A stretch of DNA of 64,000 nt from an uncultured Prochlorococcus sp. (lineage in GTDB: Bacteria > Cyanobacteriota > Cyanobacteriia > PCC-6307 > Cyanobiaceae). The position numbers were made by a program, and so were the translations under genes. The notes under the pieces are model-generated. The model was not told the DNA's origin, made no database searches, and saw nothing but the letters and a program-made list of their open reading frames with translations. How positions within the stretch are numbered: the first letter of the stretch is position 1; each line of letters opens with the position of its first letter. Positions 1 to 64,000 of this stretch are shown here, one piece after another. The stretch lies in the NCBI GenBank assembly GCA_902622625.1, contig CACNQS010000003.1:22854-86853 (forward strand). The letters run 5' to 3'.

Positions 1-774
1 ATTAGATTTATTAACAACTTGAGCATAATCTCTCACTCGTCTTAATAATCTTAAAGCAATTCTTGGAGTCCCTCGAGATATCTTTGCTAAATAATAAGAT
101 GCTTCATTATCTATGTTGAGATTTATTAATCGGGAGAAATTATCAATTATTTGTTTTAATTCGTCATATGTGTAAAATTCAATTTTCTGAGATATACCAA
201 ATCTATCTCTTAGAGGTGCACTTATAGAGGCTAATTTAGTTGTCGCGCCAATCAGAGTAAACCTAGGTAGATTAATTGTTCTGCAACGAGCTCCTCTATT
301 AGCTCCCATAGTTAAGTCAAGTCTAAAATCCTCCATTGCAGAATATAACAACTCTTCAGTTAACCTATTTAAGCGATGTATCTCATCGATAAATAAAACT
401 TCACCATCTTTTAATCCAAGAAGTAAACCTACAATATCTCTAGGTCTTTCCAAAGCTGGCGCAGTAGCAATCCTACATTTTGTATTCAATTCATGGGCTA
501 TCAAAAAAGCAAGAGTAGTCTTACCTAAACCAGGCTGCCCATATAAAAGAGTATGCTCCATCGGTTCTTTTCTAAAAATTGAAGCATCTATAGCTATTCT
601 TAAAGAAGATTTAAGTTGTTCTTGGCCAATAAATTCGTTTAAAGTAAGAGGCCTCGCTAAGTTCAGATTTTTATTTCTCTTTTCTTCTGGAATTATTTTT
701 GAATCAACTAACCTAAGCTCTTTTTTACGAAAAGAAAAGTCATTATCGCCTATATTTGAAGAAATTATTGCCAT
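1..774 (-). CDS. ruvB: Holliday junction branch migration helicase RuvB (partial, C-terminus runs off the left edge)
   Basis: Reverse-strand translation from ATG at 774 reads [33 protein letters not shown]...[28 protein letters not shown]...[11 protein letters not shown]...[22 protein letters not shown]; Walker A/B and RuvB-typical motifs. Not in the ORF track because it is truncated. Confidence 0.95.
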
Positions 775-826
775 AATGAAAGGTTAATTGCATTTGTTCT
801 GAGTAGAAAGATTTTCTATAACTAAA

Positions 827-1321
827 ATGGCAAAAAATTCAAACAAAGTTAAAAAAAATAATAATAAAGAAAATAATTTTAAACTTCTAGCTGAGAATAG
901 ATATGCAAAATTTCAATATGCAATATCTGAAACAATTGAAGCTGGAATTGAGCTTTTAGGGACTGAGGTAAAGTCCATTAGAAACGGAAAAGCAAATTTA
1001 AGAGATGGATACTGTTCATTTAGAGATGGTGAGATCTTATTATTAAATGTTCACATTTCACCACATAAAAATGTGGGATCTTTCTTTAATCATGATCCAT
1101 TAAGAAATAGAAAGTTGCTACTACATAAAAAAGAAATAATAAAAATGAAATCTAATACTGAAAAAAAAGGAATGACTATTGTTCCATTATCTCTTTATTT
1201 AAAAGGCTCATGGATAAAACTAACTATTGGAGTCGGCAAAGGGAAAAAATTACATGACAAACGCCAAGATGAAAAACAAAAAAGTATAAAAAAAGAAATC
1301 AACTCTGCCCTAAAAAGATAA
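827..1321 (+). CDS. smpB: SsrA-binding protein SmpB
   Basis: [47 protein letters not shown] and C-terminal basic tail are typical of SmpB. Confidence 0.97.
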
Positions 1322-1345
1322 AATTATTATGCAAAATTATTGCAA

Positions 1346-1594
1346 CTAAGAATCTAAAGTTACTGAACTTGGAGGTGGGGAAGGATCTGGATCTGCAATT
1401 AACATATGCTGTAAGACTGTTTCAGGCCTCTCGCTGTCTCTCCAGCGAATTTTATATGCAGGCATTTTTGTTCCTCTACTTGTAGTTTGCTCTACTGGTT
1501 CAATAACCCATCCTCTTCTTGATCGGCCCTGAGGATTCCTTTTTACTACTGCATCCGCGTGTTTGAAACGGAAACCAACACGTTCACCACTCAT
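1346..1594 (-). CDS. Small conserved cyanobacterial hypothetical protein
   Basis: 82 aa ORF with non-AT-driven composition (R/P/E rich) in the gap between smpB and lysS; ATG start. Confidence 0.75.
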   Translation of the reverse strand: MSGERVGFRFKHADAVVKRNPQGRSRRGWVIEPVEQTTSRGTKMPAYKIRWRDSERPETVLQHMLIADPDPSPPPSSVTLDS

Positions 1595-1623
1595 TTAAAA
1601 AATTTCGTATTGGATTAATTTAT

Positions 1624-3162
1624 CTATTTTACTTCATTCAAGGGTAATTTTTCATTTTTTTTTGAAGTTATTTCTGGTTTTAACAAAGGGAAAGGGATTA
1701 CATCTCTAATTGATGCGCTATTAGTAATTAACATAATAAGCCTATCAATACCTATTCCTAATCCTCCAGTGGGAGGCATGCCAATCTCTAAAGCATTCAA
1801 GAAATCTTCATCTATACAGTGAGCCTCAAGATCTCCTTCATCTCTAAGAGATTGCTGTAGTTGCATTCTTTCTCTTTGGTCTACTGGATCTATCAACTCA
1901 CTAAACGCATTTGCTAGCTCACGACCAACAATGAATAATTCGAATCTCTGAACCATTTCTTTATTATCAAGATGAGGCCTAGCTAAAGGAGAAATTTCAA
2001 CAGGATAATCGATAACAAAAGTGGGTTCTATAAGTTTTGATTCTACTTTTTGCTCAAAGACCTCATTTAAAAGTCTTCCTATACTATTGACTTTATCAGA
2101 GAAATCAACATTTATACTTTTAACGGCTTGTTTTGCTGCTTGAAAATCTCCACTGAAAGAATCAAAATCAATCCCTGTATATTTTTTGACAATATCTTTC
2201 ATGGATATTCTTGTCCAAGGTTTAGAAAAATCAATTTCTTTGTTTTGATAATTAATATTTAAAGACCCACATGCATCAGCTACAATATCCTTGATTAATT
2301 CTTCAGTTAAATTCATCATATCGATATAGTCAGAAAAAGCTTGATAAATTTCAACTGAGGTGAATTCTGGATTATGCCTTGTACTTGTCCCCTCATTACG
2401 GAAGATTCTTCCCAATTCATATACTTTCTCAAATCCTCCAACAACCATTCTTTTTAAATGTAATTCTGTAGCTATTCTTAGATACAGTGGAATATCTAAT
2501 GTATTGTGATGAGTTATAAATGGTCTTGCTTCAGCACCACCAGCTTCAGATTGGAGAATTGGAGTCTCTATCTCTAAAAAATTTCTATTATCTAACCATT
2601 TTCTTATAAAACTTATACATTTTGCTCTTGTTTTAAATACATTTTTGGAGTGCGGATTCACTATTAAATCTAAATATCGTTGTCTATATCTTTTTTCAAT
2701 ATCAGTCAATCCATGCCATTTATCTGGCAGAGGTTGTAATGATTTGGATAACATTTCCCACTTTTCTACTTTAATAGAAAGCTCACCTTTATTTGTTTTT
2801 TTTATAGTTCCATAGACGCCTATCCAATCACCAATATCTACTATTTCCTTGATATCTTCAAAAGAAAGTGATTTTTGTTTTTCTAAATTTAAGTTAATAA
2901 TCTTTTTTTCGAGATAAAGCTGAATCTGACCATCTTGATCGCTTATTGTATAAAAGGCAATTTTACCCATTACCCTTTTTGCCATCACTCTTCCAGCGAT
3001 AGAAACACTGAAGTCTTCCTCTTGACCATTTTCTAAATAATCAAATTTTTGAATAAGAAATTTTGTAGTATTTGAAACCCTAAAACTCTGTGCGTAAGAA
3101 GCAAATCCTTTACTAATGAGAGAATTAGCTTTTTGTAAGCGCGCTTCTTTTATTTCAGACAA
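1624..3162 (-). CDS. lysS: Lysyl-tRNA synthetase, class II
   Basis: Class II motifs: [63 protein letters not shown]. Confidence 0.97.
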
Positions 3163-3212
3163 AATTTATTTTAATATATTTGTTTTATTTAATAAAATTA
3201 TCAGACTATGGC

Positions 3213-3959
3213 TCAACTTGCCAAAGATGTTGCTGTTTCACCAACTCTCTGAGATGCGTATCCAATTCCTCTAACAGTTAATATTAACTCTGGATTTCTT
3301 GGATCTGGTTCTAATTTACCTCTTAATCTAGCTACATATACATCTACAACTCTTAAGTCCGCTGCTCTACGAGGAGGATAACCCCAAAGCTGTTCTAAAA
3401 TTTCTGCTCTCGGGACAACCTTTCCAGGCTCGTCAAACAATAATTCTAGGAGGCTGAATTCAGTATAAGTTAAGCTTATTCTATCTCCTGCTCTTGAAAC
3501 TTGCCTGCGATTAGTATCAACAACTAAACTTCCAAATTTCATAACTCCTTTGCCTGAAGGAACTTCTTTAGTTTCCGTAACCGATACAGTTGGACCCATT
3601 CTTCTCAAAATAGTAGCTATCCTAGCTTCTAACTCTTTTGGGCTAAATGGTTTAGATAGGTAATCATCAGCACCTAAATCCAAACCTGCAACTCTCTCTG
3701 AAATAGCCTCTAGAGCTGTCAAGAATATTATTGGAACTACTGATTCAGCTCTAATTCTTCTACAAACAGCAAAGCCATCCATTTTTGGAAGCATAACATC
3801 AAGAACTATCAAATCTGGGGAATCCCTATGAAAAGACTCAAGAGCTTCTTCGCCGTTAGTGGCTGAATACACTTGATACCCTGCTAGTTGAAGCCTAGTA
3901 ACTAAAACCTTCAAAACTGCTGGTTCATCATCAACAACTAAAATTCTTGCTTTTGACAT
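3213..3959 (-). CDS. OmpR/PhoB-family response regulator, RpaB-like (Ycf27 group)
   Basis: Receiver domain (VDDE, DLIVLDVMLPKMDGF, LTAL, KPFSPKELEARI) plus winged-helix C-terminus (ELLFDEPGKVVPRAEILEQLWGYPP...VVDVYVARLRGKLEPDPRNPELILTVRGIGY), closer to RpaB than RpaA by recollection of both families. Confidence 0.88.
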   Translation of the reverse strand: MSKARILVVDDEPAVLKVLVTRLQLAGYQVYSATNGEEALESFHRDSPDLIVLDVMLPKMDGFAVCRRIRAESVVPIIFLTALEAISERVAGLDLGADDYLSKPFSPKELEARIATILRRMGPTVSVTETKEVPSGKGVMKFGSLVVDTNRRQVSRAGDRISLTYTEFSLLELLFDEPGKVVPRAEILEQLWGYPPRRAADLRVVDVYVARLRGKLEPDPRNPELILTVRGIGYASQRVGETATSLAS

Positions 3960-4140
3960 AGTTAAAAAAAGATTTCTCGATATTTCAAAGCAAAGAACTA
4001 TTGCATTGAATATTTATTCTAACAATTAAAAATATAACATTACGAACCCTCAAAGAGATATTCATAAGGTTTACAAAAATTTTAGATGAATTGAAAATAT
4101 ATATAAATTTTTTCAAGCATTTAACCCTTGGCAGGATTAA

Positions 4141-4659
4141 TTACTGTATTTTTCTTCTTGAAAATTTAAACATCCTTAAAAGTTGGGAGCAAATAAAAGG
4201 AGCAAAAAAACCGGTTAAAAAAACTTCCGCTAAGATATTTCTAATAGTGGGTATCAAAATTAAAGAACTACTATCTGAAAAATTTCTAGACAAAATTTGT
4301 AAAAAATAAAAAGTCCCACATAAAAAACTTCCAAAAGAACAAATTAAACCATACCTAAAATGTCCCAACAAAATATCACTATGTAATTTAATTCTCCCAA
4401 ACAAAAACCCACAAAAAATTAAGCCTGGTATTTGAGTAAAACTTTCATTTAAAGTTAGAGAATCTAATATGAGTCCTAAAAACAAACCAAAAATTAATCC
4501 ATTGATTGATCCATAAATCATTGACCAAGGCAATAACCAAAATAATGGCCAATATGGCTGAACACCTAAAAATCCAAGCCAATTAGGGTGCCACAAAAAA
4601 ATAATCGGGATAAAAATAAAGCTTATTATAGATAATTTTTTTTTTATAAATTTATTCAT
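4141..4659 (-). CDS. mreD: Rod shape-determining protein MreD-like membrane protein
   Basis: Hydrophobic ORF directly downstream of mreC with 4-nt overlap; order mreB-mreC-mreD. Confidence 0.8.
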   Translation of the reverse strand: MNKFIKKKLSIISFIFIPIIFLWHPNWLGFLGVQPYWPLFWLLPWSMIYGSINGLIFGLFLGLILDSLTLNESFTQIPGLIFCGFLFGRIKLHSDILLGHFRYGLICSFGSFLCGTFYFLQILSRNFSDSSSLILIPTIRNILAEVFLTGFFAPFICSQLLRMFKFSRRKIQ

Positions 4660-5408
4660 TCAATATTTACTTTCAAAATTTGTACCCAATCAATTACATG
4701 AGGTTTTGCTAAAAGTAAAATTTTTGCCGTTTTTTTTGATTTCAATGTCTCATTTATAGATTGGACAATACCAATAGGGATATTTGGAGGTAATAAGGTA
4801 CTAGCAGGAGATGATGATACAAAATCTCCGACTTTAATATCGGCATCTTTTGAATAAAGTATTAGGCTAGGATAATCATCTCCTAAACCGACTAATAATC
4901 CATTGATTTGAATTCTATCCACCCAAACGCCTAACTTACTTTCTGGAGAAGTTATCAAAGTTACCGATGAAGTGAATAAAGAAGTATTCTTTACTCTCCC
5001 TAATAACCCACCCGGACCAATCACAATATTGCCAATTTCTACTCCATCCTTAGAACCTTTGTTTAAAATGATTTGTCTCCACCAACTACCTGTTTTTCGC
5101 GAAATAACTGCAGCTGAAATATGTTCATCATTTGATGATTCTTGAAGAGACAAGATTTGTCGCAATCTTAAATTATCTTTTGTAAGAAGATTTAACTTTA
5201 TTAAATATTCTTGATCAATACTCTCAAGAACAATTTCTTTTTGAAATTGACCAGGCCAAAAAGGTTTTGAAATGAAATAATAAAAATCTTTATAAAAAGC
5301 TCCTTTTGATATTCTTACGAAAACCAAAAATAAAAAAATTACAAAAAATAGCCAATTTTTCTTTTTATGCCACCAACGACTAGTAGAAATTCGTCGGCTA
5401 CCTAACAT
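4656..5408 (-). CDS. mreC: Rod shape-determining protein MreC
   Basis: N-terminal TM then MreC-like core: SAAVISRKTGSWWRQIILNKGSKDGVEIGNIVIGPGGLLGRV; downstream of mreB. Confidence 0.92.
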   Translation of the reverse strand: MLGSRRISTSRWWHKKKNWLFFVIFLFLVFVRISKGAFYKDFYYFISKPFWPGQFQKEIVLESIDQEYLIKLNLLTKDNLRLRQILSLQESSNDEHISAAVISRKTGSWWRQIILNKGSKDGVEIGNIVIGPGGLLGRVKNTSLFTSSVTLITSPESKLGVWVDRIQINGLLVGLGDDYPSLILYSKDADIKVGDFVSSSPASTLLPPNIPIGIVQSINETLKSKKTAKILLLAKPHVIDWVQILKVNIE

Positions 5409-5412
5409 AACA

Positions 5413-6465
5413 TTAATCTCTTATGGCATTCCTTATAAATTCTGGCGTATCAACAACTCTTTTGAGTTTTTTAAAATCATCCAACACCTCTCCACAACCA
5501 TTCACTACGCAAAGTAGTGGGTTTTCTGCTATGTGAGTAAAAATTCCTGTTTCATCGCTCAATAAATCATTAATGCCTCTCACTAAAGCTCCACCACCTG
5601 CAAGCATAATCCCCCTATCAACTATGTCTGCAGCAAGTTCAGGAGGGGTTCGCTCTAAAGTTCTTTTTACAGCTTCCACTATTTTGCTAAGTGTTTCAGC
5701 CATAGCTTCTCTGATTTCTCCTGAAGTCAAAGTGACGGACCTAGGTAGACCAGATAAAAGATGTAAACCTCTAACCTCTAAAGTAGTTTTATCAAAATCA
5801 TCATCTGGAAATGCAGATCCAATTTTAATCTTGATATCTTCTGCAGTTCTCTCTCCAACAACTAAATTGTGAACTTTTTTAAGATAGAGCGCAATTGACT
5901 CATTTATCTCATCGCCTGCTATTCGAACAGATTCACTCAAAACAGTTCCTCCTAAACTTAATACTGCAACCTCAGTAGTGCCTCCACCAATATCAACAAT
6001 CATTGTTCCAATTGGATCAGTTACTGGTAATGATGCTCCTATTGCTGCTGCGACAGGTTCATCTATCAAATGAACTTCTCTAGCTCCCGCTAATCCAGCT
6101 TCTCTTACTGCTCTTCGCTCAACACTAGTAACTCCACTTGGAATTCCAATCACTATCCTTGGAGCTACAATCCCCTTGCCTTCATTACATTTTTGAATAA
6201 ATGTTTTTATCATTTGTTCTGCGGCATCAAAATCTGCGATAACCCCATCTCTAAGTGGTCTTACGGCTCTTATATTTCCCGGGGTCCTTCCAAGCATTAA
6301 CTTTGCTTCTTTACCAACAGCTAATGGAATCCCTTCTTCTAAATCCATAGCTACAACAGAAGGCTCCTGTAAAACAACGCCTTTTCCTGATACATGTATA
6401 AGAGTATTGGCCGTTCCCAAATCTATGCCAATATCTCGAGAAAATTTTAATCTGTTAAAAATCAC
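5413..6465 (-). CDS. mreB: Rod shape-determining protein MreB (actin-like)
   Basis: [29 protein letters not shown]...[19 protein letters not shown]...GGGALVRGI. Confidence 0.98.
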
Positions 6466-6597
6466 AATAAGAATTTCTTTTTTTAAATAATATATCTATT
6501 TTTTGATAAGCTCTCAGAATTCTGACGTTTAGTTATGAATAGCACGTAAAACTTTGAGCAGAAACTGAAAATATGAGTATTATAAAAAAAAAAAATT

Positions 6598-6969
6598 ATG
6601 GAAATTAACACCATTAACCTTGTTGGCAGAGCAGGACGAGAACCAGATGTCAGATATTTTGAATCAGGCAGAATCGTGGCGAATTTCACAATTGCAGTTA
6701 ACAGAAGAAGTAGAGATGAAGAACCAGATTGGTTTAATTTAGAAATATGGGGCAAACAAGCACAAATAGCCGCAGATTATGTGAAAAAAGGATCATTAAT
6801 TGGAATTACAGGAAGCTTTAAAATTGATAGTTGGAAAGATAAAAACACTGGAGAAGATAGATATAAACCAGTTGTTAGGGTAGATAGATTAAACTTACTA
6901 AGCTCACGAAAAGAGTCTGATAATAACCAATATTCCAACAGCAATAACTCAAGTGAAATTCCTTTCTAA
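6598..6969 (+). CDS. ssb: Single-stranded DNA-binding protein
   Basis: OB-fold MEINTINLVGRAGREPDVRYFESGRIVANFTIAVNR and acidic/Ser-rich tail ending SSEIPF. Confidence 0.95.
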   Translation: MEINTINLVGRAGREPDVRYFESGRIVANFTIAVNRRSRDEEPDWFNLEIWGKQAQIAADYVKKGSLIGITGSFKIDSWKDKNTGEDRYKPVVRVDRLNLLSSRKESDNNQYSNSNNSSEIPF

Positions 6970-7625
6970 GCTCTATTTTTTTTCAAAAATCTAATAAGTA
7001 TTTTCATGAAAAAATATAAGAAAATTAAAATTAAAATTGGCTTTACAACATATTTGATTTTATCTAAGTAAGCTTCAATGATTAAATAGTTTTCACCAAA
7101 CAAATACCCTGAATAAGTCAGAAGTGCTACCCATATTAAACTACCTAATGTAGTCCAAAGCAAAAATTTTCTTAATGGCATAAGTTCTATGCCAGCGGGT
7201 ACTGAAATTAAAGTTCTTATGCCTGGTACTAATCGACCCCAAAAAACTAAAGAAACCCCATATTTATCAAACCACCTTTTACTTTTATTTAGATCATTAG
7301 AAGAAATACCCAGATATTTTCCTTTTTTATCTAGAAAACTTGAAAGTCTTTTTTCATTGACTAATTTACCTAAATAATACCAAGGCAATGATCCTAAAAT
7401 AGTTCCTAATAATCCCCAAAATACTAAAATATAAAAATTTAATTTTTGTTGATAAACCAAAAAACCACCCAATGGCATTATTATTTCAGAGGGGATTGGG
7501 GGGATTATATTTTCTAAAAACATAGCCAGACAAATAGTAAGGTAAGCTAATGTTGAGTTTTTTTCAACAGCCAAACTGATGTAATCGGGTATTGAAGTTA
7601 GAAAATTTTCAAAAATTAAACTCAA
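6966..7625 (-). CDS. DedA family (SNARE-associated/VTT domain) membrane protein
   Basis: ENIIPPIPSEIIMPLGGFL, GSLPWYYLGKL, WGRLVPGIRTLISVPAGI motifs of the DedA family. Confidence 0.92.
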   Translation of the reverse strand: MSLIFENFLTSIPDYISLAVEKNSTLAYLTICLAMFLENIIPPIPSEIIMPLGGFLVYQQKLNFYILVFWGLLGTILGSLPWYYLGKLVNEKRLSSFLDKKGKYLGISSNDLNKSKRWFDKYGVSLVFWGRLVPGIRTLISVPAGIELMPLRKFLLWTTLGSLIWVALLTYSGYLFGENYLIIEAYLDKIKYVVKPILILIFLYFFMKILIRFLKKNRA

Positions 7626-7627
7626 TC

Positions 7628-9046
7628 TTAGTATCTGTAAAGTTCAGGTTTATAAGGCCCATCAACAGAGACATTAATATAATCAGCCTGTTCTTTGGTT
7701 AATTTTGTTAATTTCGCACCTATTTTATCTAAGTGTAATCTAGCCACCATTTCATCTAGGTGTTTTGGTAAAACATAAACCTCTTTCGAATATTGCTCTG
7801 ACTTATTGAAAAGTTCGATTTGAGCTAATACTTGATTAGTAAAAGAATTACTCATAACAAAGCTTGGGTGGCCAGTAGCACAGCCTAAATTGACTAATCT
7901 ACCTTCTGCTAAAAGTATGATTTTATTTCCACTGGGTAGTGTTATGTGATCAACTTGCGGCTTAATATTTTCCCATTGATAATTTTTTAATGAAGCTACA
8001 TCAATTTCATTATCGAAATGTCCAATATTACAAACTATGGCCTCATCCTTCATCTTGAGAAGATTTTCATTTGTGATTACTTGATAGTTGCCAGTAGCAG
8101 TAACAAAGATATCTATATCTTTCACAACATCATCTAGCGTAACTACGCTAAATCCTTCCATTGCTGCTTGAAGAGCACAAATTGGATCAACTTCAGCAAC
8201 TTTTACAATTGCACCAAGTCCACGTAATGACTGGGCCGAGCCCTTACCTACATCCCCAAAACCCATTACTAAAGCCACCTTCCCAGCAATCATTACATCA
8301 GTTGCACGCTTTATGCTATCCACTAAAGATTCGCGGCAGCCATACAAATTATCAAATTTGCTCTTAGTTACTGAATCATTAACATTGATAGCAGGGAAAG
8401 GTAAAGCATTTTGCTTTTGCAGTTGATAAAGTCTTGCAACTCCTGTAGTAGTTTCTTCAGTAACTCCAATGATATTACTCTTAATTCTAGAATAGAATTC
8501 ACTATCATTTTCTAACTTAGACTTAATAGAATTAAATAAGGCAATTTCTTCTTCATTACTGGGATTATCCAAAACAGATAAATCTTTTTCTGCTTTACTA
8601 CCGAGTATCAACAAGCCAGTTGCATCCCCCCCATCATCAAGAATCATATTTGGAGAGTCTGAACCCCAATCAAGGATATAGTGCGTATATTGCCAATATT
8701 CATCAAGAGTCTCACCTTTTTTTGCGTATACAGAAATTCCTTGATCTGCGATAGCTGCAGCCGCATGATCTTGAGTTGAAAAGATATTACATGAAGCCCA
8801 TTTCACTTCTGCACCAAGATCAACAAGTGTTTCTATCAAGACCGCTGTCTGAATAGTCATATGAAGACTGCCAGCTATTTTTGCACCTTTTAGTGGCTTT
8901 TCAGATTGATATTTATCTCTAAGTGCCATTAGTCCTGGCATTTCGGTTTCGGCAATTTTAATTTCTTTGCGGCCAAAATCCGAAAGGGAGATGTCAGCAA
9001 TTACGTAATTGGGTGAAGAGGTTTTAACTGAATTTGCGATAACCAT
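7628..9046 (-). CDS. ahcY: Adenosylhomocysteinase
   Basis: [51 protein letters not shown]-terminal [11 protein letters not shown]. Confidence 0.98.
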
Positions 9047-9097
9047 ATCTTGTAAATATTTTTCCTATTAAACTATAGATGATTTTTAAGTAATATT

Positions 9098-9535
9098 GTG
9101 TTTGTTGAAAATTTAAAAGAGACTTTAAATTTGGGGGAAAAACTCTCACACAAATTAAATCCACAATCAATTGTTTTATTACAGGGTCCAATTGGAGCTG
9201 GGAAAACTTCATTTGTTCAAGGGATTGCTAAAGGCTTGTCAATTTCTGAGGACATTACAAGCCCTACATTTGCTTTATCGCATCACTACAATTCAGGAAG
9301 AATTCCGTTAATTCACCTTGATTTATACAGGTTAGAAAATATTTCTTCAGCAAAAGAAGTTTTTTTTTCAGAAGAAGAAGAGGCAATACAAAAACAAGCC
9401 ATTTTAGTTATTGAATGGCCAGAATTAATTGAGACAGTTATTGATAATTTCTGGAAAATAGAAATTAATTACGCAAAAAATTATGGAAGAAACTACGAAA
9501 TTAGAGATCCCAAAAATTTATTAACTTTCTCATAG
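9098..9535 (+). CDS. tsaE: tRNA threonylcarbamoyladenosine biosynthesis ATPase TsaE
   Basis: LLQGPIGAGKTSFVQGIAKGL, SPTFALSHHY, HLDLYRL, EWPE motifs. Confidence 0.95.
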   Translation: MFVENLKETLNLGEKLSHKLNPQSIVLLQGPIGAGKTSFVQGIAKGLSISEDITSPTFALSHHYNSGRIPLIHLDLYRLENISSAKEVFFSEEEEAIQKQAILVIEWPELIETVIDNFWKIEINYAKNYGRNYEIRDPKNLLTFS

Positions 9536-10491
9536 TATGGCTGTTGCTCGATGGCGCCTTCACCAAGACAAGTTAATAATCCACAAACACCTGCGAACTT
9601 TATGCAATCTTCTATCTCTAAATCATTTGTTGGATAGCCAGAAGAAATTAATTTTGAAATAAAGCCAGCTAGAAAAGCATCGCCTGCGCCAGTTGTATCA
9701 ACAATTTTTTGTGAAGTAGGAGTTTCGGTTGTTCCCTGAATTCCGTTGATGCACCATTCAACAGGATTTTTTCCATCAGTTATTATTACATCTGGTCTAT
9801 TAGACAGTCGTTGAGATATTAGCAAGGGATTTTCATCCTCAAAAAACAAAGTTGCTTCTTCTTTCGCAAGCTTTAAAACATTTGCATGATTTAAAAAATT
9901 CTTGATTAAATTAAACCTCGCGGATTTGCTGATTTCTGATGAGAAACTTGAAAGATCCCAAAAGACCTCTCTCCAATTCAAATCAATAACTATTTTGACT
10001 TCAAATTTATTAGCCTGTTCAATAAGAAAAAAAATAGTCTCCGCTGATATTGGAGATGATAATAAGTTCGTTCCTGTAACCAAATATTTTATTTCTAGAA
10101 AAGATTTTTCCAAATTTAAAATTTCTTTTTCTATACATTTCTTGCTAAGGACTTCATCTGCATAGCATGCATGAGAACTTTCCTCAAAGCCTGAAAAAAA
10201 ACGATCTCCAAATTGATCTCTATCTACATTAACCACACGAGTAGATGAATCATTTTTTAATTGCAAGAAATCTAAATTAACTCCCAATTGATCAAATTGC
10301 GAAATAAATTTTTTTCCATAATCATCATTACCCAAACTTCCAATAAATGTTGAATCAATTTTCAATTTTCTCAAGGCACAAGCAACATTAGCCGGCGCAC
10401 CACCCAAAAAATCTGTAAAACCCTGATTTGACTTATTTCTGATTCTGTCTATTAAAGCCTCTCCAATACATATAACCTTTTTCTTTTTCAT
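9493..10491 (-). CDS. PfkB-family carbohydrate kinase (fructokinase-like)
   Basis: GEALIDR, FLGGAPANVACALRKL, VDTTGAGDAFLAGFISKL signatures. Confidence 0.92.
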   Translation of the reverse strand: MKKKKVICIGEALIDRIRNKSNQGFTDFLGGAPANVACALRKLKIDSTFIGSLGNDDYGKKFISQFDQLGVNLDFLQLKNDSSTRVVNVDRDQFGDRFFSGFEESSHACYADEVLSKKCIEKEILNLEKSFLEIKYLVTGTNLLSSPISAETIFFLIEQANKFEVKIVIDLNWREVFWDLSSFSSEISKSARFNLIKNFLNHANVLKLAKEEATLFFEDENPLLISQRLSNRPDVIITDGKNPVEWCINGIQGTTETPTSQKIVDTTGAGDAFLAGFISKLISSGYPTNDLEIEDCIKFAGVCGLLTCLGEGAIEQQPYYEKVNKFLGSLIS

Positions 10492-10580
10492 AAAATGAAC
10501 GCTTTTTCTTAACTAAGAATAATTTATTAAAAACGAATAATTTTTTTTTGAATTAAAGTTTAATTAAAAGCATATTCATA

Positions 10581-11495
10581 GTGTCTCTAAATAAATCTAA
10601 AACTTGGAAGTGGAAAAATTGGGAAATTTCTTGGTCTTTATCCAAAATATCTACTTCTGAAAAAAATATTAAAATTTTATTAGTTCATGGATTTGGGGCA
10701 TCAAAAAACCACTGGAGACATAATCAAGATTTCCTTGGTAAATTTTCTAACTGCTACGCAATTGACTTATTAGGATTTGGAGAAAGTAGTCAGCCTAGTG
10801 CTTTATTAAATTACGAACCTGAAAAAGAAAACTCCGTTAAATATTCGTTTGACTTATGGGGTAATCAAATATCAACATTTTGTGCAGAGGTAATAAAATC
10901 TCCTGTTTACTTGGTGGGAAATTCAATTGGTGGTGTTATTGCTTTGAAAGCCGCTGAAATCCTTAAAGATAATTGTAAAGGCATCATTTTGATTGATTGT
11001 GCACAAAGAACTATGGATGACAAACGTTTAAAAAAAAGTGATATCTTAATGAATCTATTGAGACCCGTCCTTAAAACGATTGTCAGACAAAGAGCAATTA
11101 GTAATACACTTTTTACAAGAGCCGCTAATCCAAAAGTTATAAAGAAAATACTTGAGCAAGCTTACCCTTCAGGAAAAAATATCGATAAAGAATTGATTGA
11201 AATACTTTATCAGCCCTCCCAAAGGAAAAATTCTAAAGAAGCTTTTCGCGGTTTTATTAACTTATTTGATGACTATCTTGCTACTGACCTTTTCCATAAA
11301 GTTGATGCTCCAATTCAATTGATATGGGGTGAGGAAGATCCTTGGGAATCTTTAACTGAAGCAAGAGAGTGGAAGAAACAATTCAGGAATATCAAAAGAT
11401 TAGATATTATTGAAGGCGCTGGTCATTGCCCTCATGATGAAGAACCTGAGAAAACAAATAAATTAATAAATGAATTTATTCAAGAAACAAAATAA
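10581..11495 (+). CDS. Alpha/beta hydrolase
   Basis: LLVHGFGASKNHWRHN, YAIDLLGFGESSQP, LVGNSIGGVIAL nucleophile elbow, GAGHCPHDEEPE; apparent GTG start. Confidence 0.92.
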   Translation: MSLNKSKTWKWKNWEISWSLSKISTSEKNIKILLVHGFGASKNHWRHNQDFLGKFSNCYAIDLLGFGESSQPSALLNYEPEKENSVKYSFDLWGNQISTFCAEVIKSPVYLVGNSIGGVIALKAAEILKDNCKGIILIDCAQRTMDDKRLKKSDILMNLLRPVLKTIVRQRAISNTLFTRAANPKVIKKILEQAYPSGKNIDKELIEILYQPSQRKNSKEAFRGFINLFDDYLATDLFHKVDAPIQLIWGEEDPWESLTEAREWKKQFRNIKRLDIIEGAGHCPHDEEPEKTNKLINEFIQETK

Positions 11496-12514
11496 GCTTC
11501 TACATTATCACTTAGTCTTCTCAAGCCTCTTAATCCATCTCTTTCTAGGTTTCTTACTCGATCTCTACTTATCCCTAGAACTCTTCCTATACCAGTAAGA
11601 GACATTGGCTCATCACCATCCATTCCGTATCTCATTCTCAAAACTCTACATTGCAGATCAGGCAATTGATGTAAAAGGGAATGCAAATCACCTCTCATAC
11701 AATCCATCTCTATTTGTTCATCCGGCAAATCCTCGCCACCTGCCAGTAAATCTAATAAGACAGTATCTTCACCATCACCAACTTTGGTTTCCAGACTAAC
11801 TGGCTGCCCAGCTTTGCACATCAAATCTTTAACATCATCTTCGGGAAGCTCTACGTATTTTGCAAGTTCACTTACAGTTGGAGTCCTAGACATTTCTTGG
11901 CTGAGCTCTCTTTGACCTTTTTTTAACTTATTCAACATTTCAGTTATGTGAATTGGAAGCCTTATCGCCCGACTTTTTTCAGCTATTGCTCTTGTAATAC
12001 CTTGTCTAATCCACCAATATGCATATGTTGAAAACTTGTAACCTCTGGCTGGATCAAATTTTTCAACTCCTCTCACCAAACCTATAGTTCCCTCCTGAAT
12101 TAAATCTAAAAGTTCCATATTTCTTTTTGTATATTTTTTTGCAACGCTTACTACCAATCTTAAATTCGCTGCAACCATTCTTTCTTTAGCCCTCTGCCCA
12201 GCTCTCAATCTTTTTTTTATTATGGAGGAAGATAAATTTAGTTTGGTTGATAATTCATCAATACTGGGCTTATCTCCTGTTAATTCAATAATTTCCAATT
12301 CTGTTCTTTCTACCTCCATGTACTCTTGAACTTGTCTACCTAGAGTTATTTCTTGCTCATGAGATAGTAATGGAACTCTTCCGATATCCCTTAAATATGA
12401 TCGAACAAGATCAACATCGTTACTACTTTTTATACTTGCGATTGAAGTAAGTTTATTTTCACCTATTGTTTCAGAAGACATGAAAGTTGAATGATGTTTT
12501 GTAAACAATACCAT
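11480..12514 (-). CDS. RNA polymerase sigma-70 family (RpoD-like group 2 type) sigma factor
   Basis: DLVRSYLRDIGRVPLLSHEQEI, AANLRLVVSVAKKYTKRNMELLDLIQEGTIGLVRGVEKFDPARGYKFSTYAYWWIRQGITRAI. Confidence 0.96.
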   Translation of the reverse strand: MVLFTKHHSTFMSSETIGENKLTSIASIKSSNDVDLVRSYLRDIGRVPLLSHEQEITLGRQVQEYMEVERTELEIIELTGDKPSIDELSTKLNLSSSIIKKRLRAGQRAKERMVAANLRLVVSVAKKYTKRNMELLDLIQEGTIGLVRGVEKFDPARGYKFSTYAYWWIRQGITRAIAEKSRAIRLPIHITEMLNKLKKGQRELSQEMSRTPTVSELAKYVELPEDDVKDLMCKAGQPVSLETKVGDGEDTVLLDLLAGGEDLPDEQIEMDCMRGDLHSLLHQLPDLQCRVLRMRYGMDGDEPMSLTGIGRVLGISRDRVRNLERDGLRGLRRLSDNVEAYFVS

Positions 12515-12581
12515 TAAGAAATGTAAAGTTAAACAAAAAAATCCACATTTTTACAAAAATGAGAATAAATACCTAGTGGTT

Positions 12582-13988
12582 TTAGGTCAATGATGAGTTT
12601 AATAGCCATTTTGCTGTACTGAGATAAATAAATACACCAGCAATATCAGTAACGGTTGTAATGAAAGGAGAGGACATTAAGGCTGGATCCAATTTCATTC
12701 TGTCGAACAACAGAGGGAGAATCGCTCCTGTTGTAGCAGCTAAAGTTGTTATGAATATTAAACTTATTCCCACCGCTGAGGCGATTAAAGGCCCTTCTCC
12801 TTGCCACCAAGCGAAAGGAAATACTACAAGCATCATGAAAACACCTAAGAGAGCACCTGTAATAGCCTCCTTGACTACTGCCTTAATAGCACCCAGAGAC
12901 TTCAATTTTTGAGTACTTAAACCTCTAATAACAACCGTTGAACTTTGAGCACCAACATTTCCCCCAGTACCAATAAGTAGTGGAATAAATGCAGCTAATA
13001 AGACTATTTCTTTTAATATTTGATCATTCATAGCTATAACCCTTGTCGTTAAACCATTTGCCAAAACCAAAATTAATAACCATAAAATTCTTCTTCGAGC
13101 AATCGTAAACAAACTACTTTGGAAATAGTCATCTTCATCTCCAGGTTGTACTGCCCCCGCTGCGTAAATATCTCTTGTTGCTTCTTGTTCTATAACATCA
13201 ATTAAATCATCAACAGTTACTATCCCAACAAGTCTTTTTTCTTTATCAACGACTGGTAGTGCTAAAAAATCATATCTTTGTATTGCTCTAGCAACCTCTT
13301 CTTGATTCGTATTAGTAGAGATATTAACTACGTCTCTAGTCATGACTTCACCAATTGGTTTAGAGGGATCAGCAGTTACAAGGTCTCTTAAAGAGAGAAT
13401 ACCAGTTAAATGTCTTTCTTTATCAGTAACATATAAGCTATAAATAGTTTCAGTAAATGGGGCTCTTTTTCTCACTATAGAAAGAGCATCAGCTGCAGTT
13501 TGCATCTCTTTAAGGTCTATAAATTCAGTTGTCATTAATCTTCCTGCAGTCTCAGGCTCATATCCAAGTAATTCAGCTGTTACTTTCCTTTCACCAGGAC
13601 TAAGAGCAGACAAAAATTTTCGTACAACTTTTGCAGGTAATTCATCAAAAAGTTGAACCCTATCATCAGGAGACATTTTTTCAACGATTTCTAAAACCTC
13701 TCCTGAACGCAGTCTTTCTAATAAAGTTTGCTGAACTACTGGATCTAAATATTCATAAACCTCAATTGCTTCATTTTTCTTTAATAATCGAAATGCTAAT
13801 GCCTGCAATATTTGTGGAAGACTTCCAATAGCATCTGCGATATCGACAGGTTGAGAAGGCTCTAAAAGTAACTTTGCCTCATCATAATTTCCCGCAATGA
13901 GCAATTCCTCAAGTTGAATAGTAATATTTTCTCTTGTACTTAAATTTGAAGATAATGACGAAACTGTTTCAAGATTATTTTCATTCAT
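12582..13988 (-). CDS. mgtE: Magnesium transporter MgtE
   Basis: MgtE N-domain, CBS pair, C-terminal GTGGNVGAQSSTVVIRGLS membrane domain. Confidence 0.96.
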   Translation of the reverse strand: MNENNLETVSSLSSNLSTRENITIQLEELLIAGNYDEAKLLLEPSQPVDIADAIGSLPQILQALAFRLLKKNEAIEVYEYLDPVVQQTLLERLRSGEVLEIVEKMSPDDRVQLFDELPAKVVRKFLSALSPGERKVTAELLGYEPETAGRLMTTEFIDLKEMQTAADALSIVRKRAPFTETIYSLYVTDKERHLTGILSLRDLVTADPSKPIGEVMTRDVVNISTNTNQEEVARAIQRYDFLALPVVDKEKRLVGIVTVDDLIDVIEQEATRDIYAAGAVQPGDEDDYFQSSLFTIARRRILWLLILVLANGLTTRVIAMNDQILKEIVLLAAFIPLLIGTGGNVGAQSSTVVIRGLSTQKLKSLGAIKAVVKEAITGALLGVFMMLVVFPFAWWQGEGPLIASAVGISLIFITTLAATTGAILPLLFDRMKLDPALMSSPFITTVTDIAGVFIYLSTAKWLLNSSLT

Positions 13989-14031
13989 AAATATAATCCC
14001 TTATCAAAGTAACAACATCATTATATGAAAT

Positions 14032-14361
14032 CTAAGTAATTTTTCTACTTATCCAGAACCCGAAAACCATCGTGAAAAAATTTACGATAATGATTAAATT
14101 AAAAAAAATTATAAATTTAATCCAATCCCCTTGGTTTAAAATTGTATACATAAAATATATAAATCCGCTAAAGGATGTAAAGCAAGAAAAAAAACCACTA
14201 AATAAAATTTTTTTTGTTGAATCATTCAATCTTCTACTGATAAAAAAACCCACTAAAAATGATCCAATTATTGAAATAAAAAAATTATTATTTATAGTTA
14301 TTCTTAAAAAAGTAGCTAAGTAAGCAGCTAAAAGAATGTAAATAAAATTATTTATTTTCAC
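14032..14361 (-). CDS. crcB: CrcB/FluC family putative fluoride channel subunit (divergent)
   Basis: Short 4-TM protein with IIGSFLVGFF and SGFFSCFTSFSGFIY, matching the FluC GSFLxG and Phe-box regions. Confidence 0.8.
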   Translation of the reverse strand: MKINNFIYILLAAYLATFLRITINNNFFISIIGSFLVGFFISRRLNDSTKKILFSGFFSCFTSFSGFIYFMYTILNQGDWIKFIIFFNLIIIVNFFTMVFGFWISRKIT

Positions 14362-14362
14362 T

Positions 14363-14728
14363 TTAAAAAAACTGAATAAGTAAATATCCTAAATAAAAGA
14401 AAAGAAATGAAAAAATTATCACTTCAATATAGTGGAAAAATAATCTTAAGAATTTTCTCTTTATAAATAAGTTAAATAGTTGATATATAAAGGAAGAAAA
14501 TGTACTAAAACATCCCAAAAAACCACTATAAAATAACACTAATATTTCGTTATTAATAAAATTTAAAGCTACTAAAATTCCTAATAAAAAAGATGATAAA
14601 AAATTTACTATTGAGGTATTTTGAATATCAAAACCTATACTTTTTTTAAAATTATTTTGTATGAATATTCTCAGTATTAATCCAAAAGTACTGCAAATTA
14701 AAATTATACTTATTGAACTAAAATCCAA
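14363..14728 (-). CDS. crcB: CrcB/FluC family putative fluoride channel subunit
   Basis: Short 4-TM protein with NTSIVNFLSSFLLGILVA and SGFLGCFSTFSSFIYQ motifs; 1-nt gap to the second crcB. Confidence 0.85.
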   Translation of the reverse strand: MDFSSISIILICSTFGLILRIFIQNNFKKSIGFDIQNTSIVNFLSSFLLGILVALNFINNEILVLFYSGFLGCFSTFSSFIYQLFNLFIKRKFLRLFFHYIEVIIFSFLFFYLGYLLIQFF

Positions 14729-14731
14729 AAT

Positions 14732-17025
<2,294 letters not shown>

Positions 17026-17176
17026 TTAATATAAAAAAAAATATTAGACTTTTAAAATGTTATTTTTAAAAGGTCTTTCATTAAACTTACCACCGCAATA
17101 AGATAAAGGCTCGAAGTCAATGAAAAATTTAATCACTTTAATTATATAGCTAATATTTTTTTCTTCAGAAATTCAT

Positions 17177-18076
17177 ATGTCTTCGTATCTACCTCATGTA
17201 ATAATTTTAATTGGGCCTACTGCAAGTGGCAAAACAGAATTAGCTATTGAAATTGCAGAATATTTTAAAACTCATATACACAATATTGATTCAAGGCAAA
17301 TTTATAAGTCCATGGATATTGGAACAGCCAAGCCATCTAAAATCCAACAAAAAAAAATAAAACATTTTTTAATAGATATTGAAGAACCAATCAATCCAAT
17401 TAATGTAAAACAATTTCAAGAAATTGCTCAAGAATCTATTAAAAGAGAAATTAAACAAGATAATTTACCTTTTCTTGTTGGAGGAAGTGGGTTGTATATG
17501 AACTCAATAACAAAAGGATTTTTTGTACCTAATGTCCCTCCTCAAAATAATTTCAGAAGGCAATTAGAAGAACTTGGTCAGGAAAAATGTTGGGAACTTT
17601 TAAAAAATTGTGATCCATTAACAACAAAAAAAATCAATTTTGCTGACCAGATTAGAACAATAAGAGCTTTAGAAGTCTTTTATGTAACAGGTAAACCTTT
17701 GTCAACTCTGAAAGTTCAAAAACCGCCTAACTGGAAAATCCTAGAGCTTGGATTAGATAGAGATAATTTAAAAGAAAGAATTTTTCAAAGAACAAAAAAT
17801 ATGTTTTTATCTGGAATTATTGAGGAGACAAAATACCTTATCTCTAAATACGGATTTGATTTGCCAATCTTAGAAACTATTGGTTATCGAGAAGCTAGGG
17901 ATGTTTTAAATAACCGTTCAACAATTGACAAAGCAATTGAGTTAACTTCGACAAAAACAATCCAATTTGCCAAAAGGCAAAAAACTTGGTTTCGTAATAA
18001 AAATAATCCTCTTTGGCTTAATAACAAAAACCTGCTAAAAGATGCAATAATTAAAATAGAGTCTTTTTTAAGCTAA
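17177..18076 (+). CDS. miaA: tRNA dimethylallyltransferase
   Basis: [55 protein letters not shown]. Confidence 0.97.
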
Positions 18077-18128
18077 CTTTATAAAAATAGATTTGTTCAT
18101 CACTCAATCAATTTATTTAATTAACTGA

Positions 18129-18701
18129 ATGCCCCCACGCCCACGCTTCGACAGAAAAGCTCCAGTTAGAGAGCTACCAAATATAAATGAAAGAATAAAA
18201 TACCCTCAATTGAGAGTCGTTGATTCAGATGGAAAACAACTAGGCGTCATAGATAGATTAAAAGCATTAGAAATAGCATCCCAAAGAGAACTTGATTTAG
18301 TTTTAGTGAGCGAAAAAGCAAATCCTCCTGTTTGTAGAATCATGGACTACGGTAAATATAAATTTGAACAAGAAAAGAAAGCTAAAGAAGCAAGGAAAAA
18401 ATCTCATCAAACAGAAGTTAAAGAAGTAAAAATGAGATATAAAATTGACAAGCATGATTATGATGTTCGGATTGGTCAAGCTACTAAATTTCTTAAATCG
18501 GGAGATAAGGTAAAATGCACTGTAATGTTTAGGGGAAGAGAAATTCAACACTCAAATTTAGCGGAGACACTTCTTTTGAAAATGGCTAATGATTTAGAAG
18601 AGCAATCAGAAGTTCAGCAAAAACCAAAAAGAGAAGGGAGAAACATGATTATGTTTTTAAGCCCTCGCAAAACTCCTCTTATTAAAAAAGATGATGGTTG
18701 A
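18129..18701 (+). CDS. infC: Translation initiation factor IF-3
   Basis: [58 protein letters not shown]. Confidence 0.97.
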
Positions 18702-18778
18702 TAAATTATTATCAAAAAATATGCCGAATGTTAAAGTGTCACTATATCAAAAAGTAAATTAACCAGGACTTTTTTAAA

Positions 18779-19765
18779 GTGAGATTCCATATTCAACAAG
18801 ACAGTGATATCCCAGCATCTACTCAACTAAATAATCAAATTTGTTTCGCAATTGCGGCAAGACATTTTCCTCCAGGACATAGGCTTCCCAGTACGAGACA
18901 ACTTGCAATGCAGACTGGACTCCATCGTAATACTATAAGCAAAGTTTACAGACAACTAGAAATAGATGGGGTTGTTGAAGCAATAGCTGGATCAGGTATC
19001 TATGTAAGGGATAATCTTACCAAAAGAGAATTTACGAAATCACTTTACTCAAAAGATAAAATCAGGAAAGTTCCTGATCAAGAAGCAAAGACGGTTATTG
19101 ACAACTTAATAAGTCATGGATTCACTTTACAAGAGACGAGAGAGATATTGAATAATGAAATTGATTGGCGTATTAAGTGCGGATCAAGAATCATAGTCAG
19201 TACTCCTAGAGAAGATATTGGGGCTTCTATGTTAATAGCAGAAGACCTTTCGACAACAGTTAATGTGCCAGTAGAAGTTGTTCCTATGGAAGAATTAGAA
19301 AAAGTTTTAAGTAATTCAAATAATGGTACGATTGTCACAAGCAGATATTTTTTACAGCCTCTAGAAAAAGTTGCTAAGCATCATGGAGTTCGCGCTATTG
19401 CAGTTGACTTGAGCGACTTTCAAAAGGAATTAAAAATTCTCAAGGAATTAAATGCTGGAAGTTGTGTAGGTATTGTTAGCATAAGTCCTGGTTTATTGAG
19501 AGCAGCAGAAGTCATTATACATAGCATGCGTGGTAGTGAATTAATGCTTATGACGGCAATCTCAGACAATAACAGTAGATTACTTTCACTTTTAAAGGCT
19601 TCGAACCATATAGTGTGTGATGGACCTAGTTTATCAGTTGTAGAAAATACATTATTAAAAAATCGTTCTCAGTTGATGAGATTACCTCAAATAATATGTG
19701 CTAAAAATTATTTAAGTATCGAAACAATAAATCAATTAAAAAAAGAAATAGGAGTTATTAATTAA
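18779..19765 (+). CDS. GntR-family transcriptional regulator
   Basis: N-terminal wHTH: DIPASTQLNNQICFAIAARHFPPGHRLPSTRQLAMQTGLHRNTISKVYRQLEIDGVVEAIAGSGIYVRD; GTG start. Confidence 0.9.
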   Translation: MRFHIQQDSDIPASTQLNNQICFAIAARHFPPGHRLPSTRQLAMQTGLHRNTISKVYRQLEIDGVVEAIAGSGIYVRDNLTKREFTKSLYSKDKIRKVPDQEAKTVIDNLISHGFTLQETREILNNEIDWRIKCGSRIIVSTPREDIGASMLIAEDLSTTVNVPVEVVPMEELEKVLSNSNNGTIVTSRYFLQPLEKVAKHHGVRAIAVDLSDFQKELKILKELNAGSCVGIVSISPGLLRAAEVIIHSMRGSELMLMTAISDNNSRLLSLLKASNHIVCDGPSLSVVENTLLKNRSQLMRLPQIICAKNYLSIETINQLKKEIGVIN

Positions 19766-19768
19766 ACC

Positions 19769-20506
19769 ATGATATTGAAAACTTTTAAATCAGATATAGA
19801 AATAATCAGAGAGAGAGATCCCGCCGCAAGAGGAATAATAGAGATATTTCTTTGCTACCCTGGCTTTCAATCAATAGTTATACATAGGTTTACTCATAAA
19901 TTATGGCAATTAAAGGTTCCTTTGATTCCCCGCTTACTCAGTCATATTAATAGGCTAACAACAGGTATTGAAATCCATCCTGGGGCAAAAATTGGTAAAA
20001 GAGTTTTCATAGACCACGGAATGGGAGTTGTAATTGGTGAAACCGCTGAGATAGGAAATAACTGTTTGCTTTATCAGGGAGTGACATTAGGGGGTACTGG
20101 TAAAAGCCACGGCAAAAGACACCCTACCTTAATGGAAAATGTTGTAGTTGGAGCTGGCGCAAAAGTACTTGGATCCATCACGGTAGGATCTAATACCCGT
20201 ATTGGTGCTGGCTCAGTAGTTGTTCGAAATGTAGAGGGGAACAGTACTGTGGTCGGAGTTCCTGGCAGGGTAGTGCATCAAAGTGGTGTCAAAGTAAATC
20301 CATTAGCTCACTCAGCCTTACCAGATGCAGAAGCTAATGTGATAAAAAATTTAATGGATAGGATAGACTCTCTTGAAAATGAAATTCTTAAATTACAAAA
20401 AACTCTACAATGTATAGCTAGCTCAGAATCTATTGATATTTCTAAACTCGGTGCTTCTCAAAATCTTAAAGACAAAGAAATTTTAGAATTTCTTGGGGAT
20501 GATTAA
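19769..20506 (+). CDS. cysE: Serine O-acetyltransferase
   Basis: Left-handed beta-helix hexapeptides: GIEIHPGAKIGKRVFIDHGMGVVIGETAEIGNNCLLYQGVTLGGTGKSHGKRHPT. Confidence 0.97.
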   Translation: MILKTFKSDIEIIRERDPAARGIIEIFLCYPGFQSIVIHRFTHKLWQLKVPLIPRLLSHINRLTTGIEIHPGAKIGKRVFIDHGMGVVIGETAEIGNNCLLYQGVTLGGTGKSHGKRHPTLMENVVVGAGAKVLGSITVGSNTRIGAGSVVVRNVEGNSTVVGVPGRVVHQSGVKVNPLAHSALPDAEANVIKNLMDRIDSLENEILKLQKTLQCIASSESIDISKLGASQNLKDKEILEFLGDD

Positions 20507-20514
20507 ATATTAAT

Positions 20515-23346
20515 TTAATTTTTTTCATTAACTTCAGTTTTAGGTTGAAACATAAACATTGAATAGATCACATTTCGTCTCATGTTAGTCATCATTTCGA
20601 GGAACATATCATATCCTTCGTTTTTATATTCGATTAATGGATCTTTTTGACCATAACCCCTCAATCCGACTGATTCCCTCAAGGAATCCATGGATTGAAG
20701 ATGTTCTCGCCATAAATTATCGATTTGCTGCAAAATGAAAAATCTTTCAGCTTCTCTCATTAATCCTGGACGAATCTTTTCTATTTGTGATTCCTTTAAA
20801 TCATAAGCTATTCGCAGCTGCTCTTGAAGATAGTTTTTTAATTCTTCTATTGACAGTAAATTAATATCATCAGGTTTAAGATCATCTAATAGATATATAA
20901 ATTCTTTGACTTTAGAAATTAATTGATCAATATTCCATTCTTCAGGGGGAAGATCAGGATTAATATAAGCATCTACAATTTCAATCATTGTCCTTTCTCC
21001 ATATCCTATTACTTGTCTCTTTAAATCAATGCCTTTCAATACTCTTAGTCTTTCACCATAAACTGCTTTTCTTTGATTGTTCATTACCTCGTCGTATTCA
21101 AAAACTTGTTTTCTAATATCGTAATAGTAAGTTTCAACTTTCTTTTGAGCACTTTCAAGAGACCTTGTAAGCATTCCTGACTCAATAGGCATATCTTCAT
21201 CTACCCTAAAAGCATTCATTAAATTTGCTACTCTATCACCTCCAAAAATCCTTAATAAATTATCATCTAAAGATAAAAAGAATCTTGTACTTCCAAGATC
21301 GCCTTGTCTTCCTGCTCTTCCTCTCAGTTGATTATCCACTCTTCTTGATTCATGTCTCTCAGTACCAATTACATGTAAACCGCCAGCTTCTCTTACTTTT
21401 TCTTCTTCATGAATCAAAACTTTTTCATATTCTTTTTTTACATCAGACAAAGATTCTCTCAAAAGCTTTATCAAGTTATCATCGGTTGGTGCTTTTTCTG
21501 CAGCTGTAGCTATCCTGTCATCTAGCTCCAAGACAGAAAGTTGTTTATCTCCCCAATTTTTAACAAGCTCATCAGATAAAAAAGAGAGTTTCTTTTCAAT
21601 TACTTCATCTAATTTACAAGGGAAAAGACTTTTTGAAGAATTTGAAATGTTCTTTTTCAAATTTGAACCTGATTTTGTAGAAAAACCACCCTTAGATTTG
21701 GAATTTCTTTGTTTAGGTATTGGTGGCTTGTGGTCATTATCAGGCTTGACTAACAAAGGAATTAAAATTTCTTTTAATTTAAGTCTAGCCATGTAGTCAC
21801 TATTACCGCCAAGAATTATATCTGTTCCCCTTCCAGCCATATTAGTCGCAATAGTAACAGCACCTGCTCTTCCTGCCTGAGCAACAATTTCCGCCTCACG
21901 TTCGACATTCTCTGGCTTAGCATTTAACAAATTATGTGGAATTTTTTCGGCAGATAAGAGTGAACTTAGTAATTCACTTTTTTCAACACTTGTAGTACCG
22001 ACTAAAACAGGTCTACCTTCTCTATGAATTTGTGCAGTCTCTTTGGCAACGGCTTTCCATTTACCAATTTCTGTCTTAAAAACTTGATCAGACCAATCTT
22101 GTCTCTTTCTTATTTGATTTGTCGGTATAACTGTTGATTCCAATTTGTAAGTTTTTTCAAATTCAACCTCTTCAGTTTTTGCAGTTCCCGTCATTCCTGC
22201 TAAACCTGGATATAAAAGGAAAAAATTCTGATAAGTTATGGATGCTAATGTTTGAGTTTCAGGTTGAATTTTAAGACTCTCTTTTGCTTCTATTGCCTGA
22301 TGTTGTCCATCGCTCCAACGCCTACCCGGCATTACCCTACCAGTAAATTCATCCACTATTACAGCCTCTTCGTTCTTAATAATATAATTTACATCTTTAA
22401 TAAATAATTCTTTGGCTTTTAAAGCGTTAGTTATATAATGCGCCCAAGGATCTTGAGGATTATATAAATCATTCACTCCCAAATACTCTTCACATTTTGC
22501 AAAACCCTGATCAGTCAATATACAACTTCTCTGTTTTTCATCAACTTCATAATCCCCTTCTGGATCAATACCATCTTTACTTAATTCTTTTGCTTTGACT
22601 AATGCCAGAGATAATTCTGCAGCTTTTTGATATTTTTCTTGTGGTCTTTCAACTTGGCCAGAAATGATTAAAGGCGTTCTTGCTTCATCAATTAATATTG
22701 AATCAACCTCATCAATTACGCAGTAATTAAATTTTCTTTGAACTACCTCACTAATATCAGTAGCCATATTATCTCTTAAATAGTCAAATCCTAATTCTGA
22801 ATTTGTGGCGTAAGTTATATCACAATAATAATTTTTCTTTCTCTCAAGTGGATTCATATCTTGCTGAATCAAACCAACGGATAAACCTAAAAAACGATGA
22901 ACTTGTCCCATCCACTCTGCATCCCTTCTAGCTAAATAATCATTTACAGTAACAACGTGAACACCTTTTCCCGTGAGAGCATTTAAAAAACAAGGTAATG
23001 TTGCGACAAGAGTTTTTCCCTCTCCAGTCTTCATCTCTGCAATTTGACACTCATTTAGAACCATCCCGCCAATCAACTGAACATCAAAATGTCTCATATC
23101 AAGAACACGTTTACTAGCTTCTCTTACAATTGCAAAGGCTTTAGGAAGAAATTCTTCTAGGAGTTCTTTTTGCTTTTTCGAATCTAATTCTACTGAAATA
23201 TTTGATTTGAGATTTTGAGTTTCTTTTCTCAACTCATCATCAGTCAATTGAGAAATTTCTTCTTCTAAAAAATTTATCTCTTCCACTATTGGTTGATAGC
23301 GCTTCAACTTTCGTGTATTCGGATCTCCCAACAAAAGTTTTAGCAT
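20515..23346 (-). CDS. secA: Preprotein translocase ATPase SecA
   Basis: [62 protein letters not shown]. Confidence 0.98.
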
Positions 23347-23520
23347 AAGTCAAAGTCCTTAAAAAATTTATCTTATTACAAACATTATAAATTAGTGCGT
23401 TACAACAGAATTAAGAAAACTATTATCTCTTTATTTTATAGAAATGATCGATTAAGGTATTTAGATTGAAGTCACAAAAATAACCTAGCTGACATCACTT
23501 TTCAAAAATCTTTTTAATAA

Positions 23521-23976
23521 ATGAAAGAAATATCTCTAATCAAACATACCAAAGGAGCTTTAGGGTTACGGGTTTTTGGATTAGGTCCTAATCTTAAACC
23601 AACACATGGATTAATTAAGCTACAAAAATTGCTAGATACGAATACTTTCTGGGCAAAAAATAGAACAATAAAAGAATTAAAAAAATGTCTTGCTAACAGT
23701 GATGTTGTAATAAGTCTTTGGGTTGGTAAAGAAATAGTTGGTTTTGGTAGAGCTTTAACCGATGGAATTTACCGCGGAGTGCTTTGGGATATTGTTATTG
23801 ATCAAAATCACCAAGGCAAAGGTTATGGCACATTAATCGTAAAAAATCTTTTATCTTCTAAAAAAATTAAAAATACAAAGAAATTATATTTAATGACAAC
23901 AAATAAAAAATTGTTTTATTCACAATTGGATTTTAAAGAAGTAACTTCTCAAAATTTATTGATTCGTGAAATATAA
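23521..23976 (+). CDS. GNAT-family N-acetyltransferase
   Basis: GVLWDIVIDQNHQGKGYGTLIVKNLL acetyl-CoA binding motif (QxxGxG). Confidence 0.88.
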   Translation: MKEISLIKHTKGALGLRVFGLGPNLKPTHGLIKLQKLLDTNTFWAKNRTIKELKKCLANSDVVISLWVGKEIVGFGRALTDGIYRGVLWDIVIDQNHQGKGYGTLIVKNLLSSKKIKNTKKLYLMTTNKKLFYSQLDFKEVTSQNLLIREI

Positions 23977-23981
23977 AGCAC

Positions 23982-24001
23982 TTTGTTTCTAGAGAAACAA
24001 A
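23982..24001. terminator. Candidate bidirectional hairpin terminator between convergent genes
   Basis: TTTGTTTC-TAGA-GAAACAAA: 8-bp perfect inverted repeat with 4-nt loop, located between the convergent GNAT and NTF2-like genes. Confidence 0.55.
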
Positions 24002-24002
24002 A

Positions 24003-24434
24003 TCAAGATACAAATTTACTATAAAGCCATCTTATAAAAGGTCCTAAAATAGGAACTGGTCCAAAAGTTGGTCCGCAAAAATCAAAGTAATCTCTATGCT
24101 CTTTGATTAATCCATTTTCACCAAATAATAAACGAGTAGTTCCAGGATAAATAAATTCTTTATTCATAATTTTTAAACCCATTGTCCATTCAACAAATCC
24201 ACAATCCCCAGTTATGGAAATTGCATGAGTTTCTAAAAAAACATCATCACATCTTTTAACTAGCTTTTCTTGAGCTTTAACATAAGAATCTAAACCCTCT
24301 GTTTCCTGAGTTGGGTCTATAAAAATAACATTCTCATTATAAAATTCAGCCCATTTTTGTTTCGTTGGTGCATCAGTACCATAAGGTTTAGTAAATAATT
24401 CTTTTAAATCCTCAATAGAAATTACTCTTGTCAT
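24003..24434 (-). CDS. NTF2/SnoaL-like small protein
   Basis: WAEFYNENVIFIDPTQETEGLDSYVKA...GFVEWTMGLKI...LFGENGLIKEHRDYFD, typical NTF2-like fold pattern. Confidence 0.75.
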   Translation of the reverse strand: MTRVISIEDLKELFTKPYGTDAPTKQKWAEFYNENVIFIDPTQETEGLDSYVKAQEKLVKRCDDVFLETHAISITGDCGFVEWTMGLKIMNKEFIYPGTTRLLFGENGLIKEHRDYFDFCGPTFGPVPILGPFIRWLYSKFVS

Positions 24435-24480
24435 TACAAAATTTTTATTAGGAAAATCTTAAAAGATACAAAGATTAAAA

Positions 24481-24551
24481 GCGGATGAAGAGATTCGAAC
24501 TCTCGACATTCTCCTTGGCAAGGAGATGCTCTACCACTGAGCTACATCCGC
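24481..24551 (-). tRNA. tRNA-Gly (anticodon GCC)
   Basis: Reverse complement GCGGATGTAGCTCAGTGGTAGAGCATCTCCTTGCCAAGGAGAATGTCGAGAGTTCGAATCTCTTCATCCGC folds as a cloverleaf: acceptor GCGGATG/CATCCGC, anticodon loop CTTGCCA, T-loop TTCGAAT; no encoded CCA. Confidence 0.96.
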
Positions 24552-24612
24552 ATAACTTCTTTATTTTATCTCAAATAAGGGATCAATGATTAAAATAATT
24601 AAATTTTTTCAA

Positions 24613-25089
24613 TTAATTTAAATTTTTAATTAAGGATCCCATCTCAATTGCTTGTAAAGCATAATTCCAACCAAGATTATTTTTAATCCCTGCTCTTTCT
24701 AAAGCCTGCTGCATAGTATCAGTAGTTAAAACTCCAAAAATAATTGGAACATTATTTTCATTTGAAACTTGCGAAATACCTTTGCTGGCCTCAGATATAA
24801 CTACATCATAGTGGGAAGTTTCACCACGGATCACAGCCCCAAGAGCAATTACAACGTCATACCTCTTTTTTTTCATGATAGTTTTAGCTGCGATTGGTAA
24901 TTCGAATGAGCCAGGAACCCAAACTATATCTACTTGATTACTTAATTCAGAAGTATCTAAACCATGTCTTTTTAAACAATCAAGACAACCAGATAGAATT
25001 TTATTTGTAATTAAATCATTAAATCTTGCTATTACAATTCCAATTTTTAAATTAGAGGCATTTGTAAAAGAGCCCTCAAAAATAGCCAT
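24613..25089 (-). CDS. ribH: 6,7-dimethyl-8-ribityllumazine synthase
   Basis: [70 protein letters not shown]. Confidence 0.97.
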
Positions 25090-25138
25090 TAAACTTTACT
25101 TAGATGTATTAATAGACTCTCACGAAAAGGTATTAAGT

Positions 25139-25336
25139 TCAAACTAATGAAGAAACTATCCCTGTAACAAAAACCAAAACAACCCAAACAGCGGCAATAG
25201 AATAAATTTTTCTCCTACTTTCTCTCTGTCCTTCCTCAGTAGAAGGTTGAGTCACATATAAAACGGGTACTCCAACTACCGCAATTAAAGAAGCAAATAA
25301 TAGAGCATTTACAAAGAAAAAGTTAACAGCCTGCAT
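25139..25336 (-). CDS. psbZ: Photosystem II protein PsbZ (Ycf9)
   Basis: 65 aa, two TM helices, LLFASLIAVVGVPVLYVTQPSTEEGQRESRRKIY...WVVLVFVTGIVSSLV. Confidence 0.95.
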   Translation of the reverse strand: MQAVNFFFVNALLFASLIAVVGVPVLYVTQPSTEEGQRESRRKIYSIAAVWVVLVFVTGIVSSLV

Positions 25337-25476
25337 AATTCAGTCTTAAATTTTAAATATTATAAATACTATAATCTCATGAAAATGATAATTTTTAGAG
25401 AAAATTTACATACTTTAGCCACTTTAAATGCAAAAAAAAAAAATCTACCTAATATCTATTTAGGAATTAAAAAAGT

Positions 25477-28218
25477 ATGCAAGAAGATACGATAATTCAA
25501 AAGAATTTATTTGCGATTGGTAATGATAATAATGAGCAAAAAGAAATAACAAAAATTACAGAAGATTTATCTTTAGAAGATTTAAAAAGAGAATCGCAAA
25601 AAAGACCCAGAAAAAGAAAAAATTCAACTAATTTAATAAATCAATTCAAGACTGATTTAATTTCAAATAACAAAAATGTTTGCATCAATGAAGAATCTTA
25701 CAGCTATAAAAAAGTTTCAAAACTGAAATTAACTCCTGTAATGAAGCATTATGTAACTCTAAAAGAAGAAAATAAAGATAGGTTATTACTTTATAGATTA
25801 GGAGATTTTTTTGAATGTTTTTTTGAGGACGCTGTATTAATATCTAACCTTTTAGAAATAACGCTTACCAGTAAAGATGCTGGCAAAGAGATTGGCAAGA
25901 TCCCTATGGCAGGGGTTCCGCATCATGCAATGGAGAGATACTGTGCTGATTTAATTAAAAAAAATTACTCTGTGGTTATATGCGATCAATTAGAAAAAAG
26001 TTCTGGAAATTATGGGACTCCAATTAAAAGAGGAATAACAAGAATAATTACTCCTGGAACAGTAATTGAAGAGGGGATGTTAATAGCAAAGAAAAATAAT
26101 TGGATTACTGCTATTTACTTATCAGAAGAAAACATAGATGAATCTTATGAATGGGGTATATCAAAGGCTGATGTAAGCACAGGAGAATTAATAACTTTAG
26201 AGGGTCAATCTCTGTCAAAACTATTTGATGAAATTAGTAAATTAGATTCTTCAGAAATCATTGTAGGAAGCAATGCAGTAAGAAATTTATTAATTAAAGG
26301 AAATAGGCAAATTACATATACTGTTTCTAAAGAGACTAATTTTGGAATTAATGAAGCAAATTATCTAATAAAAAATTATTTCCAAATTGCAAACCTAGAG
26401 GGAATAGGACTTAAAAATTTAAAAAATGCAACTAGATCACTTGGAGGTTTATTAAATTATTTAGAAAAAATTAATCCTTCAAATGTAGATAAAAATTCTT
26501 CATTAAAAATCTCATTAGACTTTCCACAAATCCAATATGGTCACAACAAATTAATTATTGATTATCAAACTCAAAAAAACTTAGAAATCAAAAATACACA
26601 ACGAGAAAACAATTATGTAGGTTCGCTACTATGGAGTATTGATAGAACTTATACTTGCATGGGTGCAAGGTGTTTAAGAAGGTGGATAGATTCACCACTA
26701 TTAAACGTTAATGAAATTTATAAAAGACAAAATATAATTACAAACTTTATTGAATCTAAAAAATTACGTACAGATACTCAAAATTTACTTAGAGCAATGG
26801 GGGATTTAGAAAGACTTGCAGGTAGAGCTTGTGCAGGTCATGCAAGTCCCAGAGACTTAATTGCAATAGCTGAAGGTTTAAAAAAATTGCCTAGACTTAA
26901 ATCCATAATTGAATTATTTAAATATGATCTCCCAGATTGGACTGATCAATTAAAAAATATTGATGAAGGACTCTTAAAAATAGCTGATACTATAAGTTTT
27001 AAACTAATAGAGAATCCTCCTCTAAATATTAGTGAAGGAGGCATGATTCACGATGGTGTTGACAATATATTAGATGGTTTACGAAATTTAATAGATGATT
27101 ACTCTGAGTGGCTAAATAAAGAGGAATTAAAAGAAAGGAAAATTAGCAAAATTTCAAACCTCAAAATTCAATTTCATAAAAATTTTGGTTATTACATTTC
27201 TATAAATAAGTCAAAAGTTAATTTAGCTCCACAACATTGGATCAAAAGGCAAACACTTACTAATGAAGAAAGGTATATCACTTCAGAAATTAAAAATAAA
27301 GAAAATAAGATTTTCCAAATAAAAAGTAGAGCTTCATCAAAAGAATATGAAATTTTCTGCGAATTAAGAAATATAGTTGCTGAAAAAACAAAACAAATAA
27401 GATCAATCGCAAAATCCATAGCATCTCTTGATGCACTGCTTGGTTTATCAATTACTGCAGTAGAAAACAATTTTATAAAACCTTCATTAATACCAATAGA
27501 TGATTCAATGACAAAAAATAGTACAAAAATTATCTCAGGAAGAAATCCAATTGTAGAGCAATTGTTAAGTGATAAAAAGTTTGTAGCAAACGATATCTCT
27601 TTCGGGGATAATCAAAAATTAATTATATTAACCGGTCCCAATGCAAGCGGAAAAAGTTGCTTTATAAGACAACTTGGTTTAATTCAAATTCTCACACAAG
27701 TCGGTAGCTTTGTTCCTGCGAATAATGCTGAAATCAAGATTGCAGATAGGATTTTCACAAGAATTGGGGCAGTTGATGATCAATCATCCGGACAATCAAC
27801 ATTTATGGTAGAAATGTCTGAAACTGCTTCAATTCTAAATCAGGCAACTTCTAGCTCACTAGTTTTACTTGATGAGATAGGCAGAGGTACATCTACTTTT
27901 GATGGACTTTCAATAGCTTGGTCAGTAAGTGAATATCTTGCAAAAAAAATTAAATGTAATACTATTTTTGCTACGCACTATCATGAGCTTAATTATTTAA
28001 AAAATTCAAATACGAATATACAAAATTTTCAAGTTTTAGTAGAACAAAATAACGATCAGCTAATTTTTAGCCACAGGATTGTTAAAGGAGGCTCAAACAA
28101 AAGCTATGGTATTGAGGCAGCTAAATTAGCAGGAGTTCCAAAAGAAGTTATAGAAAAAGCAAAATCAGTTTTAAATTCTTTAGAAAAAAATAACAAATTA
28201 AATTATGATATTAAGTAG
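25477..28218 (+). CDS. mutS: DNA mismatch repair protein MutS
   Basis: [92 protein letters not shown]. Confidence 0.97.
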
Positions 28219-28249
28219 ATTTTTGACATTTTTATAAAATAAATACTTT

Positions 28250-28873
28250 TTAAATAGTTTCCCTCAATAAAGCGTTAACCGCAGCAGCTGCCATGGCAGC
28301 ACCTCCTCTAGTTGAATTCAAAACAATTCTGGGAAGATCGGTAGAAATTAATTTGTTTTTGCTTTTCTCTACTCCAATAAATCCAACAGGCATTCCAATA
28401 ATTAAACTAGGTAAATCTTTTGCATTCTCTAAAATATCAATTAAATAAGTTAACGCTGTAGGCGAACTGCCAATAACTACAATAGGTGATTTGCTTCCAG
28501 AATTCTTAGCAGATAACTCCTTCCAACCTTCACTTAAGCCATATGCAGTTTTAGTTAAGTTTGTATGATTATTTTTTACAAACCACATTCTAGCGGTGAA
28601 TACTTTATTCCTAGTGGTATTTTCTGCCATGGATTTTATTGCCGCTGCAGCCATATCAGTATCAGTTAAAATCGGAGCACCATTTTTAAGTGCCTGAAGC
28701 CCTTTTTCGCAAGCACCTTCACTAAAATTAACAAGATTTTGAACTGAAAAATCTCCTGAAGTATGGACTAATCTCTCTAACACTTTTTTTTCCAAATAAT
28801 TTAGATCGTTGGCTAATAAATGAGATCTTATGAATCTGATGCTTTCCAAAAAAATTGGATGATCTATTACCAT
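28250..28873 (-). CDS. cobH: Precorrin-8X methylmutase
   Basis: RLVHTSGDFSV, GAPILTDTDMAAAAI, VVIGSSPTALTYLIDIL, PVGFIGVEKSK, RGGAAMAAAAVNAL. Confidence 0.95.
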   Translation of the reverse strand: MVIDHPIFLESIRFIRSHLLANDLNYLEKKVLERLVHTSGDFSVQNLVNFSEGACEKGLQALKNGAPILTDTDMAAAAIKSMAENTTRNKVFTARMWFVKNNHTNLTKTAYGLSEGWKELSAKNSGSKSPIVVIGSSPTALTYLIDILENAKDLPSLIIGMPVGFIGVEKSKNKLISTDLPRIVLNSTRGGAAMAAAAVNALLRETI

Positions 28874-28931
28874 TAATTTTAATATGTGTTAGAAGTAATC
28901 ATAGTTAATATATGTTTTTTAATGAGCTATT

Positions 28932-29933
28932 ATGCCAATACAAATATTATGGGGTAATGATTTAAATGCTCAAAATACATTTATTCAAAAATTAATTGAA
29001 AAGGAAGTATCCAAAGAATGGAAAGAAATAAACGTAACAAATTTAAATGGAGATGATGATGAGCAAGTCAAGAAAGCTTTTGATGAGGTTCTTACACCTC
29101 CTTTTGGAGATGGATACAGAATAGTTACATTAAAAAATAATCCAATTTTTACTGCCAAAAATGAGGATCTAAGAACTAAATTTGAAAAAATTCATGACAA
29201 TATACCTCAAAATACTTATTTCATTCTACAAAATACAAAAAAACCAGACTCAAGACTAAAGAGTACTAAATTTTTACAAAAACTTATCAAAAATAATTTA
29301 GCTAAAGAAAAGTCATTTTCTTTACCAGAAATCTGGGACTATGAGGGACAAAAAAGATTTTTAGAAGATGCTGCAAATGAAATGAATATCAAAATTGATA
29401 AAAATGCAGCTGAATTAATAATTGATTCAGTTGGGAATGATAGCTTTAAACTAATAAATGAATTAGCCAAAGCAAAAACATACCTTTCTGCAGTATCAAG
29501 TGATTCGAATTCAAAACTTTTTCTTAAAAGTATTGATGTAAAAAAAATATTTAGTGATCATCAATCCAATATTTTCAAAATCATTGATCTTCTCTTACAA
29601 AAAAATATTAATGAAAGCCTAATAGAAATAAATTATTACTTACAGAAAGGAGAACCTGCTTTAAGACTAAATGCGGGTTTAATTAGTCAAATAAGAATTC
29701 ATACCATTATAAAATTAGCAGTTAATTCAGGTAACGATAATGCAGAAAAGATTTGTAATCTTGCAGGCATTTCTAATCCTAAAAGAATTTTTTTTATTCG
29801 AAGAAAAGTCAAAAATCTATCTCAAGAATATTTAATTAATTTAATGAGTAACTTATTAGATATTGAATCATTACTAAAACAAGGTAATAATCCTATAAAT
29901 GTTTTTACAGAGAAATTAATTAATTTAAGTTAA
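28932..29933 (+). CDS. holA: DNA polymerase III delta subunit
   Basis: ILWGNDLNAQNTFIQKLI, DDDEQVKKAFDEVLTPPFGDGYRIVTLKN, C-terminal ALRLNAGLISQIRIHTIIKLA. Confidence 0.88.
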   Translation: MPIQILWGNDLNAQNTFIQKLIEKEVSKEWKEINVTNLNGDDDEQVKKAFDEVLTPPFGDGYRIVTLKNNPIFTAKNEDLRTKFEKIHDNIPQNTYFILQNTKKPDSRLKSTKFLQKLIKNNLAKEKSFSLPEIWDYEGQKRFLEDAANEMNIKIDKNAAELIIDSVGNDSFKLINELAKAKTYLSAVSSDSNSKLFLKSIDVKKIFSDHQSNIFKIIDLLLQKNINESLIEINYYLQKGEPALRLNAGLISQIRIHTIIKLAVNSGNDNAEKICNLAGISNPKRIFFIRRKVKNLSQEYLINLMSNLLDIESLLKQGNNPINVFTEKLINLS

Positions 29934-29972
29934 CCAAATTATAAGTTTAAGAATTTAGATTATGATTTAAAT

Positions 29973-31733
29973 ATGGCATTACTAGTAAAAAAATTTGGCG
30001 GTACTTCTGTAGGTGATATTAAAAAAATTAAAAATATTGCAAGTAACATCTGTCAAAGTAAAGAAGCAGGAAATGAAATTGTCGTGGTTGTCTCTGCAAT
30101 GGGGCACACTACAGATGATTTAAATTGTTTAGCGGAATCAATTAGTAAAAATCCTAATCGAAGAGAATTGGATATGCTTCTCTCAACCGGAGAACAAGTA
30201 ACCATGGCTCTTCTTGCAATGGCATTAAACGAATTCGGAATACCTGCAATTTCAATGACCGGTAGCCAAGTTGGAATTATTACTGAATCAATTCATGGGA
30301 AAGCGAGAATTCTGGATATTAAAACAGAAAGAATCCAAAATTATATAAATCAGGGTTTTGTAGTTGTAGTGGCTGGATTTCAAGGAACAACATTAAGCCA
30401 TACGGGTTCAATGGAAATTACAACTTTGGGTAGAGGTGGTTCAGATACTTCCGCAGTAGCTTTATCAACAGCTTTAGGAGCAGAGACGTGCGAAATTTAT
30501 ACAGACGTTCCTGGGGTTCTTACTACTGATCCAAGAATTGTTCCTAATGCAAAACTCTTAGATGAAATTAGCTGCGAGGAAATGCTTGAACTTGCAAGTG
30601 TCGGTGCTTCAGTTCTGCATCCAAGAGCAGTAGAAATTGCTCGCAATTATGGAATTAAATTGTGTGTAAAATCAAGCCAAAGTGACTCAAGTGGGACTCT
30701 CCTAGAAAGTCAAATCCAACCTCTCGCGCTAAAAAGAGGAAGCTTAGAATTAACAAAAACAGTCAATAGTCTTGAAGTATTAGAAAACCAAGCAGTGTTC
30801 AGTCTCTCAAATATTCCTGATAGGCCTGGGATAGCTGCACAAATATTTGAAAAACTTTCAGAAGCAAGTATTAGTGTAGATTTAATAATACAAGCGACAA
30901 ATGATGGAAATAAAAACGATATTACATTTACTGTTAGTGAATTAGAAGTTAAAAAGACTGCAGAACAATGTGAACTTATAACTAGTCAATTAGGAGGAGA
31001 ATATAACTTAAAAACAAACATGACTAAATTAAGTATTCAAGGAGCAGGCATTATGGGTAGACCTAGTGTTTCAGCTGATTTATTTGATACTTTATCTCAA
31101 GCGAATATAAATGTGAGGTTAATAGCTACTAGTGAAATTAAAGTCAGCTGTGTAATTGAAATCAATAATATACCAAAAGCTATTAGATTTGTTGCTGAGA
31201 AATTTAAATTATCCGATACACAAATATTTGTTAATCCAATCAATGAAAAACAAGATCAACCTGAAGTAAGAGGAATTGCACTAGATAAAAACCAAGTTCA
31301 GGTAAGCTTTAGAAAACTGCCTGATCGTCCAGGTGTGGCAGCATCGATATGTTTAGCATTAGCTGAAAATAATTTACTTATCGATACTATTGTTCAGTCT
31401 GAAAGAATTTCCTCTTTAAAAACTAAGGATATTAGTCTTACAATGAATAAACAAGATAGAGAAAAAGCTAACTTAGTTTTTGAGGCCTTAACAAAAAAAT
31501 TACCCGGATCATACATTGAAGATGGCCCTGCCATAGCAAAAGTAAGTACTGTAGGGGCGGGAATGGCATTTAAGGTTGGGACCGCTGGAAAAATATTTAG
31601 AGCATTGGCTGATCAAAATATAAATATTGAAATGATTGCAACCAGTGAAATTAGGACTTCATGTATTGTCTTAGAAAAAGATTGTGACAAAGCAGTTTAT
31701 GCAATTCATAATCATTTCGAATTAGAAAAATAA
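29973..31733 (+). CDS. lysC: Aspartate kinase with extended ACT regulatory region
   Basis: LLVKKFGGTSVGD, TTLGRGGSDTSAVALSTALGAETCEIYTDVPGVLTTDPRIVP; two ACT pairs recognisable (SNIPDRPGIAAQIFEKL..., KLPDRPGVAASICLALAE...). Confidence 0.97.
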   Translation: MALLVKKFGGTSVGDIKKIKNIASNICQSKEAGNEIVVVVSAMGHTTDDLNCLAESISKNPNRRELDMLLSTGEQVTMALLAMALNEFGIPAISMTGSQVGIITESIHGKARILDIKTERIQNYINQGFVVVVAGFQGTTLSHTGSMEITTLGRGGSDTSAVALSTALGAETCEIYTDVPGVLTTDPRIVPNAKLLDEISCEEMLELASVGASVLHPRAVEIARNYGIKLCVKSSQSDSSGTLLESQIQPLALKRGSLELTKTVNSLEVLENQAVFSLSNIPDRPGIAAQIFEKLSEASISVDLIIQATNDGNKNDITFTVSELEVKKTAEQCELITSQLGGEYNLKTNMTKLSIQGAGIMGRPSVSADLFDTLSQANINVRLIATSEIKVSCVIEINNIPKAIRFVAEKFKLSDTQIFVNPINEKQDQPEVRGIALDKNQVQVSFRKLPDRPGVAASICLALAENNLLIDTIVQSERISSLKTKDISLTMNKQDREKANLVFEALTKKLPGSYIEDGPAIAKVSTVGAGMAFKVGTAGKIFRALADQNINIEMIATSEIRTSCIVLEKDCDKAVYAIHNHFELEK

Positions 31734-31740
31734 GTTCTTT

Positions 31741-33783
31741 TTAATTATTTCTTGCCAATTTTTGTCTTAATTTTTTGATTCTATCCCTCAAATTTGCTGC
31801 TTCTTCAAAATTCAACTCTTTTGCAGCGTCTTTCATTTTAATTTCTAACTTTTCAATTAAGTCAGGTAATTCTTCGAGCAAACATTGATTATCACTGGAA
31901 CTGAGAATTGCGTCAGTTTTGTTATTAACTATATTTATTAAATCTTTAGATAAACCACCAGAATCTAGTTTTCTGGAAAGTTCTAGAAAAGATAATATTG
32001 AATTTTCAATTTTTTTGCCTGCAGGTTTTGGAGTAATACCATTGACTTGATTATATTTTTTTTGAATAGTTCTTCTTCTTTCAGTTTCAGATATTGCTCT
32101 TTTCATTGAATCTGTTAAGTTATCTGCATAAAGCAAGGCAACACCTTCAACATGTCTGGCAGCTCTTCCTATTGTTTGAATCAATGACCTTTCTGCCCTC
32201 AGAAAACCTTCTTTATCAGCATCTAAAATAGCGACTAAGGATACTTCTGGAAGATCTAGTCCCTCTCTTAATAAATTAACTCCTACCAAAACATCATATT
32301 CGCCCATTCTAAGGTCTTGAATAATTTCAATTCTTTCAATTGAATGGATTTCGGAATGCAAATATCTAACTCTTACTTTATTTTCAGATAAAAAATCAGT
32401 TAGATCTTCAGCCATTCTCTTAGTAAGTGTTGTCACAAGGACTCTTTGATTCTTTTGAGCCCGAATTCTTATTTCAGATAACAGATCTTCTATTTGACCT
32501 TCACTAGGTCTTACATCAATTACCGGGTCTAATACCCCAGTTGGTCTTATAACTTGCTCAATAAATTCGCCATCACATTGATCTAATTCCCATTGACCGG
32601 GGGTTGCGCTTATAAATAATGTCTGTTTTGACTTTTCCCAAAACTCTTCACATTTTAAAGGTCTATTATCTGCAGCACTTGGCAATCTAAAACCATGATC
32701 TATTAAAACTTTTTTTCTAGATTGATCACCGTTGTACATCGCATGAAGTTGAGGACATGTTACATGACTCTCATCAACTACCAACAACCAATCTTTGGGA
32801 AAGTAATCTATTAAGCATTCTGGCGGTGAACCTTCTTCCCTACCTGATAAGTGACGAGCATAATTCTCAACTCCATTACAATAACCAACCTCTTTAAGCA
32901 TTTCTAAATCATATTTTGTACGTTGTTCTAGACGTTGAGCCTCTAATAATTTTCCTTCGTATGTAAATTTATCGAGTTGAGTTTTTAATTCACTTTTAAT
33001 TGCACTTATTGCACTCTCAAGTCTTTCTTTTGGAGTCACAAAATGCTTCGCTGGGTAAACGCTAACTTGTTCCAAACTTTCAAGTATTTCTCCTGTAGTA
33101 GGGTCAACATATCTAATAGCCTCGACTTCATCACCAAATAACTCAATTCTTATTAATCTATCTTCATAAGCTGGACCAATTTCTAAAACATCACCTTTAA
33201 TTCTGAATCTACCTCTAGTAATTTCAATATCATTTCTAGTATATTGATTTTCAACGAGAGACCTCAAAGAAGAACGTAGATTTATTGATTTTCCCACTTC
33301 AAATTTAACTGCAGCTTTTAAATACTCACTCGGTATACCAAGACCATAAATACAACTTATTGAGGCTACAACAATTACATCTTTTCTTTCAAATAATGAG
33401 CGTGTTGCAGAATGCCTAAGCATATCTATTTCTTCATTAATTGAAGCAGTTTTGGCTATGTAAGTATCACTTACAGGTACATAAGCTTCAGGTTGATAAT
33501 AATCGTAGTAAGAAATGAAGTACTCAACAGCATTTTTTGGAAAAAATTCCCTTAATTCATTACATAGTTGTGCAGCTAGAGTTTTGTTGTGGGCTAATAC
33601 AAGTGCTGGTCTTCCTGTTTGTTGAATTACATTCGCAATAGTAAATGTTTTACCAGTTCCAGTAGCTCCTAAAAGAGTCTGAAACTCTTTACCAGTATTT
33701 ACACCTTTAACTAATTTTTTTATAGCTTCTGGTTGATCTCCATTTGGTTCGTAAGGAGCTTGAAGCTTATAGTTGTTCATCAA
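31741..33783 (-). CDS. uvrB: UvrABC system protein B
   Basis: [76 protein letters not shown]-terminal UVR motif. Confidence 0.98.
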
Positions 33784-33809
33784 CCTAGTAGCAAAAAGTT
33801 ATTACTATA

Positions 33810-34149
33810 CTAAGAAATTTTTTCTCCAATTATTGAATTTTTCAAAGATTCTTTTAAGCCCCTTACAACGGCAATCATCGATATTAAATCATCTAATTTA
33901 TTAACTACAGATCCAACGCCAACCGCTGAGGCTCCAGAGGATATTGCAAGTGGACAAGTTACTTGGCTTAATCCAGAGGCACTCATGATTGGTATATTCA
34001 GAGATTGTTTCTTAAATTCTTGATGAATAGCATAGGTAGCTGCAAGAGTTGGGACTGATTTTTCGAAAAAGCCTTGAATTCCTGAAGAGTAAGGATTTGC
34101 TTCTTAACTCTTCTTTGATTTTTTGTGGCAAAAGATTAATCAGACTCAT
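33810..34149 (-). pseudogene. Degraded DUF561/Ycf23-family gene: N-terminal stub plus frameshifted C-terminal segment
   Basis: From ATG 34149 (reverse): MSLINLLPQKIKEELRSKS then loss of homology and early stop; in another frame up to TAG at 33812: SSGIQGFFEKSVPTLAATYAIHQEFKKQSLNIPIMSASGLSQVTCPLAISSGASAVGVGSVVNKLDDLISMIAVVRGLKESLKNSIIGEKIS*. Both pieces resemble the two ends of DUF561 proteins, with the middle missing. Confidence 0.85.
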
Positions 34150-34234
34150 TTACTTAATGAATTTATTACCCGATTGTGACATTGTTTTAGTAAAACAGTG
34201 CATTTTTTAAAAAATATTATCTGAGCAACACAAA

Positions 34235-35245
34235 ATGACTGATAAAAAATTAAGTCAGAAAAATTGGTCATCATGGCATCATCAGCTTCATAAGGAGATT
34301 CTTACCAAAAAAATATTAATTCCCAAAGGATCCGATATTTTAATAAGTGTTTCGGGGGGTCAAGACTCAATGGCCTTATTAACCCTAATTAATGACCTAA
34401 AAAAACTACATAATTGGTCTATTAGTGTTTGGCATGGTGATCATCAATGGCACGAAAAATCATCAATATATGCTCTTGAATTAAAAAATTATTGCGAAGA
34501 TAAAAATATTTCATTCTCTTTTGATCAAGCAAATAAAGAAAGTATTTCTTCAGAAGAAAAAGCACGAGAATGGAGATATAAAAAATTATGTGAAAGAGCC
34601 AAAACTTTATTAAATAAAAACCAACAAAAACATAATATTTATTTGTTAACTGGTCATACGAGTAGTGATAATGCAGAAACTTTTATCCTCAATTTATCTA
34701 GAGGAAGCAATTTTGCAGGTCTGAGTAATATTGAGAGTAAAAGATTAATAGAAAATCAAATTTATTTAATAAGACCAATATTAATTTTTAGTAGGGAAGA
34801 TACAAAACAATTTTGCAATGATATGAAGATCCCAGTCTGGGAAGATCCTACAAATTCAGATCTTAAATTAAAAAGAAATTTAGTAAGAAAAAAAATTATT
34901 CCTACCTTAGAAATCATCTATCCTGGTTGTTCTGAAAGGATAAATAATTTTTCCCAAAAAATGAGTAAATACAATAATGAACGTAATGATCTTAGTGAAC
35001 TAGCCTATTTATATTGTAAAAATATTAAAGGGATCGATAGGAATCTCCTAAATAGTATGTGTATTGAAGCGAGGTGCACAATTTTAAATAGATTTTTAAA
35101 AGAAATATATACAAAGCAATGTAGTTCTAAAAATCTTACAAAATTAGCAACTTCAATTTATGAAAAAAATAAAGGTCAAATTAATCTGCAAGAGTTTTTA
35201 AAAATTGTTTGGGATAAAAACTATATAAATTTTGAAAAAAGTTAA
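34235..35245 (+). CDS. tilS: tRNA(Ile)-lysidine synthase
   Basis: ILISVSGGQDSMALLTLI PP-loop, WHGDHQWHEKS, LTGHTSSDNAETFILNLSRGS, PVWEDPTNSDLKLKRNLVRKKIIP. Confidence 0.97.
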   Translation: MTDKKLSQKNWSSWHHQLHKEILTKKILIPKGSDILISVSGGQDSMALLTLINDLKKLHNWSISVWHGDHQWHEKSSIYALELKNYCEDKNISFSFDQANKESISSEEKAREWRYKKLCERAKTLLNKNQQKHNIYLLTGHTSSDNAETFILNLSRGSNFAGLSNIESKRLIENQIYLIRPILIFSREDTKQFCNDMKIPVWEDPTNSDLKLKRNLVRKKIIPTLEIIYPGCSERINNFSQKMSKYNNERNDLSELAYLYCKNIKGIDRNLLNSMCIEARCTILNRFLKEIYTKQCSSKNLTKLATSIYEKNKGQINLQEFLKIVWDKNYINFEKS

Positions 35246-37227
35246 GATGTTATAGCAGATCTTCTTCTTCTTGTTCTACCTTCAAATGAATTTTCTGTAG
35301 CAGTCACAGCTGATGGATTCTGTGAAACTTTTGGACTTTTTTGGGTATTTTGTGGGTTATTTGAACTATTAGAATGATTATTGTTTGATTTCTTATGGAA
35401 ATTATTATTATTTCTATTTCTATTGGAGAAATTTTGCTCTTCGGTAATCTTTGGAATGTAAGCACGAGTTCCACTTGGAGCAGGTTGAACTAAACACAAA
35501 ATAAGCGGTTCAACTTGTAATTCTCTTCTCATTCTTCTCGATAAACCATTTTCAATTTCTCTTTGTACACCAATCCAATCTACCTCAAAATTATTCGGCC
35601 CAGTTTGTCTGGATAATTGTTTCCATCTATTTTCTAAGACCCAGCTTATTTCTCGTTCTGTCCACATAGACATTTTTCTTGGCTCTGCAGTAGTAACAAC
35701 TCCTCTTAAATTAACCCTAGGAGGCGCAACCATCTTCCCATCTGTACTAATAGGAGCTAAAACAGTTACTACACCATCCCCAGCCAACTGCTGCCTTTCC
35801 TTTAATACTCGAGCATCTACTATCCCATTTCGTGAGTTATCAAGCAGTTCAACACCAGCTTTTACAGGATCACCCTTTTGAATAGAATTAGGTGTTAACT
35901 CAACTACATCTCCATTTTCAATAATTAAGATATTGTCCTTCGGAACCCCCATAGTTTGTGCACTCTTCCCATGACAAACAAGCATTCTATGTTCTCCATG
36001 AACAGGAACAAAAAACTTAGGTTTTGCGAGTGCCAACATTAACTTTTGATCTTCTTGAAAACCATGCCCAGAAACATGAATATTCTCTCCCTTTCCATAA
36101 ACAACCTTTGCTCCAAGTTTCATTAATCTATCTATTGTATTAACAACAGAAATAGTATTGCCAGGAATTGGGCTGGCTGAAAATATTACGGTATCAGTAG
36201 TCTTAAGACGAACATGTTGATGTTCACCACGAGAGATTCTGCTTAATGCTGCTAAGGGTTCTCCTTGACTACCCGTCATTAATAATAAGGTCTCCCTATC
36301 TGGTAAATCTCTAATTTGCTTGATAGGAACAAACAAATCATCTGGGCATTTCATATAACCAATATCTCTTGCCTTAGCAATAACATTTATCATCGATCTG
36401 CCTAACAAACCGACCTTTCTTCCATGTTTCATGGCCAATTCTAAGATCATTGTCACTCTATGCACAGAACTAGCAAAAGTGGTAAGGATAACTCGTTCTT
36501 TTGCCTCTGCAATATGTTTTTCTAAAGAAGGATAGATAGTCTTCTCAGAAGGACAAAAACCTGGAACTTCGGCATTAGTAGAATCACTGAACATGCATAA
36601 AACACCCTTCTCTCCGTAATGCACCATTCTTTCAATATCAAATTGCTCTCCATCTACTGGCATATGATCAAACTTAAAATCTCCCGTGAAAATAATTGTG
36701 CCAACTGGTGTTGTAACTGCTAAAGAAAAGCTATCGCAAATAGAATGGGTATTTCGGATAAATTCAACAGAAAAATGTTGCCCTACTTTTACAACATCTC
36801 TTGGATTTACTGTTTGTATAGTTGTTCTATCAGATACCCCTGCTTCCTCCATTTTTCCTCTAAGCATTGACATTGCCAGTCTTGGGCCATAAATAATGGG
36901 AATATTAAAATGCTTTAGATGATGAGAAATACCTCCAATGTGATCTTCATGCCCGTGAGTGACAATCATTCCTTTTATTCTTCTTTGATTTTCTTTTAAA
37001 AAAGTTGTATCAGGCATAACAACATTTACGCCATGCATACCATCAGATGGAAAAGCTAGGCCAGCATCAACAAGCATTAATTCATCACCATATTCAAAAA
37101 CGCAAGTGTTTTTTCCTATTTCATGTAGTCCTCCAAGAGGTATTACTCGTAGAGCTGGCGTATTACTTTTTGATCTAGATGAATCTTGAGTAGATCTAAT
37201 TACAGTTGAATTTGTACTTGATTGCAT
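35242..37227 (-). CDS. rnj: Ribonuclease J
   Basis: RVIPLGGLHEIGKNTCVFEYGDELMLVDAGLAFP, VTHGHEDHIGGI, GTIIFTGDFKFD, SGHGFQEDQKLMLALAKPKFFVPVHGEHRML. Confidence 0.97.
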   Translation of the reverse strand: MQSSTNSTVIRSTQDSSRSKSNTPALRVIPLGGLHEIGKNTCVFEYGDELMLVDAGLAFPSDGMHGVNVVMPDTTFLKENQRRIKGMIVTHGHEDHIGGISHHLKHFNIPIIYGPRLAMSMLRGKMEEAGVSDRTTIQTVNPRDVVKVGQHFSVEFIRNTHSICDSFSLAVTTPVGTIIFTGDFKFDHMPVDGEQFDIERMVHYGEKGVLCMFSDSTNAEVPGFCPSEKTIYPSLEKHIAEAKERVILTTFASSVHRVTMILELAMKHGRKVGLLGRSMINVIAKARDIGYMKCPDDLFVPIKQIRDLPDRETLLLMTGSQGEPLAALSRISRGEHQHVRLKTTDTVIFSASPIPGNTISVVNTIDRLMKLGAKVVYGKGENIHVSGHGFQEDQKLMLALAKPKFFVPVHGEHRMLVCHGKSAQTMGVPKDNILIIENGDVVELTPNSIQKGDPVKAGVELLDNSRNGIVDARVLKERQQLAGDGVVTVLAPISTDGKMVAPPRVNLRGVVTTAEPRKMSMWTEREISWVLENRWKQLSRQTGPNNFEVDWIGVQREIENGLSRRMRRELQVEPLILCLVQPAPSGTRAYIPKITEEQNFSNRNRNNNNFHKKSNNNHSNSSNNPQNTQKSPKVSQNPSAVTATENSFEGRTRRRRSAITS

Positions 37228-37304
37228 AATTTTGAAATTTATGAAGGCCTGCTTGTAATCAAATAAGGTTTATTTAAATTTAATTATCAAGTTAAATATA
37301 ATCC

Positions 37305-38210
37305 CTATTGTAGGGAATTCAGGATAAAAGATAGTTGCTTTTTCATGTCATTGGTTAAAGGTGACAAAGGACTTCTAGGGTTACCTACATCCCATCCCGA
37401 TAGCTCCAAAGCAGCCTTAATTGGAATTGGATTAGTAGTCATAAAAAGTGCTTTGAAAAGAGGCTGAAGTTTTTCATGAATAGCAAGAGCATTGGAAACC
37501 TTTCCATTTTGAAAAGAATGAATCATCTCTTTCAATTGCAATCCAACTAAATGACTTGCAACACTTACTACTCCTTCAGCACCTACAGATAACATTGGAA
37601 GCAACAATGAATCGTCGCCACTATATACAGAGAGTTGGGAGCCACAAATAGCTCTTAGTTCTGTTACTTCTTCTATTCTACCGCTTGCAGCTTTAATACT
37701 GAGAATATTTGAGAAATCCATAAGTTTCTTCACAGTATCAGGTAATAAATTGCATCCAGTCCTGCCAGGAATGTTGTAGAGCATAAGAGGCAAATCCTTT
37801 GCAGATTTAGCAATAGAACTGAAATGTTTATAAAGACCTTCTTGAGGCGGCTTATTGTAATAAGGAACAACGACCAAAGCACCGTCGGCACCAGAGTCGT
37901 AAGCTTTTTTTGTAGCTTCCACAGCTTCGCTTGTACAATTGCTACCAGTGCCAACTATTACTTTACAGCTTGCATCCAAAGATCCTTTTACCGCAACAAA
38001 TAAATCGTGCTGTTCCGCCCATGAAAGAGTCGGAGATTCTCCAGTAGTACCACACAACACAATTCCGTCGGAACCGTTCTCAAAAAGATAATTTGAAAGT
38101 TTTATAGCTAGTTCATAATCTACATCTCCATTCTCAGTGAATGGAGTAACCATTGCAGTCAATATTCTTCCAAACAGTGGATTATTAAACTCAGTTTTGT
38201 CTGTAATCAT
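37305..38210 (-). CDS. dapA: 4-hydroxy-tetrahydrodipicolinate synthase
   Basis: [65 protein letters not shown]-like C-terminus. Confidence 0.98.
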
Positions 38211-39238
38211 TTTTTTGGAATTAATAACTCAGCTATTTGAACAGCATTCAGAGCTGCTCCTTTTCTTATTTGATCTCCACATAACCATAATTCTAATCCA
38301 TGAGGCTGACTTATATCAGTTCTTAACCTGCCAACAGCAACATTATCCTTTCCCATAACGTCATTTGGCATAGGAAATCTATTATTTTTGTAATCCTCAA
38401 TAACTTCAATTCCAGAAGATTTTTTTAATTCTTCAAGAGCATCTTTAAGCTCAACTACATCGGCAAATTCAATATTGATCGATTCAGAATGTGCTCTCAG
38501 TACTGGAACTCGAACACATGTAGCAGAGAGCTTTAAATCAGCAATATTTAATATTTTCTTTGTCTCATTAACCATTTTCATCTCTTCTTCACAGTAATTA
38601 TTTGAAAGCATAGGGGAATTATGTAAAAACAAATTAAAAGCAAGAGAGTATGGCAAAACTTCACTTTTTTGAGGATTTCCTTGAAGATATTGTTCAGTTA
38701 AAAGTTTTAGTTCCTCCATGGCCAGTTGGCCTGCACCACTGACAGATTGATATGTCGAGACAATAACTCTTTGAATAGTCGAAAGTTTGTTTAATGGAGC
38801 TAAAACTAATGTCAACAAAATGGTAGTGCAGTTTGGATTCGCTATTACCCCATCATGATTAAGTACCTCACTAGCATTAACTTCAGGGACTATAAGAGGA
38901 ACGTTCTTATCTAATCTAAAAGCACTTGAATTATCTATCAGTAAAGCATTTTGATCAATAATGGTAGACAACCATTTTTTTGAAATACTTCCCCCAGCTG
39001 AAGCCAAAACTAAATCAAGATTCTTAAATTCTTCCTTAGTTGTTTTTTTTGTAACTAATTCTTCATCTTTCCAAATAATTTTTTTTCCTTCTGATCGCTC
39101 TGATGAAAGCAAGACCAATTCTGATATTGGGAAATCACGTTGTTCAAGAATTTTTAGCAATTCAGATCCCACAGCACCTGAAGAACCTAAAACAGCAACT
39201 TTTAATGGCCTATTAGGCAAATACGGAGATTGTCTCAC
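38207..39238 (-). CDS. asd: Aspartate-semialdehyde dehydrogenase
   Basis: [65 protein letters not shown]. Confidence 0.97.
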
Positions 39239-39362
39239 ACTTTAAAATGATTTTTATAAATAGATTGACTATTTTTTTTACTTTATCAAAAAAATAACTT
39301 TCAAGGAAATCACATAATGTGAAATAATTAAGATTCGGCTCATAGTAATAACTTAGAAAAAC

Positions 39363-40796
39363 ATGGCTAAAGATGCACTAATAGTCAAAACAACTCCTTT
39401 GCCTCAAAGTAGAATTTCATTCGAATTAGAGATACCATCTGAGACATGCAAAACGTGTGTAAATGAAACAATAAGTTCTATCAGTCGTTCGGCTAAAATT
39501 CCGGGATTTAGACTTGGTAAGATTCCCAAACAAGTCTTAATCCAAAGAATTGGCATCACACAATTACATGCTTCTGCTCTGGAAAAAATTATTGATAAAT
39601 CATGGCAAGAAGCGTTAAAAATAAAATCTATAGAGCCACTAAGTGAGCCAGAATTGGTAGATGGATTTGAATCTTTACTTGCAAAGTTTAGTCCTGAAAA
39701 ATCACTTAAGGTTACTCTTCAAACTGATGTTGCACCAGAATTAAAACTTAAAAAATCCAAAGGACTAAGTGTTGAAATATCAAAGACAAAGTTTGATCCT
39801 AAGTCAATAGATGAAGCGCTAGAAAAATCAAGAAATCAGTTTGCAAACATTATTCCAGTTACTAATAGAGCAGCAAAATTGGGTGATATTGCTGTAGTTA
39901 GTTTCAAAGGAAAATATAAAGATTCTGGTAAAGAGATTGATGGTGGAACAAGTGAATCAATGGATCTTGAGTTAGAAAAGAACAAAATGATTCCCGGTTT
40001 CGTTGAGGGAATCGTGAAGATGAAAATTGGTGATACTAAAACACTTAACCTTAAATTTCCTGATGATTATTCTCATGAGGATTCAAGAGGCAAAGAAGCA
40101 ATTTTTGAAGTAAATCTTAAGGATCTTAAGGAAAAAGAATTGCCTGAACTTAATGACGATTTTGCAAAACAGTCTGGCAACAAAGAATCATTAAAAGAGT
40201 TAAAGAAAGATATTGAAAAGCAACTTAAAGACAATTTTGAAAAAACTCAAAAAGATATCAAAATTGAAGCTTTATTAGATGCCTTAACAAACGAATTGGT
40301 TGCTGAAATTCCAAAATCTATGATTGATATAGAAGTAAGGAATAATATTGAGCAAACCGCTCAAAGATTTGCTCAACAAGGTCTTGATGTAAAATCTACT
40401 TTCACTCCGGAATTAGTTAAGTCATTAGCAGAGTCCACAAGGCCTCAAGCTGAAAAAAATGTTCAAAGAAATTTAGCTTTAAAAGCATTAGCTGAAAAAG
40501 AAAATATAGCAGTGGAGAAAAATGAAATTGATTTAAAAATGAAAGATTATGAAAATGCAATCTCTCAATCTTCAAAACAAATAGATATTAAAAAATTAAC
40601 AGAAGTAGTAAGTAACGATCTACTCAAAGAAAAATTAATAATTTGGCTTGAAGAAAATTCTGAAGTAAAAGAAAAAACTACAAAAACTTCTAAAGCTACC
40701 AAAACCCCTAAAACTACAAAAGCGACAAAAACTACGACGAAAACTACAAAAACTTCAAAAACAACAAAAACTCCAAATAAAAAAGAAAAAAAATAA
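39363..40796 (+). CDS. tig: Trigger factor
   Basis: Ribosome-binding N-domain (PGFRLGKIPKQVLIQRIG), PPIase-like GDIAVVSFKGKY...FVEGIVKMKIGDTKTLNLKFPDDY; unusual Lys/Thr-rich C-terminal tail. Confidence 0.96.
   Translation: MAKDALIVKTTPLPQSRISFELEIPSETCKTCVNETISSISRSAKIPGFRLGKIPKQVLIQRIGITQLHASALEKIIDKSWQEALKIKSIEPLSEPELVDGFESLLAKFSPEKSLKVTLQTDVAPELKLKKSKGLSVEISKTKFDPKSIDEALEKSRNQFANIIPVTNRAAKLGDIAVVSFKGKYKDSGKEIDGGTSESMDLELEKNKMIPGFVEGIVKMKIGDTKTLNLKFPDDYSHEDSRGKEAIFEVNLKDLKEKELPELNDDFAKQSGNKESLKELKKDIEKQLKDNFEKTQKDIKIEALLDALTNELVAEIPKSMIDIEVRNNIEQTAQRFAQQGLDVKSTFTPELVKSLAESTRPQAEKNVQRNLALKALAEKENIAVEKNEIDLKMKDYENAISQSSKQIDIKKLTEVVSNDLLKEKLIIWLEENSEVKEKTTKTSKATKTPKTTKATKTTTKTTKTSKTTKTPNKKEKK
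40666..40793 (+). repeat. Degenerate ACTACAAAA-like low-complexity tract encoding a Lys/Thr-rich tail of trigger factor
   Basis: Recurrent act/aca + aaa codon units encoding EKTTKTSKATKTPKTTKATKTTTKTTKTSKTTKTPNKKEKK. Confidence 0.75.
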
Positions 40797-40861
40797 TTTA
40801 TGAAATTTCTTACTAATTAAACAAAAACCCCTTAAATTATTTATAAGTCAAATACTAATTT

Positions 40862-41506
40862 GTGAACTCAGAAAAAAAACATTTAATTCAAAGCTCAATA
40901 AGTTCTTACGAAAGTAATAATAAAACTTTTGCCGCTGTTCCTACTGTTATAGAACAATCAGGTAGAGGAGAAAGAGCTTTTGATATATATTCAAGACTAT
41001 TGAGGGAGAGAATAATTTTTTTAGGTACTGGAATTAATGATCAAGTATCTGACTCACTTGTTGCTCAATTATTATTTCTTGAAGCGGAAGATCCCGAAAA
41101 AGACATACAAATATATATCAATTCTCCTGGAGGCTCAGTAACTGCGGGAATGGCCATATACGATACTATGCAACAAATATCCCCTGATGTAGTAACAATA
41201 TGCTTTGGAGTAGCGGCAAGTATGGGTGCATTTCTACTTTCTGGAGGAGCAAAGGGGAAAAGATTGGCTTTACCTAATTCTAGGATTATGATTCATCAAC
41301 CTCTAGGAGGTGCACAAGGTCAAGCAGTAGAGATTGAAATACAAGCTAAAGAAATACTTTTTCTCAAGAAAACATTAAATTCACTTTTAGCTGAACATAC
41401 TGGTCAACCTTTAGAAAAAATTAATGAAGATACAGAAAGAGATTACTTTTTATCCCCCTCAGAAGCAGTCGATTATGGATTAATTGATAAAGTTATCAAA
41501 AAGTGA
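40862..41506 (+). CDS. clpP: ATP-dependent Clp protease proteolytic subunit
   Basis: [73 protein letters not shown] start; directly followed by clpX. Confidence 0.97.
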
Positions 41507-41611
41507 CAAGGGGTTCTGATTTTTTAAGAATATGATGACGAATCGATATTTATGAGCAATCCTAGTGAATAGGGAATATTTAACACCTTTCACCTTAAAA
41601 ACTTATAATCG

Positions 41612-42979
41612 ATGGCTAAATTCGACGCCCATCTTAAATGTTCATTTTGCGGGAAGTCACAAGACCAAGTAAGAAAGCTTATAGCTGGTCCTGGGGTTTA
41701 TATCTGTGATGAGTGCATAGACCTTTGTAATGAGATTCTCGATGAAGAACTACTTGATAATCAAGCGAACACAAACAACTCTCCACAAGTAAAAAAGAAA
41801 TTAACAACTGATAATCCAAAAAAATCTGTTCCTTTAGAATTAACCTCAATTCCTAAGCCATTAGAAATAAAAAGTTTTCTAGATAATCAAGTTGTTGGAC
41901 AAGAATCTGCAAAAAAAATATTATCAGTAGCCGTATACAATCACTACAAGCGATTAGCTTGGAAAGTTAAAGAAGACAGTAAAAATAGCAATTCAACTGA
42001 TTCACAAGCAACTAAATTACAAAAATCAAATATTTTACTCATAGGCCCTACTGGAAGTGGAAAAACATTATTGGCTCAAACTTTAGCAGAGTTTTTAGAT
42101 GTTCCTTTTGCAGTAGCTGATGCAACGACTTTGACAGAAGCTGGATATGTTGGGGAAGATGTCGAAAACATACTTTTAAGACTTCTACAGAAATCAGAAA
42201 TGAATGTAGAACTAGCTCAAAAAGGAATTATTTATATTGATGAAATAGATAAAATTGCAAGAAAAAGCGAGAATCCTTCAATTACTAGAGATGTCTCTGG
42301 TGAAGGAGTACAGCAAGCATTATTAAAAATGCTTGAGGGAACAATTGCTAATGTGCCACCTCAAGGTGGAAGAAAACATCCGTATCATGACTGCATCCAA
42401 ATTGATACAAGTCAAATATTATTTATTTGTGGAGGAGCTTTTATAGGTTTAGAGGATATCGTTCAAAAGCGTATGGGTAAACACTCTATAGGGTTTACCA
42501 CCAATTCAGATCAAAACAAAGTTGATACAAAAAAAATAGTAGACCCAAGAGATTCCCTGCAAAATTTAGAATTAGATGACTTAGTGAAATATGGCCTAAT
42601 TCCAGAATTTATTGGAAGAATTCCTGTTTGTGCTGTATTAGATCGTCTGACTAAAGAAACTTTAGAATCTATTATGACTCAACCAAGAGATGCATTAGTA
42701 AAGCAATTCAAAACTTTGCTAAGTATGGATAATGTTGCATTATCATTTGAGCCTGATTCTGTTAAAGCAATAGCAAATGAAGCATATAAAAGAAAAACAG
42801 GTGCAAGAGCATTAAGATCAATAATTGAAGAGCTAATGCTAGACATTATGTATACTTTGCCTTCTGAAGAAAATGTAAAAGAATTCACAATAACAAAAAA
42901 AATGGTAGATAATTTGTTCTCATCTAAAATTGTTAAACTACCTTCAGGATCAAAAAGAATTATTAAAGAGTCTGCATAA
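41612..42979 (+). CDS. clpX: ATP-dependent Clp protease ATP-binding subunit ClpX
   Basis: Zinc-binding N-domain [63 protein letters not shown]. Confidence 0.98.
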
Positions 42980-43036
42980 AATTAGAGTTTAATTTTTTTA
43001 ATTGAATCCCTAATTTTTCTAAATAATGAAAAATAA

Positions 43037-44797
43037 ATGCCAAATATACATAAGCCTTTTCATCAAAAATATAGACCAAACAACTTAAACGAACTGGTTG
43101 GGCAAAAATTTATCTCTCTTACACTCAAACAAGCACTATTAACAAAAAAAATTGCTCCTGCATATCTTTTTAATGGTCCAAGAGGCACTGGAAAAACATC
43201 AAGTGCAAGAATATTTGCAAAATCTCTTAATTGCCAGGCATTTGACCAACCTACGATAACTCCTTGTTGTAAATGTGACTTATGTAGACAAATTACAGAT
43301 GGGAGCGCTCTAGATATTATCGAGATTGATGCAGCATCAAATACAGGAGTAGAAAATATAAGAGAAATTATAGAACGAGCAAGATTTGCACCTACTCAAG
43401 CGAGATGGAAAGTATATGTTATTGATGAATGTCATATGCTTTCAACAGCAGCTTCAAATGCTTTACTAAAAACTATTGAAGAACCACCCTCAAGAGTTGT
43501 ATTTATCCTTGCGACAACAAATCCTGAGAGAGTATTAAATACAATAAAAAGTAGATGCCAAAAGTTTGATTTTAGAAGAATAAGCCCTAATGACATTTTT
43601 CAACATTTATCAGAAATCGCCGAAAAAGAATCCATTGATTACGAAGTTCAGGCGTTAAAAATGATTGCAAAAAGATCTAATGGAGGTATGAGAGATGCAC
43701 AAAGCCTACTTGAACAATTGAATCTTTTCCCAGAAGGGATAACAATTAATAATATCCAAAAACTCCTAGGAGAAGTATCAGAAAGTGAATTAACAAATCT
43801 GATTAAATCATTGGTTGAGAATAATCCAGAATCATTAATTATCACCTGCAACAAATTATATGATGCCGGAAACGAACCTCTTCAAATAATTATCGGATTA
43901 TTGAATATAACAAGAGATCTACTATTACACACTACAAATAATAAATATTCAGATCTTTATTATACGTCTGATGAATTTCGAGATGAATTGAATAAAGTCT
44001 CAAAAACAATAAATAAATCAACAATAATTAATTGGCATAATAATTTGAGAAATATTGAATATCAAATCAAAACAAGTGATAATCCAAGGCTTTGGTTTGA
44101 AATACATTTAACTGGCCTTCTAAGTAATCAAGAGATAAATAGTTTTGAAAATAAGCAAGAAAGTAAAAATAATACGACTGAAGAGAAGCATGAAAGTAGA
44201 AAAAACATTGCAATTCCTAATAATGAAAATATTTCTAATGAAATTCAAAAACCAAGTATCCAAGAAAAGATGACTCGTGAAGAATTGATCGCAAAAAAAG
44301 ACGAAAAATTTGAAAAATTTGAAGTTCTTGAAAAAGAAAGTATTGAAAATATTTCTGAAAATAACCAAAATAATCTTGGATCAAATTTAAAAGATAAATG
44401 GGAATTAATTCTTTCTAAAGTAGATTTACCCTCAACAAGAATGTTGCTTTCACAACAAGCCGAACTTGAAAGTTTTGATTCGGAGAAAATCACAATTGCA
44501 TTATCTCCAAACTGGGAAAGTATGATAAAAAGCAGAAAACTTATAATTGAAAATACTGTAAAAAAGATATTTGGAGATGGAATAATACTAAATTTCTCAA
44601 TCAAACAATTAAACAAAAGTAACCCAACAAACACCCCAGAAATAACTCAAAAAGAAGTAAATAATTTTAGACCAACAAAAAAAATAGAACCAAAAACTAA
44701 CTCCTCAACAAATATATCTAAGGAAAAAACTTATGATGATAGTTCAAAAAACTTAGCAAATTTTTTTAATGGAGAAATTATAGACCTTGATGAATAA
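43037..44797 (+). CDS. dnaX: DNA polymerase III gamma/tau subunit
   Basis: FHQKYRPNNLNELVGQKFI, LFNGPRGTGKTSSARIFAKSLNC, zinc motif CCKCDLC, VYVIDECHMLSTAASNALLKTIEEPP. Confidence 0.97.
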   Translation: MPNIHKPFHQKYRPNNLNELVGQKFISLTLKQALLTKKIAPAYLFNGPRGTGKTSSARIFAKSLNCQAFDQPTITPCCKCDLCRQITDGSALDIIEIDAASNTGVENIREIIERARFAPTQARWKVYVIDECHMLSTAASNALLKTIEEPPSRVVFILATTNPERVLNTIKSRCQKFDFRRISPNDIFQHLSEIAEKESIDYEVQALKMIAKRSNGGMRDAQSLLEQLNLFPEGITINNIQKLLGEVSESELTNLIKSLVENNPESLIITCNKLYDAGNEPLQIIIGLLNITRDLLLHTTNNKYSDLYYTSDEFRDELNKVSKTINKSTIINWHNNLRNIEYQIKTSDNPRLWFEIHLTGLLSNQEINSFENKQESKNNTTEEKHESRKNIAIPNNENISNEIQKPSIQEKMTREELIAKKDEKFEKFEVLEKESIENISENNQNNLGSNLKDKWELILSKVDLPSTRMLLSQQAELESFDSEKITIALSPNWESMIKSRKLIIENTVKKIFGDGIILNFSIKQLNKSNPTNTPEITQKEVNNFRPTKKIEPKTNSSTNISKEKTYDDSSKNLANFFNGEIIDLDE

Positions 44798-44798
44798 G

Positions 44799-46100
44799 TT
44801 AAACTCCAGTATGAAGAGTTTTTCGCCAGAGTATCTTTTTGGGAAAAATAGACATTTTTATTGTTACCCAAGGTATTACTAAAAACCAATGTGATAAATA
44901 GAAAACCGATACAAATATCATCAAAAAATTGCTTTTTTGCAATACAGGTACTTCGCTTTTACAAGAAGAACCGAACCAAAAAGCAATTCCAGATAACATA
45001 AAAGCTGTGAATGAAATAGGCCAGTAAATTGGTGAATCTAATAATACAATACTGAAAACTAAATCAAAAATAGAAACGATTGGAAGTGCATATTGCAAGA
45101 TGAAAAAGTAAGTTAAATCAAATTTCTGCAAATAATCAATTTTATTAGTAAATAATTGATCTCCATAATCAAAGAATCTTTGCAAACCCCCCTCTGCCCA
45201 TCTTTGCCTTTGCGCTAATAAAGCATTTAAATTCTCAACTGCTTCCTCCATGACTGGAGGATCCCATAATATTCCAATTCTAGATTTTGATAATAATAAT
45301 CTTAAACTCAAATCAAGATCATCTGTAACTGTATCTTCATTAAAAGAACCACATGCCAATAATGTTTCTTTCTTAATTAATTGTCCATTGCCCCTTAATT
45401 CAGAAACTCCAGCAAGTGATAATCTTCCATATTGAAAGATTGCGTCCATAGCCATCTCCATTGACTGACAAGAAGTTAAAAAATTCTTACTTATATTTGT
45501 TACTGATTTTCTAAGTTGAACTGCAGACCAATCACCCTCTTCTACAAAACTAAATAACCTTATCAAAGAATCTTGTTTTAATTCAGCATCAGCATCCAAA
45601 ACTAATAACCATTCACCATGAGTAAACTTCAAAGCATAATTCAAAGCTCCTGACTTTCCTCCTCCTGCGTTTGGAGAACGACTTACGACTTTTAGCTTGT
45701 CATATTGTCTAGATAGTCGATCTAAAATTAAAGGCGTCTTATCAGAACTACCATCATCAATTATATAAATATTTAATTTATTTGTTGGATAATCTAAACT
45801 AAATAATCTTTCAACTAATCTTGCTATGACATTCTCTTCATCTCTAGCTGCGACTAAAATATCAAGCACAGGTAACTCTTTATTGCTAATTCTTCTGCCT
45901 ACAGTATTTAGAACATTCTTCCTTTTGAAATTTTTAGAAATAACTATTAAGCCATAAAAAGCAATCACAAAAGAAAGAGCAAATATAATGTAAAATAAAT
46001 TTTTGATATTGTAAGCATGAGGAATAAAAGCTACTAAAAAACAAGCACTAAGAAATATAAACGACTTCAATCTTCGATTTTTATAAAAACCCTTACTCAT
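44799..46100 (-). CDS. Membrane glycosyltransferase, family 2 (cellulose-synthase-like)
   Basis: VLDILVAARDEENVIARLVERL, YIIDDGSSDKTP, LVLDADAEL, QRQRWAEGG (QxxRW) plus TM segments. Confidence 0.93.
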   Translation of the reverse strand: MSKGFYKNRRLKSFIFLSACFLVAFIPHAYNIKNLFYIIFALSFVIAFYGLIVISKNFKRKNVLNTVGRRISNKELPVLDILVAARDEENVIARLVERLFSLDYPTNKLNIYIIDDGSSDKTPLILDRLSRQYDKLKVVSRSPNAGGGKSGALNYALKFTHGEWLLVLDADAELKQDSLIRLFSFVEEGDWSAVQLRKSVTNISKNFLTSCQSMEMAMDAIFQYGRLSLAGVSELRGNGQLIKKETLLACGSFNEDTVTDDLDLSLRLLLSKSRIGILWDPPVMEEAVENLNALLAQRQRWAEGGLQRFFDYGDQLFTNKIDYLQKFDLTYFFILQYALPIVSIFDLVFSIVLLDSPIYWPISFTAFMLSGIAFWFGSSCKSEVPVLQKSNFLMIFVSVFYLSHWFLVIPWVTIKMSIFPKKILWRKTLHTGV

Positions 46101-46127
46101 AAAAGTAAATTTTTAATTACTTAACTT

Positions 46128-47666
46128 TCATTGAGACAATGTCTCAAATTTTTGCAGTTTTGCATCTCGATAGTAATGATTCAATATTTGTTCATAAGAG
46201 AATCCTAATTTAGCCATTTCAATTGCTCCTGACTGAGATAAACCTACACCATGACCGAAGCCTCCTCCTCTCAAAAGCCATAAATCATCATTTAATTTAT
46301 TAATAGTAAACAAATTACTAGGTATAAAATTTAATACCCGTCGAATATCATCTTTTAGAAGAACAATTGATTTATTACCTTTGTCCGTTTGTATTTCCAA
46401 TTTTGTCACTCTGCCACTAGATCCACGTTCAATAGAATTTAAATCCAAAACATCTTCATTAATATTTATAAGTTTGTTTTTAATTAACTTTTCTTTAATT
46501 TCAAGACTAGAAATTTTCTTATTCCATCGAAAAAGAGAATGATTACTCCCGTAAAACTGATCTTTATCAAAATCTAAAAAATTATTTAAATCAGATTCAT
46601 TTGTAATTGGAAGATTAAAAATTTTATTTAATGATTTAGAACCATCAATTATTGAATTGAAATAAGAATAATCTTGAATTTGCCAAGACTCTCCTGCAGT
46701 AGCAGATACTCCACCATTAGAACCATGGTAAAAGGCATTTATTGGTTGATTTCCATGAGTGAGAATTAAATTTGAAGTTGCGTCTATAGCTTTTTGTATG
46801 TTTTTATTTGAAATTTTAGAAGGCTTATAAACTTGACATTGAGTGCTTATACATAAATGGTATTTATCCATATGAAATCTGTCAGAATTAAATATTCCCC
46901 AAGTTCTTGCAATAACTGCTTGAGCCTTGAGTGCTTCTAAAGGAGAATTCGGTCCAATTTCATATGGCAAAACACCTGCCAAATAGTCGTCAAATTCAAT
47001 TTTTTGAACTAATGTCCAAGTTCCATATGAATCTTTTAATAAATAAAAGTTTTTACCAAAATTGACTCCATTTATTTTTATTTCCTCTTGCGCGTAAATA
47101 TATATAGGTCCTTCAAGTTTGATAACACTATATTCATTTCTAAGAACCGGAGTAATTTGAAAATTTTTTATTTTTCTGGAAATATTATTTTTTAATTCAA
47201 ACTCTGGCAAATTATGTGCAAAAGGAATCCATACTTCCCAATTTTTAGGGTAAGCAACAGTGGTCTCAAATCCTTTATCTTTAAGTTTTTCTGCTTGTTT
47301 TATTGCTGATTCATAGCTAGCAAAAGGACCAAAAACAATTCTTTCGATTGTTTTTGGATTTTTAATAGGTATATCCACCCAGCTAATATTAATCTGTTTT
47401 GATTTATGTTTGATACCATTGGACGATATCAAGTTTAAAAAACCTTTATCAGTGATAAAATTGATATTCTTTTTTTTTGAAAAACTGTCATTCTCCCCGC
47501 CTAAATATTGCTTCAAACCAATTAAAAAATTGCCTTTTTTAATTTCATTATTGAGTTCAACCTTTTGCAATTCTTCTGCTTTTATACTTAAAGTTAATTT
47601 TGTGTTTATTAATAAAAGAGAAATAAATCCTAAAAATAAATTTAAAAGGGCAAATTTAAGTTTCAT
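46128..47666 (-). CDS. SpoIID/LytB-domain protein
   Basis: FDDYLAGVLPYEIGPNSPLEALKAQAVIARTW, YHGSNGGVSATAGESWQ, LRGGGFGHGVGLSQSGAIEMA; N-terminal signal/TM. Confidence 0.93.
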   Translation of the reverse strand: MKLKFALLNLFLGFISLLLINTKLTLSIKAEELQKVELNNEIKKGNFLIGLKQYLGGENDSFSKKKNINFITDKGFLNLISSNGIKHKSKQINISWVDIPIKNPKTIERIVFGPFASYESAIKQAEKLKDKGFETTVAYPKNWEVWIPFAHNLPEFELKNNISRKIKNFQITPVLRNEYSVIKLEGPIYIYAQEEIKINGVNFGKNFYLLKDSYGTWTLVQKIEFDDYLAGVLPYEIGPNSPLEALKAQAVIARTWGIFNSDRFHMDKYHLCISTQCQVYKPSKISNKNIQKAIDATSNLILTHGNQPINAFYHGSNGGVSATAGESWQIQDYSYFNSIIDGSKSLNKIFNLPITNESDLNNFLDFDKDQFYGSNHSLFRWNKKISSLEIKEKLIKNKLININEDVLDLNSIERGSSGRVTKLEIQTDKGNKSIVLLKDDIRRVLNFIPSNLFTINKLNDDLWLLRGGGFGHGVGLSQSGAIEMAKLGFSYEQILNHYYRDAKLQKFETLSQ

Positions 47667-47757
47667 AAGCTAGAACTTTCCTTATCAATTAAAAACTTTA
47701 ATTTGCACCAATGCGTATAAAGGTTTAGATTATCCTAATTAAACACATTTAACTTAA

Positions 47758-47955
47758 ATGTCTAAACTAAAAACTCGTAAATCAGCTGCTAAAAGATTTA
47801 AAGCTACAGCGACGGGTAAATTCATGAGAAGAAGAGCTTTCCATAACCATTTACTTGATCATAAAAGCTCAAAATTAAAAAGACATCTCTCAACAAAAGC
47901 AGTAGTTGATGAAAGAGATGCTGATAATGTAAGATTAATGATTCCATACGCATAA
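47758..47955 (+). CDS. rpmI: 50S ribosomal protein L35
   Basis: [42 protein letters not shown]. Confidence 0.97.
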
Positions 47956-47986
47956 AGCTTTAACCAATTTTTTTTATTAGATATTC

Positions 47987-48334
47987 ATGGCACGCGTAAA
48001 AAGAGGCAACATAGCCAGAAAAAGAAGAGACAAAATCTTAAATCTTGCAAAAGGTTTTAGAGGCGGCAACAAAAATCTTTTCAGAACCGCAAACCAAAGA
48101 GTGATGAAAGCTCTTTGTAATGCTTATAGGGATAGAAGAAGAAGAAAAAGAGATTTTAGAAGACTTTGGATTTCTAGAATTAACGCATCTGCCAGGATAA
48201 ATGGAACAAACTATAGCAAGTTGATAAATGGAATGAAAAATTCACAAATTATCATTAATAGAAAAATGCTCGCTCAATTAGCTTTAAACGATCCTAAGTG
48301 TTTTGAAAAAATTGTTTCTTCCGTTAACAAGTAA
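47987..48334 (+). CDS. rplT: 50S ribosomal protein L20
   Basis: [27 protein letters not shown]...[21 protein letters not shown]. Confidence 0.98.
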
Positions 48335-48369
48335 AAAAAGAATATAATCTAGAAAAGTAAATTTAAATA

Positions 48370-48927
48370 ATGGAAATATCTTCCTTTCAATCTTATTTAA
48401 TAATTCTTTTAGTTGTATTAATAATAATTTCTATTTTTGTATTTAGGCAATTTCTAAAAACAAGAAGTGAAGAATTAAATTTAGTAAAATTCGAGCAAAA
48501 AGGTTTAGATTCTCTCACTCAAGCTTCAGAATTATATGAATTTGGCTCTATTCAGATTAAAAAAAGATTATATCCTGAAGCAACTAAAACTTTTTTAAAA
48601 GCAATTGAAAATTATGAAAATGAACCTGATGAAGCCAAAGCGATAATAAATAATGCTTTGGGATTCACTTATGCTGCTCAAAATGAATTTAAGAAAGCGA
48701 TTAAACACTATAACTCTGCAATAAAATCTCTTCCAGAATATCCTATAGCTCTAAATAACCTCGCATCAGCACAACAGCGTTTACTTGAGTACGACTTAGC
48801 ATATGCAACTTATCAAAAGGTTTTGGTGATAGATCCAAAAAACAAAACAGCAATAAAAAAAAGTAAGGAATTAGAAAAAAGAAACAACTATAAACCTTAT
48901 AAAGGTATTAAAGATAAGGGATTCTAA
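48370..48927 (+). CDS. TPR-repeat protein with N-terminal membrane anchor
   Basis: N-terminal TM; repeats [13 protein letters not shown]..., [61 protein letters not shown]. Confidence 0.87.
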
Positions 48928-48929
48928 AT

Positions 48930-49724
48930 ATGCAAAATTATTCTTCTTTACTAATTGGTGGAAAACAATTTTCTAGTAGATTAATGGTGGGTACTGGCAA
49001 ATACAAATCTACTCAAGATATGGAAGAAAGTTTGTCAAATTCTGAAACGGAAATTATAACCGTCGCTGTTAGAAGAGTTAAAAATGATCAGACCGGAGAA
49101 AATTTACTCGAAAAGATCAACTGGAAAAAATACTGGATGCTTCCTAATACAGCTGGTTGTGTTAATTCCGATGAGGCAGTAAGAATAGCAATTTTCGGTA
49201 GAGAGCTTGCAAAATTGTCTGGGCAAGAAGAAAATAACTTTGTAAAGTTAGAAGTTATTCCTGACAAAAAGTATTTGCTACCAGATCCAATAGAAACTAT
49301 TAAAGCAGCCGAAATTTTAATAAAAAAGGGTTTTGCTGTACTTCCTTATATCAATGCAGATCCTATTCTTGCAAAAAGATTAGAAGAAATAGGTTGTGCA
49401 ACTGTAATGCCATTGGGCTCGCCTATAGGCTCTGGGCAAGGTTTATTAAATTTATCAAATATAGGAATAATTATTGAGAATGCAAAAGTACCAGTAATAA
49501 TTGACGCAGGAATTGGTGTACCTAGTGAAGCTTCTCAAGCTATGGAAATTGGAGCGGATGGTGTCTTAATCAATAGTGCAATAGCACAAGCTGAAAATCC
49601 TCCTCTAATGGCTCAAGCGATAAATTATGGTGTGAAAGCTGGCAGGCAAGCTTTTCTGGCAGGAAGAATTAAAAAACAAGACTTTGCAGTAGCAAGTTCA
49701 CCGGAAAAAAACATATCTATATAA
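48930..49724 (+). CDS. thiG: Thiazole synthase
   Basis: [73 protein letters not shown]. Confidence 0.97.
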
Positions 49725-49886
49725 TTCTCTTTATTGAGCAAAGTTTAAAAAGAGAAAAATTTGTTCATTTGTTTATCTTATTAAGAAAGAAGTTTTGAAA
49801 CTATTTACAATATTTTTTCGCAAATTGGAAGCTCACTGTAGTAATTTAATAAATATATGATAAATCTATTAATTCTGGAGTTCTGA

Positions 49887-51080
49887 GTGAAAGTTATTGT
49901 TCTAGGTGGAGATGGTTTTTGCGGTTGGCCTTGTGCGGTGAATTTAGCAGAGCAAAATCATGATGTAATTATTGTAGACAATTTAAGTCGTAGAAAAATT
50001 GATATTGATCTAGAGGTAGAATCTTTAACTCCAATTACTTCGATAACAGAACGACTTTCTGCATGGGAAGAAATTGGAGGCAAGCCTATGAGATTTCTTA
50101 ACATGGATATCTCAAAACAATATCAAAAATTACTAAACTTGCTCATTGATGAAAAGCCAGATTCTGTGATCCATTTTGCAGAACAAAGAGCAGCACCTTA
50201 CTCTATGAAATCTAGTTTTACCAAAAGATATACAGTAGATAATAATGTTAATGGCACCCACAACCTTCTTGCTGCAATAGTAGAGAGTAATTTAGATATT
50301 CATGTTGTACATTTAGGAACAATGGGAGTTTACGGATATGGATCACAAAGAGGTGCAACAATTCCAGAAGGTTATCTAAAAGTTGAAGTTCCACAACCTG
50401 ATGGAAGCCGCTTTGAAGAAGAAATATTACACCCTGCAAGTCCAGGAAGTGTTTACCATATGACTAAAACTTTAGATCAATTATTATTTCTTTACTACAA
50501 CAAAAATGACCTTGTAAGAATTACTGATCTACACCAAGGCATTGTTTGGGGAACAAATACAGACGCAACTTTAAAAGATCCTAGATTAACAAACCGATTT
50601 GACTATGACGGAGATTATGGAACTGTACTAAACAGATTTCTAATGCAAGCTGCAATTGGATATCCATTAAGTGTTCATGGGACAGGAGGGCAAACAAGAG
50701 CCTTTATTCACATAAAAGACTCTGTAAAATGTGTACAACTTGCTCTTGAAAATCCTCCAAAACCTGGAGAAAGAGTTAAGATTTTTAATCAAATGACTGA
50801 AAGTCATCAAGTTGGAGAATTAGCTAAAAAAGTTGCGTCTCTAACAGGTGCTGATATTAATTATTTACCAAATCCAAGGAATGAAGCGGTTGAAAATGAT
50901 CTAATTGTTGATAATAAATGCTTTATAGAATTAGGTTTAAACCCAACGACTCTTGATAATGGTTTATTAGAAGAAGTTGTTGAAGTCGCTAAAAAATACT
51001 CCAATAGATGTGATCTTAAGCGAATACCTTGTGTTTCATCCTGGACTAAAAAACAAGCTGAGGCTATAAAGACTAATTAA
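49887..51080 (+). CDS. sqdB: UDP-sulfoquinovose synthase
   Basis: VLGGDGFCGWPCAVNLAEQNHDVIIVDNLSRRKID, HFAEQRAAPYSMK, VYHMTKTLDQLLFLYY; GTG start. Confidence 0.97.
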   Translation: MKVIVLGGDGFCGWPCAVNLAEQNHDVIIVDNLSRRKIDIDLEVESLTPITSITERLSAWEEIGGKPMRFLNMDISKQYQKLLNLLIDEKPDSVIHFAEQRAAPYSMKSSFTKRYTVDNNVNGTHNLLAAIVESNLDIHVVHLGTMGVYGYGSQRGATIPEGYLKVEVPQPDGSRFEEEILHPASPGSVYHMTKTLDQLLFLYYNKNDLVRITDLHQGIVWGTNTDATLKDPRLTNRFDYDGDYGTVLNRFLMQAAIGYPLSVHGTGGQTRAFIHIKDSVKCVQLALENPPKPGERVKIFNQMTESHQVGELAKKVASLTGADINYLPNPRNEAVENDLIVDNKCFIELGLNPTTLDNGLLEEVVEVAKKYSNRCDLKRIPCVSSWTKKQAEAIKTN

Positions 51081-51107
51081 AATTTCTGAAATAATTACCT
51101 TAAGAAA

Positions 51108-52241
51108 GTGAAAATTGCGTTGTTTACTGAAACTTTTTTACCTAAAGTTGACGGCATCGTCACAAGACTGACTAAAACGATTGAATTTTTAATAAAAAAT
51201 GGTAATGAAGTTTTAATTTTTTGTCCAGAAGGGTGTCCAGAATCATATATGGGCGCAACTGTAGTTGGAGTTGCTGCGATGCCATTACCCTTATACCCAG
51301 AGTTGAAGCTTGGTCTACCAGGCCCTGCAGTATCAGATAAGTTAGAAAAATTTAACCCAGATTTGATACATGTTGTTAATCCAGCTGTACTTGGCTTAGG
51401 TGGCATATGGTTGGCGAAAACTAATAATATTCCTTTAATTGCCAGTTACCATACTCATCTTCCGAAATATCTAGAACATTACGGCATGGGTATGTTAGAG
51501 CCACTTTTGTGGGAATTACTTAAAGCAGCACATAATCAAGCCTTATTAAATTTATGTACATCCACCGCTATGGTAAATGAATTAAAAGATAAAGGTATTC
51601 AAAGGACTGCTCTATGGCAAAGGGGAGTAGATACTTGCAGTTTCCGCCCTGATTTGAGAAATGAAAAAATGAGAAAAAAATTATTTGGTGAATATAACGA
51701 CGCTAAGTACTTATTAATTTATGTAGGGAGATTATCCGCAGAAAAACAAATTGAGAGAATTAAACCAGTCTTAGACAGTATCCCTAATGCTTGCCTAGCA
51801 CTTGTAGGTGACGGACCATACAGAAACCAGCTTGAAAAAATCTTCGAAAATACAAAGACTAATTTCATAGGATATTTATCTGGCGATGAACTTGCTAGCG
51901 CTTATGCCTCTGGAGATATATTTTTATTTCCATCTAGTACAGAAACACTTGGGCTAGTTTTACTGGAAGCAATGGCAGCAGGATGTCCGGTTATCGGAGC
52001 CAACAAGGGGGGGATTCCAGATATTATTAGCGATGGGATTAATGGTTGTTTATATGATCCTGATGAAAAAGATAATGGAGAACAGAGTTTGATTGCAGCG
52101 ACAAAAAAAATTCTAGAGAATGAAGATAAGAGAGAAGTTATGAGGAAAGAGGCACGAAACGAAGCAGAAAAATGGGATTGGAATCAGGCAACATTACAAC
52201 TGCAGAATTATTATGCAGATACTCTTAAAGAAATAGATTAA
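51108..52241 (+). CDS. sqdX: Sulfoquinovosyltransferase-like glycosyltransferase family 4
   Basis: ALFTETFLPKVDGIVTRL, WQRGVDTCSFRPDLR, FPSSTETLGLVLLEAMAAGCPVIGANKGGIPDI; immediately follows sqdB; GTG start. Confidence 0.95.
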   Translation: MKIALFTETFLPKVDGIVTRLTKTIEFLIKNGNEVLIFCPEGCPESYMGATVVGVAAMPLPLYPELKLGLPGPAVSDKLEKFNPDLIHVVNPAVLGLGGIWLAKTNNIPLIASYHTHLPKYLEHYGMGMLEPLLWELLKAAHNQALLNLCTSTAMVNELKDKGIQRTALWQRGVDTCSFRPDLRNEKMRKKLFGEYNDAKYLLIYVGRLSAEKQIERIKPVLDSIPNACLALVGDGPYRNQLEKIFENTKTNFIGYLSGDELASAYASGDIFLFPSSTETLGLVLLEAMAAGCPVIGANKGGIPDIISDGINGCLYDPDEKDNGEQSLIAATKKILENEDKREVMRKEARNEAEKWDWNQATLQLQNYYADTLKEID

Positions 52242-52253
52242 GCAAAATCTTAG

Positions 52254-52502
52254 TTATGCTACGTGTGGAGGTGTAGGACTGCTATACGAACTTAAAGGAA
52301 GTATTAGAGTTGCTATATTTTGACTCTTTTCAGGCCTTTTTTTCTTTGAAAATTTTTTACCAAAAGGTACTCTTATGACGTTAGTTCCCTCAATAGAACA
52401 AATGTTGGAATTTTCCGCTGAAAAATTATTGAAAAAATTTGGTAAATCGACATTTTTAACTGGCAGATGCTTAACATTACCAGATTTAAAATCGTTGGTC
52501 AT
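52254..52502 (-). CDS. Small hypothetical protein
   Basis: 82 aa ORF, ATG start, basic/Pro-containing C-terminus; fills the sqdX-gcvP gap but overlaps an opposite-strand ORF. Confidence 0.45.
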   Translation of the reverse strand: MTNDFKSGNVKHLPVKNVDLPNFFNNFSAENSNICSIEGTNVIRVPFGKKFSKKKRPEKSQNIATLILPLSSYSSPTPPHVA

Positions 52503-52631
52503 AGCTTCAAATACCCCAAAAAATTTGATGCTTGAATATCTTAATAAAAAAATTTAAAAAAATTCTATAAGAAAATATTAAATTTTTATTCTCACTGATA
52601 ATAACTAAGTAAATACAAGGACGCTAGTCCT

Positions 52632-55541
52632 TTAAGCACATTTTTTTTCTTCGAAAGTCTCTCCTTGATTTACATTGCAAGAGCAAATTAAATTGCGATC
52701 CCCATATGCATTATCGATCCTAGAAACTGAAGACCAAAACTTAATAGATGTTTGTGTTTTATAAGGAAAAGAAGCTTTTTCTTTTGAATAAGGATATTGC
52801 CAATTATCAGCAATTAACTCTTTCAGCGTATGGGGAGCGTTACTTATCACATTATTATTCTTTAATTCAATATTTTTTTCTATTTCACTAATTTCTTCTC
52901 CAATCAAAAGCATAGCCTCACAAAACCTCTCCAATTCAACCAAACTTTCACTTTCAGTAGGCTCTATCATTATCGTTTCTGGAACAGGCCAACTTATAGT
53001 TGGGGCATGAAAACTATAATCTATTAATCGTTTAGCTAAATCATTAACACCCAAACCGGTTTTAGATTTTAAGTCTCTAAAATCTAAAATACATTCATGT
53101 GCTACGAAATTATTTTTTCCTTTATAAAGAATCTTGAATTTATGCTTTAAAGAATGCGCAATATAATTTGCAGATAAAATTGCATGCTCAGTTGCTTTCC
53201 TTAGACCACTAAGACCAGCCATTTTTATGTACATCCAACTTATAGGAAGAATACTTGCACTCCCATGCTTGGCAGCGGATACGTAATTGGAACTATTAGA
53301 TAAATTATTATCCATTAAAGAATGAGTAGGGAGAAATGGGCTTAAAATTTCTGATGCAACAACTGGACCAACTCCTGGACCACCACCTCCATGTGGAATG
53401 CAGAATGTCTTATGTAAGTTCAAATGACAAACATCAATACCATAATTCCCAGGTTTGCATAATCCAACCTGAGCGTTCAAATTTGCTCCATCTAAATAGA
53501 CAAATCCTCCAACAGAGTGAATTAAGTCACATATCTCTCTGATTTGCAATTCAAAAACTCCATGAGTAGAGGGGTAAGTCAACATAAGGGCTCCTATTTG
53601 GTTATCAAATTTCTTAACCTTGATCGACAAATCTTGAAAATCAATATTTCCTTCGTCATCACATTCAACCGTTAAAACATCAAATCCTGCCATAACTGCA
53701 CTAGCAGGATTTGTTCCATGAGCACTTTTAGGAATTAAACATTTTTTTCTTGAAAGTTCACCTTTTGATTCAAAATAAGAATTTATAGCCAATAAACCTG
53801 CGAACTCTCCCTGAGAGCCTGCATTTGGTTGAAAAGAAACTGATTTTAAACCAACAATATCACTTATCCATTTTTCTAAGTCAGATATTATTTTTGAATA
53901 GCCCTTAGTTTGATCTAGTGGAGCAAAAGGATGAATAGAAGATAAATTAGCCCAAGAGACTGGATTTAACTCTGCTGCAGAATTTAATTTCATGGTACAG
54001 CTTCCTAATGGCATCATTCCATCTACCAGAGAAAAATCTTTTTCAGCAAGTCGGAATATATATCTCATTAATTCCGTTTCGCTTTGGTAATTTGTGAATA
54101 TATCCTGCTGCATCCATTCACTAGATCTCAAAGCTAAGCTTTCAAGATGAAATCTTTTATCAAATTTTAAATGCTCTAAATCTTCTTTTTTTTCTATAAG
54201 GTTTGCTATGAAAGTCAAAATATCTTTGATTTCTTTTTCAGTGCTAAGCTCATCTAAAGAGATCCCAAAGCCAGTTGAATTTTCAATAGTTGAACCCAAG
54301 GGCAAAATTCTTAAGTTATACCCATTTTTTTGAGCTTCATTATGGATACTCTGAGAGTGCCTAGAATAAACATCGACACTATCAAATCTAATCCCATCAG
54401 GTATATCAAAACCTAAATCAGCTAAACATGATTCTAGATTTATTCTCAACTCCACTAATCTCTTAGCAATTTGCGTTAATCCAGAAGGTCCATGATAAAT
54501 AGCATAAAAAGATGAGATTATAGCTAACAAAGATTGAGCAGTACAAATGTTACTAGTTGCCTTTTCTCTTCTAATATGTTGCTCTCTTGTTTGCAATGCT
54601 AATCTTAGAGATTTTTCTCCATTTTTAGAGAGAGTTTGCCCAACAATTCTTGCAGGTATCAGCCTTTTATATTTTTCGCTACAGGCAAAATATGCTGCAT
54701 GGGGTCCACCAAAACCAATTGGAACACCAAATCTTTGCATACTACCAACAGCAACATCAACACCAAATTCAGAAATTGGTTTAATTAAAACTTGTGCCAG
54801 TGGATCAATACAGGCCGTTACAATAATTTCTGATCTATGTGCTTGGGATATTAAAAATGTGGGATCAAATAATTGCCCATTTTTACCGGGTAATTGCAAC
54901 AACATTCCAAAAGCATCATCATGATTAGGAAGGTTGCTTTGAACAAAGCGTTTTAAGGATATTCCTAAAGGTTTTGCTCTGGTTTGTAGAACATTAAAAG
55001 TATGATCAAAAACATTTGATTCTACTAAGTACACTTTTGAAGATTTATTTTTTCTTGCCGAAAAGCTCATGGCCATAGCTTCTGCGGCAGCAGTACCCTC
55101 ATCTAACAAAGATGCATTAGCGACAGGGAATCCTGTTAGTTCACAAACAACAGTCTGAAAATTAAATAGAGCTTCTAATCTTCCTTGTGCAATTTCTGCT
55201 TGATATGGAGTATAAGACGTGTACCACCTTGGATTTTCAAAAACATGTCTTTGGATTACTTTAGGCATGTGATTGTCATAATAACCAAGGCCTATTAGTG
55301 ATCTCATTTTAGTATTTTTCTTCGCAATCTCTTCTAATTCATTTAAAGCCTCAATTTCTGAACAACCTTGGGGCAATATTTCTGAAGATTTATCTTTAAG
55401 CTGAATATCTTCAGGAATAACTTGATTTATAAATTGATCAATATTATTAAAACCAAGCTTTTTCAGCATAATTCTTTCATCATTATCTCCTAACCCAAGA
55501 TGCCTATCTATAAATAAATCAGACCCAAATTTGGATGTCAT
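52632..55541 (-). CDS. gcvP: Glycine dehydrogenase (decarboxylating), P protein
   Basis: FIDRHLGLGDNDERIMLKKLG, LIGLGYYDNHMPKVIQRHVFENPRWYTSYTPYQAEIAQGRLEALFNFQ, GSCTMKLNSAAELNPVSW, NLHKTFCIPHGGGGPGVGP. Confidence 0.98.
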   Translation of the reverse strand: MTSKFGSDLFIDRHLGLGDNDERIMLKKLGFNNIDQFINQVIPEDIQLKDKSSEILPQGCSEIEALNELEEIAKKNTKMRSLIGLGYYDNHMPKVIQRHVFENPRWYTSYTPYQAEIAQGRLEALFNFQTVVCELTGFPVANASLLDEGTAAAEAMAMSFSARKNKSSKVYLVESNVFDHTFNVLQTRAKPLGISLKRFVQSNLPNHDDAFGMLLQLPGKNGQLFDPTFLISQAHRSEIIVTACIDPLAQVLIKPISEFGVDVAVGSMQRFGVPIGFGGPHAAYFACSEKYKRLIPARIVGQTLSKNGEKSLRLALQTREQHIRREKATSNICTAQSLLAIISSFYAIYHGPSGLTQIAKRLVELRINLESCLADLGFDIPDGIRFDSVDVYSRHSQSIHNEAQKNGYNLRILPLGSTIENSTGFGISLDELSTEKEIKDILTFIANLIEKKEDLEHLKFDKRFHLESLALRSSEWMQQDIFTNYQSETELMRYIFRLAEKDFSLVDGMMPLGSCTMKLNSAAELNPVSWANLSSIHPFAPLDQTKGYSKIISDLEKWISDIVGLKSVSFQPNAGSQGEFAGLLAINSYFESKGELSRKKCLIPKSAHGTNPASAVMAGFDVLTVECDDEGNIDFQDLSIKVKKFDNQIGALMLTYPSTHGVFELQIREICDLIHSVGGFVYLDGANLNAQVGLCKPGNYGIDVCHLNLHKTFCIPHGGGGPGVGPVVASEILSPFLPTHSLMDNNLSNSSNYVSAAKHGSASILPISWMYIKMAGLSGLRKATEHAILSANYIAHSLKHKFKILYKGKNNFVAHECILDFRDLKSKTGLGVNDLAKRLIDYSFHAPTISWPVPETIMIEPTESESLVELERFCEAMLLIGEEISEIEKNIELKNNNVISNAPHTLKELIADNWQYPYSKEKASFPYKTQTSIKFWSSVSRIDNAYGDRNLICSCNVNQGETFEEKKCA

Positions 55542-55586
55542 ATTAAAATATTTTTCTTTAAAATAGCTCTTTTTATAAAGTTTTGC

Positions 55587-55976
55587 TTATTTTGGTACAA
55601 CCTTTGATTGATATTCCTCAGAAGTCATCAAATCAGCAAATGATGCTTTTGATTCTGGTTTCAAAATGACTAACCAACCGTCTCCGATAGGATCATTCTG
55701 TAAAAGCTCAGGATTATCAATAACACTTTCATTTACAGATACTATTTGCCCTGAAAAAGGCAAATAGACTTCCTCAACGGCCTTAACTGATTCAATTGTT
55801 CCAAAAGTCTCACCTTTCTCTAAGGTCGCCCCTTGATTGGTTAATTCAACAAAAACAATATCTCCTAATTGATCTATAGCAAATTCACTAACTCCAATTT
55901 TTAACAATCCATTTTCTTCCAAGACATATTCATGAGTATCAGCATAGATCAGGTTGTCTGGAAACTGGTAAGACAT
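55587..55976 (-). CDS. gcvH: Glycine cleavage system H protein
   Basis: THEYVLEENGLLKIGVSEFAIDQLGDIVFVELTNQGATLEKGETFGTIESVKAVEEVYLPFSG, lipoyl-Lys motif. Confidence 0.97.
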   Translation of the reverse strand: MSYQFPDNLIYADTHEYVLEENGLLKIGVSEFAIDQLGDIVFVELTNQGATLEKGETFGTIESVKAVEEVYLPFSGQIVSVNESVIDNPELLQNDPIGDGWLVILKPESKASFADLMTSEEYQSKVVPK

Positions 55977-55978
55977 GA

Positions 55979-57271
55979 TTAAGTAGATAAAGGAAGTAGA
56001 GAATCCTTTGAAATTAATTTTTCCTCTAATAATTCAGATAATAATCGAATTAATGCAATTTTGATGTGAGCTATGTGAGAACCACCTTGAACATAAATAT
56101 TGTAAGGATCTCTTAAAGGAGCATCAGCAGAAAATTCACTTGTACTACCTTCAATAAATGTACCTCCTGCCATTAATAATTTTGAATCATATCCATCCAT
56201 TGATGAAGGAACAACATTCAGAAAAGAATCTACTGGTGAAGAATTTTGAAAAGATTGACAAACTCTTTGTACCAAATCAGGATTATTCAATCTTACTGAC
56301 TGTATAAGATCGGATCGATATGTTGCTGGCTCTGGTAAAACCTTAAATCCCAAATTTTTAAAAACCCCTGCGACCATATCAGCACCCTTTAGAGATTCGT
56401 GAACAATTTGTGGTGATAAAAACAAACCCTGCAAAATTAATCTTCCTAGTCCAAAATTTATTCCTGCAGAAGAACCAATACCTGGTGAGGTTAATCTAGA
56501 ACATGCCATCTCAACCAAATCTGCATCTCCTGCAACGTACCCACCAGTAGGAACGATTGTTCCTCCCAAATTTTTAATCAATGATCCAGCAATTATATTT
56601 GCCCCTTTAGAAATTGGTTCACAATCTTCAACAAGCTCCCCATAACAGTTATCAACAAAACATATACAGCTAGGATCAAGAGAATGAACAAGACTACAAA
56701 TTTTTCCTATCTGATGATTCGTAAGAGACTTTCTCCAACTATATCCACAACTTTTTTGTATGAATACTAATTTGCATGAATTTTCTTTAAAAGAATGAAC
56801 AATTTTTTCTTCAAAAGAATCAAGATTCTCGCAAATATTTATTTGCTTATATTCAATCTCAAAATCTTTAAGTGAACCTTTTTCTCCTCCCCTTATTCCT
56901 ATGACTTCTTCTAACGTGTCATATGGCTTTCCTGTAAGTGATAACATTACTTCTCCAGGTCTAAGAATTCCAAATAAGACAGTACTTATTGCATGCGTTC
57001 CACTTACAAATTGCATCCTCACAGCTGCCTTTTCAGCAAGAAACAATCTTGCAAAAACCGCATCAATTTTTTCTCTAGATATATCATCATGACCACTACC
57101 AGAAGATTGATTGAAATGACTAGTAGAAACTTTTTCTTCCTTAAAAATTGTCAAAATATTTTCTAATTTCTGGAAAACCTGATTGGACCTTTCTTGGAAA
57201 ACTTTACTTAAACTCTCTTCGACAGAAAGAACAGCATTTTCAGCCAGTTTTAAGTTATTGTTTAGCATCAT
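55979..57271 (-). CDS. PLP-dependent Cys/Met-metabolism-like enzyme (so-called aluminium-resistance/methionine gamma-lyase family)
   Basis: SSGSGHDDISREKIDAVFARLFLAEKAAVRMQFVSGTHAISTVLFGILRPGEVMLSLTGKPYDTLEEVIG; FVDNCYGELVE; GSLIKNLGGTIVPTGGYVAG PLP-lysine region. Confidence 0.9.
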   Translation of the reverse strand: MMLNNNLKLAENAVLSVEESLSKVFQERSNQVFQKLENILTIFKEEKVSTSHFNQSSGSGHDDISREKIDAVFARLFLAEKAAVRMQFVSGTHAISTVLFGILRPGEVMLSLTGKPYDTLEEVIGIRGGEKGSLKDFEIEYKQINICENLDSFEEKIVHSFKENSCKLVFIQKSCGYSWRKSLTNHQIGKICSLVHSLDPSCICFVDNCYGELVEDCEPISKGANIIAGSLIKNLGGTIVPTGGYVAGDADLVEMACSRLTSPGIGSSAGINFGLGRLILQGLFLSPQIVHESLKGADMVAGVFKNLGFKVLPEPATYRSDLIQSVRLNNPDLVQRVCQSFQNSSPVDSFLNVVPSSMDGYDSKLLMAGGTFIEGSTSEFSADAPLRDPYNIYVQGGSHIAHIKIALIRLLSELLEEKLISKDSLLPLST

Positions 57272-57288
57272 TTTTATAAAAATTCATG

Positions 57289-57987
57289 TTATTTCTCAGA
57301 AGCTAAATTTCTTAATTCAGCTAGAAAATCATTAGGTCCACTACCCTGAAAAAAAGAAAGTTTTTTTGAAGCCTCATATAAATCAAGAAGTTCTCCATCT
57401 AATTCTTCTGCCGTATAATCTTTAATTCCTGCTATTACTTCAGCAAAACGTTCTCTACGAGCAGATTTATTGACAGCATAGGCTTCCATTACCTGAATTT
57501 TACATGATCTCCAAGCCTTATTCTGACAAAAATGCACTGAAAGAGCATCGCTTAAGGCAGAAGCTTCTTCATCTTCAATGTACCAGTCAAAAGATGACGG
57601 TAGAGATTTTAATCCTGAAAATATCTCGAATAACTCCCCGGCCGACAATGGATTACCAGAATCATTTTTTAGGGGTAATGCAGACTCTTCCAAAGATTTC
57701 CATAACTCCGGGTAATCACTTTCAAAACGATCCCTGATTCTTTCAATACCTTGATCAAGAATCGTATTAACCTGAGCTAAAGCAAGAAAAACTTCAGGAC
57801 CTGGCGAAGATAACTTACCATTCCTGAGATTAGAAATTTGCGAATTATGAACTTTACCTAAATCAAGAACTTCTGAAAGTAATGGCAAAACTCTGTGAGA
57901 CCATCCATTTCTTTCATGCCAGAGATGTATCAAATGAGCCATAGCCCTTCGACCTCTAGATAATTTATCGCGATATCCGAGACTCAC
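57289..57987 (-). CDS. Conserved hypothetical protein with HTH-like N-terminal region
   Basis: SRGRRAMAHLIHLWHERNGWSHRVLPLLSEVLDLGKVHNSQISNLRNGKLSSPGPEVFLALAQVN resembles an XRE-like HTH context; no recognised C-terminal domain. Confidence 0.75.
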   Translation of the reverse strand: MSLGYRDKLSRGRRAMAHLIHLWHERNGWSHRVLPLLSEVLDLGKVHNSQISNLRNGKLSSPGPEVFLALAQVNTILDQGIERIRDRFESDYPELWKSLEESALPLKNDSGNPLSAGELFEIFSGLKSLPSSFDWYIEDEEASALSDALSVHFCQNKAWRSCKIQVMEAYAVNKSARRERFAEVIAGIKDYTAEELDGELLDLYEASKKLSFFQGSGPNDFLAELRNLASEK

Positions 57988-58062
57988 AGATAATTAAACT
58001 TATCAATAGTATAGTATGATAATATTACATATCGGTAATTTTGAAAATAGTATTTCAATATC

Positions 58063-59001
58063 ATGAATTCAGTAATTTTCCTAGAAACAGCAAAATTAAA
58101 AAAACCTGTTCCAGCTGAAAAAGTTATAGAACTCTCAGAAAAATTACTGGAACCTTCCAGCCATTCAAAAAGATATCCTCCAAGACTACATAAAACGTGG
58201 GGAACAATATTTTTTATGGTTGCAATTCATATTCTATCTCTTGTAGCTATACAACCAAAATTTTGGAGTCTCCCTGCAGTCACTTCATTATTATTTTTTT
58301 ACTGGGTAACTGCTTGTTTAGGAGTCACTCTTGGATATCACAGATTGCTATCACACAGATCATTCATTGTTCCAAGATGGTTAGAAAGATTTTTTGCCAC
58401 ATGTGGAGCCATAAGTTGCCAGCATGGGCCAATAGATTGGGTAGGTTTACATAGGCATCACCACTCTTTTTCAGATACTGAAGTAGATCATCACAATAGT
58501 AAAAAGGGGTTTTGGTGGAGTCATATGGGTTGGATGTTTAAAGACGTTGAAGCACTAAAAGCTGTTCCAAAATTAAGTGCAGACCTAATCAAAGATCCAT
58601 ACTATAGATTTCTAAATAAGTATTTTTTATTCTTACAGATTCCTATTGGACTTTCTTTGTACGCCATAGGTCAAAAATTAGGAGTTGGAGGGTGGGCTCT
58701 AGTCCTTTGGGGAATTCCATTAAGGCTTGTGGTTGTTTATCACGTAACTTGGCTAGTAAACTCCGCGACGCATTGTTGGGGTAAAGCACCATTTGAAAGT
58801 GGTGATTCATCCAAAAACAATGCGTGGGTTGCTGCATTAACATTTGGAGAAGGTTGGCATAATAACCATCATGCATTTCCTAATTCGGCAAGACAAGGAT
58901 TATTTAAAGGTCAGATAGACATAACATGGGAACATATTAAGATTCTTGCTAAATTTGGCCTTGCAAAAAAAGTAAAGTTACCCTCTAGGTCTTATTATTA
59001 A
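58063..59001 (+). CDS. Delta-9 type acyl-lipid fatty acid desaturase
   Basis: Histidine boxes [38 protein letters not shown]. Confidence 0.96.
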
Positions 59002-59021
59002 TTATATTGATCAATATTTTC

Positions 59022-59477
59022 ATGGCTAAAAGAGTACAAGTCGCATTAACTGAACCAATCGCATCACTAGGTAAAGAAGGTGATCTAGTTGAAGTAGCAC
59101 CTGGATATGCAAGAAATTTTCTATTGCCATATGGCAAGGCAATGAATGTAACACCGGCAGTCCTTAAACAAATTGAAAGGAAGAAAGAAAAAGAAAAAAT
59201 CGCTGCTGATAAATTAAAGCAAGAAGCTTTTGATTTCCAAACTGCATTATCTACAATAGGTAGGTTCACTATCAAAAAACAGGTTGGAGAAGATGGTGTC
59301 CTTTTTGGAACGGTTACCAATGGGGATGTTGCCGAAGCAATAGAAGCGGCAACTAAAAAAGAAATTGATAGAAGAAACATTACTGTTCCTGATATTCATA
59401 ATTTAGGTTCCTTTACTGCAAAAATAAAATTACATCCAGAAGTAAATGCAGAAGTAAATATTGAAGTAACAAGTTAA
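59022..59477 (+). CDS. rplI: 50S ribosomal protein L9 (start reassigned to the ATG at 59022)
   Basis: [40 protein letters not shown]; the track's TTG at 59007 adds five residues not expected for L9. Confidence 0.94.
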
Positions 59478-59535
59478 TCAATTTGTTGCATTATTTTAAA
59501 AAGTAGCCAGAGTATATATCTAAGCAATTAAAGAT

Positions 59536-60918
59536 ATGGTTTCCGTACCTTTTCCAAATAATGGGCAAAATAAAAATATTAAAAAGGATTTTAATAGTGA
59601 AAATTCTGGATTAGTACCTCCTCAAAACGTTCAAGCAGAGGAAGCTGTTCTTGGTGGCATACTTCTTGATCCAGACGCGATCGGAAGAATTGCAGACTTA
59701 ATTAAACCTGAAGCTTTTTATATAAATGCCCATCAAGAGATTTATAGAACTGCATTAATGTTACATACCCAGGGTAAACCAACTGATTTAACATCAATGA
59801 GTGCTTGGTTAGCAGATAATGGATCACTAGAAAAAATTGGAGGAAACAGCAAACTAGTAGAACTAGTTGAAAATGTTTCCTCTACAGCTTCCATAGAACA
59901 AGTTGCTAATTTAATTAACGACAAATTCATGAGAAGGCAACTTATCAGATCTGGAAATGAAGTGGTTCAGCTAGGTTTTGATCAGACTCAAGATACTAAT
60001 GAAGTTCTAGATCAAGCAGAGCAAAAAATATTTGAAATCAGTCAAGAAAAACCCTCAAAAGGCCTGACTCAAGCAGCTGAAATCCTTACAAGTACTTTCA
60101 ATGAAATAGAGTCAAGATCATTAGGTACTTCAGTAGCTGGTATTCCAGTAAATTTCTACGACCTTGATGCGATGACTCAAGGTTTTCAAAGAAGTGATTT
60201 AATAATTGTTGCTGGAAGACCTTCAATGGGGAAAACTTCAATAGTTCTTAATCTGGCTAAAAATGTTGCACAATCTCAAGATTTACCTGTTTGTGTATTT
60301 AGCCTTGAAATGAGTAAGGAACAGTTGACATATAGATTACTCTCTATGGAAGTTGGAATCGAAAGTGGCAGGCTAAGAACAGGAAGATTACAGCAAGATG
60401 AATGGCCATTACTGGGAGAAGGTATCAATTCATTAGGTCAATTACCAATATTTATAGATGACAAGCCTAACTTAAGTGTTTTAGAGATGAGATCTCTGTG
60501 CAGAAGATTAATAGCTGAACAAAAAAAAGAACTTGGATTAATCGTGATTGATTACCTCCAGTTGATGGAAGGATCAACCCCCGATAATAGAGTGCAAGAA
60601 CTTTCACGAATAACTAGAGGTCTTAAAAGCATGGCCAGAGAATTAAAAGTACCAGTAGTAGCTTTATCTCAGCTTAGTAGAGGCGTAGAGTCAAGAACAA
60701 ATAAAAGACCAATGTTAAGTGACCTAAGAGAATCAGGCTCTATTGAACAAGATGCGGACTTAGTATTAATGATTTATAGAGATGAATACTATAATCCAGA
60801 GACTGAAGATAGAGGAATTACAGAAATAATAGTCACTAAACATAGAAATGGACCCGTAGGAACTGTTAAATTATTATTTGAACCTCAATTTACGAGATTT
60901 AGGAATTTAGCTAATTAA
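59536..60918 (+). CDS. dnaB: Replicative DNA helicase DnaB (no intein)
   Basis: PPQNVQAEEAVLGGILLDPDAI, IVAGRPSMGKTSIVLNLAKN, VFSLEMSKEQL, IVIDYLQLMEG, DLRESGSIEQDADLVLMIYRDEYY. Confidence 0.97.
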   Translation: MVSVPFPNNGQNKNIKKDFNSENSGLVPPQNVQAEEAVLGGILLDPDAIGRIADLIKPEAFYINAHQEIYRTALMLHTQGKPTDLTSMSAWLADNGSLEKIGGNSKLVELVENVSSTASIEQVANLINDKFMRRQLIRSGNEVVQLGFDQTQDTNEVLDQAEQKIFEISQEKPSKGLTQAAEILTSTFNEIESRSLGTSVAGIPVNFYDLDAMTQGFQRSDLIIVAGRPSMGKTSIVLNLAKNVAQSQDLPVCVFSLEMSKEQLTYRLLSMEVGIESGRLRTGRLQQDEWPLLGEGINSLGQLPIFIDDKPNLSVLEMRSLCRRLIAEQKKELGLIVIDYLQLMEGSTPDNRVQELSRITRGLKSMARELKVPVVALSQLSRGVESRTNKRPMLSDLRESGSIEQDADLVLMIYRDEYYNPETEDRGITEIIVTKHRNGPVGTVKLLFEPQFTRFRNLAN

Positions 60919-60930
60919 ATCAATCCTAAA

Positions 60931-62898
60931 ATGCAAGATCATCACTCAACAAATGAATCTTTTGAAGTCATCGTTATTGGAGGAGGACATGCAGGATGCG
61001 AAGCAGCTATAACAACAGCAAAATTAGGATTTTCTACAGCCTTATTTACAATCAATTTAGATAGAATTGCCTGGCAACCTTGTAACCCTGCTGTTGGTGG
61101 CCCTGCAAAAAGTCAGTTGGTACATGAAGTTGATGCATTAGGCGGAATTATTGGTAAATTAGCTGATGAGACAGCTATACAGAAAAGAATATTAAATGCA
61201 AGTAGAGGTCCAGCTGTATGGGCATTAAGAGCTCAGACAGATAAAAGAGAATATTCAAAAAAGATGATTGAAATACTACAAAATACAGAAAATTTATCAC
61301 TAAAAGAAGCAATGATTACTGAACTCGATATCGCAAAAACTGAAGAAATTGGATTGAACTCAAAAAAAATCTTGAAAAAAAGAATAAAAGGTGTAAGGAC
61401 TTTCTTTGGTAGTTATTATTCAGCAAAATCAGTTATCATCACAGCTGGTACGTTCTTAGAGGGAAGAATATGGATAGGAAATAAATCAATGTCAGCTGGT
61501 AGATCGGGCGAACAAGCAGCAAAAGGTCTTACTCAAAATTTGCACAAAATTGGTATCAAAACAGAACGTTTAAAAACTGGAACTCCAGCAAGAGTTGATA
61601 AAAGAAGTATCATTTTTGATGAATTAGATATTCAACCAAGTACTGCAGCAGATAGATATTTTTCGTTTGACCCAAATATAAAAAATAATATGCCCCAAGT
61701 TAGTTGTCACATAACAAGAACAACTACCAAAACACATCAACTAATTCGAGACAATTTACATTTAACTCCCATTTACGGCGGTTTTATTGATAGTAAAGGG
61801 CCAAGATATTGTCCATCAATTGAAGATAAAATCGTTAAATTTGCTGATAAAGAATCACATCAAATTTTCTTAGAACCAGAAGGAATTAATACCCCTGAAA
61901 TATATGTACAAGGATTTTCAACAGGTTTACCCGAAAATATTCAATTAGAACTTTTAAGGACCTTACCTGGATTAGATAAATGTAAAATGTTGCGACCAGC
62001 ATATGCTGTGGAGTATGACTATATACCTGCAACACAGCTCCAAACTTCACTCGAAACGAAAGAAATTGAATATTTATTTAGCGCTGGACAAATTAATGGC
62101 ACTACTGGTTATGAGGAAGCAGCGGCACAAGGATTAGTTGCAGGAGTCAATGCGACAAGAAAACTAAACAAAAAAGACCCAATAATTTTCACTAGAGAAA
62201 GCAGTTATATAGGGACAATGATCAATGATTTAATTACCAAAGATCTTAAAGAACCATACAGAGTTCTCACTAGTAGGAGTGAATATAGGTTAACTCTTAG
62301 AGGAGATAATGCAGATAGGAGATTAACACCATTAGGTTATCAAATAGGGCTAATTAATGAGAAAAGATGGTCGGCCTATCAAGAAAAAATGAAACTCCTC
62401 GAGGAAGAGAAATTTAGATTAAATAACACTCGTTTAAAAAATACCGATGAAATATCAAAAAAAATAGAATTAGAAACGGGATCCAAAATCAAAGGCTCAA
62501 CAACTTTGAAAGAACTCTTAAAAAGACCAAACTTTCATTATTCAGATCTAATTAAATATAATTTGAATGAAGAAAATCTAGGTACTTCAATAGAGGAAGG
62601 AGTTGAAATAGATATTAAATACGAGGGTTACCTTAAAAGACAAAAAAACAACATTGAACAAATAAATCGTCAAAGCTGTAAATCTCTGCCTCAAGAAATT
62701 AATTATGAAAAGATAGATACATTATCTTTAGAAGCTAGAGAAAATTTGAATAAGATAAAGCCAAAAAATTTTGGTGATGCTTCAAAAATTCCTGGAGTAA
62801 GCAAAGCTGATTTAACTGCATTACTTGTTTGGCTAAAAATAAGAGAAATAAAAAAAGAAAAGGCAAATATTTTTGTCGAAAAAAAGTTATCATCTTAA
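60931..62898 (+). CDS. mnmG: tRNA uridine-5-carboxymethylaminomethyl modification enzyme MnmG (GidA)
   Basis: [89 protein letters not shown]. Confidence 0.98.
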
Positions 62899-63021
62899 AA
62901 GCATTCCGTTTGAGCACTGAATAATACACTTTTTAACTCACCAAAAATTTTATGGGAAGAAAAAGCCTCTACTTTTTTAGTAAAAAATTCATTACCAAAA
63001 ATATCTGGTCCATGGAAGTTA

Positions 63022-63522
63022 ATGCTGCTTGGGGATGGAAGTCCCACGAGACATTTACAACTTTTAACTAATCAAGAGACGAAAATTAAATTAATTTCAA
63101 TGCGAGTAGATCCTCTTTTCATTGAAGAAGGTCCTAAAGAATTAAATCAATTAAATGGACCTTTAATTAGGAGACAAGTATGGATTAAAAACAATAATAA
63201 AAACTTAGCATGGGCTGAAAGTTGGTGGAATGCAGAACAAGTAAATGAAAATTTAAAAGCCAAAGAAGAACCAATTTGGAAGAATTTGACACAAGACAGA
63301 TCAGAATTGTTTAGAGAAGTTGATCGAATTTCACTTGTTAATTCAAATTGGTTAGAGGATGAATTTTGTTTTAGAGGTCCATTCTGGTCAAGAAATTATA
63401 GATTTTTTCGAGACAAAAAGCCCCTAACAATTATTAGAGAAGTATTCAATCCACATTTAGAAACTTTACTAGGCTATTCAGGAATTAAAGAATTTACGAA
63501 ACTATACTCTTCTTCTTCTTGA
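63022..63522 (+). CDS. Chorismate lyase-like protein (Ycf21/UbiC-like family); true N-terminus probably further upstream
   Basis: MLLGDGSPTRHLQLLTNQETKIKLISM...GPLIRRQVWIKNNNKNLAWAESWWN...; the frame is open upstream back to 62914 with plausible coding sequence. Confidence 0.82.
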   Translation: MLLGDGSPTRHLQLLTNQETKIKLISMRVDPLFIEEGPKELNQLNGPLIRRQVWIKNNNKNLAWAESWWNAEQVNENLKAKEEPIWKNLTQDRSELFREVDRISLVNSNWLEDEFCFRGPFWSRNYRFFRDKKPLTIIREVFNPHLETLLGYSGIKEFTKLYSSSS

Positions 63523-64000
63523 TCTAGGGATATTTCTTGATCTTGATTGAACTTGTTGGTTTGATTGATCTCTCGACGTATTATTCTCTTTTTCTGAAGC
63601 TCTCTGCCATCTTTCAACTTTGAAATCCATTTGATCTGGCCAATCTTCGTCCTTACTCTCATTCACATAAGGTAATTTTTTTTGCTCAGTTGTCTGTAAA
63701 TTTTTGGTCTGCCTTAGAGATATTGCTTCTAAAGGTCTTTTTGAGTGCTGTTTAGCTGATTCATAAAAATTTGATTCTCTGGAAAATGTCTTAATATCGC
63801 TGTTATCATCATAAAAATTCTCATCATTCCAATCATCATTATCTTCATCAAAAAATAAATCCACTTTTTCAGATACCCATCTTCCTACTTTTTTAACACT
63901 CTTACTTGTTATTCCTTGAAAATCTGAATTCCTTCTTTTACCTGGCCTAGCACCAGATACTCCATCAACAAATTGTCTTCCAGTTTCGAAAATTTTATCA
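63502..64000 (-). CDS. Hypothetical cyanobacterial protein, acidic/low-complexity middle and Arg-rich C-terminus (partial, N-terminus beyond the right edge)
   Basis: The track's 63864 start is an internal GTG; the frame stays open to the window end: DKIFETGRQFVDGVSGARPGKRRNSDFQGITSKSVKKVGRWVSEKVDLFFDEDNDDWND... Confidence 0.85.
   Translation of the reverse strand, partial: DKIFETGRQFVDGVSGARPGKRRNSDFQGITSKSVKKVGRWVSEKVDLFFDEDNDDWNDENFYDDNSDIKTFSRESNFYESAKQHSKRPLEAISLRQTKNLQTTEQKKLPYVNESKDEDWPDQMDFKVERWQRASEKENNTSRDQSNQQVQSRSRNIPRSRRRRV

Follow-up and report, generated by a model that had tools for sequence, protein, structure and literature searches.

A collapsed DUF561 gene between uvrB and tilS

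The gap between uvrB and tilS in the window, the whole 64,000-nt stretch of Prochlorococcus DNA analysed here, contains 63 nt from the start and 285 nt from the end of a minus-strand gene of the DUF561/Ycf23 family (PF04481). The preliminary description had proposed that this gene collapsed by internal deletion; the collapse is confirmed and now exact, and it is no new kind of thing. Since the junction was seen in no other member of the genus, it is probably an amplification or assembly error or a mutation private to the cell line, rather than the mark of a lineage discarding the gene. We favour a chimera made during amplification or assembly over a real, very recent deletion, and consider this somewhat better than an even bet but not decisively established. 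The features of the locus are as follows.

31741..33780, minus strand: uvrB, intact flank (Pfam; intact in all relatives tested)
33810..34095, minus strand: 3' remnant of the DUF561/Ycf23 gene (gene nt 492-777, residues 165-258 and the stop codon)
33810..33986, minus strand: 58-aa in-frame ORF from an internal ATG, covering the last two barrel strands only
34012..34149, minus strand: 45-aa out-of-frame reading frame produced by the deletion, MSLINLLPQKIKEELRSKSLLFRNSRLFRKISPNSCSYLCYSSRI, closed at 34012
34087..34095, minus strand: junction, the sole kept copy of TCCTTACTC (blastn pieces and computed repeat positions)
34087..34149, minus strand: 5' remnant of the DUF561/Ycf23 gene (codons 1-21, 63 nt, start codon included)
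34235..35245, plus strand: tilS (PP-loop ATPase), intact flank (Pfam)

The 5' remnant opens with an ATG at 34149 and its final 9 nt are the junction word, while the 3' remnant closes with a TAG at 33812-33810; coordinates, strand and both peptides were as first described. The 5' remnant aligned with intact orthologues and was 100% identical over its 63 nt to one relative's intact gene. The peptide read from 34149 begins ATGAGTCTGATTAATC, and its 19 N-terminal residues are the real N-terminus of the orthologue, an intact protein of 258 aa. The 94-residue C-terminal remnant (34094-33813) matched PF04481 over profile positions 162-239 of 243 with E = 4e-19 and 69.2 bits (cut-off 21.6), which excludes a chance origin; an intact relative's protein scored 270.8 bits. 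Both remnants shared 95-100% of their residues with intact DUF561/Ycf23 at the same locus, with the same start and end. They lie in different frames, and residues 22-164 are gone. The earlier identification of the two peptides as the termini of a DUF561/Ycf23 protein is borne out by the Pfam match and by the orthologue's N-terminus.

A chance ORF was ruled out by the Pfam match and the intact orthologues, and so was a conserved non-coding element, which had been named at the outset as an alternative: no such short element was seen, and the syntenic interval of the relatives holds the full 258-codon gene in the same place. A phage origin was rejected, with no match in the phage collection.

The deletion joins two copies of a nine-base repeat

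The deletion took out 437 bp, or 145.7 codons; with a remainder of 2 mod 3 it is out of frame, in agreement with the initial estimate of about 140 codons lost with a frame change. It is flanked by a 9-bp direct repeat, TCCTTACTC, which occurs at nt 55-63 and again at nt 492-500 in the 777 nt of the intact gene. In blastn comparisons with most close relatives the aligned pieces overlapped by precisely nine bases, again TCCTTACTC, which places the junction at 34087-34095 where a position near 34085-34095 had been suggested. The 27-mer across the junction, read on the plus strand, is GAATTCCTGAAGAGTAAGGATTTGCTT.

Of all the internal deletions that this gene could undergo in the range of 60-700 bp, only about 0.008% (about 8 per 100,000) would have end homology of at least 9 bases, and in the relative used only one such word besides TCCTTACTC recurred at that distance. 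This rarity shows that the joining was homology-directed.

Most of the predicted barrel is lost

DUF561/Ycf23 is a core protein of cyanobacteria and plastids with no known function. In the literature searched, no paper was devoted to DUF561, and Ycf23 was mentioned in passing only. The structure predicted for an intact relative has eight alternating strands and helices, at moderate confidence (mean pLDDT 71, pTM 0.77). When this model was compared with the PDB using Foldseek, phosphate-binding TIM barrels came top (E about 1e-9 to 1e-8, TM 0.5-0.7), among them ribulose-phosphate 3-epimerase, thiamin phosphate synthase and indole-glycerol-phosphate synthase. These model-based matches fit the kept GASAVGVGSVV loop, and they do not specify a reaction.

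Mapped onto the predicted fold, strands 1-6 (residues 21-158) lie inside the deletion, and the 3' remnant corresponds to beta-7, beta-8 and the SGASAVGVGSVVNK loop. The window gene thus has no eight-stranded TIM-like barrel, and the frame is broken, with no full-length open frame of about 250 aa over the whole DUF561 profile. Neither leftover frame (45 aa or 58 aa) could form a barrel, although the 58-aa ORF could in principle be translated. Judged from this anatomy, the DUF561 gene would be null in this assembly.

LdpA resembles the start of DUF561

In the genomes examined, the DUF561 profile also matched LdpA weakly, at 18-22 bits. LdpA is a circadian-clock Fe-S protein. Its first ~65 residues (L002 661-1677, on G000:C19) resemble DUF561 strands 1-2, with KLICGASN...AAGVDYIDVAA in LdpA aligned to KVISGLNN...GGADLVDIACKP in DUF561. 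An hhalign comparison of the two gave a probability of 77% and E = 2e-5 over 67 columns. LdpA and DUF561, two cyanobacterial families, may possibly be of common origin.

The lesion is young

Compared with the 30 nearest orthologues, the 3' remnant carried five private substitutions, all synonymous and none nonsynonymous, and the 5' remnant carried none. As all five changes are synonymous, the gene was under constraint until, or almost until, the deletion. The relaxed substitution pattern expected of a fixed pseudogene was absent from the remnant.

The remainder of the window was aligned with the complete genome G012 and the near-closed genome G007. It was collinear with them, in one alignment of about 34 kb and another of about 30 kb, and across the 64 kb there was no indel of more than 9 bp against either genome other than the lesion. 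Nor did the window hold frame-breaking indels inside genes, except for one or two a few bases from a gene end. As the lesion is the window's sole structural difference and the remnant shows no decay, the deletion must be younger than all, or almost all, of the sequence divergence. The five synonymous changes out of five uphold the early impression of a recent lesion.

At its far end, the window stops at position 64000 with the contig itself (G000:C3), at a point that corresponds to about 8650 in L086. More than ten other single-cell assemblies have contig starts within about 170 bp of that point, and DUF561 lies at contig position 29.77-29.93 kb in G113, G162, G126, G099, G166, G216, G096, G147, G079 and others. 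This is a recurrent assembly break across single-cell assemblies. The complete genome G012 continues through the break point, inside a 187-aa gene, and it has no tRNA, known RNA or strong repeat there.

The junction is unique among 266 genomes of the genus

We surveyed 266 Prochlorococcus genomes, this one included. DUF561 scored above the cut-off in 218 of them and was full length in the large majority of those having it. The gene was present in 87/87 genomes at least 90% complete, in line with the initial remark that the family is generally retained, and it was intact in all 32 isolate or near-closed genomes. The closest relatives at the locus (96-97% identical DNA) had the gene unbroken at 258 codons, and its first 21 and last 94 codons were the same as in the window. 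The junction was found neither in the other 265 Prochlorococcus genomes nor in any fetched locus of other genomes. A lesion fixed as a pseudogene should be common to more than one member of the lineage; this one was unique among the 266.

Every genome with a short best DUF561 match was inspected. Losses in G088, G189, G221, G250 and G257 were ruled out, as the breaks were contig ends; G094, G097 and G169, which had no DUF561 match, were likewise rejected, their matching flanks ending at contig ends. The genomes lacking a match were incomplete assemblies, and those with flanks that were checked ended at contig ends. Single-base insertions (+1) were found in a T run in G101 (L068) and in a G run in G144 (L066), and these shifts look like homopolymer errors. 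G211 (L063/L270) had an in-frame 72-bp (24-codon) deletion between two TAAT words. These three lesions and that of the window all lie in assemblies 66-82% complete. Recurrent loss of DUF561 across the genus was thus ruled out by the contig ends, by the homopolymer shifts of G101 and G144, and by the in-frame nature of the G211 deletion.

The search for an intact copy elsewhere in the genome, recommended at the start, found none in the assembly. The relatives are single-copy, and the only other match was the N-terminus of LdpA at 18 bits. The missing middle gave only chance-level DNA matches elsewhere in this assembly, which is 81.6% complete.

Origin of the deletion

The preliminary description had left three options: dispensability, lineage-specific loss, and an assembly or cell-line artefact. 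The first two fared poorly, with the junction in one genome only and a remnant that shows no relaxed evolution. The third now ranks first, though not decisively.

In the artefact we favour, a single event would have brought the two copies of TCCTTACTC together, with loss of the intervening 437 bp. It would be a product of the tube or of the assembler, arising while the DNA of a single cell went through phi29 multiple displacement amplification (MDA) or in the subsequent short-read assembly: a displaced 3' end may have primed anew at the second copy, or a path across the repeat may have been closed by the assembler. The living cell would then have had an ordinary 258-aa DUF561 protein. The named close relatives are nearly all single-cell genomes (plates AG-, AH-, sc- and HOT208_60m), and the statistics of this assembly (1.26 Mb, 56 contigs, 81.6% complete) resemble those of the relatives' SAGs. 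We infer that the source assembly comes from a single amplified genome and that the joining happened outside the cell.

Inverted chimeric contig ends are a typical signature of phi29 amplification. Two were observed in sibling assemblies in the same region, at the start of G040:C1 (L087 1-4689, with a 20-bp overlap) and at the start of G239:C6 (L296 1-909).

The Prochlorococcus SAG data set was produced by MDA or WGA-X, and in benchmarks each 100 kb contained 1.5 misassemblies and 3.0 indels (PMC6122165). In MDA chimeras the segments meet at short complementary words, at most 21 bp long (PMC1855051); the modal overlap is 6 nt, and the distance in inverted chimeras peaks at 250-300 nt (PMC4595205). 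The window junction has short homology of this kind, at 9 bp. Direct-orientation MDA chimeras under 10 kb are rare (11/475), within-molecule inversions being favoured about 26-fold (PMC1855051), and a chimera here would be of this rare, direct class. Also against an artefact, the rest of the 64-kb window is clean, and no artefactual internal deletion of at least 8 codons was found in 1067 neighbouring gene copies (1.43 Mb), a scan that covered the incomplete-assembly set with length-variable segments left out. Frame breaks in these neighbouring genes were counted in 9/1067 copies from incomplete assemblies versus 0/411 from isolates (rough tally, Fisher p = 0.07).

As a yardstick for sequence error, rpsB, an essential gene, was broken away from contig ends in 3/211 genomes (G024, L176; G177, L175; G224, L174), and these breaks are almost certainly sequence errors. 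The rate is about equal to that of DUF561 lesions (4/~218), indicating that broken universal genes arise as errors about as often as broken DUF561 does. Amplification errors should be commoner than fresh nulls of a constrained core gene in wild cells.

A real, very recent deletion in the cell or its immediate lineage is the strongest competitor, and we put its chances somewhat short of even. Replication slippage or end-joining between the TCCTTACTC copies would have removed the 437 bp and inactivated the gene; with the protein gone, the cell would be either a deleterious variant or one that could do without the gene. An exact 9-bp direct repeat is what a natural short-repeat deletion classically shows, the 64 kb are collinear and clean apart from the lesion, and direct short-range MDA chimeras are rare. 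Two internal deletions in about 0.17 Mb of DUF561, versus none in 1.43 Mb of neighbouring coding sequence, also hint that this gene tolerates deletions better; this enrichment is suggestive but not significant once ascertainment is taken into account, because one of the two is the ascertained case. Weighing against a real deletion are the retention of the gene in all near-complete genomes, purifying selection up to the end and the single occurrence, and wild populations would be expected to carry lesions in a constrained core gene only very rarely.

On a broader version of this reading, loss of DUF561 would be tolerated in some wild high-light Prochlorococcus, with real inactivating deletions segregating at ~0.5-1% and single-cell genomes catching them (the one in the window and possibly the 72-bp deletion of G211); we regard this as improbable. 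That some Prochlorococcus clade has dispensed with DUF561 is hardly credible: the presence of the lesion here is all that speaks for it, against a junction seen in no other genome, intact closest relatives (about 97% identical at the locus), match-less genomes that are incomplete assemblies and end at contig ends where flanks were checked, and a remnant showing no decay.

If the deletion is an artefact, it cautions that a gene break seen in one genome only, at a short direct repeat in an incomplete assembly, should not pass for gene loss. If it is real, nature would have knocked out a core protein without known function, which would be of use only if that cell line or its population can be traced. 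Either way, existing knowledge of DUF561 is unchanged.

Comparison with known systems

Set beside the DUF561/Ycf23 family, the copy in the window lacks residues 22-164, has its ends out of frame and cannot be a working member. A parallel within the genus is G211, an incomplete single-cell assembly in which DUF561 likewise has an internal deletion where a short repeat lies. Unlike that in the window, the G211 deletion is in frame and at another position, and it is an independent event.

Natural replication slippage likewise produces short-repeat deletions. The window lesion has the form of such a deletion, with an exact 9-bp repeat, one copy kept and the intervening DNA gone. It also resembles phi29 MDA chimeras (PMC1855051, PMC4595205) in its short shared word, in joining segments less than 1 kb apart and in its restriction to one, probably amplified, genome. 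It differs from them in its direct orientation, the uncommon class, and it is internal to an 87-kb contig, whereas the inverted chimeras of G040 and G239 are at contig ends.
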